Assembly: GCA_018401885.1 (NCBI GenBank)
Contig: JAGYKB010000001.1
Coordinates: 248,001 to 312,000, forward strand
DNA: 64,000 nt
DNA from: Gammaproteobacteria bacterium
Lineage (GTDB): Bacteria > Pseudomonadota > Gammaproteobacteria > Pseudomonadales > Pseudohongiellaceae
Direction: 5' to 3'
Shown in pieces: positions 1 through 64,000 of this stretch (its first letter is position 1; each line of letters begins with the position of its first letter). The notes under the pieces were generated by a model. It did not search any database and was not told where the DNA came from. It saw nothing but the letters and a program-made list of their open reading frames with translations. The translations under genes were made by a program, and so were the position numbers.

Positions 1-394
1 ACCTTTCTTCGACTGATCTTACTTCCGGCGCGGTCTCATCATTCTCTTGCTTGGACGAGGTACGCTCTGTTGCAATACTGCCGATCAGCAATTCAGTAGA
101 GTCGTCCGCTACATTCGCGGATTGTTGCGCTAATTCATCAGAGGCAGCGGAATCCTCGCTGCTTTCTGGTACCGTTACGTCTGCATCATTTACCGAACGA
201 CGCACTACGCGGGCACCACCGCTTGGGAGTTCTGCCAATTCCAACGCATCGAGATCGATGTCTTTGGGTATATTCTTGTCGATCGCGAGTCTAAGTTGGT
301 TTTTACGCGCCTTCAAAGCCACCAAAAGGCCTCGCACGACCACCCCTACAATAGTTAATCCGAGGATAAGTATGACGAGTTCGCGTAAATCCAT
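1..394 (-). CDS. zipA: Cell division protein ZipA, N-terminal part (runs off window)
   Basis: The frame opens with an ATG at 394 and stays open to the window edge (131 codons seen). It begins MDLRELVILILGL, a single N-terminal membrane segment of about 20 residues with almost no preceding residues, then a basic stretch (KARKNQLRL), then a low-complexity, Ser/Glu/Asp-rich linker. This is the ZipA layout: membrane anchor, charged region, flexible linker, C-terminal FtsZ-binding domain (the last lies outside the window). ZipA tethers FtsZ to the inner membrane at the division site. It sits 172 bp downstream of smc on the same strand, the usual smc-zipA(-ligA) arrangement of gammaproteobacteria. 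The identification rests on topology plus position, because the conserved domain is not visible. Confidence 0.82.
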   Translation of the reverse strand, partial: MDLRELVILILGLTIVGVVVRGLLVALKARKNQLRLAIDKNIPKDIDLDALELAELPSGGARVVRRSVNDADVTVPESSEDSAASDELAQQSANVADDSTELLIGSIATERTSSKQENDETAPEVRSVEER

Positions 395-566
395 AAGAAA
401 CTTTAGACAGGCTGATGAAAGAAAGGTCTCCAAGTGTTATCAGCACAATGGCTGCAGATCTTTAGTGATCTGCGGGGGAAAGTTATAAATACTTAGCGCT
501 GAATCTTGTCAAAAACGGAGGTCATCCTGCCTGTCGTCGCTAAACAAGATGATAACCGTGCCGTCA

Positions 567-3500
567 CTACATGGCTGCGAGCTCAGCCGCTTCTTCAATG
601 TCAACCGCGACGATCCTGGAGACACCCGGCTCATGCATCGTTACGCCCAAAAGTTGATTCGCCATTTCCATTGTAATTTTGTTGTGAGTAATGAAAATGA
701 ATTGAACCGATTTTGACATCTCTTTGACCAGATTGGCGTAACGTCCCACGTTGGCATCATCCAACGGCGCGTCGACTTCGTCGAGCATACAGAATGGCGA
801 AGGGTTCAATTGGAAAATTGAAAACACGAGAGCTATAGCGGTCATCGCTTTCTCTCCGCCTGAAAGCAGATGAATAGTGCTATTTCTCTTGCCTGGTGGC
901 CGCGCCATGATGGCGACCCCCGTGTCGAGCAAGTCTTCGCCTGTCATATCAAGATAGGCGTGTCCACCACCAAATACTCGAGGGAAAAGCGCCTGTAAAC
1001 CGGCATTGATCTTATCGAAGGTTTCTTTGAAACGTGCACGCGTCTCTTGATCGATTTTTTTAATGGCATTTTGCAGAGTAGCCAATGCACGTTCGAGGTC
1101 TTCATTTTGCTTATCTAAATAAATCTTTCTCTCGGACTGCTGTGCGTACTCGTCTATCGCTGCTAGATTAATTGGACCCAAACGCTGGATACGATTGGCA
1201 AGTCGCTCTAATTCTGCATCACATTGCTCGACGTCCAACTCTTCCGGCAGTGCATTTAGCACGGCCTCCAAATTAAATTTTGCGGCGGTCAGTTGCTCGA
1301 GTATTGCCTCCTGCTTTACAGACGAGCCTTCGCTTTTCAGCCGCGCTTGCATTAGCACTTCCCGAATTTGATTACTACGCTCCTGAATACTATTTCGTTC
1401 CGCTTCCAATCCGCGTATTGCGTGTTCGTTTGCATCGACTTGAGCTTTAGCTTGGACGAGCTCCTGCTCAACTTCTAATCGCTTTTCCAAAAGCGATTGC
1501 AACTCTGAGCGCATGTCGGCAACAGGCTCTTCGGATGTCGCTATTTGCTCTGTCAGAGATTCGATGCGCTCATGACTACGTTTGACCTGTGCAGACATTC
1601 GATCCATTGTTTCGCGAGTTGACTGAAGCTGGGACTGCAAGGTTTGCTGCCGCAAAGCAAGTGAATGAGCGATATCCTTGTGGTTTCGCGCCTTTTCACG
1701 TGAGGCTTGCTGCGAGCGCATATGGTGTTCGCGCCTTTGCTCTAGCGCTTCACGTGCTTCGATATTTTCTTCCATGGAATCGAGCGCAACTTGTAGCCTC
1801 TGCCTCGATTCAGCTATGTTTTCCTGCTCAAGCTCGATTTGGCGTTTAAGTTCCTCAAGCTCGTGGTGAATTCTCTGACGGCGTAGTCCTGCTTCCTCGA
1901 CTTTCGCCTGCTGTGCACTCAGCTGAGATTTAAGGTTGCCGAAAGCCTTGCTGTTGGCTGCTATATCTAACTGCAACTGTTCGCGCGCCTGTTCTGCCTC
2001 GGCGATTGCCTCTTTCAAGTCGATTTGACGGTCGTTAAGTTGATTAGAGAGGAGAAGCCGCGCATCGATTAACTCATTGAGCTCTTCGATTAGCCCACGC
2101 CTCTTTACAATCGATCCTTGTTTGTCTGCCGTCTTTAACTGCACCCAAGATCGACCTAGCCAGAGTCCATCAGACGTAACAATCGATTCATGCGAGCCTA
2201 GTGCCAACCGCTGCGCCAACGCGTCAGTCAAGGACTCTGCGGCATAGATTCCCTGTAACAAATCTCGTATGCCGCTGTCAGCCTGGACTAAGTCACCAAG
2301 TGGTTTGAGTGTCAGGTTTGTCGAGAGTTTGTCACTCGCTTGTGTTTTGACATCGACAAGCGCAATGCGCCCCTCAGGCAACTCTTCGAGAAGCGCCTCG
2401 ATATCGTTCAGCCCTTCAACACAAATACTTTGAAGCGTCTCTCCCAACACTGATTCGACGGCGAGTTCCCAGCCCGCCTCAATACGAATGCTTTCTGCAA
2501 GCCGCTGCCGATCTCCAAGACCCTTACTTCGCAGCCAGGTATTGACCTCTTCGTTATCGAGCCCAAGAGCAGCTTGCTGCAGTGCTTCTAACGAGGCTAA
2601 TTTCCCACGAGCTGTTTGTAATTCACTTCGAGCGGCGTCTAACTGATCTGCACACTCACTGTATTCCGAGCGTCGCAGCGCAATCTCACTGCCTGCGAGC
2701 TGGCTCTGAGCCTGGAGTTTTTCAATCGACTCCTCCAAAAGTGCAAGCTCCTCTCGCGCCTCGATGACAGTTTCGTCTTCGTCTGCCTGCAAGAGTTGTG
2801 CGCGCTCTTCCTCTAACCGGCGGCTACGTTCGAGCCCGCGCTGCACAATATTCTCAAGTTGCTGAATCCTCGCCTGTTCTACCTCTGCTACCTGCCTGGG
2901 ACGCTCCGCACTTTCGTTGAATGCATCCCATTCCGTTTGCCATTGACGTAGTCCAGTTTCGGCATCCTCAAGTATCGCCGCTGATTCCGCTGCTAGTTCG
3001 AGTGCCGAATCTAGCTCGGGACTCACCTCCTCGAGCTCTGTCTCTATTTCAACGATGCGAGAGAGATCCGTATCGAGCTCCTCTCTCGTCTGATCATAGG
3101 CCTGTTGAGTTTCTCTGAGGTCGAAACGCATTTGGTCCGCGCGTTCGAGGTGATGCTCGATAGATTGCTCGAGACGCGCAATATCGTTTCCTAAACTATA
3201 AAATCTCGCCTGCACCTCGCCGAGTTTGTCAGCGAGTTCCGTGCCATCGACTAAGCGCTGCTCGATTTTCGCATCGGCTTCACGCTGTTCGGAGATCGTG
3301 GCCTCCAGCTTAACCTCTTGATCTCCTATAGCCGCCTTGTTTTGCTTAATATCAGCATCCAGTGCCTGCCATTTAAGCGCGTTCAGATAAGCAGTCGTCT
3401 GCCGCTCCTGCGCCTTGTATTCGCCGTATTTTTCGGCAGCTACCGATTGCCGTTGGAGATGTGCAAGCTGCCTTCCTAATTCGTCACGAATATCTGATAA

Positions 3501-4079
3501 CCGCTCTAGATTTTCGCGTGTACGCTTAATTCGGCTCTCGGTCTCCTTTCGCCTCTCTTTATATTTTGAAATACCAGCAGCTTCTTCAATAAAAACGCGC
3601 AGCTCTTCTGGCTTTGACTCAATTAGCCTTGAAACCATGCCCTGCTCGATAATCGAATAGCTACGCGCACCGAGACCTGTGCCGAGGAAAATATCCGTGA
3701 CGTCTTTCCGACGGCACTTCGTGCCATTTAGTGAATAGGTAGACTGCGCATCACGATCCACCTTACGCTTTATAGAGACCTCGTCGAAGTTAGCGTATTC
3801 GCCGGTCAATTTATGATCGTGATTATCGAACACCAACTCAACACTCGCCTGCCCCACCGGCTTGCGTCCACCAGAACCGTTAAATATGACATCGGTCATA
3901 TTTTCGCCTCGCAGGTTCTTAGCGGAACTTTCGCCCATCACCCAACGAACGGCATCAATGACATTCGATTTACCGCAGCCGTTAGGCCCGACGACTGAGC
4001 AGAGATTTGAGGGAAAGTCGATTGTTGTCGGATCAACGAAAGACTTGAATCCAGCTAGCTTAATACATTTGAGACGCAT
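567..4079 (-). CDS. smc: Chromosome partition protein SMC
   Basis: Structural maintenance of chromosomes ATPase, 1170 residues, full length for the family. The N-terminal half of the ATP site has Walker A GPNGCGKSN near residue 31. Two long coiled coils flank a hinge at roughly 510-650. The C-terminal half has the signature LSGGEKA near 1073 and Walker B FCMLDEVDAPLDD near 1098. The dimer works with ScpA and ScpB, both encoded in this window (34.7-36.6 kb), to organise and separate the chromosome. The SMC-ScpAB type is used here rather than MukBEF. The ATG at 4079 gives the canonical start MRLKCIKLAGFKSF. zipA follows downstream. Confidence 0.98.
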   Translation of the reverse strand: MRLKCIKLAGFKSFVDPTTIDFPSNLCSVVGPNGCGKSNVIDAVRWVMGESSAKNLRGENMTDVIFNGSGGRKPVGQASVELVFDNHDHKLTGEYANFDEVSIKRKVDRDAQSTYSLNGTKCRRKDVTDIFLGTGLGARSYSIIEQGMVSRLIESKPEELRVFIEEAAGISKYKERRKETESRIKRTRENLERLSDIRDELGRQLAHLQRQSVAAEKYGEYKAQERQTTAYLNALKWQALDADIKQNKAAIGDQEVKLEATISEQREADAKIEQRLVDGTELADKLGEVQARFYSLGNDIARLEQSIEHHLERADQMRFDLRETQQAYDQTREELDTDLSRIVEIETELEEVSPELDSALELAAESAAILEDAETGLRQWQTEWDAFNESAERPRQVAEVEQARIQQLENIVQRGLERSRRLEEERAQLLQADEDETVIEAREELALLEESIEKLQAQSQLAGSEIALRRSEYSECADQLDAARSELQTARGKLASLEALQQAALGLDNEEVNTWLRSKGLGDRQRLAESIRIEAGWELAVESVLGETLQSICVEGLNDIEALLEELPEGRIALVDVKTQASDKLSTNLTLKPLGDLVQADSGIRDLLQGIYAAESLTDALAQRLALGSHESIVTSDGLWLGRSWVQLKTADKQGSIVKRRGLIEELNELIDARLLLSNQLNDRQIDLKEAIAEAEQAREQLQLDIAANSKAFGNLKSQLSAQQAKVEEAGLRRQRIHHELEELKRQIELEQENIAESRQRLQVALDSMEENIEAREALEQRREHHMRSQQASREKARNHKDIAHSLALRQQTLQSQLQSTRETMDRMSAQVKRSHERIESLTEQIATSEEPVADMRSELQSLLEKRLEVEQELVQAKAQVDANEHAIRGLEAERNSIQERSNQIREVLMQARLKSEGSSVKQEAILEQLTAAKFNLEAVLNALPEELDVEQCDAELERLANRIQRLGPINLAAIDEYAQQSERKIYLDKQNEDLERALATLQNAIKKIDQETRARFKETFDKINAGLQALFPRVFGGGHAYLDMTGEDLLDTGVAIMARPPGKRNSTIHLLSGGEKAMTAIALVFSIFQLNPSPFCMLDEVDAPLDDANVGRYANLVKEMSKSVQFIFITHNKITMEMANQLLGVTMHEPGVSRIVAVDIEEAAELAAM

Positions 4080-4461
4080 CGTTTTCAGATTCTGATGATT
4101 ATTCTTGTCGTGAGGGCTGAGTAACGCCGGGGAGACGAAAATACCCGCTAACCTCTGGTTGGTTTGATTTTAAACGATAGAGCAACGCAATAACACTACC
4201 AATAGTGGTTTTCGACAACCAGTTCACCCGTATATTGATCGTTGAAGCACCTTCGCAATGTACTGTAAACCATAAGTCACCTTGCCAAACGCCTCTCGGC
4301 ATCTAGTATCACTTAGGAGCGGCTGTTTTCGTTAGCGGAGCTGGGGAATCGCCTGCCGATGGAGACAATGCTCATTAAACCGGTTTCCTCGTGCCTGTGC
4401 GACACCACGAGATTCTGCGCTGCTAGAAACAAACAACAACAAAAACAATGAGAGGCGAAAC
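4080..4461. other. Intergenic region between smc and the RHH gene
   Basis: This 382-bp stretch separates the diverging smc (-) and antitoxin (+) genes and should hold both promoters. I see no convincing long gene. An open frame at 4099-4302 (-) has no recognisable motif and no clear ribosome site. The right end is A-rich just before a good ribosome site (GAGAGGCGAAAC) for the gene at 4462. Confidence 0.5.
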
Positions 4462-4659
4462 ATGTTCACGATAGATCTTCCACAGCAAATTGAGAAGCGA
4501 CTTCTAATATTGGCGATGACAACGGGCAGAACGATCGAGTACTGCGCGCGTGAAGCAATTTTAGACTACATCGACGAAATCGAAGAGCGCTGTCTGGCAA
4601 AACAAAGAGCAGAATCCATACTCGCCCTGCGTGTCTCGAAGGGCGACGGCCTGGAATGA
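4462..4659 (+). CDS. Ribbon-helix-helix (CopG/RelB-like) antitoxin, apparently orphan
   Basis: A 65-residue protein starting MFTIDLPQQIEKRLLILAM, followed by TGRTIEYCAREAILDYIDEIEE. The short beta-strand (TIDLP), the LAxxTGRT turn and the xxREAIxxYxxxIE helix are typical of the CopG/Arc-fold antitoxins that pair with RelE/ParE toxins, bind their own operator and neutralise the toxin through the C-terminus. A clear ribosome site (GAGAGG, about 7 nt before ATG) supports expression. No full toxin gene follows. A 22-codon open frame starting 1 nt after the stop resembles only the first residues of a toxin (separate entry). Function is inferred from fold features; no exact subfamily is assigned. 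Confidence 0.7.
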   Translation: MFTIDLPQQIEKRLLILAMTTGRTIEYCAREAILDYIDEIEERCLAKQRAESILALRVSKGDGLE

Positions 4660-4660
4660 T

Positions 4661-4726
4661 GTGACCGAAGTCATTATACGGAGTTTTTGCCGCGCCTTGA
4701 AAAGACTAGGGAGAGACACGGCTTAA
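4661..4726 (+). pseudogene. Possible remnant of a RelE/ParE-type toxin start
   Basis: Directly after the antitoxin stop, a GTG-initiated frame reads VTEVIIRSFCRALKRLGRD and then stops after 21 residues. RelE/ParE toxins commonly start M-T-x-V-I followed by an amphipathic helix with a basic x-L-x-x-L pattern, and lie 1-10 nt after the antitoxin, so this looks like a truncated toxin start. The resemblance is short, so chance cannot be excluded. I find no continuation in any frame before tRNA-Pro. Confidence 0.35.
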
Positions 4727-4820
4727 AGAGCAGGCTTAATGATTGATAAAGAATAGAAAACTCCGAAGCAACCCGTCGTCAGTGTGCATAATATAGATAA
4801 TGGTTGTTGGATAAAGAAAG

Positions 4821-4848
4821 GATGTGCGATGTGCGATGTGCGATGTGG
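4821..4848. repeat. Four tandem copies of a 7-bp unit
   Basis: The unit GATGTGC occurs three times in a row and a fourth time as GATGTGG, followed by a further degenerate GACGTAGGA. It lies in the spacer between the antitoxin/toxin stub and tRNA-Pro. A short tandem array of this kind can vary in copy number by slippage. No coding role is apparent. Confidence 0.8.
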
Positions 4849-4892
4849 GACGTAGGATAAGGGAGGCGGGACGGCAAAGAAAATAACAAAAT

Positions 4893-4969
4893 TGGTCGGG
4901 ACGGCAGGATTTGAACCTGCGACCACTACACCCCCAGTGTAGTGCGCTACCAGGCTGCGCTACGCCCCG
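4893..4969 (-). tRNA. tRNA-Pro (anticodon GGG)
   Basis: 77 nt including an encoded CCA. The cloverleaf can be folded: acceptor CGGGGCG pairs with the 3' strand before ACCA, a D-arm (GTAGCGCAGCCTGGTAGCGC) follows, the anticodon stem is CTACA/TGTAG with loop CTGGGGG giving anticodon GGG, and the T-arm contains GGTTCAAATCC. It is the last element of the thrS-ihfA-merR cluster, as in Pseudomonas. Confidence 0.95.
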
Positions 4970-5028
4970 ATTCCTGAGATTTTAACGACTTTCCTTTCAA
5001 GATGACAGCGTCGGAATGCGAATCTTTT

Positions 5029-5382
5029 CTAAAGCGAGGCTATTACCGCTTCTAGATCGGCAATGACGGTTTTGAGCTCAATGTTTGTTACAGGAGCAGG
5101 TTGAGTAGGCTCACTCTTATCATTCATCTTGAGCCTAGCTCCACCAATAGTGTAGCCCTGCTCGTAGAGAAGACTTTTAATCTGACGAATCAGAATAACG
5201 TCACCGCGCTGGTAATATCGTCGATTGCCCCGACGCTTTACTGGTTTAAGTTGCGGGAATTCGGCTTCCCAATACCGAAGCACGTGTGGCTTTACGGCAC
5301 AAAGTTCACCAACTTCCCCTATCGTGAAGTAGCGCTTGGGCGGGATTTCAGGCAATTCGTCGTTATTCTTGGCTTCCAGCAT
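5029..5382 (-). CDS. MerR-family transcriptional regulator next to ihfA
   Basis: 117 residues with a MerR-type winged helix-turn-helix at about residues 17-85: [23 protein letters not shown], then the wing with [13 protein letters not shown] and the helix [15 protein letters not shown]. The C-terminal part is a short helix that could dimerise; there is no metal- or drug-binding domain. Its start overlaps the end of ihfA by 20 nt, so the two are probably translated together. This ihfA-merR-tRNA-Pro order is widely conserved in gammaproteobacteria, but the regulator's target is not generally known. Confidence 0.88.
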
Positions 5383-5671
5383 AGCCCTCTACTCGTGCTT
5401 TAAGTTTTTGACCAGGTCGAAACGTGACCACCCGCCGCGCATTGATGGGGATCTCTTCTCCTGTTTTAGGATTGCGTCCGGGACGCTCTTTTTTGTCGCG
5501 CAGGTCAAAATTACCAAAGCCCGAGAGCTTCACCTGTTCGTTAGACTCAAGAGAGGATCGAATTTCTTCGAAAAATTGCTCGACTACCTCTTTTGCTTCG
5601 CGCTTATTGAGGCCGAGCTCCTCGAATAGACGCTCAGCCATATCTGCCTTGGTTAGGGCACCGTCTGTCAT
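5363..5671 (-). CDS. ihfA: Integration host factor subunit alpha
   Basis: 102-residue DNA-bending protein of the HU/IHF family. It has the characteristic [23 protein letters not shown] segment (beta-arm entry with the DNA-intercalating proline region) and N-terminal helices [16 protein letters not shown] that distinguish the alpha subunit. It forms a heterodimer with IhfB, encoded at 21.1 kb. It lies downstream of pheST, the standard position, and is followed by the overlapping merR-type gene. Confidence 0.97.
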
Positions 5672-5750
5672 ATCAAACCCTCATCTTGGTTTGCTTCCGC
5701 GCTATTCACAGCGCATTGAAAAAGAACGTTAAGCCTGAGAGGAATGCGCG

Positions 5751-8132
5751 CTAAATCCGCAACTCAGCATTAAATTCACTCTCTAGGGCTTTGATACATT
5801 TAGCAATAATAGCAGAAATTTCTTCATCGCTAAGGGTGCGCGAAGGATGCTGCCAGGTCAAGCCAAATGCAATTGATTTTCTGCCTGCTCCAACCCCTGG
5901 CCCTTCATAAACATCGAAAGTGGTCAATTCTGTGAGGTCATCACCCGCATTGACGCGGATGCATGAAGCAAGATCACCCGCCGCAATCCCTGCAGACACA
6001 ACAACCGCTAGATCTCGGCTAACCTCTGGATATCGAGACAGCGCGGATGCCGCGGGCAAACGCCCTTCGACCAGCGCCGCAGTATCTAGCTCAAACAAAT
6101 AGGCTTTGCTAGGAAAACCAAAATGCCGTTGAAGGCGTGGATGAAGCGCTCCTACAAACCCAATAGGCTCGCCCTTAAGTCGAACTTCGGCGCATTGCCC
6201 GGGGTGCAACGCCGAATGCTCACCTTTCACGAACTCGTAGGCCCCAGTCCCCAAACCCAAATTAAGCAAAGATTCTACGGCACCTTTTATGTCATAAAAG
6301 TCGACAGCTTGTTTCGGTTGATTCCAACTAACGGGGTTTAAAGAGCCGTAAACAAGACCCGCTAATTTTCGCGTTTGCGTGATCGCGCCATCCCGACGTT
6401 CGAAAACCAACCCCTCTTCGAATAAGCGCACGCGCTCACGCTGGCGATTGAGATTGTAGCTTAACGTCGAAAGCAAACCGGGAAGAACACTCGGGCGCAT
6501 AACAGACATTTCTGCCGAGAGTGGATTTTGAAGCAATACCGTCTGGCTTTCCGGATAGACGTTTTTCGCTAAATCCGGATCGATAAAACTGTAATTGATT
6601 GCCTCTTGATAGCCCTCAGCAACTAGAATCCGTTTAAGCGCTGAGACGGGGCGAACACTCTCAGCGATTTTAGGCAGCCGTTGTGCACCCATGCCAAGCG
6701 TTTCCGGCAAATTGTTATAACCGAAAACCCGCGCAATCTCCTCGATGAGATCAGCTTCGATAGAGATATCGAAGCGGAAGGAAGGCACCGTGAAAACACA
6801 ACTTTCAGTATCGGAAGTGGCTTCGACTAGCCCGAGTCTGGATAAAATATCCAAACACTCCGCCTGAGGTATTTCAACGCCTAACAGACGTTTTACATTC
6901 GAAAACGTTAACCGCACCTGCCGACTTTCTGGCGAGTTGCCAGTGGCGACGCTTACAGGTCCAGCGTTTCCTCCAACTATTTCGAGCAGAAGCGCCGTTG
7001 CTCGATCGAGCGCGCGCGCCTGCAACGCGGAATCCACACCACGCTCATAGCGATGCGAGGCATCAGTATGCATGCCATAACTTCGCGCCTTTCCGGCTAT
7101 CGCGAGTGGGGAGAAGAATGCGCATTCAAGAAAAATTGATTTTGTATCTCTCGTTACGGAACTCGAGAGTCCACCCATGATACCTGCCATAGCGAGCGCT
7201 TGCGCGTCATCTGCAATGAGCAGTGTTTGAGAGTCTAGAACGACATCACGATCATCCAATAGCGTCAGTTTCTCGCCATCGCTCGCAAAGCGCGCGGTCA
7301 CGGTACCCTGAAGCTTATCGGCATCGAAAGCATGCATAGGATGACCAAGTTCTAGCAACATGAGATTTGTCACGTCGACAACAGGATCAATGCTCCTCAA
7401 TCCGCTGCGACGAAGCCGTTCCTGTAGCCAGTAAGGGCTTGGTGCCTCGATGTTGATGTTTTCGATCACCCGACCCAAGTACGTGGAACAGGCATCAGGC
7501 GCCGCCGTCGCTACCGGAATGCTGCGCTGTGTTGTTATCTCGACTGCTGGGAATTCGAGCTCATTAACCGGCGCACGCGCGAGGACGCCGACTTCCCGAG
7601 CAAGTCCTATCATACCCAAGCAATCACCTCGGTTCGGGGTAAGATCCAGCTCGATAAGTTTATCGTCTAAGTCCAGCACGACTCTAATATCTGCACCGAG
7701 AGTTAGCGTTTCAGGTAGCTCAAGCAAACCATCGGAGGACTCGGCAAGGCCGAGTTCTTCAGCAGAACAAAGCATACCGTTTGACTCGACACCTCGGAGC
7801 TTTGCTGCTTTGATCTTGAAAGGCTTTTCGCCACCCTCGAGGACAGCGCCGACTTTCGCAAAGGGCACCAAAAGTCCCGGTCGGACATTCGGCGCGCCGC
7901 AGACAACCTGATAGTCAGTGACGCCATCTGTCACTCGACAAACGGAGAGCTTGTCTGCATCTGGATGTTGCTCGGCGCTCTCTACGCGCCCTACTACGAC
8001 GCCGCTGAACTGCGAGGCCGCAGAAGTGACGTTATCGACTTCTAGACCCGCCATTGTCAAGGTCTCGACGAGTTCGGCTGTCGACATACCCGGATCGACA
8101 AACTCACGTAACCAGCTTTCGCTAAAAATCAT
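5751..8132 (-). CDS. pheT: Phenylalanyl-tRNA synthetase beta subunit
   Basis: 793 residues, normal length for the bacterial beta chain. Visible in order: an N-terminal segment MIFSESWLREFVD, the tRNA-binding OB domain (about 40-150), the B3/B4 editing region, the B5 domain with RYERGVD near residue 360, and the C-terminal anticodon-binding ferredoxin-fold domain beginning near RYPEVSRDLAVVV. Together with PheS it charges tRNA-Phe as an (alpha-beta)2 enzyme and hydrolyses mischarged Tyr-tRNA. It follows pheS by 73 nt and precedes ihfA by 79 nt. Confidence 0.98.
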   Translation of the reverse strand: MIFSESWLREFVDPGMSTAELVETLTMAGLEVDNVTSAASQFSGVVVGRVESAEQHPDADKLSVCRVTDGVTDYQVVCGAPNVRPGLLVPFAKVGAVLEGGEKPFKIKAAKLRGVESNGMLCSAEELGLAESSDGLLELPETLTLGADIRVVLDLDDKLIELDLTPNRGDCLGMIGLAREVGVLARAPVNELEFPAVEITTQRSIPVATAAPDACSTYLGRVIENINIEAPSPYWLQERLRRSGLRSIDPVVDVTNLMLLELGHPMHAFDADKLQGTVTARFASDGEKLTLLDDRDVVLDSQTLLIADDAQALAMAGIMGGLSSSVTRDTKSIFLECAFFSPLAIAGKARSYGMHTDASHRYERGVDSALQARALDRATALLLEIVGGNAGPVSVATGNSPESRQVRLTFSNVKRLLGVEIPQAECLDILSRLGLVEATSDTESCVFTVPSFRFDISIEADLIEEIARVFGYNNLPETLGMGAQRLPKIAESVRPVSALKRILVAEGYQEAINYSFIDPDLAKNVYPESQTVLLQNPLSAEMSVMRPSVLPGLLSTLSYNLNRQRERVRLFEEGLVFERRDGAITQTRKLAGLVYGSLNPVSWNQPKQAVDFYDIKGAVESLLNLGLGTGAYEFVKGEHSALHPGQCAEVRLKGEPIGFVGALHPRLQRHFGFPSKAYLFELDTAALVEGRLPAASALSRYPEVSRDLAVVVSAGIAAGDLASCIRVNAGDDLTELTTFDVYEGPGVGAGRKSIAFGLTWQHPSRTLSDEEISAIIAKCIKALESEFNAELRI

Positions 8133-8205
8133 GTTGGACTCACATACTTTTGACAGCGCCGGCGGTTTATTCCCAGAGCGAGGATCACACCAGAGGCGCT
8201 AACGA

Positions 8206-9312
<1,107 letters not shown>

Positions 9313-9318
9313 TCACAA

Positions 9319-9678
9319 TTAGGCTGCGAGGCTAGCTTTCGCCTGATTGAGTATCGCATTGAATGCAGGCTTGTCATGCACAGCGAGGTCAGCCAGCACT
9401 CGGCGATCGACTTCGATACGTGCTTTCTTCAGGCCAGCGATTAGCTGGCTATAAGTCATGCCGTTGGCACGTGCTTGAGCATTAATACGCGTAATCCAAA
9501 GTGCGCGAAATACGCGCTTTTTGACGCGACGGTCACGGTAGGCGTATTGGCCTGCTTTAGTAACTGCCTGAACAGCAACGCGATAGATACGGCTGCGGGC
9601 ACCATAATAGCCTTTAGCCTGCTTTAAAACTTTTTTGTGACGACGATTAGCGACAACGCCGCGTTTAACTCGAGCCAT
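9319..9678 (-). CDS. rplT: 50S ribosomal protein L20
   Basis: 119 residues, highly basic, with the typical start [23 protein letters not shown] and the conserved core [11 protein letters not shown]. It binds 23S rRNA early in 50S assembly and in many bacteria represses its own operon by binding the rpmI leader. It follows rpmI by 23 nt. Confidence 0.99.
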
Positions 9679-9701
9679 TAGATATCTCCTTTAACCTTTG
9701 A

Positions 9702-9899
9702 TTAGATTTCGCGAAGCATGCGTTTTACCGCAGGCATGTCTGAAGCATGAACGGCACTTGTGCCGCGTAGCTGACGCTTTCGCTTTGTCGTCATCTTGGT
9801 GAGGATGTGACTCTTATAGGCGCTTTTACGCTTGTAACCGGAGGCGGTCTTCTTGAACCGCTTCGCAGCCCCACTGTGGGTTTTTAACTTTCCAGCCAT
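9702..9899 (-). CDS. rpmI: 50S ribosomal protein L35
   Basis: 65 residues: [18 protein letters not shown] at the start and [15 protein letters not shown] later, both family hallmarks. It lies between infC and rplT as in nearly all bacteria. The 132-nt gap upstream (9900-10031) is where an L20-binding autoregulatory leader would be expected. I could not establish a specific fold by eye. Confidence 0.98.
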
Positions 9900-10031
9900 T
9901 GTCTAACTCCGCATTTGCTCCCAGAGGTCGATACCTTGGGGCTAAAAGTAGTGATACCTGCAGAAATGAAAAAGCCAATTCCCGAGTAACCGAGCATTGC
10001 CGGACGTCTCTGGATACTGGCCCTCAGATTA

Positions 10032-10562
10032 TTACTGCGGGCGCTTTTTGACCGGCGCTAAAACCATTACGATCTGCCGGCCTTCCATCTTGGGCTCCTG
10101 CTCCACGGTACCAAACTCCTCTAAATCCTTACGGATTCGATTCACGAGTTCCATGCCAAGATGTTGATGAGCCATTTCCCGGCCGCGGAATCGTAACGAT
10201 ACCTTTGCCTTGTCCCCATCCTCTAGGAAACGTGTCAGGTTGCGTAGTTTTACCTGATAGTCCCCTACTTCCGTCCCTGGTCTAAACTTAATCTCCTTAA
10301 CCTGAGTGCGGCGCTGCTTCTTTTTACTAGCAGCTTTCTGCTTCTTAAGTTCGAAGATATGCTTGCCGTAGTCCATAAGCTTACAGACTACCGGCTCTGC
10401 ATCTGGTGCGATTAACACGAGATCGTGCTTTATCGCCGCGGCAGCTTCTCTTGCCTCCGCAATCGACACGATGCCCAATTGCTCTCCCTCGACACCTACT
10501 AGGCGAACCTGCTCGGCTTCGATGTGCTCATTAATTATGGGCTTTTTTGAACTGCTCCTCAT
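10032..10562 (-). CDS. infC: Translation initiation factor IF-3
   Basis: 176 residues. N-domain ([21 protein letters not shown]) and C-domain ([34 protein letters not shown]) are both complete. IF-3 keeps 30S subunits free and checks start codons, and in many enterobacteria infC starts with AUU for self-regulation. Here an in-frame TGA lies 18 nt before the ATG at 10562. No AUU or AUC codon lies in the usual place, so ATG is the only reasonable start. The N-terminal tail is short. The ATG is immediately followed by an AGGAG stretch, which is odd. Confidence 0.96.
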
Positions 10563-10666
10563 GGCTTGCGCGAACGCTCATCCCTCGTGTCAATTAATCT
10601 GGATAAAAAATCAATACAACCAATTGATTTAAATAAATAAAATATTTTTTCAACGTCCGCGATCGA

Positions 10667-12592
10667 CTAGCTTGCAACTCGCGTGCGGCCGAAAAGGGCG
10701 ACATCATCGCTCAAATGAGAGCAAAAGTCATCTACTGACATCACGCCAAGATCTTCGCCGCTGCGGGTTCGAACTGCGACCGCGCCAGACTCGACCTCTT
10801 TGTCACCGATAACTAATAAATACGGCACCTTTTGCATCGCATGCTCTCGAATCTTGAAGCCCACTTTTTCATTTCGCAAATCCGTGCTCACTCTGAATCC
10901 TTGAGCAGATAATTTAGCTTCGACTTCGCGAACATACGCTGCCTGTTTGTCCGTGATATTCATAATCACAGCTTGCTCAGGAGCCAACCATGTAGGCATT
11001 GCTCCAGCGTAATGCTCTATCAAAACCCCGATAAAACGCTCGAAGGAGCCTAGAATTGCGCGATGCAGCATAACCGGCTCTTTACGACTGCTATCTTCGG
11101 CAATGTAGCTAGCGCCGAGACGGCCTGGCGTATTGAAATCGACTTGAATTGTGCCGCACTGCAGAATCCGACCCATACAATCCTTGAGCGAGCATTCGAT
11201 TTTAGGCCCGTAGAAAGCACCCTCACCTGGCACCAATTCCCACGGCAAGCCAGTGGCATTGAGTGCATCTTTTAAAGATTTCTCCGACTGATCCCAGATT
11301 TCATCAGAACCAACGCGCTTCTCAGGGCGGGTAGACAATCTCAGGATGACTTCATCAAAACCAAAATCTCGGTAGACAGAAAAGAGTAAGTCCATGAATT
11401 TCGCGACTTCGCTCTGAATCTGCTCCTCTGTGCAGAAAATATGACCATCGTCTTGCACGAAGGCCCTCACACGCATCAGTCCATGCATACTGCCCGAAGG
11501 TTCGTAGCGATGACACGACCCAAACTCAGCAAGCCGCATAGGCAGATCGCGGTAGCTCTTGAGACCCTGATTGAATACCTGGATGTGGCAGGGGCAGTTC
11601 ATTGGCTTGATAGCATACATACGGCTTTCGGATTCGACGCTAAACATTTCATCCGAAAACTTAGCTGCATGCCCCGAACGCTCCCAAAGACTATAGTCGA
11701 CGAGTTGCGGGGTATTGATTTCTAAATAGCCATTGTCGTTCTGAACCTTGCGCATATATTGCTGTACAGCTTGATAGACACCCCACCCTTTTGGATGCCA
11801 GAACACCATACCCGGCGCTTCTTCTTGAAAGTGGAAGAGGTTTAGCTGCTTGCCGAGTTTACGGTGATCGCGCTTCTCCGCCTCCTCGATTCGCTGTAGA
11901 TACTGCTTCAGGTCTTTAGGTGTCGCCCACGCAGTGCCATAGATGCGCTGCAACATTTCATTATTCGAGTCTCCACGCCAATAGGCTCCGGCGACCGATG
12001 TTAATTTAAATGCCTTGAATTTGCTGGTATTGGGGACATGAGGACCACGGCAGAGATCTATAAAATCACCCTGTCTGTAGAAGGACAGATCCTCGTCTCC
12101 CGGAATGCTCTCGATGATTTCTACCTTATACTCTTCACCCATCTCCCTGAACATCGTGATTGCTTCGCTGCGACTCATTACCGAGCGATGCACATCGAGT
12201 TCCTCTTTCACGATCTCACCCATCATGTTTTCGATAGCCTCGAGATCCTCTGGCGTGAACGGTCGTTCGAACGCGAAATCGTAGAAGAATCCGTCCTCAA
12301 TAACAGGACCAATAGTTACCTGAGCAGAGGGAAATAAACGCTGAACGGCTTGCGCCATGAGATGAGCGCAGCTGTGCCGGATAACCTCGAGGCCTTCGCT
12401 ATCGCGTTCGGTAATGATCGCGACTTCAGCATCGCGCTCAACCAACGTCGAGAGATCGACCAATTCGCCGTTGATGCGTCCTGCAAGCGCGGCCTTGGCG
12501 AGCCCCGCACCGATTGACTCTGCAATTTGTGCAACGCTTAACGCTGCGTCATATTGGCGCTTGCTGCCGTCAGGCAAGGTAACTTCGAGCAT
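10667..12592 (-). CDS. thrS: Threonyl-tRNA synthetase
   Basis: About 641 residues. Order: TGS domain ([15 protein letters not shown]), editing domain with [12 protein letters not shown], class II catalytic core with [10 protein letters not shown] (zinc cysteine) and [17 protein letters not shown] (motif 2), and a C-terminal anticodon domain from about residue 540. The ATG at 12592 matches the usual N-terminus; a GTG three codons upstream (12601) is an alternative. Neither has a strong ribosome site. It follows tRNA-Val and starts the thrS-infC-rpmI-rplT-pheST-ihfA series. Confidence 0.97.
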
Positions 12593-12694
12593 GGGATTCA
12601 CTTTAAGAGCATGGATTTAATGACACGCCTTAATGGTATATTCGGTGCGAACACCTAACCAAAACGCTTAACCGCTTGATAGCTGTCTGTAGGA

Positions 12695-12771
<77 letters not shown>

Positions 12772-12796
12772 GTATCACCCCACAGAGGGATCGCAG

Positions 12797-12826
12797 ATTA
12801 TACGGAAAGGCATCCTGTCCTGTCGA
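12797..12826 (-). promoter_or_regulatory. Sigma-70 type promoter for tRNA-Val and thrS
   Basis: On the minus strand TCGACA (12821-12826, 5 of 6 to TTGACA) and a perfect TATAAT (12797-12802) are 18 nt apart. Transcription would begin about 12790, some 20 nt before the tRNA-Val 5' end. The match and position make this the likely main promoter of the tRNA and the downstream translation cluster. Confidence 0.75.
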
Positions 12827-12883
12827 TTCTTTTCTGAAAATTCATCTGTAAGGTTTTACACTTCACCTGAGTAAAATCACAGC

Positions 12884-14899
12884 TTATGCAATTAGTTTCT
12901 GCCTTAATTCGGCGATGCGATCGCGCGTCTGAGCAGCCTCCTCGAAAGAGAGGTTTTTTGCATGCTCATACATCTGCGCTTCAAGTAGGGTAATTTCCTT
13001 TGCAATCGCTTGCGGATCACCGAAGTCTAATTGCGCATAGGCACCCGACTTTTCAGCGACTCCCCTGCCTTTGGTTCGTTCACGAGTTTCTGGATTCGCA
13101 TACGCGCCTTCCATGACATCTAATATACGCTTACTGACGCCTATGGGCGTGATATTGTGCTCTTCGTTAAAAGCAATCTGGACTTCGCGTCGTCGATTGG
13201 ACTCATCTATCGCTCGCTGCATAGAGCCAGTTATTTTATCGGCGTAGAGTATGGCTTTACCGTTTAGATTGCGCGCAGCACGCCCTATTGTCTGGATGAG
13301 CGAGCGGTCGGAGCGAAGGAAGCCCTCTTTGTCGGCGTCGAGGATAGCAACGAGCGCGACCTCCGGAATATCCAGCCCTTCCCGCAAAAGATTAATCCCT
13401 ATCAATACGTCGAACTTACCGAGACGTAGATCGCGTAGAATCTCTGAACGCTCAACCGTATCAATATCAGAGTGCAGGTAACGCACGCGGACGCCGTGTT
13501 CAGCGAGATAATCTGTAAGATCCTCGGCCATCCTCTTGGTAAGCACGGTCACGAGGACTCGCTCGCCGCCTCCCGTCACCCGCGTCACTTCCGAGAGCAA
13601 ATCATCGACCTGTGTTGTTGCGGGACGCACGTCTAGAATTGGGTCGAGCAGGCCTGTTGGTCGCACAACTTGCTCAACGCGCGCGCCTTCATGGGCCTCT
13701 TCGTAGTTACCGGGCGTTGCAGAAACGAAAATAATCTGAGGCGTGAGGTTCTCCCATTCCTCGAATCTAAGCGGCCGGTTATCGAGTGCAGAGGGAAGTC
13801 GAAAACCGTATTCGACCAGAGTTTCTTTGCGTGACCTATCACCTTTGAACATCGCGCCAAGCTGCGGAATGGATACGTGAGACTCGTCGGACACGATAAT
13901 CGCGTTATCGGGCAGGTAGTCATAGAGCGTAGGCGGCGGTGCACCTGCTGGCCTCCCAGACAGATACCTCGAATAGTTTTCGATACCGTTGCAGTAGCCA
14001 AGCTCCTGAATCATTTCGAGATCGAACTTGGTCCGTTGCTCAAGGCGTTGCGCTTCGACTAAGCGATTATTGGCGTGGAGAAAATCCAACCGCTCTTTGA
14101 GTTCGACTTTGATGCTATCCAGGGCATTCAGCAGCGTGTCGCGCGGCGTCACGTAATGCGATTTAGGAAAAACCGTGAGTCGTGGCACCTCTTTCACTAC
14201 CGCACCGGTAAGCGGATCGAAATACGAAAGCTTTTCTATTTCATCATCGAACAGCTGTATCCTGATCGCGTTTCTTTCAGATTCTGCTGGATAAATATCG
14301 ATTACATCACCGCGCACTCGATAGGTAGCACGCTTTAATTCCATGTCATTGCGAGTATATTGCAGTTCTGCGAGGCGCTTAAGCAGAGTCCGTTGATCAA
14401 TTCTGTCACCCCGATCTAGGTGTACAACCATCTTCAAATACGCAGCAGGATCACCGAGGCCGTAAATCGCTGAAACAGTCGCAACAACAATTACGTCCGA
14501 GCGCTCCATGAGGGCCTTTGTCGCAGATAGACGCATTTGTTCAATGTGATCATTTATCGAAGAATCTTTCTCAATAAATAAATCAGACGCAGGAACATAG
14601 GCCTCAGGCTGATAATAGTCGTAGTACGAAACGAAGTATTCGACTGCATTCTTTGGAAAAAATTCTTTAAATTCACCATAAAGCTGAGCAGCCAGCGTTT
14701 TGTTAGGCGCCATCACAAGCGCCGGTCTCTGCGACCGTTCGATCACGTTCGCGATCGTGAAGGTTTTCCCGGACCCTGTGACACCCAGAAGCGTTTGTGC
14801 GCGTAATCCATCCTCTAACCCCTCTAGTAGCCCTTCGATAGCCTGAGGCTGATGTCCGGCGGGTTTGAAGTTAGAGTGTATTTCAAATTTTTCGCTCAT
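12884..14899 (-). CDS. uvrB: Excinuclease ABC subunit B
   Basis: 671 residues from the ATG at 14899 ([19 protein letters not shown]), the family's usual start; the frame extends 15 codons further upstream but those residues are not conserved. Motifs: Walker [10 protein letters not shown] near 40, damage-clamping beta-hairpin [12 protein letters not shown] near 95, helicase motif [10 protein letters not shown] near 540, and the C-terminal UVR domain that contacts UvrC. Acts in nucleotide excision repair. Confidence 0.98.
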
Positions 14900-15034
14900 G
14901 TGCTGGGAGCAATCCTTTTGCTTTATCACCGTCTTTATCAACACGAAAACGGGACGATGCGGCGTGAGTTGGCATTCGACCGCGTGAACAGAGGGGTAGC
15001 CTACACTAGAATGACATCAACTGCTTAGCGAGTG

Positions 15035-15063
15035 TTGACCCTCAAGGCATTTCTCATTACTAT
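15035..15063 (+). promoter_or_regulatory. Sigma-70 promoter for tRNA-Asn
   Basis: TTGACC (15035-15040) and TACTAT (15058-15063) are separated by exactly 17 nt, followed by a GC-rich discriminator ACGCGCG typical of stable-RNA promoters under stringent control. The start would be near 15070, 36 nt before the tRNA. Confidence 0.75.
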
Positions 15064-15105
15064 ACGCGCGATTCGAAGGTAATCGATCGCGTTTATCGAG
15101 AATTT

Positions 15106-15180
15106 TGCCCAATAGCTCAATGGTAGAGTAGGTGACTGTTAATCACTTGGTTCGTGGTTCGAGTCCACGTTGGGCAGCCA
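15106..15180 (+). tRNA. tRNA-Asn (anticodon GTT)
   Basis: 75 nt with encoded CCA. Acceptor TGCCCAA pairs with TTGGGCA, the anticodon loop CTGTTAA gives GTT, and the T-arm is GGTTCGAGTCC. It stands alone between uvrB (-) and the prolyl isomerase gene. Confidence 0.95.
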
Positions 15181-15190
15181 ATTTGTGCTA

Positions 15191-15222
15191 TTAGGCCCTT
15201 CGGTTTGTGCCGCAGGGCCTAA
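15191..15222 (+). terminator. Hairpin after tRNA-Asn
   Basis: TTAGGCCCT and AGGGCCTAA form a perfect 9-bp stem with an inner CGG/CCG pairing, starting 11 nt after the tRNA. A U-tract is missing, so it may be a processing or factor-dependent stop rather than a classical terminator. The rest of the 323-bp gap up to 15503 has no gene I can support. Confidence 0.5.
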
Positions 15223-15503
15223 CACGACCCTTCCCTTGAAGACCTTAGTTTCCATTCTGACTCTACCGACCCAGTCCTCCAATGCAGCGGTTTAGGCGGC
15301 TTGATGACGCGATTTCCAGCGACACGCGCACTTGCCTGTTTAGCATTATGTGCAGTTACGCTATAGTCTTAGCCTGTCGGCTATCAGTACCGCGCGCAGT
15401 GATAACTGACCGCGCAGCGTTTACCGATAAGTATGCTATGACAATGCCGACTGGTACCACGCAGTGGTTATCTAGCTGTTCATCTGTTCAAAAGGAGTTA
15501 CGC

Positions 15504-16079
15504 ATGGGCAAAAAAATTGCCTTACTAAGTTTATACGCAATCACATTATTCGCGTCAGTGATAACGAGCGCTCAAAGCAATCCCGTGGTTGTAATGGAGA
15601 CCAACAAAGGCTCTATTAAAATCGAAGTTTGGGAGGATAAAGCGCCAATATCTGCGGCAAATTTTTTGCGCTATGTCGATGAGAGTTATTACGATGGCCT
15701 CATTTTCCACCGTGTGATTCCCGGCTTCATGGCGCAGGGCGGCGGCTTCAGTGAAGACATGGTACAGAAGTCAACATTCGAATCTATAAAAAATGAAGCG
15801 AGTGCGGCTTTGCCAAATAAGCGAGGAACGCTTGCCATGGCACGAACCAACGTCGTCGATAGCGCGACTAGTCAGTTTTTTATCAACCTTGTCGACAACG
15901 ATTTTTTAAACCACACAGACAACACCCCTAGAGGATTCGGTTACGCTGTCTTCGCCGAGGTTATTGAGGGCATGGAGATTGTCGATTCTATGGCGACGGT
16001 TGAAACCACAAATAAACGCAGCCATCAGAACGTGCCAGTAGAACCGATAGTGATGACTCGCGTCACGCGTCAAAAATAA
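15504..16079 (+). CDS. Secreted cyclophilin-type peptidyl-prolyl isomerase
   Basis: 191 residues from the ATG at 15504, chosen because of AAAAGGAG 8 nt upstream and a clear signal peptide (MGKKIALLSLYAITLFASV, cleavage near AQS). The longer frame from 15282 has no signal-like start. The cyclophilin core shows FHRVIPGFMAQGGGF and the SQFFINLVDN segment. It should catalyse proline cis/trans isomerisation of proteins in the periplasm, like PpiA. It is one of two secreted cyclophilins in the window (see 39693-40349). Confidence 0.93.
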   Translation: MGKKIALLSLYAITLFASVITSAQSNPVVVMETNKGSIKIEVWEDKAPISAANFLRYVDESYYDGLIFHRVIPGFMAQGGGFSEDMVQKSTFESIKNEASAALPNKRGTLAMARTNVVDSATSQFFINLVDNDFLNHTDNTPRGFGYAVFAEVIEGMEIVDSMATVETTNKRSHQNVPVEPIVMTRVTRQK

Positions 16080-16090
16080 TAGACTATTGC

Positions 16091-16137
16091 AGCTTCGGTG
16101 CAGGCAGTTTTCCGCCCGCATCGAAGCTATTTCTTTT
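16091..16137 (+). terminator. Rho-independent terminator of the cyclophilin gene
   Basis: AGCTTCGGTGC (16091-16101) pairs with GCATCGAAGCT (11 bp with one G.T), followed by ATTTCTTTTT. It overlaps the last codons of the convergent gene at 16127. Confidence 0.8.
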
Positions 16138-18133
16138 TACTACTACGAGTCGAAAAAAGTGGGGTTACGCTAGCACCAGTAGGCGGTTTTTCTCCTTGAG
16201 CTGCTACAGGTTCTGGAGGGGTCTCAACACCCTTCCCTTTCGAATCTGAACTTGCGTCTGGCTCAAAACCCGCAACTGCTGTTAGCAGCACACGGCGGAT
16301 CTCCTCGCTATCGGCGGTATCACACGCACGAGCAAGCTTATCTATAAGAGGCTTGAGCTCTTGCCAACTAAGGGTTTCTTCCTCAGCGCGCATAATCTTG
16401 GGATGATCCGTACCTGTGACCGATTCGCCGATCAACAGCTCTTCATAAAGCTTTTCACCGGGCCGCAGCCCAGTATATTCAATCGCGATGTCTCCTCTGT
16501 ATGAATTTTCATCGCGCACATCATAGCCCATCAAGTGCACCATTTTCTTTGCCAAATCAACGATGCGAATCGGTTCGTGCATGTCGAGAACAAACACGTC
16601 ACCGCCCGTTGCCATTGAGCCCGCTTGAATAACAAGCTGCGCGGCCTCTTGGACCGTCATAAAGTAGCGCGTAACTTCTGGATGCGTGACAGTAACCGGC
16701 CCACCCATACTGATTTGGCGCCTGAACAGAGGGACAACCGAACCGGAGGATCCGAGCACGTTACCGAACCGAACCATACTGAATCGAGTTGCACCCCCGT
16801 GCTGAGCAAGTGCCTGCAGTACTTGCTCCGCAAAGCGCTTGGTGGCACCCATGTAATTCGTTGGCCTGACCGCTTTGTCCGTCGAAATGAAAACGAAATC
16901 TTTAACGCCCTGCTCCTGCGCAGCCTGAGCGGTCGCGAGAGTACCGAAAATATTGTTGCGCACGCCTTCAACGACGTTATTCTCAACCATCGGCACTTGC
17001 TTGTAAGCAGCCACATGGTAGACGGTGTCGATCTCGAATCGCTTAATCACATCCCGTATGAAACTCTCATTACCCACCGACCCGAGAGTAGCTTGAAGCT
17101 CGACTGCTACTGAGGCATTACCGGATTCCAAGCGCTGATGTTCCAGTTTCGCGAGTAATTCTTGTTCAAGCTCATAAAGGCCAAACTCAAATGAGTCGAG
17201 CAGCACAAGCCTCGATGGCCCTATAGAGACAATTTGCCGGCACAACTCGGAACCAATAGAACCGGCCGCACCGGTCACGAGCACAGAGCGAGACTTTATA
17301 CAGGCATCGAGCAGCTGAGGATCAGGAGGAACGGTATCTCGACCGAGAAGATCTTCAATGTCGATATCCCTAATTTCATCAACACCAACCTTCCCTGACA
17401 CCATATCGAACAGATCCGGCACGGTTTTAACGTGCACGGGGAGATGCTCGAGCTTGTTCAGGATTTCTTTTCGCTCAGCATGAGACGCCGAAGGAATGGC
17501 AAGTAGTATTTGTCTGACAGAAAATGCCTCAACCAATTCATACAAAGAATTAGGCCCGTAGACCCTGACTCCGTGAACGGTACTGCCGAGCAGTTTATGT
17601 CCGTCATCCACGAACGCAACGGGCAAGTACTGATCCCCACTTTGTAGCGCAGCCAGTAGCTGCATACCCGAGCTACCCGCACCGTAAATGATCACGGGCT
17701 CCTTGGGTCGAAAATTCTGTATCAGACTAATTATCACTAATTTGCCGAGCAGCCTTGAGCCTCCCATCATCAACAGCGCAAGCATCCAAAATATTGGCAA
17801 TATCGCTACTCGCGCCTCGCCCTGCGCCGAAGAAAGACTGTAAGCCACAGCCAGAATAAAGGTAGCAATCGTGACGCATTGGGCGATCAGAAGACTCGAT
17901 TGCAGCCCCATGTATAGAACCAGAATTCGGTAGAGACCGACGCGGATAAAAGCAAGCAGGCTGAGGAGCAAAGCAACGGCTAAGAAGAGGAGTGTTTTTT
18001 GTTCCTGTTGGAAAAACGCTGCCCCAGATAAACCATAGGAAAAGACAAGCGATGCACCGAGTAATACAGCATCCCAACATCCAGTGATTACGCGTTTTAT
18101 TGGTCTCGAAATTGGAATCGAATAGACCTGCAT
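16127..18133 (-). CDS. wbpM: Membrane UDP-sugar 4,6-dehydratase (WbpM/CapD/PglF family)
   Basis: 668 residues from ATG 18133, chosen for AAAGGACT just upstream; the frame upstream is unrelated. The N-terminus has about four membrane segments (residues 10-130), then a nucleotide-binding region with GAGSSGMQLLAAL, then the catalytic short-chain dehydrogenase domain with GAAGSIGSELC and STDKAVRPTNYMGATKR. The M-x3-K in place of the usual Y-x3-K is the hallmark of the WbpM/FlaA1 group, which makes UDP-4-keto-6-deoxy sugars from UDP-GlcNAc for O-antigen or capsule. The Ser/Lys-rich C-terminus is variable. It lies 10 nt after the wbpL-like gene. Confidence 0.92.
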   Translation of the reverse strand: MQVYSIPISRPIKRVITGCWDAVLLGASLVFSYGLSGAAFFQQEQKTLLFLAVALLLSLLAFIRVGLYRILVLYMGLQSSLLIAQCVTIATFILAVAYSLSSAQGEARVAILPIFWMLALLMMGGSRLLGKLVIISLIQNFRPKEPVIIYGAGSSGMQLLAALQSGDQYLPVAFVDDGHKLLGSTVHGVRVYGPNSLYELVEAFSVRQILLAIPSASHAERKEILNKLEHLPVHVKTVPDLFDMVSGKVGVDEIRDIDIEDLLGRDTVPPDPQLLDACIKSRSVLVTGAAGSIGSELCRQIVSIGPSRLVLLDSFEFGLYELEQELLAKLEHQRLESGNASVAVELQATLGSVGNESFIRDVIKRFEIDTVYHVAAYKQVPMVENNVVEGVRNNIFGTLATAQAAQEQGVKDFVFISTDKAVRPTNYMGATKRFAEQVLQALAQHGGATRFSMVRFGNVLGSSGSVVPLFRRQISMGGPVTVTHPEVTRYFMTVQEAAQLVIQAGSMATGGDVFVLDMHEPIRIVDLAKKMVHLMGYDVRDENSYRGDIAIEYTGLRPGEKLYEELLIGESVTGTDHPKIMRAEEETLSWQELKPLIDKLARACDTADSEEIRRVLLTAVAGFEPDASSDSKGKGVETPPEPVAAQGEKPPTGASVTPLFSTRSSKKK

Positions 18134-18143
18134 TTTGAGTCCT

Positions 18144-19205
18144 TTATTTGACTGTTTCGGCGCCGCCAGTGCTATTGACACCAGCACCCAATAAATAGCT
18201 TGCAACGAATAGCGGCAAAAGCCCAATAGTTGCAAATAGTACACCGTAATGCGGCAGAATGCCCGCAAGCCAAGCAAGGGGAAGCAGCCAGAGCAAATCG
18301 ATAGTAACGAGCAACCAAACAACTCGCGAGTGGCTTTGCAGGCGCCGCGAAAGGATCTGATAGCCGTGTTGCGAGTGCCCTTCGTACCACTTCTCGCCCC
18401 GAGCAACCCTATTTAATAGCGTCACTGCAGTATCAGCTATAAACACGCCTAGCAGAAGCAGCCAAGACCAGACCGATATTCTCTGTAATACCAAGGTTTC
18501 CAAAGCCAGCAGCCCCAAAGCGAACCCAATAAAACCGCTGCCAGCGTCACCCATAAAAATACTCGCCGGAGACCAATTCCAGAGTAAAAAACCCGTCCCA
18601 GATGCGGCCAGGACTACAGCAAGATAGATGACCACATCGAGCTCTCCTGCCTCAGCGAGAAACTCATCGCCTCTCGCTGGCCCGGTTATTAGAAGCAACA
18701 CACAGCCAACCGAGGTAAGCACAAGATGCGCCCCCGCAATACCGTCGATACCATCCATAAAATTGGTAAGATTCAGAAGCCATACCAACGAAAATACAGC
18801 CAATAGCGTCACGAGCAGCGGCTGCGAGAGGGTAAACCAACCAAAATCAACGGAGCCAACTCCAATGGCTCTAACGGCAGTAACACTCAATATAAACTGA
18901 ATGGGCAATCTGACTCGCGAGGTCAGCTGCCATAGATCATCACCAAAACCTAAAAACACAATGAGCAGACAGGCAATATAAGCTGACAAGGATCCTTCAA
19001 TTTCACCACTCATAGCGAGCCATGAAACACAGAGGAAATACGGCGCGGCTAGCGCCACACCGCCTCCTAGTGGTTTAGGGTGCGCATGAGCGCTGCGAGC
19101 AACCGGGAGGTCAACTAGCCCGAGAAAAGGGGCTAGTTTAATAACACCCGCATTGAGGACAGCGACAAGCGCGAAGCTAGCTAGCGATAAAATAAACAAC
19201 AACAT
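18144..19205 (-). CDS. wbpL: Undecaprenyl-phosphate glycosyltransferase (WbpL/WecA family)
   Basis: About 353 residues from ATG 19205; a TTG at 19265 would add 20 residues. A multi-spanning membrane protein of the MraY/WecA family: conserved LNLTNFMDGIDGIAG (Asp-rich, Mg-binding), SIFMGDAGSGFIGF and the C-terminal HSQHGYQ (HxxHxYQ) loop. It would transfer a sugar-1-phosphate to undecaprenyl phosphate on the cytoplasmic face, starting O-antigen or other glycan assembly. It is co-directional with, and 10 nt from, the wbpM-like gene. Confidence 0.92.
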   Translation of the reverse strand: MLLFILSLASFALVAVLNAGVIKLAPFLGLVDLPVARSAHAHPKPLGGGVALAAPYFLCVSWLAMSGEIEGSLSAYIACLLIVFLGFGDDLWQLTSRVRLPIQFILSVTAVRAIGVGSVDFGWFTLSQPLLVTLLAVFSLVWLLNLTNFMDGIDGIAGAHLVLTSVGCVLLLITGPARGDEFLAEAGELDVVIYLAVVLAASGTGFLLWNWSPASIFMGDAGSGFIGFALGLLALETLVLQRISVWSWLLLLGVFIADTAVTLLNRVARGEKWYEGHSQHGYQILSRRLQSHSRVVWLLVTIDLLWLLPLAWLAGILPHYGVLFATIGLLPLFVASYLLGAGVNSTGGAETVK

Positions 19206-19311
19206 CGAGAAGGCGATTCCTCTGCTAACTTTTTCTAGCGATGCACTTAATCCGCATCGGTTCAACGACGCATACCGGCACGTTTAACTCTAACCGACCG
19301 GTTAAGGCGGT

Positions 19312-19731
19312 TTAACACCCTTCTATTATAGGTTTAGCCACGAGAACAAGATGACGATTCTTTTCTACTGTTAAAAGACCAACCCCTTTGACTTCGGAGA
19401 GCTCCTCGATCGTGACGAAGTCACCGTGCAGTTCTCGATAGCGGACGATTTCCTGCGCCTTAGTCAGGCCTATGCCAACTAGGTTCGCTGCCAAACTCTC
19501 GGCATCAGCCGTATTGATATCCAATTTGGACATTTCTGTAGACGCAAAAATAGCGGCGTCATCTGTTTGCGCGAGAGCTGAATTAACGCCGATTAAGGAC
19601 GTAACAAATAAGATACACACCACCGCTGAAGCTCGCGCCACATTCCAAGGCGGCGATTGATTGTCTGTCGTTTTCAGAAGTGACTCTGACATCGACGACT
19701 CTACTAATAAATTCAACTTTCTAAGAATCAT
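19312..19731 (-). CDS. ComEA-like helix-hairpin-helix DNA-binding protein
   Basis: 139 residues. ATG 19731 follows AAGGAGAAGGAT, a strong ribosome site. A hydrophobic segment at about 33-53 (ASAVVCILFVTSLIGVNSA) suggests a signal peptide or anchor, then a short linker and one helix-hairpin-helix module: LDINTADAESLAANLVGIG and TIEELSEVKGVG. Proteins of this kind bind DNA in the periplasm, and ComEA pulls in DNA during transformation. Short gammaproteobacterial versions often lie next to the wbpM/uvrB region. Competence is possible, not shown. Confidence 0.87.
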   Translation of the reverse strand: MILRKLNLLVESSMSESLLKTTDNQSPPWNVARASAVVCILFVTSLIGVNSALAQTDDAAIFASTEMSKLDINTADAESLAANLVGIGLTKAQEIVRYRELHGDFVTIEELSEVKGVGLLTVEKNRHLVLVAKPIIEGC

Positions 19732-19831
19732 ATCCTTCTCCTTTTATTGAATGTTAAGAGGGGCCGACCATCAACCAGCCAGTTGAGGCTAGAGGTCTAC
19801 CCCTTCAATAAAAAGTCTAGCAGGCGATTCT

Positions 19832-20533
19832 TCAAGAGCCAGAAATAGCCCGATTAAAGTCAGCGAGCGCCTCTAACGGTACATCTGCTTGCGTAATGGG
19901 GCGCCCCACGACCAGATAATCGCTGCCGTTAGCAATCGCCTCCGCAGGCCCGACAACTCTTTTCTGATCGCCTTTCGCATCTTCTTCCCGACGAATACCG
20001 GGGGTTACCAAACAAAATTCAGTGCCCAGAGCCGACCGCAGCGAAGCCGTTTCCGCCGCCGAGCACACCACCCCATCGAGCCCGGCATCCTGCGCTAAAC
20101 GCGCCAAGCTCAGTACTTGCTCTGCGGGCGATGCTCGAACCCCCACCGCTTGAAGATCCTCTGCAGACAAACTTGTGAGCACCGTTACTGCGATCAAAAT
20201 CGGCCGCTCAGCTGGACTCAATGTCGCGATCGATTCTCGCGCCTCATTCATCATGTCACTACCGCCAGAAGCATGCACATTCGTCATCCAGACACCCAGG
20301 TCTGCCGCTGCCGCCACAGCGTGTGCAACCGTATTGGGAATATCATGGAATTTTAAATCGAGAAAAACGTCGAAGTTTCTCGCGACTAGTTGCTTTACTA
20401 AGCTTGGCCCGCACCGTGTAAAAAGCTCCTTACCGACTTTCACGCGACATTGCTCGGGGTCTACTCGGTCGACAAATGCTAGAGCCTTAGACTCCGAATC
20501 AAAATCCAATGCGACAATAATTTTGCTCTGCAA
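19832..20533 (-). CDS. pyrF: Orotidine 5'-phosphate decarboxylase
   Basis: 233 residues with the catalytic [11 protein letters not shown] motif near residue 58 (D-K-x2-D) and the phosphate-binding [15 protein letters not shown] and YLVVGRPIT segments. It removes CO2 from OMP to give UMP. The ATG at 20533 is preceded by AAAGGAGGG. It is 73 nt downstream of the LapA-domain gene, the usual lapA(-lapB)-pyrF order, but lapB is not here. pyrC lies at the far end of the window. Confidence 0.97.
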
Positions 20534-20606
20534 CTGCTCCCTCCTTTTTCTGTTTAGTTTCTTAACTAGTCCTATATCTGATTATGACTGCTTTAGTAGG
20601 CGCTGT

Positions 20607-20900
20607 TTAACGCGATAGATTGGCCTCTTTAGAAGCCTCGAGTTTAGCAATCCGACTTCTAAGGCGCGCAATTTCTAGCCGCCCAATCAAACTCGTAAAA
20701 AGCCTCAATCCCACCATTAACCCAAGCAATCCACCCAGAACGAAGGCCGCCGCAATCCAAAGTCCGACAGGCCTTTCCTGCGACTCAATCACGCCGAAGG
20801 ACAAACTGATTAACGCATCATTTGCTCTCATAAAACCGAGGCTCAACACCATCACGATGAGAAGAAAAAAGCCGGTTAAAGTTCTGATAAGTTTTTTCAT
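20607..20900 (-). CDS. lapA: LapA-domain inner membrane protein
   Basis: 97 residues from ATG 20900 (MKKLIRTLTGFFLLIVMV); the frame upstream is not conserved in character. Two membrane segments (about 4-24 and 44-66) are followed by a charged helix (RLEIARLRSRIAKLEASKEAN). In E. coli LapA works with LapB in control of lipopolysaccharide synthesis through FtsH/LpxC. Position between ihfB and pyrF supports the call. No lapB follows, so the partner must be elsewhere or absent. Confidence 0.8.
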   Translation of the reverse strand: MKKLIRTLTGFFLLIVMVLSLGFMRANDALISLSFGVIESQERPVGLWIAAAFVLGGLLGLMVGLRLFTSLIGRLEIARLRSRIAKLEASKEANLSR

Positions 20901-21005
20901 TAAGTCGCTCGATAAATAGGCCTCAGCGTATCGTTGCCTATAATAACCTATCGGCTCGTGATGTGATTCAGTTAAGACCACAGCTTGGGTAATATTCATC
21001 TACGC

Positions 21006-21043
21006 AAAAAAAACGGCAAAATCAGTATGATTTTGCCGTTTTG
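21006..21043 (-). terminator. Rho-independent terminator of ihfB
   Basis: On the minus strand AACGGCAAAATCA and TGATTTTGCCGTT form a 13-bp stem with a 4-nt loop, followed by a run of eight T. It ends transcription from rpsA/ihfB before lapA. Confidence 0.92.
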
Positions 21044-21096
21044 ATGATATCGTCGGTGGTTTGAACGTCTTGTCTGATGCTTATTAGCAACGCAGC

Positions 21097-21393
21097 TTAA
21101 TTGTCCAATGCCATCCCTTTGTTTACTCGATCACGCAGCTCTTTCCCTGGTTTAAAATGCGGCACATGCTTCCCGCTCAACGCAACAGGCTCACCCGTTT
21201 TAGGGTTTCGCCCGATACGCGGGACGCGATAGTGCAGAGAAAAACTGCCGAATCCGCGGATTTCTATCCTACCACCGTCGGCGAGCACCTGAGACATCGT
21301 CTCTAATACCCCCTTAACGGCCAACTCTACGTCCTTAGCAGAGAGCTGGGTTTGCTTCCCCGCGATACGTTCGATGAGTTCAGATTTGGTCAT
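21097..21393 (-). CDS. ihfB: Integration host factor subunit beta
   Basis: 98 residues starting [21 protein letters not shown], typical of the beta chain, with [22 protein letters not shown] in the DNA-binding arm. Forms IHF with IhfA (5.4 kb). It lies 160 nt downstream of rpsA, the conserved order, and is followed by a strong terminator. Confidence 0.97.
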
Positions 21394-21553
21394 AGCCCTA
21401 CCCGTATTTTAAGAAGTTACTAACCACCTATAACTTAACAAGAGCTAACTGTCTGAGTAAACGATACAGCTGACTACTTAAGCAACAGTTTTGCCTCAAC
21501 CCAAGTGCAAAGCGACGAAAACGCAACGCCAAGGCTGAGGCTTTACCGATAGG

Positions 21554-23230
21554 TTAGCTCTTTTCCATCTGCGCCTTGATAAGGTCACCAATAGTACCAG
21601 GCGAGACTTCCGCTGCTTCCTGATTCTTATGATCCTTGATTGCGGCTCGCTCGTCGTCGATTTCCATCGCTTTGACAGACAGGCTGAGATTGCGCGTTTT
21701 GCGATCGACGTTAACGATTTTAGCCTCGACCTCATCGCCTTCTTTTAGAACTGAACGAACGTCCTCGACTTTCTCACGCCCCAGCTCAGAGCCGCGAAGA
21801 TATCCTTCAATACCGTCCGCGATAGCGATTGTTGCACCCTTGGCATCGACCTCAGTAACAGTGCCTTTCACAATGCTTCCACGCTCATATTCTGAGGTAA
21901 AGCTTGCAAAAGGATCTTCGCTAAGTTGCTTAACGCCGAGTGAAATTCGCTCGCGCTCAGAATCGATAGAGAGGATAACTGTCTCTATTTCATCGCCTTT
22001 CTTGTATTCGCGCACAGCTTCCTCGCCGGTCTCATCCCAAGAGATGTCCGAAAGGTGAACGAGACCGTCGATGTTGCCGTCCAGGCCAATAAATATACCG
22101 AAGTCAGTGATCGACTTAATCACGCCAGATATTTTGTCGCCTTTCTGGAATTTCTCGGCGAAGCCATCCCAAGGATTCTGGAAGCATTGCTTGATGCCGA
22201 GAGAGATGCGGCGACGCTCCTCGTCGATATCAAGAATCATTACATCAACTTCTTGACCTAGCTGAACGACCTTTGAAGGATGAATATTCTTGTTAGTCCA
22301 ATCCATTTCCGAGACGTGAACTAGGCCTTCGACGCCCTCTTCTAACTCGGCGAAACAGCCATAGTCAGTGAGGTTTGTAACGACTGCTTTAACCCTCGCA
22401 TCTTTTGGATAGCGTCCTTTGATCGCCAACCACGGATCTTCACCCAACTGCTTGAGGCCCAATGAAACGCGATTACGCTCACGATCATACTTGAGCACCT
22501 TAACGTTGATCTCATCGCCAACATTGACGATTTCGCTTGGGTGTTTGATACGCTTCCATGACATGTCAGTGATATGCAGAAGACCGTCTACTCCCCCTAG
22601 ATCGACAAAGGCGCCGTAGTCAGTGAGGTTTTTGACGATTCCTTTAACAGCCATACCTTCTTGTAGCTTCGCGAGCAGTGCATCACGCTCTTCTGTGCTA
22701 ACAGACTCAAGCACTGCGCGGCGAGAAACAACCACGTTGTTGCGCTTTTGATCGAGCTTGATGAGTCGGAATTCCAGCTGTTGACCTTCGAGGTGAAGGG
22801 TATCGCGGACTGGTCGAACGTCGACCAAAGATCCAGGAAGGAACGCACGGATATTGTTGAGATCGACAGTAAAACCGCCCTTGACCTTACCGTTGATGAT
22901 ACCCGTAACGATGTCGTTCTTTTCGTACGCAGCTTCGAGCTCCATCCATGATTCTGCGCGCTTCGCTTTCTCACGTGACAGTTTAGTTGCTCCGAATCCG
23001 TCTTCAACAGTTTCTAGCGCTACTTTTACTATCTGACCTATCTCGAGAGCGAAATTACCCTGCTCATCGAGGAATTCAGACTTCGCGATGACACCCTCTG
23101 ATTTTAGACCAGCGTGTACTGTTACCCAATCCGAATCGATATCGATAACGGTTCCGGCGACTATCGCGCCCGGATTCATATCGATTTCGCTTAGGCTCGC
23201 TTCAAATAATTCTGCAAAATTTTCACTCAT
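21554..23230 (-). CDS. rpsA: 30S ribosomal protein S1
   Basis: 558 residues with six S1 (OB-fold) repeats at intervals of about 85 residues; repeats 3-6 are the most regular (for example [20 protein letters not shown] and [21 protein letters not shown]). It unfolds structured mRNA and helps 30S bind leaders. Start [15 protein letters not shown] is canonical. Upstream, the 245-bp gap to cmk carries a hairpin at 23411-23433 and probably the rpsA promoters. Confidence 0.98.
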
Positions 23231-23410
23231 GCTTTTCCATCTCAGTTGTGCCTGCCGCTCAATGGCTTTGCCTTATCTAGCGACCTGCTTATCCGTGCCC
23301 CAGCGGCTACGGTGTTGTTACTAAATTCAATAAGCCGACACCAATGCTGGTGATGTGCCGACTATCGACTTAATGGACCGACTCAATGTGTTGACGTTAA
23401 CTGCACACGA

Positions 23411-23433
23411 GTTAAAAGCTTTCGGCTTTTAAC
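23411..23433. terminator. Perfect hairpin between cmk and rpsA
   Basis: GTTAAAAGC, loop TTTCG, GCTTTTAAC: a perfect 9-bp stem 43 nt after the cmk stop. The AT-rich base gives a short U-run inside the stem, so it can act as a weak terminator or attenuator between cmk and rpsA. Confidence 0.55.
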
Positions 23434-23475
23434 ACAGGCGCCACGACCGCACCTAAATCCATTTTCTCGCCCCCG

Positions 23476-24165
23476 CTAACCAAGTTTTTTATTAACTAAA
23501 TCAATAACTTGGAACATAACTTGCTCGATACTCATCGCAGTAGAGTCTATGGTGATGGCATCGTTTGCGGGCTTCAAAGGCGACGCGCTGCGCTGCGTAT
23601 CACGGGCGTCTCGCGCTTGGAGCTCGCTCAAAAGGGCGGGCAGAATAGCATCAATACCCTTACCTATCAACTGCTTATATCGCCTTTCGGCACGCGCCTC
23701 GACGCTAGCCGTGAGGAATATCTTAACTGCAGCGTTAGGAAAAACCGTAGTACCCATGTCACGCCCATCTGCGACTAAACCATTAGCACTTAGAAAATCA
23801 CGTTGACGCTGCAACAAAGCAGTGCGCACTGCGGAGATTGCAGCAACCTGTGAAGCCATTGCGCTCGCTTCATCGGTCCGAATAGCGAGACTGACGTCTT
23901 CGATACCAAACCAGACAGAGCCCTCGATCCAAGGCGAATCAATACTGGGTCGGCCAAACCCGATGTCTAAGTTATTTGCGAGTTCGGCGATAGCATCGCT
24001 ATCGGCATCGGGGGAAAGATTTGCTCGTTGCGCGGCAAGACCTAGCACACGATAGAGCGCTCCGCTGTCGAGCAGAGTAAAGCCGAGCCGCTTAGCTAGA
24101 CGGGAGGCAATGGTCCCTTTACCTGAACCCGAAGGTCCATCTATCGTAATAACGTGATTAGGCAT
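23476..24165 (-). CDS. cmk: Cytidylate kinase
   Basis: 229 residues from ATG 24165 (MPNHVITIDGPSGSGKGT), which overlaps the aroA stop by 8 nt and starts just before the P-loop as usual. It phosphorylates CMP and dCMP, and the CMP-binding insert includes VADGRDMGTTVFP. Position between aroA and rpsA is conserved in gammaproteobacteria. Confidence 0.96.
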   Translation of the reverse strand: MPNHVITIDGPSGSGKGTIASRLAKRLGFTLLDSGALYRVLGLAAQRANLSPDADSDAIAELANNLDIGFGRPSIDSPWIEGSVWFGIEDVSLAIRTDEASAMASQVAAISAVRTALLQRQRDFLSANGLVADGRDMGTTVFPNAAVKIFLTASVEARAERRYKQLIGKGIDAILPALLSELQARDARDTQRSASPLKPANDAITIDSTAMSIEQVMFQVIDLVNKKLG

Positions 24166-26416
24166 GCTCGACGCGAATTTCCAGACCAAGCTTTGAGCTC
24201 AACTCGACAAAATTGGGAAACGAGGTGGCGACATTTGCGCAGTTCAAAATTCTAAGCTCACCCGCAGCCTTAAGACTCGCTATCGCAAACGCCATCGCAA
24301 TTCGATGATCACCCTGGGAATCGATTTCGGCAGCGGCGAAGCGAGCCTCCGGGTCACCAGAGATACGTATCCCGTCGGTGAACATTTCGCAGTCCACGCC
24401 AATGCGCTCCAAGCCAGCAGCCATAGCAGCGAGCCGGTCACTCTCTTTAACGCGCAACTCCTCGGCACCACGTAAAACTGTCTCTCCCTGCGCCACTGCC
24501 GACGCGATAAAGAGGGCAGGAAACTCATCGATTGCGAGCGGTATCTGCGACTCGGGTATCGTAACGCCATGCAGTGGCGCGTATTTAATCCAAAGCTCTG
24601 CAACGGGTTCACCACCTACAGAACGTGGATTCAATATACTAATATCAGCTCCCATCAACTTAAGGATATTAATCACACCTGTTCGCGTTGGGTTGATGCC
24701 GACATGCTCCAGCACAACGTCTGATCCTGGGCAGATCGCCGCTGCGACAAGAAAAAAAGTCGCCGAGGAGATGTCACTAGGCACATCGATGGTCGTCGCC
24801 TTTAAAGCGTGTCCGCCCTCGAGGCTCACAGTGGAGCCGTCGGCAGAGCGCGTGAGCGGATAACCAAAACCCTCCAACATTCTTTCCGTATGATCGCGGC
24901 ATATACCTGGTTCCGAAATTTCGGTTACGCCGTCGGCATACAGCCCCGCTAGCAGGAGACAAGATTTTACCTGCGCACTCGCCATCGGCATGGCATAGTG
25001 GATTCCGTGTAATTTTGCTGGCGCGATTTGCAGCGGCGGTCGGCCACCCGCCTGCGCATCAATTGATGCTCCCATCAGGCGCAAGGGCTCAACCACCCTC
25101 GCCATGGGCCTTTTCGTCAGCGACTCATCACCGCTAAGCTCACTGTCAAATTGCTGCGCGGCGAGCAACCCGGAAAGCAAACGCATTGCGGTGCCTGAGT
25201 TGCCCATATAAAGCGGCTTTCGCGGTGCACAAAGGCCATCGCGACCAACACCGATAATGCTGAGCTTGCCGTTTTCGGGGCCAACGATAGTTACGCCTAG
25301 CTCACGAAAGGCTGCAACCGTGTTTAGCGCATCCTCGCCTTCTAAAAATCCGCTAACCTCTGTGCGTCCCTCTGCGATTGCTCCAAAGATAATGGCACGA
25401 TGGGAAATTGACTTATCGCCCGGAACACGGACACGGCCTTTTACTTGAGGAAGATTCGCGCCGCTCTGGCCGGCAATAAAGACGACAGACTTTCCGTTCA
25501 TATGTGTGTTCGCAGTAGGATTAAAATGTGTATTGATAAACGCCTCTCTCGTCCTTTTTGCGTCCGAGAAGAGCGCATGTAGATCTGTGCCCAAACGAGT
25601 ATCAGGGGATGTTTCAAGCGCAGTTTTTAACGCTTGCAAAGCCGTAATCATCGCGCCTAGTACTTCTGCACTTGCCACTCGATTTGCAACAAAAATATCA
25701 GACCACATACGGGCATCGCTTGACGCGAGTCGACTAAAATCGGCGAACCCCCCTGCTGCATAGCGAAAGATATCGCCACTTTTTTCTTGTTTGGCAAGTA
25801 CATCGACAATCGAATACGCCAAGAGATGTGGTAGGTGACTTGTCGCAGCCAAGACCTCGTCGTGACGCTGAACACTCATCGCAAGCATGTTCGCGCCAAG
25901 AATAGTCCACATCGCCGTAACAAGTTGCAGTGCCTCGGGCGAGTTATTATCAAGGGGGGTCAGAATGATGTTTCGCCCTTCGAAAAGATCGCCTTTTGAC
26001 GCCAGATAACCACTTTTTTCGGACCCCGCAATTGGATGGCCGGGAACGAACCTCGCAGAAAATTCAACCGGTAATTTTTTGGCCGACTCAACAACATTAC
26101 CTTTAACACTAGCGACGTCGGTTATAATTGCACGCTCGTTACAGCTAGATTCTAGGCTCGGCAAAATAGTTGCTGTAGCCTGCGGAGGTAATGCGACAAC
26201 AACGAGATCTGCTTCAGCACAGGCTTTGGGAAGATCGTCAATTCCGAACACTTGGTCAACATCTTTCGATTCGAGTGCAGCCGCTATTTGTCCGCTATCG
26301 CAATCACACGCGATGATTGTTTGCTTCGGATTCTTCCGTTTTAGCCCTCGCGCAATTGATCCGCCAATGAGCCCTAATCCGACAATGAGTACTCTTGCAT
26401 CCTCAAACTTAGTCAT
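24158..26416 (-). CDS. tyrA-aroA: Fused prephenate dehydrogenase / EPSP synthase
   Basis: 752 residues, two enzymes in one chain. Residues 1-300 are a TyrA-type dehydrogenase with NAD fold VLIVGLGLIGGSIARGL and the HPIAGSEKSG active-site segment (tyrosine branch). From about residue 315 a complete AroA follows, with GDKSISHRAIIFGAIA, GNSGTAMRLLSG and KESDRLAAMAAGL, which makes 5-enolpyruvylshikimate-3-phosphate. The same fusion is known in Pseudomonas. The gene starts 2 nt after pheA stops, so both aromatic branches are coexpressed. Confidence 0.97.
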   Translation of the reverse strand: MTKFEDARVLIVGLGLIGGSIARGLKRKNPKQTIIACDCDSGQIAAALESKDVDQVFGIDDLPKACAEADLVVVALPPQATATILPSLESSCNERAIITDVASVKGNVVESAKKLPVEFSARFVPGHPIAGSEKSGYLASKGDLFEGRNIILTPLDNNSPEALQLVTAMWTILGANMLAMSVQRHDEVLAATSHLPHLLAYSIVDVLAKQEKSGDIFRYAAGGFADFSRLASSDARMWSDIFVANRVASAEVLGAMITALQALKTALETSPDTRLGTDLHALFSDAKRTREAFINTHFNPTANTHMNGKSVVFIAGQSGANLPQVKGRVRVPGDKSISHRAIIFGAIAEGRTEVSGFLEGEDALNTVAAFRELGVTIVGPENGKLSIIGVGRDGLCAPRKPLYMGNSGTAMRLLSGLLAAQQFDSELSGDESLTKRPMARVVEPLRLMGASIDAQAGGRPPLQIAPAKLHGIHYAMPMASAQVKSCLLLAGLYADGVTEISEPGICRDHTERMLEGFGYPLTRSADGSTVSLEGGHALKATTIDVPSDISSATFFLVAAAICPGSDVVLEHVGINPTRTGVINILKLMGADISILNPRSVGGEPVAELWIKYAPLHGVTIPESQIPLAIDEFPALFIASAVAQGETVLRGAEELRVKESDRLAAMAAGLERIGVDCEMFTDGIRISGDPEARFAAAEIDSQGDHRIAMAFAIASLKAAGELRILNCANVATSFPNFVELSSKLGLEIRVEHA

Positions 26417-26418
26417 CG

Positions 26419-27390
26419 CTATCGACCACCGCGGTCGGCGTTGAGCGTATTTCTCGGAGCCGAATCGAGCTCACCGGCCACATCCAACGCTCTCGCAGAG
26501 GGATAGCTTCCCAGAACGCGTAGCGAAGTTGTTCGGGGCTCGAGTAAGGCAAAGAGTTTATTTTCAAGAGAATCCGCATCATGAGATGTCTCGTTGATAA
26601 CAAAATCTATAAAGAATACATACTCCCACGCACGCTGCTTGGAGGGTCTCGCTTCAATTTTCGATAGATCTATTTGAAGATCATTGAACGGCTCCAATAT
26701 TCTGAAAAGCGCGCCAGGTTTATTGTCGGTAGCTACTAATAAACTCGTTTTTCTCCCACTCGCATTTCCTGCTCTGCCAAGATTCGTTGACAGTGGATTA
26801 GCGAGCGCCTCACTTCCTTCAGAAATTATTAGAAATCGAGTTCTGTTGTGACTGTGATCTTGAATCGATGCGCTTAGTATCTCTAATCCGTAAGTTCGTG
26901 CCGCAAACTCGCCCGCAATAGCTGCAACCCCCTGCTCGCTCTGCGCGAACTCTGCAGCTTGAGCGTTGCTTGCACATTCGCGTAGCGTCACATGGGGAAA
27001 ATTGCAGCTTAACCATCCCCGGCACTGCGCGAGAGATTGCTTATGCGAAGCTATGGTAAGGATTTTTTCATTCGTGAGATCGTGAGGTCCAAGCAAGTTG
27101 TGGACGATGGGAATAATAATTTCGCCCACAATAACCACTGAGGTGGTCAACAAACAGTCCTGAGTATTGTTGACAGCGCCTTCTGTCGAATTTTCGACTG
27201 GCACGACCCCAAAAAGCGCATCGCCGCGCTCAACGCTTGCAAACACATCTTCGATATTCGCTGTAGGCTGCATCAGCCATGGCTCGGAACTTTCTCGCGA
27301 CCGACCCTCGAAAAAAGCCATAGCTGCCGCGTGGGAAAAGGTGCCCTGAGGCCCCAAATAAGCAACTGACGTCGCCGCGCTATTCGGCAT
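26419..27390 (-). CDS. pheA: Prephenate dehydratase without chorismate mutase domain
   Basis: 323 residues from ATG 27390, overlapping the gyrA stop; a TTG at 27423 is possible but adds only 11 unconserved residues. It begins directly with the dehydratase domain ([20 protein letters not shown]), has the catalytic [10 protein letters not shown] motif near 180, and ends with a phenylalanine-binding ACT domain ([20 protein letters not shown]). The roughly 90-residue AroQ chorismate mutase domain normal in gammaproteobacterial PheA is absent, so chorismate mutase must come from another gene. Confidence 0.95.
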
Positions 27391-29962
27391 TGCTCTCGTC
27401 GCTCTCGTCGGCAACCCCTTCAACGAAGTCTCCCGCGGGCTCGTCTACACGCTCTAGCCCCACTAATTTCTCACCTTCCTTCAATCGGATCAGGCGGACA
27501 CCTTGCGTATTCCGTCCTTGTATAGAGACCTCATCTACACGCGTGCGCACCATCGTGCCTTTACTCGAGATCAACATAATTTCGTCGCTGTCTGTCACCT
27601 GAACAGACCCCACTACTGCGCCATTGCGATCGCTTGCTTGGATACCTATAACGCCCTGTCCACCCCGGCCACGCAGAGGGAAATCGCTAGACTTTGTCCG
27701 CTTTCCATAGCCATTTTCACTAACAGTGAGCACCTGCTTTTCGTCGTCTGCTACCATCAATGACACCATGCGCTGTTCCGCAGCCAATCTAATGCCGCGC
27801 ACACCCCGAGCCGTTCGTCCCATCGCCCTGACATCTTGTTCTGAGAATCTAATTGTTTTCCCAGATGTACTCATGAGAATAAGATCTCGCGTTCCGTCCG
27901 TTACTGCTGTACCGACTAACTCGTCATTTTCATCTAATTCGATAGCTCGCAGGCCAACACTTCGCTGCCTCGCAAAACTGGGTAATGGCGTCTTCTTCAC
28001 TGTCCCGTTAGCTGTTGCCATAAACACAAAAGAGCCTTCGGTGTATTCCTTGATTGGTAGCATGCTCGTTACCCTCTCGTCTTCATCGAGAGGCAGAATG
28101 TTGACCAGTGGTTTTCCTCGCGAGGTGCGGCTAGCGATAGGAATCATATAAACTTTTAGCCAGTAAACCTTTCCGCTGCTCGTAAAGCAGAGCAAGGTGT
28201 CGTGCGTGCTCGCAACTAGCAAATGTTCAACGATGTCTTCGTCTTTGACGGCCGCCGCGGCCTTGCCCATTCCGCCGCGTCGCTGTGCCGCATAATCACT
28301 AAGCGGCTGAGTTTTCGCATAACCTGTTCTCGAAATCGTTACCACACGGTCTTCTTCGGAAATCAAATCCTCAACGGTGAGATCCTGCTGCGTGCCAACA
28401 ATCTCTGTGCGACGTTCATCGCCATATTCATCGCGTACCTTTTCTAATTCCTCTCGCACGACGCTTAACAGCCGGGCCTGATTTCCTAGAATATCCAAAT
28501 AATCGGCGATCTGTTCGAGTAGCGCCTTATAATCATTGATCAGCTTCTCATGCTCGAGACCCGTCAGTCTGTGCAACCTTAACTCGAGAATCGCCTGCGC
28601 CTGCTCCTCTGACAATTTGTATTCTGCGCCGTTTAAGCCGTATCTAGGATCCAATCCCTCTGGCCGACACGCGTCTGCGCCTACTTCGCCTAGCATTGCT
28701 AGCACGCTGTCTGATTTCCACGAGCGATCAAGGAGCTTAATCTTAGCCTCTGCCGACGAAGGCGAAGTTTTAATTAGTTCGATGACCGCATCAATATTTG
28801 CAAGAGCCACCGCTAGCCCTTCAAGAATGTGTCCACGGTCGCGCGCCTTTCGCAAAAGAAAGGTTGTACGTCTAGAGACGACTTCACGTCTGTGTCGGAT
28901 AAAAGCATCGAGAATTTCGCGCAGTGTTAATAAACGCGGCTGACCGTCGACTAACGCGACCATATTTATACCAAACACATTTTGCATTTGTGTTTGGGAG
29001 TAGAGGTTATTGAGGACGACGTCTCCCATTTCACCGCGGCGCAGCTCTATAACAATACGCATGCCGTCTTTGTCAGACTCGTCACGCAGTTCAGTTATTC
29101 CCTCGAGCTTCTTCTCCTTAACCAATTCAGCGATCTTCTCAATCAATCTCGCTTTGTTCACCTGATAGGGAATTTCTGACACAACGATCATCTGTTTTTG
29201 CGACTTCTCGTCGGTTAGAACCTCTGCCCGAGCACGCATGTAAATGCGACCACGCCCCGTCTGATAGGCCTGCAAAATCCCGGCTTTTCCGTTAATGATG
29301 CCAGCAGTCGGGAAATCCGGCCCGCTGATATGCTCCATCAGTCCTTCAATGCCAATATCTGGGTTGTCGAGCAAGGCGATAGCCCCCCCGACAACCTCTG
29401 TTAGATTATGTGGCGGAATATTCGTCGCCATACCAACGGCGATGCCACTTGATCCGTTGACTAGCAGATTAGGTATTTGAGCTGGAAGTACGTCCGGAAT
29501 TTGTTCTGTTCCGTCATAGTTGGGCGAAAAATCAACCGTTTCTTTATCAAGATCAGCCAGCAGATCATGGGCGATTTTAGCCATTCTAATTTCGGTGTAA
29601 CGCATTGCCGCCGCGGAGTCTCCGTCGACAGAGCCGAAGTTACCCTGGCCATCTACGAGCGGATAGCGCAATGAAAAATCTTGTGCCATTCGCACAATAG
29701 TGTCGTAAACAGCGGTATCCCCATGCGGATGGTACTTACCAATGACATCCCCCACGATGCGCGCTGATTTTTTATAGGGTTTGTTATAGTCGTTAGAAAG
29801 CACATTCATCGCGAACAAGACGCGACGATGAACAGGCTTGAGACCATCGCGAACATCAGGCAACGCTCTTCCTACAATGACACTCATTGCGTAAGCCAGA
29901 TACGATTCACGCATCTCGCTCTCCAACGCTACCGGTAGTACCTGTTTGGCAAATTCGCTCAT
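27380..29962 (-). CDS. gyrA: DNA gyrase subunit A
   Basis: 860 residues. Catalytic tyrosine is in [11 protein letters not shown]. The quinolone-determining region reads [15 protein letters not shown], that is Thr at the E. coli Ser83 position (as in wild-type Pseudomonas) with Asp87 kept. The C-terminal beta-pinwheel has a GyrA box of QRRGGMG, where E. coli has QRRGGKG; this identifies gyrase rather than topoisomerase IV. The tail is acidic. AGTTGAGACT precedes the ATG. pheA overlaps its end. Confidence 0.98.
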
Positions 29963-30351
29963 AGTCTCAACTTTCCTAACACTCTGGTTTTCTGCAAAAA
30001 CACCCGTTAATTTCTCTCTCTATAGCGGCCGTGATGCTGTTTTTTGCAGCCCTTTTTAATGTCGTTTCACAGAAATTTTGCCATCTAATTGAGGCCACTC
30101 TGCAGCCTTTCTTTGACTACGAACTGCCCCACGGGCAAGCTTTTCCTCTGCGTGCAAAAAGGTGCACTAACACAATCCCTTAACTGCAACTTATAAGCCG
30201 GAATCATAGCATAGACAGCTCGTTTTCGCAGGTATAAATCGCTGCGCCAAGGAGGGGAATTAGGCGCAGTAGCGTCTTCAGCGACATAAGTAGTGATGGA
30301 GGTTATACTAAGCTTACTTATGAATATTGAGCTCAAGCCACGAGATTAGAA
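29963..30351. other. Divergent promoter region between gyrA and mtaD
   Basis: 389 bp between the oppositely oriented gyrA and mtaD. In Pseudomonas mtnA occupies this place; no trace of MtnA is visible in any frame here. An antisense frame of 83 codons at 30085-30336 shows no family features. Presumably both promoters lie here. Confidence 0.5.
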
Positions 30352-31704
30352 ATGACCGACAAACCTAAGATAACGCCCGATCTCGTTGTTTTTGCTCGCT
30401 GGATAGTCCCTGTTATTCCCAACGAAACCATTTTCGAGAACTCTGCGCTGTTCGTTACTAAAGGGCGCATAAGCCACCTAGTGCCGGCGAGTGAAGCGGA
30501 AACAATGCTCTCAGATAATGCCCTTCATGCCGCCACGCGTCTCGAGAATCATGCACTAATACCTGGACTCATAAATGCGCATGGCCACGCCGCAATGACA
30601 TTGCTCCGTGGCGTTGGCGATGATATGCCATTGCAAGCTTGGCTTGAGCAGAGGATATGGCCATTAGAGGGTGAGCTCGCAGACGCAGAATTCGTTAACG
30701 CCGGCGTTCGTCTTGCCGCCGCCGAAATGATTCGCTCGGGAACAACGTGCTTTGCCGATAATTACTTCTACCCTGATGAATCCGCAAAAGTAACTTTAGA
30801 AACCAAATTGCGCGTGCAGTTGGCATGTCCGGTCCTCGATTTTCCGACACGATGGGCAAAGAATGCAGACGAATACATTAACAAAACCACTGCTTTACAT
30901 GATCGATATCGCGATAGCGAGCGAGTGCATGTCGCGTTTGGGCCTCACTCCCCATACTCAGTCTCAGACGAACCTCTACGTAAGATCGCCAAGCTGGCTG
31001 CAGAATTGGATTTACCGATTCATATGCACGTACATGAAACTCAGGCCGAGGTGGATGATGCGCAGCGTAGGGATGGTATTCGCCCTCTAGCACGCTTGCA
31101 CGCGCTCGGGCTGCTAACGCCGCGGCTTATTTGCACACACATGACAGCTCTCACACAGAACGAAATTGAACTTATGGCAGAGAGTGGCAGCCATGTCGCT
31201 CACTGTCCTGAGTCTAATCTTAAACTCGCTAGCGGTTTTTGTGAGGTTGAGAAGCTCACTCGACATGGCATCAATGTTGCGCTCGGGACTGATGGGTGTG
31301 CAAGCAACAATGATTTAGACATGTTTTCAGAGATGCGCACAGCCGCGCAGCTCGGCAAAGCTGTCGCCAAGGACGCCACCGCCGTTCCGGCGAGCGCAGC
31401 TCTCGCGATGGCTACCATCAACGGCGCAAAAGCGATGGGCCTCGACGGCGAAATCGGCAGCCTTGAGATTGGGAAACTTGCCGATCTTTGCGCTGTTGAC
31501 ATGAGCGGCATCAATAGCATGCCGTTGTATGATGTCGTGTCGCAACTAATCTATTCGACGCAGGCGAGTCAGGTGAGCCATGTATGGAGTAGCGGCGAAC
31601 CGCTGCTTTACAATGGTAAACTCCAAACAATCGACGAACAAAAGCTAAAACAAACAACCCAAGAGTGGCAGCTGCGCGTAAAACAAACTGCAGACATGGC
31701 TTAA
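30352..31704 (+). CDS. mtaD: 5-methylthioadenosine/S-adenosylhomocysteine deaminase
   Basis: 450-residue amidohydrolase. Metal ligands are visible in GLINAHGHAAMTLLRG (HxH), HMHVHET, and LGTDGCASNNDLDM; ALIPGLINAHGH is typical of the TRZ/ATZ group. It deaminates the adenine ring of methylthioadenosine or S-adenosylhomocysteine, as shown for the Pseudomonas enzyme found in the same position upstream of ubiG. It recycles the by-product of SAM-using methylases such as its neighbour UbiG. mtnA, usually adjacent, is missing. Confidence 0.93.
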   Translation: MTDKPKITPDLVVFARWIVPVIPNETIFENSALFVTKGRISHLVPASEAETMLSDNALHAATRLENHALIPGLINAHGHAAMTLLRGVGDDMPLQAWLEQRIWPLEGELADAEFVNAGVRLAAAEMIRSGTTCFADNYFYPDESAKVTLETKLRVQLACPVLDFPTRWAKNADEYINKTTALHDRYRDSERVHVAFGPHSPYSVSDEPLRKIAKLAAELDLPIHMHVHETQAEVDDAQRRDGIRPLARLHALGLLTPRLICTHMTALTQNEIELMAESGSHVAHCPESNLKLASGFCEVEKLTRHGINVALGTDGCASNNDLDMFSEMRTAAQLGKAVAKDATAVPASAALAMATINGAKAMGLDGEIGSLEIGKLADLCAVDMSGINSMPLYDVVSQLIYSTQASQVSHVWSSGEPLLYNGKLQTIDEQKLKQTTQEWQLRVKQTADMA

Positions 31705-31738
31705 TACCCCAAAGCAATCAGCGCTTACAGGATAAGTA

Positions 31739-32455
31739 ATGAATAATGTCGACGAATTAGAGATTAAGAAATTTGAGGCGCTCGCCGCGCGCTGGTGGGA
31801 CCCTACAAGCGAGTTCAAACCGCTTCATGAAATAAATCCACTAAGAATGGGCTTCTTAACCTCGAAGACCACGCTTGCAGGAAAGAAGGTCCTAGACATT
31901 GGCTGCGGCGGCGGCATTCTAGCCGAGGCAATGGCGAGACAAGGTGCTGAAGTGGTCGCGATAGACATGGCAGAGGCTTCGCTCTCCGTCGCACGCCTGC
32001 ATCAATTAGAGAGCAAACTCGACATAGATTACCGCCGGATACCCGCTGAAGAATTGGCACAGGCCGAGCCTGAGCAGTATGACATCGTCACGTGCCTTGA
32101 GATGTTAGAGCATGTGCCAGACCCAAGCGCTATCGTCGCCGCCTGCCATACGCTGGTAAAGCCCGGCGGCCACGTACTGTTCTCGACAATAAATCGCAAT
32201 CCAAAGTCCTATTTGTTCGCGATTATCGGCGCTGAGTACATCTTGAATCTGCTCCCTAGAGGAACCCACGAATACGCAAAATTTATTCGTCCCTCTGAGT
32301 TAGCCAGCTGGGCGCGCGATACCGGATTAAGTCTGCGCGAGCAAAAAGGCATGACCTATAATCTCCTGTCAAAGCGCTACTCACTTGGCAGCGATCTCGA
32401 CGTAAACTATCTCGCCTACTACTCAAAACCCGAGATTGAGGCCAACGGCCAATGA
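31739..32455 (+). CDS. ubiG: Ubiquinone biosynthesis O-methyltransferase
   Basis: 238 residues. SAM-binding motif [20 protein letters not shown], motif [11 protein letters not shown] and the UbiG-typical start [15 protein letters not shown]. It performs the two O-methylations in ubiquinone synthesis. AGGATAAGTA precedes ATG. It overlaps mupP by 4 nt (ATGA). Confidence 0.97.
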
Positions 32456-33135
32456 CCCTCGATACGTCCATCGAGTGTGTTCTGTTCGATCTAGACGGCA
32501 CACTCGTCGACACGGCGCCGGATTTTGTCATCGCGCTTAATTTGCTGTTAGCCCAACACGGGAAACAGGCGTTAGACGCGTGCGTAATTTCTCGCACCGT
32601 TTCGGATGGCGCAAAAGCATTAGTCTCTCTAGGCTTCGGCATCGATGATAAAGCAGAGGGATTCGCACCTCTCCACACAGACCTTCTAGCTCTGTATCTC
32701 AAGCAAATTGAAACGACTCGATCCGTTCTCTATCCCGGTATGGAGTCCCTGCTCGACTCGCTCGAACGAGCGGGCATTCCATGGGGTATCGTTACGAATA
32801 AGCCACGTCTCTATGCAACGGCGCTGCTTTCACGCCTATCACTTCTCAGCCGCTGCCCTGTCTTAGTCTGTCCTGATGATGTCGAAGAAAAAAAACCGCA
32901 TCCTGAATCGCTTTTTCTCGCGCTTTCGACACTGCAGTGCAAACCAGAGCGGTGCGTCTATATCGGAGATCACATTCGAGACATGCAAGCCGCTAAGAAT
33001 GCTGACCTAATTGCTATAGCGGCTAGCTACGGATACTTAGCCGATGGAGTGGACCCTGCCGAATGGCCGGCCGACTTTATCCTCAGCCAACCGGAGCAAT
33101 CAATTGCGCTCCTCAATCTACTGAAGTTTCGATAA
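32452..33135 (+). CDS. mupP: HAD phosphatase, probably N-acetylmuramic acid 6-phosphate phosphatase
   Basis: 227 residues of the phosphoglycolate-phosphatase-like HAD group: nucleophile motif [15 protein letters not shown], motif II GIVTNK, motif III lysine in EEKKPHPE and [12 protein letters not shown]. In Pseudomonas the gene between ubiG and yciK is MupP, which works in recycling of peptidoglycan MurNAc and bypasses de novo UDP-MurNAc synthesis. The context here is identical. Phosphoglycolate phosphatase (gph) is the alternative by sequence alone. Confidence 0.85.
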
Positions 33136-33890
33136 TGACCTTTACTTATGATGCAGCACGAGACTGTCTAATTGATAAAACCATATTGATCACGGGCGCA
33201 AGTGACGGAATCGGGCGCGTCGTCGCTGCTGAGTTCTGTGCACGCGGCGCAAACGTTATTGCACTCGGCCGCAGCCAAGAAAAACTCGAGGCGTTGTTCG
33301 ATGAGATTGAGGCAACATCGCCAGGACGATTAATCATTCACCCATTGGATCTATCCACGGCGGCTAGTGAAGACTTTACAACACTTGCAGGCGCGCTCGC
33401 GGAGCAATTCAATGCGCTAGACGGATTAATACACAATGCCGCCTTGCTCGGTGCGCGCAGCCCAATCGAGTATTATCCCGACACCGACTGGGACAAATTG
33501 ATGCAGGTGAATGTGACCGCGCCGTTTAAACTGACGAAGGCACTTATTCCTGCCCTTTCGCGCTCTAGCGACGCGCGAGTCATTTTTACTTCGTCGAGTG
33601 TCGGCAGAGTTGGACGAGCGTATTGGGGAGCTTACGGTGTCAGCAAGTTCGCACTCGAAGGATTAATGCAAACATTCGCAGAAGAAGTCGGAAATATTAG
33701 CGAGATTAGCGTCATGAGCTTTAACCCGGGTGGGACGAGAACCGCTATGCGCAGAGACGCCTACCCTGCAGAAGATCCGTTGACCCAACCGACACCCGAA
33801 TCCCTTCTACCGCTTTATCTTTACCTGATGAGCCCTAACGCAAAGAAACATCATGGGCAAGCGCTGGATGCACGCGGATTCGAGGGGTGA
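33135..33890 (+). CDS. yciK: YciK-type short-chain dehydrogenase
   Basis: 251 residues from ATG 33135, which shares an A with the mupP stop (TAATG); the longer in-frame extension lies inside mupP. SDR motifs: ILITGASDGIGRVVA (cofactor site), LIHNAALLGAR, and the YWGAYGVSKFALEG catalytic Y-x3-K. It is a conserved oxidoreductase of unknown substrate. Confidence 0.92.
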   Translation: MTFTYDAARDCLIDKTILITGASDGIGRVVAAEFCARGANVIALGRSQEKLEALFDEIEATSPGRLIIHPLDLSTAASEDFTTLAGALAEQFNALDGLIHNAALLGARSPIEYYPDTDWDKLMQVNVTAPFKLTKALIPALSRSSDARVIFTSSSVGRVGRAYWGAYGVSKFALEGLMQTFAEEVGNISEISVMSFNPGGTRTAMRRDAYPAEDPLTQPTPESLLPLYLYLMSPNAKKHHGQALDARGFEG

Positions 33891-33937
33891 GCAAAAACTT
33901 GCTCTGACCGAGCAAATTCTGGGACGTCGCTTAATTG

Positions 33938-34711
33938 CTAACGAGGCGCGGGCTCTGCATCCTGCGGCTTTTCGATACGCGGATAAGCAACCTTCAATAG
34001 CTTTTCTAATTCTTTGCGGGGGAGCTCCTGATAACGCCCCTTCGTGACCGTGCTTGGAATGAATAAAGGGCCGAATCTCACACGTTTCAAACGGCTCACT
34101 TTGACGCCCTGAGACTCCCAGAGTTTACGAACCTCTCGGTTACGCCCTTCAAGAACCACCACGTGATACCACTGATTAACACCCTCTCCGCCAAAGTGTT
34201 GAATATCGGTAAACCTGCACATAGCGCCATCGATCATTACGCCATCATGCATCTGTTGAACCATCTCTTTGCTTACGTCACCGAGCACACGCACTGCATA
34301 CTCGCGCTCGATCTGCGCACTTGGATGCATAAGTCGGTTAGCAAGTTCCCCATCTGTAGTAAACAGCAGGAGCCCGCTGGTGTTGATATCTAGTCGTCCA
34401 ATCGCAACCCAACGCCCATGCTTAATAGGCGGAAGTCGATCAAATACGGTTGGCCTACCCTCGGGATCTTTTCGCGTGCAGACTTGATCCTCGGGTTTAT
34501 TGTAGAGAATCACTCGACGTTCATGATTCGACCTTAACTGGGCAGCCACCTTTTTTCCATCGACGACGATCTTGTCGTCTTCGCCCACCCGATCGCCGAC
34601 CTTTGCGACGACTCCATTGACCTTAACCCGCCCTTTTTCGATCCACGTCTCAGCTTCGCGCCGCGAAGCGAATCCTGCGCGCGCCATTACTTTCTGCAAT
34701 TTCTCAGACAT
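33938..34711 (-). CDS. rluB: 23S rRNA pseudouridine(2605) synthase
   Basis: 257 residues: N-terminal S4 RNA-binding domain (EKLQKVMARAGFASRREAETWI), catalytic core with GRLDINTSGLLLFTTDGELANRLMHP (Asp is the catalytic residue) and EGRNREVRKLWES. It converts U2605 of 23S rRNA. It lies 5 nt downstream of scpB, a conserved linkage, and converges on yciK. Confidence 0.95.
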   Translation of the reverse strand: MSEKLQKVMARAGFASRREAETWIEKGRVKVNGVVAKVGDRVGEDDKIVVDGKKVAAQLRSNHERRVILYNKPEDQVCTRKDPEGRPTVFDRLPPIKHGRWVAIGRLDINTSGLLLFTTDGELANRLMHPSAQIEREYAVRVLGDVSKEMVQQMHDGVMIDGAMCRFTDIQHFGGEGVNQWYHVVVLEGRNREVRKLWESQGVKVSRLKRVRFGPLFIPSTVTKGRYQELPRKELEKLLKVAYPRIEKPQDAEPAPR

Positions 34712-34716
34712 ACAAT

Positions 34717-35655
34717 CTACTCGGTAGGGGCGCTTGTATTAGATACGCCCTCGGGTTCTTCGGAACTCGGTTGCTTATCATATTCATTGTTGGAGGCAAT
34801 TTCCGCTAGCCGCGATGGATCCCCACCAAGGTCTTGCTCTAGTGCTGACAATGCTTGATCAATTTCGGCGAATTCATTGTCGAGTTCGTCTTCCTGCTCG
34901 TCTAATTCCTCCGACTCCTCTAAATCCTCGGGCAAGCCGTTAGGGTGGAGAATCTCATCGAGAGGCTTTTGTGACAATGCAATGGCCTCCTCTTCTGCGA
35001 GTAATTCTGCCTTCTCGTCTTCGCTCAATGCTGCGGTATTTTCTTCTTCGGTGTTTTCTGGCATCTCTAATACACGCGCTGCAGCGAGCTCCGCTTCAAA
35101 CCCGAGGTCTTTAGCGCCTCCATCTATGTCGCGAATCTCCGAGAGCGCGGGTAACTGCTGCAAGCTTTCAAGATTAAAGTAATCGAGGAATTGCTTGGTT
35201 GTCGCAAACATCGAGGGGCGCCCTGGCACATCTCTCTGCCCCACCACCCTGATCCACTCTCGATCTAGCAATGTGCGAATAATGTTCGAACTCACGGCAA
35301 CGCCGCGAATTTCCTCAATGTCTCCTCGTGTAATCGGCTGTCTGTAGGCTATAAGCGCAAGAGTTTCGAGCAACGCACGCGTATAGCGCGGGGGGCGCTC
35401 TTCCCAAAGCTTACTTACCCACTCAGCAAGCTCTTGCTTAACCTGGAACCGATATCCCGAGGCGACTTTTGTCAATTCGAAACCGCGGTCACCACACTCC
35501 TCATCGATTCGTGCGAGAACTGCGAGCAACTCCTCGTTTTCGGGTCGTTCATCGTCATTAAAAACTGCTGCAATACTTTCCAGCGTAAGGGGCCTGCCAG
35601 CCGCGAGTAGCAGCCCCTCAATAATCATTTTTATTTTATTATCTACATCGTTCAT
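34717..35655 (-). CDS. scpB: Condensin subunit ScpB
   Basis: 312 residues. The winged-helix core (residues 5-180) carries IIEGLLLAAGRPLTLESIAAVF and LALIAYRQPITRGDIEEIRG. The last 120 residues are very acidic and low-complexity (Glu/Asp/Leu-rich), longer than in minimal ScpB proteins. Forms the SMC-ScpAB condensin with ScpA, encoded just upstream, and SMC at 0.6-4.1 kb. Confidence 0.95.
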   Translation of the reverse strand: MNDVDNKIKMIIEGLLLAAGRPLTLESIAAVFNDDERPENEELLAVLARIDEECGDRGFELTKVASGYRFQVKQELAEWVSKLWEERPPRYTRALLETLALIAYRQPITRGDIEEIRGVAVSSNIIRTLLDREWIRVVGQRDVPGRPSMFATTKQFLDYFNLESLQQLPALSEIRDIDGGAKDLGFEAELAAARVLEMPENTEEENTAALSEDEKAELLAEEEAIALSQKPLDEILHPNGLPEDLEESEELDEQEDELDNEFAEIDQALSALEQDLGGDPSRLAEIASNNEYDKQPSSEEPEGVSNTSAPTE

Positions 35656-35705
35656 TCGGTTAAAATTCCTTGTGGGGCGCGTAATGCCCCCTCTTCCTGA
35701 ATGCT

Positions 35706-36608
35706 CTATTGGACGGCCTCTTGGTCGGTTTCTTGGTCGTCATCGAAATCACTACTCAGAATGGGCTGTTCACTTAAAGTCTTAGCTTTCACATGTATAG
35801 GCGCGAAAGGCTCGCTCTGAACGATCTCAATCATGCTCCCTTTCAGCAGCTCCATCACAGCAAGGAAAGTAACAACGACACCGAGCCTTCCCTCTTCCCT
35901 TATGAGAAGCGATGACAACGGAACAAATTTCTTGTCACTAATACGCACTAAGAGTTCCGACATTTTCTCTCGCGTCGAGAGGGTTTCACGATGAATCTGA
36001 TGACTTCCGAACATATCCGCGCGACGGAGTACTTGCGCAAGAGAGATTAAAACCTCTTTTAGATCGACCTCCGGATCAACCGTTACACGCTCCATCTTAG
36101 GGGGCATTGCTACAGCTCTGTGGTAGTCGCGATTCATACGCGGCAGTTCATCGAGTTGCGCAGCCGCATTCTTAAACCGTTCGTATTCCTGCAAACGCCG
36201 GATAAGCTCCATCCGAGGATCTTCTTCTTCGGCTTCTAGATCCTCTTGCCGAGGAAGTAACATTTTTGATTTTATTTCGGCCAGCATGGCTGCCATAACC
36301 AAATACTCAGCTGCAAGTTCGAACTGACTGGACTCCATCAGCTCAACATACGCCATGTATTGATCAGTGATTTCGGCGACGTTGATATTCAAAATATCAA
36401 TATTTTGCCTTTTTATTAGATAAAGCAGTAGATCGAGGGGCCCCTGAAAGGCGTCGACCAAGATCTTAAGAGCATCTGGGGGTATGTAGAGGTCCTTGGG
36501 GATCTCATCAAAAGCTTCGCCATCGATTAATGCGAATGGCACCCGCGTCTCTGCTCGCACTTCGTTTTCGTCTACCAAGACTTCAGCGCTCTGTCGATCT
36601 TCTTTCAA
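35706..36608 (-). CDS. scpA: Condensin subunit ScpA (kleisin)
   Basis: 300 residues. Kleisin hallmarks: FQGPLDLLLYLIKRQNIDILNI and ITDQYMAYVELM at the N-terminal side, EYLVMAAMLAEIKSKMLLPR in the middle, and a C-terminal winged helix. It bridges the SMC heads. About 50 residues precede the conserved start, with an acidic C-terminal tail (DDDQETDQE). Followed 50 nt later by scpB. Confidence 0.95.
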   Translation of the reverse strand: MKEDRQSAEVLVDENEVRAETRVPFALIDGEAFDEIPKDLYIPPDALKILVDAFQGPLDLLLYLIKRQNIDILNINVAEITDQYMAYVELMESSQFELAAEYLVMAAMLAEIKSKMLLPRQEDLEAEEEDPRMELIRRLQEYERFKNAAAQLDELPRMNRDYHRAVAMPPKMERVTVDPEVDLKEVLISLAQVLRRADMFGSHQIHRETLSTREKMSELLVRISDKKFVPLSSLLIREEGRLGVVVTFLAVMELLKGSMIEIVQSEPFAPIHVKAKTLSEQPILSSDFDDDQETDQEAVQ

Positions 36609-36643
36609 ACCCGTTTGTCCTTACTTTAACTAGCGTGAGGTGG

Positions 36644-37858
36644 CTACCAACTCGTTAGCCCCATAGCACTGCGCACGTCGTGGAGTGTCTCGCGTGCCGT
36701 TTCGCGCGCCGTCTCACATCCTTCGGCAATAATGGAGCGCACAACATCAGGATCTTTCTCATATTGCGCAGCCCGAAGCTGAATCGGTTCTAACTCCGCG
36801 ACAATGGCATCGCTCAATGGCTTTTTACACTCGAGACAGCCAATGCCAGCACTGCGACAGCCGGCATTAACCCAGTCCCTAGTCGATTCATCAGAGTAAA
36901 TTTCATGTAACTGCCAAACAGGGCATCTATTAGGATCACCGGGATCTGTTAAACGCACGCGGGCGGGATCTGTCGGCATGGTGCTAATCTTTTTAGCGAT
37001 CTGCTCGAGAGGTTCGCGTAACGTAATCGTGTTGTCGTAAGACTTTGACATTTTTTGCCCGTCTAGCCCCGGCATTTTTGATGCAGGCGTGAGAAGCGCT
37101 TGCGGTTCGGCAAGTATCATTTTCCCGCCGCCTTCTAAAAAGCCGAACAGTCGCTCTCTGTCCCCTAATGAAATATTCTGCTGCTCGCGAAGGAGCGCCT
37201 GCGCTTTCTCAAGCGCCTCATGATCACCTTGCTCTTGGAAAGCTGTACGAAGGCTGTTGTAGAGACGCGCAGATTTTTTACCCATTTTCGAAATGGCCGC
37301 CTCAGCTGCCGCCTCGAAACCAGGCTCGCGACCATAGATATGATTAAATCGCCTTGCCGTCTCTCGTGTCAGCTCAACGTGCGCAACTTGGTCTGCGCCC
37401 ACTGGCACATGACCTGCGCGATAGATCAGAATATCTGCTGCCTGTAACAAGGGATAGCCTAAGAAGCCATAAGTATCGAGCTCTTTCTCGTGCAGTTTTT
37501 CTTGCTGATCTTTATAGCTTGGGACTCGCTCTAGCCACCCAAGTGGGGTGAGCATAGAAAGAAGAAGATGGAGTTCAGCGTGCTCCGGGACGCGTGACTG
37601 AACAAAGAGAGAAGCTGAGCCGGGGTTTACACCAACCGCAAGCCAATCGATCACCATGTCGAGAACGTTGTTCTCAAAAATAGTCGCATCCCCGTAGTGT
37701 GTCGTCAGTGCATGCCAGTCGGCGACGAAGAAAAAACATTCGTACTCGTGCTGCAGCTTGACCCAATTATTGAGCACTCCGTGCATATGCCCCAAATGAA
37801 GACGACCTGTGGGCCGCATACCTGACAGCACACGCTGCTGTGAATCTACTGTGGACAA
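36644..37858 (-). CDS. trpS: Tryptophanyl-tRNA synthetase with Cys4 (likely Fe-S) insertion
   Basis: 404 residues, longer than the roughly 335 of E. coli TrpS. Class I motifs: GMRPTGRLHLGHMHG (HIGH-like) and GLDGQKMSKSYDN (KMSKS). Between about residues 312 and 344 there is C-x21-C-x6-C-x2-C (Cys312, 334, 341, 344), closely like the C-x22-C-x6-C-x2-C motif that binds a [4Fe-4S] cluster near the anticodon site in Thermotoga maritima TrpRS. It precedes scpA by 35 nt. Confidence 0.95.
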   Translation of the reverse strand: MSTVDSQQRVLSGMRPTGRLHLGHMHGVLNNWVKLQHEYECFFFVADWHALTTHYGDATIFENNVLDMVIDWLAVGVNPGSASLFVQSRVPEHAELHLLLSMLTPLGWLERVPSYKDQQEKLHEKELDTYGFLGYPLLQAADILIYRAGHVPVGADQVAHVELTRETARRFNHIYGREPGFEAAAEAAISKMGKKSARLYNSLRTAFQEQGDHEALEKAQALLREQQNISLGDRERLFGFLEGGGKMILAEPQALLTPASKMPGLDGQKMSKSYDNTITLREPLEQIAKKISTMPTDPARVRLTDPGDPNRCPVWQLHEIYSDESTRDWVNAGCRSAGIGCLECKKPLSDAIVAELEPIQLRAAQYEKDPDVVRSIIAEGCETARETARETLHDVRSAMGLTSW

Positions 37859-37955
37859 ACTATTCTCCGTCTTCTTTGTTCAGATCAGTTAAGGCCGTAG
37901 CGCTAGAGCTCTGGGTACGGGTATGCCCCGCGTTCGTAATTATACCTTCTCGTTA

Positions 37956-38579
37956 CTAGGCGAGAAACTCACTTGCGTCGCCAGCCCCCTCGCGCATCAG
38001 GCTAGGGAAGCCCTCGGTGAGGTCCAGCATTGTTGTTGGCGTCTCGCTGCAACTTCCTCCATCTACTATGAGGTCAATTTGCTTACCAATTAGCGACTGC
38101 ATCTCATAGGGGTCGAGCAACGGCCTATCTGCATTAGGCAAGATCAGACTCGTAGTCATAAGCGGCTCGCCCATTTCCGCGAGAATTGCCAAAGCAATCG
38201 CGTTGTCCGGAACCCGCAGCCCAATAGTTTTGCGTTTAGGATGCATGAGTCGCCTTGGCACCTCGGGACTTGCCTTCAAAATAAAAGTAAACGGGCCCGG
38301 GGTGAGCGCCTTGAGCAATCTGAATGCGCTATTATTAACTTGCGCATACACGGCCAGTTCCGACAGGTCTCTGCACATGAGTGTGAAATTATGCTTATCA
38401 GAAAGGCCGCGCAACCTGCGAATCCGTTCTAGCGCTGATTTGTCACCGAGATGACATCCTACGGCGTAGGTCGAATCCGTCGGGTAAACAACAACCCCAC
38501 CACTCCGCAAGGAGTCCGCGACTCGCCGAATCGACCTAGCGTCCGGATTTTTAGGATGAATTTCTAGGTATTCGCTCAT
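37956..38579 (-). CDS. yciO: YciO-type Sua5/YrdC-family protein
   Basis: 207 residues. GGVVVYPTDSTYAVGCHLGD and KHNFTLMCRDLSELAVYAQV are typical of the YciO branch, a paralogue of the threonylcarbamoyl-AMP synthase TsaC. It has an RNA/nucleotide-binding fold; its own role is not settled. The rnm/trpH gene, often next to yciO, is not present in the 122-bp divergent gap toward yciB. Confidence 0.92.
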   Translation of the reverse strand: MSEYLEIHPKNPDARSIRRVADSLRSGGVVVYPTDSTYAVGCHLGDKSALERIRRLRGLSDKHNFTLMCRDLSELAVYAQVNNSAFRLLKALTPGPFTFILKASPEVPRRLMHPKRKTIGLRVPDNAIALAILAEMGEPLMTTSLILPNADRPLLDPYEMQSLIGKQIDLIVDGGSCSETPTTMLDLTEGFPSLMREGAGDASEFLA

Positions 38580-38701
38580 AATTTTCGCCTTAAGGCGCCA
38601 ATTCTACGCGATATACACCACAATGCGGAAACCTTTATCGAAATGCATTAAACTGATCCCCCTAAATTAATTCTTATTCACTCGAGCGACGCCATCTGTT
38701 T

Positions 38702-39292
38702 ATGAAACAACTCATCGACTACATACCACTCTTGGTGTTTTTTACAGTCTGGAGCCTTGACGAAAGACTCGTGAGCATCGCTGGCTTTGAACATTCAATC
38801 GGTGGAATTTTCAGCGCGGCGGAATTTTTACTCGTCGCCTCAATACTGGTTTACGGCGCGCTCTGGCTCAAACAAAGGCGATTGGACAAGTTTCAATGGA
38901 TCACCTTCGTAGCCGTTATCTTATTCTGCTTACCAACCATCATTTTTAGAAATGTAGAATTCCTTAAATGGAAAGCACCGATAGTCAACTGGCTTTTCGC
39001 GGGAATCTTCTTAGGCTCTCGATTTATAGGTGAAAAACCTGCTATTGAGCATATGATGGGACACGCCGTACCCGCACCTCGTGAGGTTTGGCAGCGACTG
39101 AATCTCTATTGGGTTTTCTATTTTACGATTCTGGGAGCGATAAATCTGGCCGTAGCGCTACTATTAAGCGAAGCACTGTGGATCAAATTTAAGGTGTTCG
39201 GCAATCTAGCACTTACCTTCTGCTTCGTCTTCGCGCAAATGCCCCTGCTCGCCAAATATATTGACGATCCGGAGGCCGACCCCTCAAACTAG
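38702..39292 (+). CDS. yciB: Inner membrane septation protein YciB/IspZ
   Basis: 196 residues with five or six hydrophobic segments, starting MKQLIDYIPLLVFFTVW, and the conserved FRNVEFLKWKAPIVNWLFAGIFLGS core and LNLYWVFYFTILGAINL. It has a role in envelope synthesis and division. yciI follows 82 nt downstream, the usual pair. Confidence 0.94.
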   Translation: MKQLIDYIPLLVFFTVWSLDERLVSIAGFEHSIGGIFSAAEFLLVASILVYGALWLKQRRLDKFQWITFVAVILFCLPTIIFRNVEFLKWKAPIVNWLFAGIFLGSRFIGEKPAIEHMMGHAVPAPREVWQRLNLYWVFYFTILGAINLAVALLLSEALWIKFKVFGNLALTFCFVFAQMPLLAKYIDDPEADPSN

Positions 39293-39374
39293 CCTTTGGA
39301 TACCTATTTTCATGAGGCACCCGGAATCACGTTCAGACCAACTACCAATAAGAAATCAACACTGAGAAAGTATT

Positions 39375-39668
39375 ATGTTATTTAGCCTTGTCAGTCAGGA
39401 TATTGAAAACAGTACAGAGCGCCGCATGAACGTGCGCCCCGCGCATCTCGAGAGACTTCAGGCGCTCGCCGATGCCGACCGCTTGGTTATTGCAGGTCCA
39501 AGTCCTTTAAACCCTAACGGAGATATTGACCAAGGATTCAGCGGCAGCATTATCATCGCTGACTTCAGCGACCTCGAAGAGGCGCAGCAGTGGGCAGAAG
39601 CAGATCCTTATGTGACCGCGGGTGTCTACACATCAGTCACTGTCAAACCCTTTAAACGCGTTTTTTGA
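39375..39668 (+). CDS. yciI: YciI-family protein
   Basis: 97 residues, a ferredoxin-like fold. RPAHLERLQALADADRLVIAGP and the C-terminal DPYVTAGVYTSVTVKPFKRVF match the YciI/YCII group, in which a His-Asp pair may be catalytic; the function is unclear. Follows yciB. Confidence 0.9.
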   Translation: MLFSLVSQDIENSTERRMNVRPAHLERLQALADADRLVIAGPSPLNPNGDIDQGFSGSIIIADFSDLEEAQQWAEADPYVTAGVYTSVTVKPFKRVF

Positions 39669-39692
39669 CTTGCTAGCTACTAATGACAGGAC

Positions 39693-40349
39693 TCATGGAG
39701 CTGCGAACAAGTTGGGATAATTCTCCTCTAAAACCGCATTCCATTCTGCGAGCTCCGGGGCCTTGCGCTCGAACAAAGTAGAATAATCACCTTCAATCCG
39801 AATCGACTCTATTGTGTCCTTGCGGCGCAGTGATTGTACGATAGGCAGACCGTCGACTACTTTGCCAAAAACTGAGTGTTTGCCGTTCAGATGCGGCGTT
39901 GCTAAATGTGTAATAAAGAATTGGCTCCCGTCAGTCCCTGGGCCGGAGTTCGCCATCGACAGTATGCCAGGCTGATTATGGCGCAGAATGATCTCACCGC
40001 TAAAGCGGTAGCCAGGTCCACCAGTCCCATCCCCTAGGGGGTCTCCTCCCTGAACCATAAAATTCCTCTCCCAGCGATGAAACGTAAGACCATCGTAGAA
40101 GCCGCGCTGAGCGAGATTGATAAAATTTGCGACCGTGGTTGGCGCCGCGCGCTCGTTGAGCTCAGCGGTAATGACACCAAGATTTGTTGTTATTTTCGCG
40201 ACGAGAGACTCAGCCGCCATAGAGGGCAATACGATCGACATCCCGACAACGAAGCCTACAACTCTTAGACTACCCGCCAAAAGACTAAAACAACCTAAAG
40301 CGCGCTTTGGCTGCAGGCTAGTTCTTCGTAATCCAATGAATTTTTTCAT
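39693..40349 (-). CDS. Secreted cyclophilin-type peptidyl-prolyl isomerase
   Basis: 218 residues from ATG 40349 ([13 protein letters not shown]); a GTG at 40358 is possible. A long signal sequence with hydrophobic run [21 protein letters not shown] ends near residue 45. The cyclophilin core has [26 protein letters not shown] and [12 protein letters not shown]-terminal extension of about 35 residues follows the core. It starts almost on top of the xthA stop, so the two genes are coexpressed. Confidence 0.9.
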
Positions 40350-40350
40350 C

Positions 40351-41127
40351 TTAAACACCTTCTAACTCGTAATCGATAATAACAGGAGCATGGTCCGAAA
40401 AGCTCTGCTCGCGATAGATCGAAGCGCCCACTGTCGAATCCGCGATTTCGGGAGAAACAACGTGATAATCGAGTCGCCATCCCACGTTATTCGCTCGAGC
40501 CTGTCCTCGATTCGACCACCATGAATATTGCTCTGCTTCAGCGTTCACTCGACGAAATGAGTCTGCGAACCCGACTTCGTTAAATAACTCATCAAGCCAT
40601 GCTCGCTCCTCTGGCAGGAAACCTGAGTTTTTCATATTGCCCTTCCAATTTTTTATATCGATCTCTTTGTGACAGATATTCCAGTCGCCACAGACGATAT
40701 AGCGCCTATCGTCTTGTGCGAGAGTTCGCATATGCTGCATGAAATAGTTTAAGAATCGCATTTTGCGGGCCTGTCTCTCGTCACCGCTCGAGCCAGATGG
40801 GAGGTAAAGCGAGATAACGCTCAGATCGCCAAAGTCGGCCTGCAGATAGCGCCCCTCTGTGTCCGCGATGTCTAGCCCAATTCCTCGATGGATCTTGTCA
40901 GGCTCTCTGCGACTGTAGAGCGCCGTGCCCGAATAGCCTTTTTTTTCCGCATCAAAATAGTAGCAATAATATCCTTCTGGATTGAACTGCGGGTCTGTTA
41001 GCTGGTCCGCCTGCGCTTTTGTCTCCTGCAAGCAAACTATGTCTGCGTCGACTGAGGGCAACCAGTCGAAAAAGCCCTTACGAGAAGCGGCACGGATCCC
41101 ATTGCAATTCAGCGTTACGACTCTCAT
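40351..41127 (-). CDS. xthA: Exodeoxyribonuclease III
   Basis: 258 residues from ATG 41127, preceded by GAGAGGAAAA. AP-endonuclease/exonuclease family: [20 protein letters not shown], the [17 protein letters not shown] active site and SDHAPVIID. It removes abasic sites and 3' blocks. A CRP-type palindrome lies about 100 bp upstream. It could be named exoA/xth in Pseudomonas-style nomenclature. Confidence 0.95.
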
Positions 41128-41227
41128 TTTTCCTCTCACTCATTTAATTTCGTACGCACCATACCCTGTTGGCTTTGCGCACGTCGGTGTAACCTATGCC
41201 CTACCTAGGTGTTACCTACGCGTTACC

Positions 41228-41243
41228 ATGTGACACAAATCAC
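41228..41243. promoter_or_regulatory. CRP/Vfr-type binding site
   Basis: TGTGA-CACAAA-TCACA: both half-sites match the CRP consensus TGTGA-N6-TCACA exactly. It lies 101 bp from the xthA start and about 195 bp before the -10 of the small-peptide gene, so a role in xthA regulation, or in a longer-range control of the region, is possible. CRP-family regulators are common in gammaproteobacteria. Confidence 0.6.
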
Positions 41244-41407
41244 AAGGCAGCTAAAAAATCCGCGGGGTTTAAGGGCTTAGTCCAGACTCTCCAGTCGAGA
41301 TATTTTGTATAGTTATCATTTAAATTATTGTAATATATGTATTATTTTTATTTTGACAGAGTTTTTCAGTTGCGCGTCATTATGTGTAAAAAAATTCAGA
41401 AAAAGTG

Positions 41408-41436
41408 TTACCAATATTCTCCGACTGTGTTACTAT
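41408..41436 (+). promoter_or_regulatory. Likely promoter of the 37-residue peptide gene
   Basis: TTACCA (41408-41413) and TACTAT (41431-41436) are 17 nt apart. The start point would be about 41443, leaving a leader that contains a G-rich stretch (GGATAGGGGGG) before the ribosome site. Moderate consensus match. Confidence 0.5.
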
Positions 41437-41506
41437 TTGCCCCGTTGTTGGATAGGGGGGCGTCGGGCCTCAGACTAAAGCAACACCTTAAGTTTAGGAG
41501 TATGTC

Positions 41507-41620
41507 ATGAGCAACGCACTCAAAAGAGCGCGCCCCGTAGTAGAAGCCACTGTTGTCAGCGTAGCATTAGTAATCGCTGCTCTATCAGTGCCCGCTGCGA
41601 TAGTGCTCGCTAGCGTTTAA
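41507..41620 (+). CDS. Small single-span membrane protein (37 residues), unknown
   Basis: A short open frame: basic, polar start MSNALKRARPVVE then a continuous hydrophobic run (ATVVSVALVIAALSVPAAIV) to the end. The ribosome site AGTTTAGGAG is 6 nt before ATG. It has its own promoter and ends in a strong terminator 112 nt later, so it looks like a dedicated small transcript. It has no recognisable domain. The form fits a regulatory single-span peptide or a type I toxin-like peptide, but no antisense RNA is evident; I do not assign a function. Confidence 0.62.
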   Translation: MSNALKRARPVVEATVVSVALVIAALSVPAAIVLASV

Positions 41621-41731
41621 ACGCAGCAACAAAGGAATTAACAGTGCTCGCTGGTACTCGCGAGCGCCAGTAAAGGTGAATGACACCGAATCAGGACTGG
41701 ATTCCCCTCATATTTTTTCTGTGCATCTTGA

Positions 41732-41768
41732 ACACCAAACTTCTCCCCGAGGCTTGGTGTTTTTTTTG
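41732..41768 (+). terminator. Rho-independent terminator
   Basis: ACACCAA and TTGGTGT (7-bp stem plus partial inner pairing) are followed by nine T. Plus-strand polarity: it ends the small-peptide transcript just before the convergent moaB stop at 41771. Confidence 0.9.
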
Positions 41769-41770
41769 CT

Positions 41771-42283
41771 TTAAAAAGCGACCACTTTTAATTTATCGAC
41801 GAAATTACAAGGCTTATGACTGCTATCTAATTGCTCTGCGATCACCCGATCCCACCCCGTCGCGCAGGCGCCTGGTGAGCCTGGCAAACAGAAGACAATG
41901 ACATTGTTGGCAATCCCCGCAAACGCACGGGATTGTATTGTCGATGAACCAATTTCAGTATGAGAGAGCTGACGAAAGAGCTCACCAAAGCCATCGATGG
42001 ACACGTCAAATAACGGCTGAATCGCTTTCTGAGTATTATCGCGGGGGGTAAATCCTGTTCCTCCGGTCATCAGTATTACCTGTACGCCCGGATCGGCAAT
42101 TAGCTGGGAAACCTCGGCTCGCAATTGGTAGACATCATCTTTAATGATGCTTTTGTGACAAAGAAAATGGCCCGCAGAGACAAGGCGTTCCACGAGCACG
42201 GCGCCCGAACGATCAGTTTCCTCGGTGCGAGTATCAGACACTGTTACCACCGCTATTCGCAGGCTTTTAATCTCTTCACTCAT
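41771..42283 (-). CDS. moaB: Molybdenum cofactor biosynthesis protein B
   Basis: 170 residues with the MPT-binding fold motifs RIAVVTVSDTRTEETDRSG, ILMTGGTGFTPRDNT and CLPGSPGACATGW. MoaB/MogA proteins adenylylate molybdopterin before metal insertion. It is 105 nt downstream of moaA on the same strand. Confidence 0.93.
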   Translation of the reverse strand: MSEEIKSLRIAVVTVSDTRTEETDRSGAVLVERLVSAGHFLCHKSIIKDDVYQLRAEVSQLIADPGVQVILMTGGTGFTPRDNTQKAIQPLFDVSIDGFGELFRQLSHTEIGSSTIQSRAFAGIANNVIVFCLPGSPGACATGWDRVIAEQLDSSHKPCNFVDKLKVVAF

Positions 42284-42388
42284 TGATTGTCCATCCTATC
42301 TACTTCACGCAATCGATAACGACACACACGGTCGATTCTGTCGACCCTACGCCGCAAACGATTGACGTTGCGGCGAAGCAAAGCGTCA

Positions 42389-43405
42389 CTAACCGCCCGT
42401 CATATTCATCAATCGAATGGGTTGTGCATGGTCTTTTTCGTAAAAATAGTGCCGTTCGGGTTTCAGATCCATTGCCGCTACTATCGCGTCGCGTAGGTTT
42501 GCTTCGCTAAAATCTTCAGCCCTTAGAATTGCCCTTAGGTCCATCGAGTGCTCATTTCCCAAGCATAGGAGCAATCGGCCCTCAACAGTAACCCGAACCC
42601 TATTGCAGTCTCCACAAAAATTATGGGTAACTGGAGAGATGAAACCGATGCGTGACTTGTATCCTTTTACGTCTACGTAACGCGAGGGCCCTGCGGTTTT
42701 AGCCGCACTCTCAGAGAGCTCGAAGCGCGAATTCAAAAGCTCTCTAACCCACGCGTTACTGCAGGTGGTGTCCTCACGGGCATGATCAGAGGCTTCTCCG
42801 AGTGGCATTTCTTCAATAAAGGCGATGTCGATATCGCGCGCCAATGCGTACTCCGCTAAATCAATGACTTCGTCTTCGTTATAGCCGCGCATGATGACGC
42901 TGTTGAGTTTAACTCTATTAAAACCCGCCGCTCTCGCTGCTTCTATGCCTTCGAGTACTTTATCTAGCTTACCCACTCTAGAAATCCGTTTGAATCGCTC
43001 AGCGTTAAGGCTATCGATACTCACATTTACCCTTGTGACGCCTGCAGCACGCAACGGTTCGGCATACTTATCAAGCTGAGCACCATTGGTTGTAATCAGT
43101 AGTTCCTCCAGATCCGTGAGTTGCCCTAAGCGCTCTACGAGGCTGAGTACATCGCTGCGCACCAGTGGCTCGCCACCCGTCAAACGAATTTTTGTCACTC
43201 CAAGGTCAACGAAAGCTTTGGCAATAAGAAATAACTCCTCGAGACTGAGTATTTCTTTGCGCGGCAAAAACGTCATCTCTTCGGTCATACAGTAAACGCA
43301 GCGAAAATCGCATCGATCAGTGACCGACAACCGAATGTAATCGACTCGGCGTCCGAATTTGTCGACTAACGCCTTGCGGTCAGTGCCGCTGTTACTTGCT
43401 GCCAT
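42389..43405 (-). CDS. moaA: GTP 3',8-cyclase MoaA (radical SAM)
   Basis: 338 residues. N-terminal cluster motif CDFRCVYC (C-x3-C-x2-C), C-terminal second cluster in NFCGDCNRVRV...LLLCLG, and the C-terminal Gly-Gly (MNMTGG) that enters the active site. It converts GTP to the first molybdopterin intermediate. Next to moaB; no moaC, moaD or moaE in the window. Confidence 0.96.
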   Translation of the reverse strand: MAASNSGTDRKALVDKFGRRVDYIRLSVTDRCDFRCVYCMTEEMTFLPRKEILSLEELFLIAKAFVDLGVTKIRLTGGEPLVRSDVLSLVERLGQLTDLEELLITTNGAQLDKYAEPLRAAGVTRVNVSIDSLNAERFKRISRVGKLDKVLEGIEAARAAGFNRVKLNSVIMRGYNEDEVIDLAEYALARDIDIAFIEEMPLGEASDHAREDTTCSNAWVRELLNSRFELSESAAKTAGPSRYVDVKGYKSRIGFISPVTHNFCGDCNRVRVTVEGRLLLCLGNEHSMDLRAILRAEDFSEANLRDAIVAAMDLKPERHYFYEKDHAQPIRLMNMTGG

Positions 43406-43512
43406 GCTACAGATCCTTTTCCATTGCTGTTGAGGTTCTCGGTCAATTAATTGATTCCAACTATACCTCTCTTCACACTGTATTGCAGGCCTCGTAGGCC
43501 GGTTCTATCGCA

Positions 43513-44166
43513 TCACCTGAGAAGCTGCGCCGCGATGACACAAAGAGTAAATCCCATCAGGGTGTCGATGACCGGGGCCGCACGTAACACGAGGGATCGT
43601 ACCTGCGGGCGGCCGATGACTATAGAGAGCCAAGCAAACCAAGCGAAGGTGGCGAGCACCAAATAGCTACCATAGATCAGTTGTTGCGCTATTGCCGTCG
43701 CAGGATCAATTACCACAGCAAACAAGGCAAGAAAGAAGAGTGTCGCTTTCGGATTTAGTCCATTCGTGGCAAAGCCAGTGACAAAGGCTCGGCGCGCAAG
43801 CTGCATAGACGGAGGTGGCGCATCGACTTCAGAGATTTCTGGACTCACAACATTTGATGAACGTCGAAGCCGGAATTCACGAAACGCCGAAGAAAGCGAC
43901 TGACCTCCCAGAAAAATCAGCAGAATTGCAGCACCCACCTTCATGCCCGAAAATAGAGAAGGCGAACTCGCGATAATTACAGCGACGCCCAAAAGACAGT
44001 AACTTACATGGAGGCCGATGCCGGACGCGATACCGGCACTCGCCCAAATCCCAGCAAAGCTCCCGTTCTTGAGTGTCTGCCGGAGCACGATTGCAAAATC
44101 AGGACCTGGCGACGTCACCGCTAGAAGATGCGCTAGAGCGATCGTGCCAAACTCGGTCCAATTCAA
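43513..44166 (-). CDS. LysE/RhtB-family amino-acid exporter
   Basis: 217 residues with about six membrane segments. It starts EFGTIALAHLLAVTSPGPDFAIVLRQTLKNG, the family's conserved first region (with SPGPD), and has GFATNGLNPKATLFFLALF in the third. It would export an amino acid; substrate is unknown. It begins 3 nt after the ccmI stop, hence likely shares the ccm transcript, which is unusual. Confidence 0.92.
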   Translation of the reverse strand: MNWTEFGTIALAHLLAVTSPGPDFAIVLRQTLKNGSFAGIWASAGIASGIGLHVSYCLLGVAVIIASSPSLFSGMKVGAAILLIFLGGQSLSSAFREFRLRRSSNVVSPEISEVDAPPPSMQLARRAFVTGFATNGLNPKATLFFLALFAVVIDPATAIAQQLIYGSYLVLATFAWFAWLSIVIGRPQVRSLVLRAAPVIDTLMGFTLCVIAAQLLR

Positions 44167-44169
44167 CGG

Positions 44170-45399
44170 CTACTCGACCTCGTCAGTAATCGTAAGCCTG
44201 ATAACTCCCTTCTGAGTCTTATGGGCAAAATCGTCAGAAACGACGCGATAATCGCCTCGAGAAGGGTTCGCCGTACCGGAAAGAGACACTAATGCCGAAA
44301 CGCGAACCAAATCCGCCGAACTCAGATTGAATGGCCCTACTTGCGAGGAATTATCCAGGACAATCGTCGCAGGAAGATCGGCAACCCGAAGCTGCGTTGC
44401 AGCGAGCGGCGGCATTCCTTCGCGCTCTGCATTACGTACTGCAACAAAAACCCGCAAATCAGGCGCCACCACCAAATCCTCAGCCAGAGCAAGTTGAACC
44501 TCTATCACAGGTTCTGCAATCTGCTCGCCAGACTCTTCTTGCATCAACCTCTGCGCATTGGCAATTTCTGCACGCAGTGACTGAGCCTCAGGAGAATTCG
44601 GGTCGAGCTGAATAAGTATCCGCCAATTAGCGATAGCAGCTTCGTAGTCACCTCTGTTCTGTGCATCCGCTGCGAGCAATTGAATGATGGCAATCTCGTT
44701 GGGGTTGATCTCACGCGCTTGTTCTATGAGCGCATCGAGCTCAGGAGTGAACTGGAACTCAGACTTAATGTAGAGAGCAAGTGCCGCACGCCCAAGCACC
44801 AGCGCTTCCTCGGGCTCACCACTAAGCCGTTGCGCTGCCTGACGATAAGATATTTCAGCCTCGTTAAATCTACCTATCGTCGCGAAGTTTTCGCCTAAAA
44901 AATACCAAACCCAAGGATTCTCGTTCCCATTCTTAACCAAATCACCCAGTTGAGTCACGAGAGCCGAGGCAGCAGCAACATCTCCCTGTGCGGCGAGCGA
45001 TTCTTGAAACAATCCCATGACTTGGACGTCTTCAATGAAACCCCAGCGTTTATAGAGAGCGACAGACATTGCAGGAAGCAAGAGGACGATCAGGCCTACA
45101 ACGAGCCAACCACGAGGAGAATGAACAGGCACCTTTCTATTCGGCATCGACTCTTCGACGTCATCTAGCAGAGACTGCTGTAATTCACGCAGCAGGACGG
45201 CGTGTTCGTCTGCCTCTATTTCGCCGTCCGCAAGATCCTGAGCAAGTTCACTTTCTCTTTCCGCGAAAAGCCGAAGATTCTCGCTGCGCTGAACGCTATC
45301 GACCACCACTTCATCGGCGCCGTTCGCTCGATAGAAAGGGACCACAAAAAAAGCAAGCGCCAGAGCGGCAAGCGCTGCAGCTAAAGTCCAAAAAAGCAT
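44170..45399 (-). CDS. ccmI: Cytochrome c biogenesis protein CcmI
   Basis: 409 residues. Two membrane segments (2-22, and about 97-117) flank a cytoplasmic loop with a leucine-zipper-like helix (NLRLFAERESELAQDL). A periplasmic part follows with TPR-like repeats (NPWVWYFLGENFATIGRFNEAEISYRQA) and a C-terminal beta-rich domain. CcmI brings unfolded apocytochrome c to the CcmFH ligase. It is 63 nt downstream of ccmH. Confidence 0.93.
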   Translation of the reverse strand: MLFWTLAAALAALALAFFVVPFYRANGADEVVVDSVQRSENLRLFAERESELAQDLADGEIEADEHAVLLRELQQSLLDDVEESMPNRKVPVHSPRGWLVVGLIVLLLPAMSVALYKRWGFIEDVQVMGLFQESLAAQGDVAAASALVTQLGDLVKNGNENPWVWYFLGENFATIGRFNEAEISYRQAAQRLSGEPEEALVLGRAALALYIKSEFQFTPELDALIEQAREINPNEIAIIQLLAADAQNRGDYEAAIANWRILIQLDPNSPEAQSLRAEIANAQRLMQEESGEQIAEPVIEVQLALAEDLVVAPDLRVFVAVRNAEREGMPPLAATQLRVADLPATIVLDNSSQVGPFNLSSADLVRVSALVSLSGTANPSRGDYRVVSDDFAHKTQKGVIRLTITDEVE

Positions 45400-45462
45400 A
45401 ATAATCCTGTTGTTCTCTCTGTTTGCCGCGTCGTACTCGCGCTAATTAGCTGCTAGATCGCC

Positions 45463-46014
45463 CTACTCATTTGAGTTCTTGGCAACGGCTTTCGACCTAC
45501 CGTGTTCGGCGAATAACGCGTCTAGACGGCTCTTTGAGTCACCCGTAACAACCACCGGTTCCGCGTCCATTCTCTTAGCCTTTCGCCAAATATTTACAAG
45601 CACTATTGCGCCAATGAGGAAAAATAAAAGAGGACCGAACCACAGCAATATAGTCTCAGGTTTTAACCTCGGCTTATAGAATATGAAATCGCCGTAGCGC
45701 TCATACATAAATTGTTCAATCTGCTCGTCGCTCATCCCCTCCATGATCATCCGATGCACTTCACGGCGCAGATCTTCGGCCACGCCGCCGGTGGACCCTG
45801 AAAGACTAGTGTTTTGGCACATGGGGCAGCGAAGTTCGTCCGAGAGCGAACGGAACCTTTTTTGCTGTTCTTGCGTTTCAAATTCGAATGTATCGACCTG
45901 GGCGAAACTTAACCTCGGCAGGGAAACAGAAAGAATCGACAACGCAAGGCATAGAAAACTAAAAAACCTGAATTTTCTTAGCCATACTTGACTCGTTAAA
46001 TGACTACTCATCAT
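45463..46014 (-). CDS. ccmH: Cytochrome c biogenesis protein CcmH
   Basis: 183 residues: signal peptide (hydrophobic 17-36), the LRCPMCQNTS thiol motif (Cys63, Cys66) that reduces the apocytochrome CxxCH, the conserved MYERYGDFIFYKPRLKPETI, and a C-terminal membrane anchor near 125-145. Its start overlaps the ccmG stop by 4 nt. Confidence 0.97.
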   Translation of the reverse strand: MMSSHLTSQVWLRKFRFFSFLCLALSILSVSLPRLSFAQVDTFEFETQEQQKRFRSLSDELRCPMCQNTSLSGSTGGVAEDLRREVHRMIMEGMSDEQIEQFMYERYGDFIFYKPRLKPETILLWFGPLLFFLIGAIVLVNIWRKAKRMDAEPVVVTGDSKSRLDALFAEHGRSKAVAKNSNE

Positions 46015-46547
46015 TCGCCCTCTTCCGCTCTAAGCTCAGCGATCGCCGGTTCAAAAACTTCACGCCACACCGTTTCATCGAGGACGCTGACATGTCGATA
46101 GCGAATAACACCCTTACTGTCGACCAGATAAGTCTCTGGTGCGCCGTAGACGCCGAGGTCGATACCAAATCGCCCTGGTTCGTCGAGTATACTGAACGCA
46201 TAAGGATTACCATTCTCCTCCAACCAATTAAGCGCCAGAGCTTTTTGGTCACGATAGTTAACACCAACGATGGGAATCTCGCCTGATTCAGACAGACGCA
46301 TAAATGTGGGGTGCTCAACTAAGCATGGCAGACAATAGCTACCCCAGACGTTAAGAAGAAAGGGTTCGGACGGCAAAGAGTCGTTGGTTACGGAGGTACC
46401 ATCGACCGTCGTGAGATCAAACGCCGGCATTGGCTTATCGATCAACATAGAAGGCAGCTCTTTACTGTCAAGATAAAGTCCCCGCCACATGACAAGCGCC
46501 AAAATCACAAAGGCGGCTACTGGCAGAAACGCGAGTGAACGATTCAT
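46011..46547 (-). CDS. ccmG: Thiol:disulfide interchange protein CcmG/DsbE
   Basis: 178 residues from ATG 46547, chosen over a TTG five codons upstream because of TTGGAG 9 nt before it. N-terminal membrane anchor, then a thioredoxin fold with the active site NVWGSYCLPCLVEHP (CxxC) and GVNYRDQ. It keeps the CcmH and apocytochrome thiols reduced. Confidence 0.96.
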   Translation of the reverse strand: MNRSLAFLPVAAFVILALVMWRGLYLDSKELPSMLIDKPMPAFDLTTVDGTSVTNDSLPSEPFLLNVWGSYCLPCLVEHPTFMRLSESGEIPIVGVNYRDQKALALNWLEENGNPYAFSILDEPGRFGIDLGVYGAPETYLVDSKGVIRYRHVSVLDETVWREVFEPAIAELRAEEGE

Positions 46548-46655
46548 CTTTGTTGACTCCAAATAGAATAAACTCCGAACACCTCATGCTGAGAAAAGCC
46601 CTAGAGCCCATACTAGAATTAGGCTAGGAACTTGTTTAGGACCTCATCTAGGGCC

Positions 46656-48659
46656 TTACCTAGGAACTACCTCAGCTGACCCTGTCGAAGGGACGGCGAC
46701 TGACTGCTTCTTGTCAGCGAGCTTTTCGAGCGCTCGACGGTAGCGCTTGTCACCCGCCGCTACCACGCCGCCTAAGCACATAAAGATCGCGCCGAGCCAA
46801 ACCCAGCGAACAAAGGGTTTGACGTGAATAGTCATCGACCAAGAAGCGGCGCCCTTCTCCTCACCAAGCGTAACGAAGAGATCCCGCCAGAATCCGGCGT
46901 CAATTGCCATCTCTGTTGAAGGCGTCCCGCTGGCAAGATACAGGCGTCTCTCTGGATGCAGTTCACGTAAAAATTCATCGCCACGGTAAACGTCAAGCGT
47001 CGCTTCCATGCCACGAAAATTGGGGCCGGTTATTGGCTTAGCGCCGACAAATTCGAACGCATAGCCGCCGAGGCTCATGCGCTCCCCGGGGCTCAGCAAC
47101 ACGCTTTTTTCTGTGGAGTAGACACTCGTAAGGGCCGCCCCGACGACCATTATCGCCACCCCTAAGTGAGCGATCTGCATTCCATAGTAACTCAAAGGCA
47201 GCGAGGCCAGGCCAGCGCTCAGTGTTTTCTTGTTCGCCACCTTATTTTTTATGTCCCTCACAGCAGACAAGAGTATCCAAAGGGCGAGAGCGATGGTAAT
47301 CGTCGGCCCAAATCCGAATTCGAGAGTTATCGCAAGGGGTAGAACGATGCCTAGGCCGAGACTGATGACACCAACCCAGAGGAGCTGAGTGAACAGATAG
47401 CGCCCTGATGTCTTCTTCCATCGAGAGATCGGTCCGACGCCGAGAACCAGCGCGAGCAATGCCATCAAGGGGACGAAAATCGCGTTAAAGTAAGGAGGTC
47501 CTATAGAGATCAGATCATCGGTAAGCGCCTGATAAACCATTGGGAAGAGCGTCCCAAGAAAAACCGAAGCAGCAGACACAACCAAAATGAGATTATTTAC
47601 GAGAAGGAGCATTTCACGCGACAAAATCCCAAAACCGAAACGTCCCCGCAGCAGCGGCGCGCGCAGCGCGAACAGCAAGAGCGCCCCACCGACCGACAGT
47701 GTCAGAATGGCAAGAATAAAGACTCCACGCTCTGGGTCCGTCGCGAACGCATGAACTGACGTGAGCAGTCCTGAGCGCGTTATGAAAGTGCCAAGCAGGC
47801 TCCCTGCAAACGCGAGAATCGCGAGCATCACTGTCCAGCTCTTAAATATCCCTCTCTTTTCAGTCACTGCGAGCGAGTGGATCAGTGCCGTGCCAAAAAG
47901 CCAGGTAATAAGCGGTGGGTTTTCGACCGGATCCCATGCCCACCAGCCGCCCCAGCCCAACTCGTAATAAGCCCACCAGCTGCCAAGCGCGATCCCAATA
48001 GTGAGAATTGCCCAGGCGACATTCGCCCATGGTCGACACCAGCGCGCCCATGCGGCATCCAAACGGCCACTTAACAGCGCGGCCATAGCGAAAGCAAACA
48101 CAACAGAAAATCCAACGTAACCCATGTAAAGCGTTGGCGGGTGAACAATAAAACCGAAATCCTGTAGGGCTGAATTCAAATCAGCACCGTCTGCGGGCGG
48201 CAGAGGCACGATTCGATCGAAGGGATTGGAGGTAGCGAGCATGAACAGCAGATAGCCCACGCTCAATAGCCCGAGGACGCCGAGTACGCGCGCGACAAAT
48301 TCGAGAGGCATGCTGCGGCTAAATATCGCTACCGCTAACATCCAACCTGCAAGCATGAACGTCCAGAGTAAGAACGAGCCTTCGTGCCCTCCCCAGACCG
48401 CTGTCAATTTATAACGAAATGGTAGTAAAGAATTAGAATGTTGTTGAATGTAGGTAACCGAGAAATCGTCGATAGCGAACGAATATGTCAACAGCACGTA
48501 CGCAAAGCCAATGAAAACAAAGATACCCGCGACCAAGGGTCTAGCTAGCCCCATGAAACGGGCGTTGCCGTTCGCTGCTCCGTAGAGAGGGAAAGTCCCG
48601 AGCAGCAAGCACAAGCAGAGCGCGAGAATGAGAGCAAAATGTCCTAGTTCTGGAAGCAA
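46656..48659 (-). CDS. ccmF: Cytochrome c heme lyase subunit CcmF
   Basis: 667 residues with about 15 membrane spans. The heme-handling WWD motif is WGGWWAWDPVENPPLITWL near residue 240, with the usual His-containing loops around HPPTLYMGYVGF and LLTSVHAFATDPERG. Start is a TTG at 48659 with AGGTAGGAT just upstream. It transfers heme from CcmE to apocytochrome with CcmH. A 116-nt gap separates it from ccmE. Confidence 0.97.
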   Translation of the reverse strand: MLPELGHFALILALCLCLLLGTFPLYGAANGNARFMGLARPLVAGIFVFIGFAYVLLTYSFAIDDFSVTYIQQHSNSLLPFRYKLTAVWGGHEGSFLLWTFMLAGWMLAVAIFSRSMPLEFVARVLGVLGLLSVGYLLFMLATSNPFDRIVPLPPADGADLNSALQDFGFIVHPPTLYMGYVGFSVVFAFAMAALLSGRLDAAWARWCRPWANVAWAILTIGIALGSWWAYYELGWGGWWAWDPVENPPLITWLFGTALIHSLAVTEKRGIFKSWTVMLAILAFAGSLLGTFITRSGLLTSVHAFATDPERGVFILAILTLSVGGALLLFALRAPLLRGRFGFGILSREMLLLVNNLILVVSAASVFLGTLFPMVYQALTDDLISIGPPYFNAIFVPLMALLALVLGVGPISRWKKTSGRYLFTQLLWVGVISLGLGIVLPLAITLEFGFGPTITIALALWILLSAVRDIKNKVANKKTLSAGLASLPLSYYGMQIAHLGVAIMVVGAALTSVYSTEKSVLLSPGERMSLGGYAFEFVGAKPITGPNFRGMEATLDVYRGDEFLRELHPERRLYLASGTPSTEMAIDAGFWRDLFVTLGEEKGAASWSMTIHVKPFVRWVWLGAIFMCLGGVVAAGDKRYRRALEKLADKKQSVAVPSTGSAEVVPR

Positions 48660-48775
48660 AGAATCCTACCTCGGTGCAGGGCACCATCTTTTGTTCTGGA
48701 AGAGCGAAGCGATAGCATGTAGCTGCTTTGCCCGAGTCTCAATCACATTTTACCGGTCCAAGCTTATTTCACGCC

Positions 48776-49249
48776 CTAGTAGCCAGGCTTGTAACCCTCG
48801 CTTGGCATAACACCTTGCGCGCCAGTTCCTGCCGCGTCCAATGCGGCTTTGACCTCCGGAGACATATAATTCTCGTCATGCTTGGCGAGCACTTTAGAGG
48901 CTTGAAACACGCCACTCGAATCTACTCTACCCTCAGCAACGATGCCCTGACCTTCACGGAAAAGATCTGGAAGAATACCGACGTAATGGATCGGTACTTC
49001 GCTAACAAAATCAGTGGTTACAAAGTTGACGCTCAAACTGTCCTCCTCGCGTGCGATGGAGCCGTCTTTCACCATGCCACCGATGCGGAAGTGCTGCCCA
49101 TCCGGCACCTTGCCCTCGGCAACCTGCGTGGGCGTGAAAAACATATTGATGTTCTGTTTGAGCGCATAGAGTGTCAAACCGACAGCCGCGCTGAGCCCAA
49201 GAGTAATGAAAATGATAATACCTAACTTCTTTCTGCGATGAGGTTTCAT
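48776..49249 (-). CDS. ccmE: Heme chaperone CcmE
   Basis: 157 residues: basic N-terminus and one membrane anchor (11-31), then an OB-fold. The covalent heme-binding His is His124 in LAKHDENYMSPEV (family H-D-E-x-Y). It receives heme from CcmABCD and passes it to CcmF. It overlaps the ccmD stop by 4 nt. Confidence 0.97.
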   Translation of the reverse strand: MKPHRRKKLGIIIFITLGLSAAVGLTLYALKQNINMFFTPTQVAEGKVPDGQHFRIGGMVKDGSIAREEDSLSVNFVTTDFVSEVPIHYVGILPDLFREGQGIVAEGRVDSSGVFQASKVLAKHDENYMSPEVKAALDAAGTGAQGVMPSEGYKPGY

Positions 49250-49572
49250 GAATTATCTCCTTGCTGAGGACGTCGAGTATCGCCTGCTGGTTGCGAAGCC
49301 TTCTCTCCAGTCTCGTCCAACTGGCCTCGCGATTCAGCTTTCGCGGTCTGGACACCAGGCGTGGCCGCGCTATTAAGTGCGACTTGATCCTCGATGCGCC
49401 CTCGGCGACGTAAATCCCTTAGCAAGGCGCTACGTCTCCTTAACGGCACTAGTATATTGACCGCAATAAATAACGCAAAAAGACCGTACACTGCCCAGAC
49501 ATTAAACGCATATCCACCCATGTCGATGAATTCGGCCCAGCTGTCGAATTGTATAGCGTTGATTAAATCCAT
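49246..49572 (-). CDS. ccmD: Heme exporter protein CcmD, with a long C-terminal tail
   Basis: 108 residues, about twice the usual length. Residues 1-50 match CcmD: FDSWAEFIDMGGYAFNVWAVYG and a single membrane span, then a basic stretch (LRRRSALLRDLRRRGRIED). The rest (55-108) is a polar, low-complexity tail. CcmD holds CcmC and CcmE together. It starts 21 nt after ccmC. Confidence 0.9.
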   Translation of the reverse strand: MDLINAIQFDSWAEFIDMGGYAFNVWAVYGLFALFIAVNILVPLRRRSALLRDLRRRGRIEDQVALNSAATPGVQTAKAESRGQLDETGEKASQPAGDTRRPQQGDNS

Positions 49573-49593
49573 GCTCTGTCGCTTCTCACTCTT

Positions 49594-50349
49594 TTATTGC
49601 TCAGCTGCGATCATCTCTTTCACCCAGAGTGCGCGGCGCTCGCGCTGCAAAATCTCGTTGCGTGTGGACAAAATCAAACTAACGCTCAAGAACAGATAGA
49701 CCCCCAAGATCATCAGCGCAGTCGCAATCCAAAATTCGGGGCCATTCGCACTCCCACTCTGAAGCGAAACGGGACTCGCAGGCTGATGCAATGTGTTCCA
49801 CCACTCAACAGAATACTTGATGATCACCACGTTGATACAACCCACAATGGACAGAAGCGCACATGCTTTCGCCGCTTTGTCCGTGTCTTCGAGCGCTGAT
49901 CGAAGCGAAACCACACCGAGCAAGAGGAAGAACTGGAACAGCATTGACACGAGTCGACTATCGCTCCACTCCCACCAGGTGCCCCAACTGACGCTTCCCC
50001 AAATTGAGCCGGTTGCTAATGTTATAAAAGAAAACCAAGCGCCCAATGCGGCCGCGTTCTTAGCAACCATGTCGGCGAGTTTCATCTTCCAAACCAGCGT
50101 GATTGTTCCGGCGACGGCCATCAGCGGAAAGAAAGCAAGCGAGGTCCCCGCAACAGCGACATGGACCACCAATATTCTCGAGGTATAGCCTTGCTGGTAA
50201 TCCGGAGGCAGGAAAAGCAATGCCCAAACTGTGGCTGTACCGATCACAAGAACAGTCGCGACGACGAGCCAAGGTAGCCATTTCGTTGAAAGTTCATAGA
50301 ACCATTTAGGCGATCCTAATTTGGCGAACCATAACCACATACCACTCAA
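49594..50349 (-). CDS. ccmC: Heme exporter protein CcmC
   Basis: 251 residues, six membrane spans, with the tryptophan-rich heme-binding loop WGTWWEWSDSRLVSML near residue 122 (usual form WGTWWxWDxRLT, so the D-A/R part is slightly changed) and flanking histidines. It loads heme onto CcmE. A 177-nt gap separates it from the ccmB stop. Confidence 0.96.
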   Translation of the reverse strand: MSGMWLWFAKLGSPKWFYELSTKWLPWLVVATVLVIGTATVWALLFLPPDYQQGYTSRILVVHVAVAGTSLAFFPLMAVAGTITLVWKMKLADMVAKNAAALGAWFSFITLATGSIWGSVSWGTWWEWSDSRLVSMLFQFFLLLGVVSLRSALEDTDKAAKACALLSIVGCINVVIIKYSVEWWNTLHQPASPVSLQSGSANGPEFWIATALMILGVYLFLSVSLILSTRNEILQRERRALWVKEMIAAEQ

Positions 50350-50526
50350 TCCTCAAGGCAATCGATCTGCATCCTATATTCGGTAATTCGTTCAGCTGTA
50401 AGTACGCTGCGAAGTGTATCACGGGCGGTAGCCGGCGGTCGCCGTTGTTGGTGTTACAACGTGTCGCTGAACTGACTCTTGCCCCCTAAACTACGCAACT
50501 AGGCGCGCTTCAGACCAAAATTACAG

Positions 50527-51222
50527 CTAACTTACACTAATACGCAGGGCTGCGGCAGACGTGAGCGGAGCGAGGCTGAGTGAGCCTGCAAGCAGGGCGA
50601 GTAAAAGCGTCAAATAGCCCCCAGAAGGGAGACCAGAAGCGCTCGCCTGCACGGCGAGTGTCCCAAAAATTAACACTGGCACACTGAACGGCAGGGTGAT
50701 AACAGCAAGAATTAATCCTCTGCTTCCCAAACCAACAGTTAATGCCACCGCGATAGACCCTATAAGGCTGAGAGTGGGTGTCCCGACGAGCAGAGTTAGC
50801 ATGAGAGTCGCATAGGACTCGGAGGGTAACTTGAGCATATAAGCCAATAGCGGAGACGCAATAACGACGGGAAGGCCGCTCACGAGCCAATGGGCGATAT
50901 TCTTTGCCAACACGAGAAAAAACAGTGGATGTGGACTCAGTAGTAATATTTCCAATGACCCGTCTTCGAAATCCCCTCGATACAAACTATCCATGGACAA
51001 CATCGCCGATAGCAGTACAGCGATCCAGATGACACCTGCCGCTATCTCCGCGAGTCTTTCGCCCTCTGGGCTTATTGCCAAAGGAAACAGAGAGATAACA
51101 ATGACGAAAAACATAAACGGATTAACGATGTCATTCTTGCGCTTAAACGCGATGAGCAGATCGCGTTTAAGCGTGAGCATAAACGCTGAACGCGTGCTCG
51201 GTTTGACAGCTACTGACAGCAT
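50527..51222 (-). CDS. ccmB: Heme exporter protein CcmB
   Basis: 231 residues with six hydrophobic spans. The segment LSMDSLYRGDFEDGSLEILLLSP is the family signature. It is the membrane part of the CcmAB ATPase. It starts 1 nt after the ccmA stop. The 177-nt gap before ccmC is larger than elsewhere in this operon. Confidence 0.96.
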   Translation of the reverse strand: MLSVAVKPSTRSAFMLTLKRDLLIAFKRKNDIVNPFMFFVIVISLFPLAISPEGERLAEIAAGVIWIAVLLSAMLSMDSLYRGDFEDGSLEILLLSPHPLFFLVLAKNIAHWLVSGLPVVIASPLLAYMLKLPSESYATLMLTLLVGTPTLSLIGSIAVALTVGLGSRGLILAVITLPFSVPVLIFGTLAVQASASGLPSGGYLTLLLALLAGSLSLAPLTSAAALRISVS

Positions 51223-51223
51223 A

Positions 51224-51877
51224 TCAGCTCACCCCGAGAGTCAGCCGCGAAACGCTGGGCATGGTCAGTTTGTGATGCGTTGTCACAATCACCGCTCCAC
51301 CTTGTCTGGCATGGTCTGCAAGCGTCTGCTCGAGCTGGGCAACTGCATCAACATCTAGCGTTGTAAAGGGCTCATCCAACACCCAAAGCGTCGCTGGACT
51401 GAGTCTTAGGCGTGCGAGGGAAACTCGCTGCTGTTGGCCCGCGCTCAGCGTATAACAGGGAGACTCTTCGAAACCTCGCAGCCCAACTGCCTCAAGCGCA
51501 TCGAGCAGCAGCTGATCATTGACGTTACGCTGCATTCCCGCAGACCATCGCAAATTCTCAAGCGGGGTCAGAATTTTGTTAACTCCTACTCTGTGACCGA
51601 AATACAGCAGATCTCCGGCGAAGGATTCGGCCGTGTCGTGAGTCGACTCACCTCGCCAAATGATCTCACCGTCATAGCCATCATTCAGGCCACAGAGGAT
51701 TCTTAGGAGCGTTGTTTTACCGCTGCCGTTGTTGCCGGCTATCTGGAGCACTGTGCCACATTCAACGACGAAGGAAAGACCAGCGAACAACATGCGCTCA
51801 TCACGTTCGCAGCATAAATCACGCACCTCGAGTAGAGGGGCGCCCATGGCGACGGTAGACTCGGTAATTTGATTCAT
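51224..51877 (-). CDS. ccmA: Heme exporter ATP-binding protein CcmA
   Basis: About 217 residues from ATG 51877; ATG 51847 is an alternative, and a longer TTG-start frame overlaps fliA. ABC ATPase: Walker A IAGNNGSGKTTLLRI, signature LSAGQQQRVSLAR, Walker B LWVLDEPFTTLD, switch His in VTTHH. It drives release of heme-CcmE from CcmC. First gene of the ccm set, 71 nt after fliA. Confidence 0.96.
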   Translation of the reverse strand: MNQITESTVAMGAPLLEVRDLCCERDERMLFAGLSFVVECGTVLQIAGNNGSGKTTLLRILCGLNDGYDGEIIWRGESTHDTAESFAGDLLYFGHRVGVNKILTPLENLRWSAGMQRNVNDQLLLDALEAVGLRGFEESPCYTLSAGQQQRVSLARLRLSPATLWVLDEPFTTLDVDAVAQLEQTLADHARQGGAVIVTTHHKLTMPSVSRLTLGVS

Positions 51878-51948
51878 GCGCGATCTCGCGTTACGGGCGC
51901 GCAGGATAACGCTTCGAAGGGGCTGCTGCCAACCCGACAGGGCCTTGC

Positions 51949-52698
51949 TCAGCGCCAATCGGCAAGACGAGAGCGCAAACGCATCGCCGCTTGGCTGTGT
52001 ATTTGGCTCACACGACTTTCGCTCACGCCGATAACCTCGCCAATTTCCTTCAGGTTAAGCTCCTCATCGTAATAAAGCGCCAAAACGAGTTTTTCGCGAG
52101 GCGGCAGATTATCGATAGCTCGAGCCAGATGCTCTTTGAAGGTTGCACGCTGAAGCCCATCGCAGGGGCCGGGTAGATCACCTACAGCGAGTTCGATCGC
52201 AGAATCATCACCTTCCATAATGTCATCGAAGCTAAAGAGTCTGCTGCCACTCGCATCCTGAAGAATCGCGTAATACGCGTTGAGGTCGATATCCATTTCT
52301 TTGGCGATATCTTGGTCTTTCGCGTCTTTCCCAGTGCGGGCTTCGATGGCCTTTATCGCTTCAGCGACTTTTCGCGATTTTCGATGGACGGAGCGCGGCG
52401 CCCAATCGCCTTTTCGTACTTCGTCGAGCATCGAACCTCGAATCCGAATCCCGGCATAAGTCTCGAAACTCGCGCCCTTCGAGACATCGTACTTTTTAGC
52501 TGCCTCTAACAGGCCGATCATCCCCGACTGAACGAGATCGTCGACTTGAACGCTTGCGGGCATCCGCAGAAGCAGGTGATGGGCGATGCGTTTCACTAGC
52601 GGCGCGTACTTCTCGACCACCATACTCATATTGGCGTCGCTTGCCTCGCCGTTTGGCAACACGTCCTCGAAAACCTTCGCCTCTGTGCCTTCAGTCAT
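51949..52698 (-). CDS. fliA: Flagellar sigma factor sigma-28 (FliA)
   Basis: 249 residues. Regions 2, 3 and 4 are present: DLVQSGMIGLLEAAKKYD, FETYAGIRIRGSMLDEVRKGDW, and the C-terminal helix-turn-helix LNLKEIGEVIGVSESRVSQIHSQA. It would recognise TAAA-N15-GCCGATAA-type promoters of late flagellar genes. No flhF, fleN, cheY/Z/A or mot genes flank it, as they do in Pseudomonas. It is followed directly by ccmA and preceded by 840 bp without genes. Confidence 0.95.
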   Translation of the reverse strand: MTEGTEAKVFEDVLPNGEASDANMSMVVEKYAPLVKRIAHHLLLRMPASVQVDDLVQSGMIGLLEAAKKYDVSKGASFETYAGIRIRGSMLDEVRKGDWAPRSVHRKSRKVAEAIKAIEARTGKDAKDQDIAKEMDIDLNAYYAILQDASGSRLFSFDDIMEGDDSAIELAVGDLPGPCDGLQRATFKEHLARAIDNLPPREKLVLALYYDEELNLKEIGEVIGVSESRVSQIHSQAAMRLRSRLADWR

Positions 52699-53538
52699 CT
52701 ATGCCCCATCCTTCTCTTATTTTTATCTGTCCGTGAATCACTGCCAACACGCTCGAACAGTATCAGTGAAGTAGTGATAGCAAAGTCCATGCCAATGCAA
52801 AATATGCGACTAATTCGTCTAAGCTAACGCGCTTTTTTTTTGCGGACCACCATATAAATTCCAACTAAAAAATAGTTGCCACTGCCCTCTGTGAAAACAC
52901 GCTCAGCCTTTTCGCTTAAACAATGAAAAACAGGCATCGCTCGAGCAATGTGATCCCCACGTGAAGTCATTTGCGCGAGTACGAGTAGAGTGCAATTCAG
53001 AGGAAAACAATCGAAGGAGAGGCGCGAAACGCGCAACTAGCAGAAAAAAACTACATTAAATGCAATTAGATTAGTAATATATGATCCTTAATTAAAGTAA
53101 ATTAAATATATTTAGATATGAGTTTTCAAAAGACTAAAACGTCCGAGTAGGTCGAATTGGGGCGCCTGACGGACAAAATCAAACGAGTACTTGGAGACTA
53201 TCTCAAGCCCTGCTTGTCACGTTGGCAGCAAGATAAAGCCAACCCTTAAATGCGCAAACAGGTAGAGCAGCTTACACGATAGAGGCAGAGAAAAGAGGAA
53301 TTGCAAAGCCACACGCAGACTGCTTCACGACTTACATTCTTTAGATGAAGCACCACGCTCATTGCCAAAAATCCGCTAACGGACTAGCGCAGTGTCAAAG
53401 TCACGCCTACGCTGCGTCAACTATCCGTCAACAACTGTAACCTGGAGGTCGATAATAACCCCCACCCCGCTGACGCGAGCCAATTCAAACACCACGACAC
53501 ATAGGCATGGGAAGCACGGGTAAACTCTTTACACTTAC
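52699..53538. other. 840-bp region with no supported gene
   Basis: Between fliA and dcd (both -). The middle (about 53040-53140) is strongly AT-rich. A 32-codon open stretch at 53151-53249 (+) reads like protein (DKIKRVLGDYLKP) but has no clear start or relation. An open frame at 52824-53036 (-) lacks any motif. I suspect decayed sequence left when the flagellar neighbours were lost. Confidence 0.5.
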
Positions 53539-54108
53539 TTAAGCACGCGGCGGAGTCACGCCGGTCTGTCCCATATATTTTCCACCGCGCTGTTTATAAG
53601 TCATCTCGCACTGTTCATCCGATTGATAGAACAACATTTGAGCGACACCTTCGTTGGCATAAATCTTAGCAGGTAGCGTCGTAGTGTTGGAAAATTCGAG
53701 CGTCACATGCCCTTCCCATTCGGGTTCTAAGGGAGTCACGTTAACGATAATCCCGCAGCGCGCATAGGTCGACTTCCCGAGACAGACCGTTAACACGTCC
53801 TTCGGAATCCGAAAGTATTCAACTGTCCGCGCTAAGGCGAAAGAGTTTGGCGGAATAATGCAGTAAGGCTCATCGATGGAAACAAAGCTCGACTCATCGA
53901 AGTTTTTAGGGTCCACCACACTCGTTGTATGCACGTTGGTGAAAATCTTAAACTCACTCGCACAGCGGACATCATAGCCATAACTCGACGTGCCGTAGGA
54001 GATGACTTTTTCGCCGTCAACATAGCGCACCTGCTCAGGCTCAAACGGGTCGATCATGCCCTCCTCACGCGCCATTTGCCTGATCCATCTGTCCGACTTT
54101 ATGCTCAT
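53539..54108 (-). CDS. dcd: dCTP deaminase
   Basis: 189 residues; [12 protein letters not shown] start, [31 protein letters not shown] with catalytic Glu, and the C-terminal [13 protein letters not shown]. It makes dUTP from dCTP, the first step to dTMP in gammaproteobacteria. In relatives mrp (apbC) separates it from metG; here a rubredoxin gene lies on the other side of the 286-bp divergent gap. Confidence 0.97.
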
Positions 54109-54394
54109 TTAATCTAACCTTAGTAAATCGAGTTGCGTGGTCACAAACCCAAATAGTCGCTGCGCCACCGGTGTCTACGTTTGCGTATCGGCATGCGATG
54201 ATGATCACTTAAGCTTCGATAAACACTTTTTGCCCTAATTACCTCCCACCACATCAAGTGCTCGCCCGCTCTGCAGGGTCATTACTGAAAAACGTTTCGA
54301 AATCGCGTATCCTCTCACGCCGAAGTGGTTTTCAAATCCAGCGCTGCCCATGCAGCAGAAAACCGCATTTGAAAGTGACAATGAGGAATGCAGT

Positions 54395-54559
54395 ATGCGC
54401 AAATGGCAATGTCTGGTTTGTAGCTTCGTTTACGAAGAGGCCCTCGGACTACCCGACGACGGCATCGCGCCGGGAACAAGCTGGGATGAAATCCCCGACG
54501 ACTGGATGTGCCCGGAATGCGGCGTCGGTAAGGAAGATTTCGATATGGTCGAAATATAA
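54395..54559 (+). CDS. Rubredoxin
   Basis: 54 residues from ATG 54395 with GAGGAATGCAGT upstream. Iron ligands Cys6-x2-Cys9 (CLVC) and Cys39-x2-Cys42 (CPEC), with the conserved [25 protein letters not shown] between. It is a one-electron carrier with a single Fe(Cys)4 centre. It starts a plus-strand series with metG, a protease and the rnf-like genes, so it is a plausible electron partner for those. Confidence 0.97.
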
Positions 54560-54656
54560 ACCTCAGTGCACGGGTTTTTTTCCCGGTACTCATCTCATGA
54601 ATTTACGCATTAAAGTAGGCAAGAGACAATTCAAACTCTGACAGTCAAACACTACA

Positions 54657-56765
54657 ATGCGCAAACCAAAGACTGTCGATGTGACTAATAACATCAAGGA
54701 TACCCAGTTGAACCCACGCAAAATACTCGTCACCGCCGCCCTCCCCTATGCCAACGGAGACATTCATCTGGGGCATATGCTCGAAGCGGTCCAGACTGAT
54801 ATCTGGGTACGGCTTCAGCGTATGCGTGGCAACGATTGCGTGTTTGTTTGCGCCGATGATGCCCATGGCACCGCTATCATGCTCAGTGCTGAAGATCGGG
54901 GTATCACACCGAAGCAATTGATAGACGATGTCAATGCCGCGCACCAACGCGACTTTGCCGGCTTTAACATCAGCTTCGACAATTTCTATTCAACCCACTC
55001 ACCCGAAAACCAGGCCTTTTCTGAATCGATCTACACCGCTCTCGAGAAGAATGGCCACATTGAAAAGCGCAGCATCAAGCAGCTGTTTGATCCTGAGAAA
55101 CAACTCTTCCTCGCTGACCGCTACATCAAGGGTACGTGCCCGAAATGCAAAGCGACTGACCAATATGGCGACAACTGCGAGGCCTGCGGCTCTACCTATA
55201 GTCCGTCTGAATTAATCGACCCACGATCAACCATCTCGGGTGCGATTCCTGAAGAACGCGAGTCTGTGCATTTCTTTTTCGACTTACCACAGTTCAGAGA
55301 GATGCTTCGAGCTTGGACGCGGAGCGGTACGCTGCAAGATGCAGTCGCTAATAAACTCGCAGAGTGGCTCGACGAGGAACTCCAACAGTGGGATATCAGT
55401 CGCGATGCACCTTACTTCGGTTTCGAGATACCCGGCGCGCCAGGCAAGTTTTTCTACGTCTGGCTCGATGCGCCAATAGGATATATGGCGAGCTTTAAAA
55501 ACTTCTGCGATAAAAGCGGCTACGATTTCGACGCTTATTGGAAGGTAGGCTCCGACACAGAGTTGTATCATTTCATCGGCAAGGACATCGTTAACTTCCA
55601 TACGCTGTTCTGGCCAGCGATGCTTACAAGTGCTGGGTACCGCTTGCCCACTGCAGTCTTCGTGCATGGATTCCTTACCGTGGATGGGACAAAGATGTCG
55701 AAATCACGTGGCACCTTTATTAATGCCCGCACCTATTTAGATAATCTCAACCCAGAATATTTGCGTTATTACCTTGCGGCTAAATTATCGAGTGGCGTCG
55801 ATGATCTTGACCTTAATTTTGAGGATTTCGTCGCGCGCGTAAACTCAGACCTCGTCGGTAAAGTAGTTAACATCGCTAGCCGCTGCGCGGGCTTTATCAA
55901 CAAAGGCTTTGACGGTTTGCTTGCTACCGAACTCGACGATCCGGCGCTCATTACATCAATGCAGACAGCGAGTGAAGAAATTGCCGAACACTATGAGAAA
56001 CGCGACTATTCCAAAGCGGTAAGGCTTATCATGGCTCTTGCTGATAACGCCAATCAATACATCAATGATCAGCAACCTTGGGTAGTCGCAAAGACCGAAC
56101 CTGGGTCTGTTAAGTTACAGCAAATATGTAGCACCGGGCTCAATGCGTTCCGGTTGCTTATTTGCTATCTGAAGCCGGTCTTACCTGTGATGGCTGAAAA
56201 GGCTGAGCGCTTCCTAAACATCCCAGCGCTCACATGGCAGGACTCTCAAAGCCCTCTTCTCGCACATCAGATTAGCAAGTTTGAGCCTTTGCTCACTAGG
56301 GTTGAGAAAGAGAATATTGATGCGATGGTTGAGTTTACTCGCGCAGCCTATGCCGCGAAAGCCGCGAAAATTGACAACGAGACACCAGCAACGAACGAGC
56401 ACAAAAACTCGCCGTTTGAACCCGAGATCCAATTTGGTGATTTCTCTAAAGTTGACCTGCGTATCGCGCTGATCGCCGAGGCTGAGCACGTCGAAGGCGC
56501 AGACAAACTTCTGCAGCTCACGCTAGACCTCGGCTTAGACGCCGACGGCAATTCCATTAGGCGCAACGTTTTCTCGGGCATTAAGTCTGCCTACGCACCA
56601 GAGGATCTTCGCGGCAAGCTTACAGTAATGGTTGCAAATCTTGCTCCCCGCAAAATGAAATTTGGTGTTTCGGAGGGCATGGTACTTGCCGCAGGACCTG
56701 GAAAAGATGAACTATGGCTTTTGGAACCTCACGCCGGCGCCCAGCCCGGTATGCGCGTCACCTAA
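54657..56765 (+). CDS. metG: Methionyl-tRNA synthetase
   Basis: 702 residues by the first ATG. Class [23 protein letters not shown] (HIGH-like), the Cys4 zinc-knuckle segment ([18 protein letters not shown]), [13 protein letters not shown] (KMSKS), an anticodon domain, and a C-terminal tRNA-binding dimer domain from about 595. The ATG at 54657 has no ribosome site; a TTG at 54708 has AAGGA 7 nt before it and gives [14 protein letters not shown], the family-like N-terminus, so that may be the true start. Confidence 0.96.
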
Positions 56766-56781
56766 CCTAAGAGGGTAACGT

Positions 56782-58302
56782 ATGAGAATAATCGGACAAG
56801 CCGCGAAAGCGGCAACACGTGCTCAATTCGTCATCGCAGTAATGGTGTTGATGATGACTCTAAGCGCACAGTCGGCAGAGTCCGAACTCGAAGCAATTCA
56901 AGACTCCGTTATAAAAATTTACACAACTCAAGCTGCGCCTGATTACTTCACACCTTGGCGATTACTCACGCCGAGACAGTCCAGCGGCTCGGGTTCGGTT
57001 ATAGCAGGAAATCGGATTCTGACTAATGCGCACGTTGTCGCGAATGCAAGTTACATCCAAGCGCAGAAGCACAACGACCCAAAACGCTATCTCGCCCGCG
57101 TGGTCTTCGTATCGCATGACGCCGACTTGGCCCTCATCACAGTTGACGAGGAAGGATTTTTCGATGACCTAGAGCCACTCGCGCTTGGCGAGCTTCCTGA
57201 ACCACAGCGAGAAGTGTCTGTGTTCGGCTACCCAATGGGCGGCAAATCACTGAGCATTACCAAAGGTATTCTGTCGCGGGTTGAGCAGCAGATCTACGCG
57301 CACGCAGGCGCCTATCTCTTGGCGGGACAAATCGATGCGGCGATTAACCCGGGCAATAGTGGCGGCCCGGTAATTGTCGACCGAGAAATTATTGGGGTTG
57401 TTATGCAGGCCAATAGCGGCGGAAGGTCTGAGAATCTCGGATATTTCGTCCCCCCTAGCATTATCGCTCACGTACTCGCTGACGCAGAGGATGGATCAAA
57501 CGAAGGCTTCCCAGACCTTGGATTCCGCACGCAAACCCTCGAAAGCCCAGCAGCAAAGAGCGCCTACGGACTCGCCAAGGAGCAAGATGGCGTATTGGTG
57601 ATCAAAGTCTTTGAAGACTCACCTGCGTATGGTCTAGTCGAGGAGAACGATGTCATTGTCTCCATCGATGATTTTCCCATCGCTGAGGACGGCAGCATTA
57701 GATTGTCCGACGAGATTCAGACTGACTACAAACACGCAATCGACCTACACCTCGTAGGCGACTCGGTCGCACTCTCATTAATTCGCAACGGGCATCCGCT
57801 CGATGTGACCCTCGAGGCCCGTGAAGCCCTGGATAGCTATAGCCTCGTGATGGGTGAACGATTCGATAGCGCCCCCGAATACATGATCTACGGCGGCGTG
57901 CTATTTGTCCCGCTGAACATGAATCTGATAAAACGCTGGGGTAGTGACTGGAGTCGATCTGCCCCTGTTAACTTGCTTCAGGCCCGCAACGAATGGAGTT
58001 CACCTCAGCGTCGGCAACTGGTTGTCGCGCTTCAGGTACTCGCGGCTGACGTGAACCTTGGCTACCACGACTGGCGCAATTGGATTGTTGATCAGGTCAA
58101 TGGTGTTCCCATAAGAGATTTCACCGATTTTGCCGAGCGTCTCACCTCGAACGAGCAGGCAAATGTGGTCTTTGAAAATGCCAACGGCTATCAGATGATT
58201 ATCAACCACGCCGCCGCGAAAGCGTCCGAGCAAGAGATTCTGAGCCGTTATCAAATTCCGGCATCGAGCTCGGCGGAGTTACGGTGGAGCGCTCGCGAAG
58301 AA
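56782..58302 (+). CDS. Periplasmic trypsin-like (HtrA/Deg-type) serine protease with PDZ
   Basis: 507 residues; the TGA occupies 58303-58305. Signal peptide (hydrophobic 17-31). Catalytic triad by eye: His84 (LTNAHVV), Asp115 (SHDADLALI), Ser193 (NPGNSGGP). A PDZ-type domain follows (residues about 250-350) and a C-terminal region of about 150 residues that includes a second PDZ-like unit (DQVNGVPIRDFTDF). The long form resembles the DEG9-like branch rather than DegP. It sits 16 nt after metG and overlaps the rnfA-like start by ATGA. Confidence 0.92.
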
Positions 58303-58931
58303 TGAGTGTCACAGCAACTACTGCTTGCAGTCTCCTTATCGGAATATCCACTCTGCACGCGAGTAGCAATCCGCGACTCGGGGAGCAGCTTGCGTTGATC
58401 TATTCGCTTTTACTCGTCGTCACACTCTCGCTAGTCGCACTGATCGTAAATCTCACCGCTGCGATGACTTCACCGCAACATTCCCCGCTATTTCACCTGC
58501 TTGTCGGTCTGACAGTCTCGACAATTATCACCGTGGCGGCTCTAACCTTTTGTAGGCACAAATTATTATTCCTACGTCGCCTTACAGGACATACGGTGAG
58601 CGCTGTCGGAAATACGAGTGCCGCGGCGTTACTGCTACCGCAGTTAGTCGGTGACGCGGGTTTGCCGCTCTCACTATTCACAATATTTGTCGTAAGCCTT
58701 GGATTTTATTTCGTCATTATTTCGCTCACCGCTCTCCGTGAGTCAATGCGATTGCGAGCAGCCGCTGCCTTCCTGTCGCTGACCCATTCGGATGAATCCC
58801 CGTTAACTCAAAGCACACCACTCAGGACACCTCAGAGGACTTCTCAGAGCACACCTCAGGAACTCGCTCACGCCCTCCTCGCTCTATGTGTTATCACGCT
58901 CTGTCTACTTGCTCTGCAGGGCGCACTGTGA
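58302..58931 (+). CDS. Divergent RnfA/RsxA-like membrane protein
   Basis: 209 residues from ATG 58302 (ATGA overlap with the protease). About six hydrophobic spans. By eye it aligns with RnfA: the end of span 1 [18 protein letters not shown] with FLGLCPFMGVSKKLE, the middle [21 protein letters not shown] with the TTNCAVLG region, and [22 protein letters not shown] with GFSLVMVLFAAIRERL. Both conserved iron-sulfur cysteines are replaced (Ser, Thr). A Ser/Thr/Gln-rich insert separates it from the last span. I assign it as an RnfA relative from this similarity plus position, but it may not work as one. Confidence 0.72.
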
Positions 58932-59533
58932 TGACAGGCCTAATTGCAACGCTAAGTGGGATTAGTCAGACCCAAAATTTCAGTCTCCTAGGGCTCATCG
59001 CTTTGCTTGCGCTCTTGCTCAACCTGATCGCTATCAATCGATTCGTACACACCACGCGTGGGAAAACCGACGCAAAAACGAACACCATCGACGATCAGAT
59101 AACGTTACTCGACCTACTCTTACCCCAAACGCAATGCGGACAATGCGGTCATTTAGGCTGTCGCCCCTATGCAGAGGCAATCCTCAATGGCGCCGCAACA
59201 AATCTCTGCCCACCAGGCGGCGAGATCACTGCGCGCAGACTCGCTCGGCTAGTCGGCGATTTTTCCACTGCGCTCAATCCTGCGCACATGCCGCCACTCT
59301 CTTTCTCGGTGGCGCGGATCAGAGAAGACGAATGCATCGGCTGTACTAAATGCATTCAGGCCTGTCCCACCGATGCTATTTTCGGCGCCGCGAAACGAAT
59401 GCACAGTATCATCGAAGCAGAGTGTAATGGCTGCGATCTTTGTGTAGAGCCTTGTCCAGTTGATTGCATCGACCTCATTGCCCGCAATGACGAGTATCAA
59501 AATTCACAGCGACGCGCAGGCGGCAGGCCATGA
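58931..59533 (+). CDS. rnfB: Ion-translocating oxidoreductase subunit RnfB
   Basis: 200 residues from ATG 58931, overlapping the previous stop (TGATG). An N-terminal membrane span (16-40), then the Rnf-specific cluster domain Cys69-x2-Cys72-x4-Cys77-x15-Cys93 ([16 protein letters not shown]), then two ferredoxin [4Fe-4S] motifs (Cys135/138/141/145 and 165/168/171/175). All twelve ligands are kept. In Rnf it passes electrons from ferredoxin into the membrane complex. It overlaps rnfC by ATGA. Confidence 0.95.
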
Positions 59534-60204
59534 CCATCAGTCTACTCACGCGCATCAAACCATTCCTATTTGCACGCGTCGCACATAGCGCTGCGCAGGC
59601 ACCGGGTATCGACACAAACAATGGAGGGGGCGATTGTACGAGTTGTAAACTTTGCGTTTCCAGCTGTCCTGAAAATCTCGACCCAAGCAAACTCATCGCT
59701 TTCGTTAGTCTCGCTTCTCGCCCTACTCTTTCGAGCGACACACAGGCGGAGAGAATCGATGACCTAATTGAGAACAAGATGGACACATGTTCAGCATGCG
59801 GGTTTTGCACACAGGTGTGTCCGAGTAACGTACCACTTGACTCCCTGCTCGCTATCGGTCACAGCCTCGTTCGCGCCGAGCAAAAAGAGAAACAACTTAG
59901 CGATTACTGGAAAACACGCTTCGCTGCCCGACAAGCTCGCATCGCGACAAAGACTCTTAGCCGCAAGGCGAAAACGAGTGACAACGTCACAAGATCCAAA
60001 CCTGGCATCACCAAGCCATACGACGATGGCAAACAGCAACCAGAGTCAGGCAGCGGAACACCTAACGCAGGCGCAGGCAATTCTGCTCACGCCTTCTCGC
60101 GTTTGGCGGCGCAGGATGATATCGCGGCGGCGGTTGCTCGTGTCAAAGCAAAACGCGAGGCCAAACTGGCTGCGGCTAATAACAAAACGAGGGAGAGCGA
60201 ATGA
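59530..60204 (+). CDS. Truncated RnfC: two-[4Fe-4S] domain only
   Basis: 224 residues, where a full RnfC has about 440 to over 700. The C-terminal ferredoxin module is present: [12 protein letters not shown] (Cys36/39/42/46) and [17 protein letters not shown] (Cys87/90/93/97), matching the RnfC pattern. The N-terminal half that binds NADH and FMN (the 51-kDa-like and SLBB domains) is absent; there are just 35 residues before the first cysteine. A charged, Ala/Lys-rich C-terminal tail as in RsxC follows. Starts by ATGA overlap with rnfB; same overlap with the next gene. Confidence 0.85.
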
Positions 60205-61412
60205 GTCGACTTGCCTCGCCCGCCTGGAATAACGCATCGCGACAAGGATGGCAGCTCTGTGCCGCGCTCGTTCCTTGCACGGTTGCCGTGATAAGTTTTC
60301 AGCCAAATACGATCACACTAATCACAAGTGCATTACTCGCCGCATTTTTGTGCGTGATTTCCGTCGAGCTTATTGATCGCCGTTTTAATCCGCGCGACAC
60401 GAGAAAATCATGCACTGCGTCACTTAACTCGCATTCTTGCTTCAATGCCCTGCTTCTCGCGCTGTCGCTGAGTCTATTCATAGACCTCGCGCAGGCGACA
60501 GATGGCGGCAACTTTGCTTGGGAAAATCAAGGAAGCACACTGCGCTTTCTATTGTCAACACCCATTGCCCTCGGCGCAGTCGCTAGCCTGATTGCATTTC
60601 TGGGCATTAGCCCACTATTTAATAGAAAAGAAGCTGGTCCTTTTAGTCTGCCTGCACTGACCCTCGCACTCACGCTTACTCTGACAGCGTTGAACCGAGA
60701 AACCGACACGATGACTTCGCCACTGGCGCTCGCTGCTATGGCCTTTGGGGTTTGCTGGCTTTGTTGGCTTCGGCTGCTCCGTTTGCTCCCGATAGCTGTG
60801 TTCGTTGCCCTCGTTGTCGGCGCTTGCTTCGTGTCAGAGCCTGAATCCTTCCATACCGTTCTTTCAATGCACCTTGGCGCACTCGTTGTTATGCCAATGT
60901 TTATCGCGCGATTAGAGCTCAACTCTGCTGCAAATATTCAAACCTTTGTCGCAGGTTTTATGGCTGGCATTGTTTACTGTTACCTGACTGTATTTTCTGA
61001 TGCACCCTATTCACCCTTGTTCGCGCTATGCGTGGCAACTTTGTTAAATAATGCGTCTACCCCTTACCTCGAGACGCTTTTTATACGAGCAAACAGTCGT
61101 GCAGCGGCAACGAGCCTGGCTATAAGCCTTTCTTTTGTATTTCTGTCTGCACTCGTGCTTTTACGTTGGTTGACACACGCAAGCGAGACAGTAACTCCGT
61201 CAGCAGTGAACTCTTCCCACGCCACTTTTGCGCCGCTGATTCTCGGCCTTCTTGCATTTGTTATCGCAGGGATTACTCGCTTTTTCTTACCTCACTGTCG
61301 GCGCTGGCTACTCCACCGGCGACTGCGGCGCCGTGAGGCGATCGCGGCTTCTGGCCAAACAGTGCTCCGCGCGAGAGTAACTGGCGTGCTTCACAGACAA
61401 GCAAAGGAGTAG
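60201..61412 (+). CDS. Divergent RnfD-like membrane protein
   Basis: 403 residues with about ten hydrophobic spans. It resembles RnfD by eye: start ASPAWNNASRQGWQL with SSPYTHNQRQTSRIML, and FVAGFMAGIVYCYLTVFSDAPYSPLFALCVATLLNNASTPYLETL with the RnfD end (LIFGALAGLLVWLIRSFGG...FAVLLANITVPLID). The flavin-attachment motif (SGAT/SQAT followed by PL) is changed to TMTSPL, and the second SGAT-like loop is gone. So the covalent FMN probably is not attached. Ends 6 nt before nth. Confidence 0.75.
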   Translation: MSRLASPAWNNASRQGWQLCAALVPCTVAVISFQPNTITLITSALLAAFLCVISVELIDRRFNPRDTRKSCTASLNSHSCFNALLLALSLSLFIDLAQATDGGNFAWENQGSTLRFLLSTPIALGAVASLIAFLGISPLFNRKEAGPFSLPALTLALTLTLTALNRETDTMTSPLALAAMAFGVCWLCWLRLLRLLPIAVFVALVVGACFVSEPESFHTVLSMHLGALVVMPMFIARLELNSAANIQTFVAGFMAGIVYCYLTVFSDAPYSPLFALCVATLLNNASTPYLETLFIRANSRAAATSLAISLSFVFLSALVLLRWLTHASETVTPSAVNSSHATFAPLILGLLAFVIAGITRFFLPHCRRWLLHRRLRRREAIAASGQTVLRARVTGVLHRQAKE

Positions 61413-61418
61413 ACTTTG

Positions 61419-62054
61419 ATGAACAAAGTCAAACGGACTGAAATATTTTCCAGGCTCAGAGCCGAGAACCCTGCGCCCAAAACAGAGCTCAATTACGCAT
61501 CGCCTTTCGAGTTGCTAATCGCAGTAATGCTCTCCGCCCAGTCTACCGATGTCGGTGTCAATAAGGCGACTGACCAGCTGTTTCCGGTAGCCAATACGCC
61601 AGAGACTATTCTGGCGCTCGGTGTGAAAGGGCTTAAGGAGTACATAAAAACTATTGGCCTCTATAACACCAAGGCTGAAAATGTCATTAAGACCTGCGCA
61701 TTGTTAGTTGAGCAGCACGGCTCGCAGGTACCTTCGACTCGAGAGGAGTTGGAGGCGCTACCGGGAGTTGGACGCAAAACAGCGAACGTTGTTCTAAACA
61801 CTGCATTTAGGCAAGTAGCAATGGCTGTCGATACGCACATTTACCGCGTGTCGAATCGCACAGGAATAGCCCCGGGAAAAACTGTGTTGGCCGTCGAGAA
61901 AAAATTGATCAAACTTGTGCCTGAGGAATTTCTGCTCGATGCCCATCACTGGTTAATTCTTCACGGACGCTACGTCTGTGTCGCACGCAAACCGCGCTGT
62001 GGGGCATGCACTATCGAAGACCTCTGTGAATTCAAGCGGAAAACCAGCTATTGA
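61419..62054 (+). CDS. nth: Endonuclease III
   Basis: 211 residues from ATG 61419, with AAGGAG 9 nt upstream. Helix-hairpin-helix LPGVGRKTANVV with catalytic Lys, catalytic Asp in VDTHIYRV, and the [4Fe-4S] loop C-x6-C-x2-C-x5-C (CVARKPRCGACTIEDLC). A DNA glycosylase/AP lyase for oxidised pyrimidines. nth is the conserved last gene of rnf operons, which supports the identity of the genes before it. Confidence 0.97.
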   Translation: MNKVKRTEIFSRLRAENPAPKTELNYASPFELLIAVMLSAQSTDVGVNKATDQLFPVANTPETILALGVKGLKEYIKTIGLYNTKAENVIKTCALLVEQHGSQVPSTREELEALPGVGRKTANVVLNTAFRQVAMAVDTHIYRVSNRTGIAPGKTVLAVEKKLIKLVPEEFLLDAHHWLILHGRYVCVARKPRCGACTIEDLCEFKRKTSY

Positions 62055-62104
62055 TATCTCCTCACTCTGTTTTTTAAGCGAGGATTATTACCTTGCCAAA
62101 ACAG

Positions 62105-62141
62105 AAAAAGCCATCGAGCTTTGATCGCTCAATGGCTTTTC
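62105..62141. terminator. Bidirectional terminator between nth and argG
   Basis: AAAAGCCAT-c-GAGC and GCTC-a-ATGGCTTTT form a long stem with one mismatch, with A-run on the left and T-run on the right, so it works for nth (+) and for the convergent argG (-). Confidence 0.85.
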
Positions 62142-62166
62142 TTAGGCCCTCTAGAAGCAAGAGACT

Positions 62167-63384
62167 CTAGTGGCTTGCTCGTCCCTTTCGGGCTGCGATC
62201 CGCAGACGGAGCGCGTTGAGCTTAATAAAGCCTGCCGCGTCTTTTTGATCATACGCGCCGTCGTCTTCTTCAAATGTCGCGATGCTTTCATCAAACAGCG
62301 AATCGTCTGATTCTCTGCCAACAACAATGACATTGCCTTTGTAGAGCTTTAGGCGAACTCGACCGTTCACAAAGCGCTGCGACTCATCAATTAACGCCTG
62401 AAGAGCGAGGCGCTCAGGCGAGAACCAGTACCCGTTATAGATTAGCGATGCGTAACGCGGCATGAGATCGTCCTTGAGATGCGCCAGTTCACGATCCATG
62501 GTTAGCGACTCGATAGCGCGGTGGGCTTTAAGCATAATTGTGCCACCAGGCGTCTCATAGCATCCCCTCGACTTCATTCCCACGTAGCGATTTTCGACGA
62601 TATCAGCCCGGCCTATTCCATTCGCGCCGCCGATTTTGTTCAAGGCTTCAAGGACGGACGCCGGTGACATTTGAATACCATCAATTGCCGTTATGTCTCC
62701 CTTAGCATAATCAAGCTCTATGTAGGTAGGCGTGTCTGGCGCAGCTTCGGGCGCGACGCTCCAAAGCCACATAGCCTCTTCGGGTTCTGCAGCGGGGTCT
62801 TCTAAAATGTCGCCTTCATACGATATGTGAAGAAGGTTAGCATCCATAGAATAAGGCGATTTGGACCCACGCTTTTTCTCTACCGCGATGTCATGCTTGG
62901 CACAGTAAGCGAGTAATTTTTCCCGGGAGTTGAGATCCCATTCTCGCCACGGGGCAATAACCTGAATACCCGGGGCCAGCGCATAGGCGGCAAGCTCAAA
63001 TCGAACCTGATCATTGCCCTTGCCAGTCGCTCCATGAGAAATTGCATCGGCGCCCGTTTCCTGGGCAATCTCGACGAGCCGCTTAGCGATTAACGGTCGG
63101 GCAATGGATGTACCTAACAGATACTCACCTTCGTAGAGCGCGTTCGCGCGGAACATTGGGTAAACGTAGTCGCGCACAAACTCCTCTCGCAAATCTTCGA
63201 TGAAAATCTCTTTGATTCCCATCGCCTGGGCCTTGGCTCGAGCAGGCTCAACCTCACCGCCTTGCCCTACATCCGCTGTGAAAGTGACCACTTCACAGCC
63301 ATAGGTTTCGGTCAACCACTTAGCAATGACCGACGTGTCTAATCCACCTGAGTAAGCCAAAACGACTTTGTTTATATCCGACAT
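62167..63384 (-). CDS. argG: Argininosuccinate synthase
   Basis: 405 residues from ATG 63384 ([20 protein letters not shown]), with AAGGAG 9 nt upstream; the frame extends 13 codons further but without signal. P-loop-like [15 protein letters not shown], the ATP/citrulline region [11 protein letters not shown], and [15 protein letters not shown]. It joins citrulline and aspartate in arginine synthesis. Confidence 0.98.
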
Positions 63385-63640
63385 ACTTGCGCTCCTTATA
63401 GCGGCCCCACGTCTGCGCGGCACCTCAACATCAACCCTGTCTGCAGTAACTGCTCTGCTAACCTAAGTATTCTATCACCACTGGGCGTGACATTCTGCTG
63501 CACTAATATCTAATATCTAAGATCAAAATGATCAACGTCAGTCGAGTGTTTAGATGCGTCACCGAATCCGCTACAATGCAGGCGCTTCCGAACACCGACG
63601 TCGCCTAGAAAATTCATTCACCCTCAAGGTGTAGATAACA

Positions 63641-64000
63641 ATGAACTCACCCGACCGCTCCCAAGAGACAAGCCCGCGGCGCCTCACTATAGATCAGCCC
63701 GATGATTGGCATCTTCACCTTAGGGACGGTGAAGCATTGAAGACGACAGTACCCCACACTGCCGCGCAGTTCGCGCGTGCGATTATCATGCCAAATTTAA
63801 AGCCCCCGGTAACGAGTCTGCAGGCGGCAAGTGACTATCGCGATCGAATTCTCAGCGCCCGACCCAGTGGCAATGAATTTGATCCATTAATGACACTGTA
63901 TCTGACTGACTCTCTTGAGCCGAGCGAAGTCGAAGCGGCATTCAACAGTGGTATTGTGCAAGCGGTGAAATACTACCCAGCCGGCGCCACGACTAATTCC
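63641..64000 (+). CDS. pyrC: Dihydroorotase, N-terminal part (runs off window)
   Basis: The ATG at 63641 opens a frame kept to the edge (120 codons). It contains [20 protein letters not shown] with the metal-binding Hx[13 protein letters not shown] and [12 protein letters not shown] (with the catalytic Lys to be carbamylated and the following conserved strand), all diagnostic of type II PyrC. It acts in pyrimidine synthesis. AAGGTG lies about 8-13 nt upstream. Divergent from argG across 256 bp, which contains a GATCA-AAA-TGATC palindrome at 63521. Confidence 0.96.

Follow-up and report, generated by a model that had tools for sequence, protein, structure and literature searches.

The window, the 64,000-nucleotide stretch of Pseudohongiellaceae DNA analysed here, contains a compact plus-strand unit at positions 41406-41767 that, as read from the sequence, is flanked by xthA and moaB (Table 1). 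The unit runs from an extended -10 promoter through a leader, a ribosome site, a 37-codon frame and a 110-nt trailer to a terminator. An initial annotation had proposed a self-contained transcription unit for a membrane peptide at this place. The observation is confirmed, and its interpretation is supported by the conservation of the frame and its neighbours and by purifying selection. The 17-nt promoter spacing, the ribosome site and the terminator that it described are all present, and the promoter boxes are conserved in loci of the family. The 110-nt trailer, counted from the stop codon to the terminator stem, is present as well; its hairpin is wider than the CTCGCGAG originally noted.

Table 1 Features of the peptide locus, in positions of the window
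Feature	Position	Strand	Basis or remark
xthA, exonuclease III-like neighbour	40351-41139	-	Pfam Exo_endo_phos; name by analogy
GTTAC cluster, candidate operator	41189-41193	-	putative function
	41211-41215	+	
	41222-41226	+	11 bp from the preceding site
Promoter: TGTTAC (41406-41411) over the -35 and TGTTACTAT (41428-41436, extended -10)	41406-41436	+	sequence, conservation
Predicted leader, about 64 nt	41443-41506	+	putative start point
Possible 5' stem-loop in the leader	41444-41484	+	outer pairs 41444-41449/41479-41484, by eye
AGGAG ribosome site, six bases 5' of the ATG	41496-41500	+	sequence; lenient purine-rich site in 103 of 105 loci
Single-span membrane peptide frame, 37 codons, including stop	41507-41620	+	ORF reading, profiles, dN/dS
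Trailer hairpin, stem GTGCTCGC/GCGAGCGC	41644-41667	+	sequence; also in the whole-transcript fold
U-rich block TTTTTTCTGTGCATCTTG, directly 5' of the terminator	41713-41730	+	core TTTCTGTGCA shared by all 6 loci of the window's clade
Intrinsic terminator: stem from 41731, T run ending at 41767	41731-41767	+	sequence, fold, own scan
moaB-like molybdopterin-binding protein, convergent neighbour	41771-42283	-	Pfam MoCF_biosynth

Coding status and spread of the peptide gene

The pattern of variation among relatives makes it nearly certain that the 37-codon frame is a genuine coding gene. Among 64 genes of 37 codons from the window's genus (g1), the entropy at codon positions 1, 2 and 3 amounts to 0.77, 0.43 and 1.60 bits. 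The median dN/dS of these genes is 0.27 over 272 of their 2016 pairs, indicating purifying selection; between the window and its closest sister, differences affect 9.7% of the synonymous sites and 1.3% of the nonsynonymous ones. Exactly 37 residues are found in 65 of 67 peptides of the genus (L022 and L113, discussed below, are excluded from this count). Across 103 peptides of the family the length ranges from 33 to 43 aa, and a late proline is present in 101.

The single hydrophobic span predicted by the initial annotation corresponds to a best 19-residue mean hydropathy of 2.7 in the window; the median over 104 peptides is 2.59 and the minimum 1.64. The basic head that it also described is real in the window's genus, where the first 12 residues carry a mean net charge of +2.65, but is not general between genera: the single g144 locus has +2.0, and the other five genera range from -1.75 to +0.2. 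Conservation appears to favour one helix face (A14, S18, A25, P29 and I32), a modest statistic obtained from 60 peptides with p values of 0.0065, 0.011 and 0.019 over three ranges. A selected frame of less than about 50 aa with a membrane-length hydrophobic span would place the peptide among the single-span microproteins, which are a class and not one homologous family.

The gene is present once in its own genome. At E <= 1e-3, 21 of 24 congeners gave a match to the single peptide; with the unit's complete DNA as the query, just 5 of them did. Profile A1, built from 19 rows, matched 71 of the 84 genomes of the genus including the window's own, and 43 of the 48 better ones. Among 74 non-redundant loci of the genus, 71 adjoin moaB or xthA and 59 adjoin both; the other three are L020, L026 and L114. 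The initial annotation had named a frame lost beside conserved flanking genes as the outcome that would speak against it. This comparison was run, and in the genus the frame is conserved together with its neighbours.

The 13 congeners that profile A1 did not match should not be read as clean losses, since eight of them lack a moaB match as well. The sequences of G046, G052 and G086 stop where moaB ends or close to that point. G001 continues for 489 bases past moaB, and the gene is not among them; since other loci place it up to about 1350 bases away, it may lie further on. G072 holds a diverged copy of the peptide at the right place. Promoter boxes and 3' hairpins are retained at two loci where the frame is not intact: L022, and L113, which is a second copy in G068; the peptide may thus be dispensable there, or the assemblies may be in error. 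Homologs away from moaB were seen at L020 (1501-1786) and L026 (minus strand, about 1255-1605); downstream of each lies a further small ORF (53 or 71 aa). The L026 genome also carries a normal copy of the gene. L020 is the only copy in G019, which has no moaB match.

Outside the genus, profile A1 matched none of 10 sampled family genomes from other genera and none of 373 other genomes of the order. On the moaB side of those 10 genomes we found a different-looking peptide of 33-38 residues, in each case behind both promoter boxes. The silence of the profile outside the family is therefore a weak argument, as it also missed these 10 carriers. Profile A2, to which the sequences from other genera were added, gave matches in 113 of the 137 genomes of the family (81 of the 92 better ones), spread over six of eight genera. 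In g147, a hydrophobic frame of 40-43 residues lies behind the same boxes in 5 of 5 genomes. These and three more g16 genomes were assigned by position and promoter because they gave no profile match. Profile and synteny combined place the gene in seven of the eight genera of the family; the eighth, g145, is represented by a single genome with no moaB match. In all 20 further family loci that were fetched, moaB adjoins the gene.

Searches of the order and the class gave no convincing relative outside the family, within the short reach of profiles of this length. In 369 genomes of the class, profile A3 yielded five weak matches besides the window's own genome (E 5.5e-4 to 7.4e-3), all inside frames of 78-604 aa. 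Of 29 pattern matches in viral contigs, none was confirmed.

No convincing match to the peptide was obtained in Pfam, NCBIfam, PHROG or PDB. The Rv1733c family (NCBIfam NF050032) matched 8 of 19 members weakly, the best score being 16.7 bits (E 0.0054) where the cut-off is 80, and SecE (Pfam PF00584) matched 1 of 30 members at E 0.011. INV_N, MWFE, PsbN, three PHROGs and ND3 in the PDB (E 0.44) gave weak or single matches. These identities were rejected. Pfam contains a CydX model, and no CydX-type small subunit was among the matches of 19 members (E <= 1) or of 30 members (E <= 0.1). A pilin-like pattern consists of E followed by P in a helix. This reading was also rejected, as the cleavage glycine is missing and the peptides of g15 and g146, read by eye, have no such E. 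The open-licence literature on small proteins of Pseudohongiella and transcripts of Pseudohongiellaceae yielded nothing on this gene among the titles listed.

Promoter and GTTAC sites

In the window, the promoter hexamers are TTACCA (41408-41413) and TACTAT (41431-41436), the latter directly preceded by TGT, with a spacer of 17; the two promoter boxes lie 22 bp apart. A consensus scanner does not list this promoter, which has 8 of 12 consensus bases by our count at a threshold of 9. On the plus strand it does not list the terminator either, whose uninterrupted stem encloses more than the 8-base loop limit. Because the scanner lists neither, the case for the promoter rests on conservation.

Conservation was assessed over 105 loci of seven genera: 69 from g1, 12 from g146, 8 from g16, 6 from g15, 5 from g17, 4 from g147 and 1 from g144. 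Five of the 74 non-redundant genus loci were excluded, namely L020 and L026, which lie elsewhere, L021, which contains many N, and L110 and L114, which are at contig ends. L178 and L182 were read by eye outside this set. TGTTACnnT is found 50-115 nt 5' of the start codon in 104 of the 105 loci, with L111 as the exception. In 103 of these 104 loci, all except L108, a second GTTAC lies 20-24 nt further upstream; among 5200 trials with shuffled DNA, 34 gave a second GTTAC at that distance. Across the loci compared, the promoter is the most stable part of the unit and is better kept than the peptide.

Upstream of the promoter, GTTAC or its complement GTAAC is enriched in every genus sampled, with 1.08 per locus in g1 against 0.22 expected and 2.63 in g16 against 0.30 expected. 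In L136, L138, L175 and L176 of g16, GGTAAC and GGTTACC inverted repeats occur in the trailer; they repeat the promoter motif and possibly form a hairpin.

The window's own genome has the exact double box at a single place, the peptide locus, which argues against a large regulon. When two mismatches were allowed, TGTTAC-N16-TGTTACNAT matched 9 places in that genome and its reversed control matched 8; this locus was the sole exact match. A wider regulon was thus rejected, and the scan of this genome assigned no other gene to the putative regulator. A stricter promoter pattern matched 18 of 390 genomes of the order, and its reversed control matched 10. Nine of the 18 belong to the family (4 in this genus, 5 in g15), out of just 17 family genomes that the sample contained, and have the pattern just 5' of the peptide places. 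The other nine, from f36/g60 (L140-L148), carry a look-alike double box. In the five that were read, it precedes a frame of 92-112 residues, which we take to be yajC.

ArcA and related regulators of the OmpR/PhoB family are described as binding repeats one or two helical turns apart, often several per site (PMC3798270). The repeats here are also 11 or 22 bp apart. The motif differs, however: it is TGTTAC, it overlaps the promoter hexamers, its spacing varies from 20 to 24 and some sites are inverted. The likeness to an OmpR/PhoB-type regulator would serve as an analogy for the operator only.

Leader, trailer and the end of the unit

A stem of 7 bp, close to where the RNA is predicted to start, shows compensating changes in g16, g17 and g147. 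In 16 pieces, picked by eye from sequences showing the stem, 99.1% of cells are paired and 20 cells are changed on both sides, and 0 of 500 shuffles are as high for either measure. Four pairs with a double-sided change and 12 further pair types were also counted, and 139 and 347 of 500 shuffles, respectively, are as high. It is the covariation in these three genera that supports the predicted 5' stem. Taken singly, the leaders show no clear folding advantage over shuffles: the median z is -0.38 to -1.64 in those genera that have at least two loci. For the window's leader the minimum-energy fold is not this stem, which the leaders of the sister loci L082 and L091 do give.

Read by eye, the trailer hairpin is fully paired in L082, has one mismatch in L091, is altered in L094 and is not seen in L083 and L089. 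For the whole 326-nt transcript the folding advantage over shuffles is only slight (z -1.64), and 8 of 100 shuffles fold as well.

The trailer differs between clades. In 44 of 69 g1 loci (for example L002, L007 and L016) it contains a second mini-ORF of 8-15 codons, with a ribosome-site-like sequence and an ATG. Shuffled trailers gave a mini-ORF of this size in 5 of 680 cases. Among the 44, 40 have 10 to 12 codons and 28 of these have 11. The stop codon is directly followed by CACC or CGCC in 41, and in the loci inspected an arm of the terminator begins there. The AGGAGG-type site of the mini-ORF can pair with CCTT inside it, and a hairpin could perhaps hide the site; trailer-hairpin pairing is 0.826 compared with 0.793 in shuffles (3 of 1000 as high). 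This mini-ORF is absent from the trailers of the window and its five sister loci. A different downstream mini-ORF is found in 10 of 12 g146 loci (L158-L171 except L165 and L170), about 50 nt past the frame. It mostly has 13-18 codons, with 31-34 in two loci, and its ribosome site is weaker.

A good terminator was detected in 49 of 68 g1 loci, compared with 26 of 340 g1 shuffles, and in 4 of 4 loci of g147, 4 of 6 of g15 and 3 of 12 of g146. No clear terminator was found in g16 (0 of 8), g17 (0 of 5) or g144 (0 of 1). By these counts, the way in which the unit ends varies within the family.

A predicted membrane microprotein and its alternatives

In the loci compared, the unit keeps its place and promoter across the family, and its frame is conserved and under selection. 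The product is most likely a single-span inner-membrane microprotein, the N-terminus of which probably lies inside in the window's genus. Our best explanation as a whole, a genuine single-gene transcription unit for a membrane microprotein that docks on a partner and answers to a dedicated regulator, has an even chance of being correct.

Docking on a larger membrane protein by one helix face is, taken separately, a proposition that could go either way. The peptide would lie against such a protein, or against copies of itself, via A14, S18, A25, P29 and I32. The fixed length, the late proline and the conservation of one face fit the packing of a helix against another membrane helix. Once docked, it would tune the activity or assembly of its partner, in the manner of CydX and AcrZ within their own complexes. 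A putative dedicated regulator would set expression through the GTTAC sites in the promoter and upstream of it.

CydX is described as a 37-aa subunit of the E. coli cytochrome bd oxidase, variable in sequence with few conserved residues (PMC4325964), and the peptide shares its length, its strong variability between relatives and its few conserved residues. However, CydX genes belong to cydAB operons; in the loci read, the present gene is a solitary one flanked by xthA and moaB, and no kinship emerged from the Pfam or NCBIfam scans. AcrZ, a small transmembrane protein described as binding the AcrB pump in its membrane part (PMC7267776), offers a likeness in acting on a larger membrane protein, an action that is conjectural here. 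It has no sequence match to the peptide in Pfam, NCBIfam or PDB.

The transcript could instead be a dual-function RNA that encodes the peptide and also regulates through its leader or trailer, or that governs the trailer mini-ORF in other clades. The compensating changes in the 5' stem of three genera, the excess of the g1 mini-ORF over shuffles and, in the window's clade, the U-rich block next to the terminator would fit such an RNA, as would L022 and L113, where promoter and hairpins are kept without an intact frame. We nevertheless regard it as unlikely. The elements of the trailer are confined to particular clades, and the mini-ORF is missing from all six loci of the clade to which the window belongs; two of the five covariation measures do not exceed shuffles, and neither trailer-hairpin pairing nor the fold of the whole transcript rises much above them. 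VcdRP of Vibrio cholerae, a dual-function RNA reported to combine the 29-aa VcdP with a regulatory RNA (PMC8672173), resembles the unit in its short transcript, tiny frame and structured ends, but the trailer here is not conserved over the family. It is also quite doubtful that the locus is a family-wide core micro-operon, in which the microprotein would be joined by a structured RNA or by a trailer micropeptide with a self-sequestered site, in a closed regulator-peptide loop peculiar to the family; its regulator would be one whose double site this genome has at no other promoter.

Many type I toxins are not usually single-copy at one fixed place throughout a family, whereas this gene usually is through most of its family. 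Such a toxin, or some other RNA-controlled peptide that damages membranes, is improbable, even though the length and single hydrophobic span resemble those of DinQ and TimP (PMC8309996), which are described as short single-span peptides (PMC3567139, PMC7667032). The N-terminal charge, not being conserved between genera, speaks mildly against a lytic role. No toxin family is among the Pfam, NCBIfam and PHROG matches, and no minus-strand promoter-like site was found in 41443-41767 by a weak scan that also missed the plus-strand promoter. The own promoter and the position between metabolic genes might suggest a leader peptide or attenuator for a neighbouring gene; this is very improbable, as no same-strand gene precedes the terminator, moaB being convergent and xthA divergent. 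We give hardly any credence to a chance open frame in a regulatory interval. Short frames are common here (112 ORFs of at least 30 aa overlap 11 kb), but purifying selection, fixed length and family-wide synteny contradict it.

The membrane microprotein that we favour represents a new family of a known kind of protein: a predicted, uncharacterised single-span membrane microprotein with a dedicated promoter and a conjectural function. Conserved microproteins are hard to find because searches fade quickly at 35 residues. In this case, position and promoter carried the search into genera where the genus-level profile was blind, and tracing a conserved promoter and synteny instead of the peptide sequence offers a general route. 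For the family, a gene kept by most of its members is a concrete target, with one promoter and probably one dedicated regulator.
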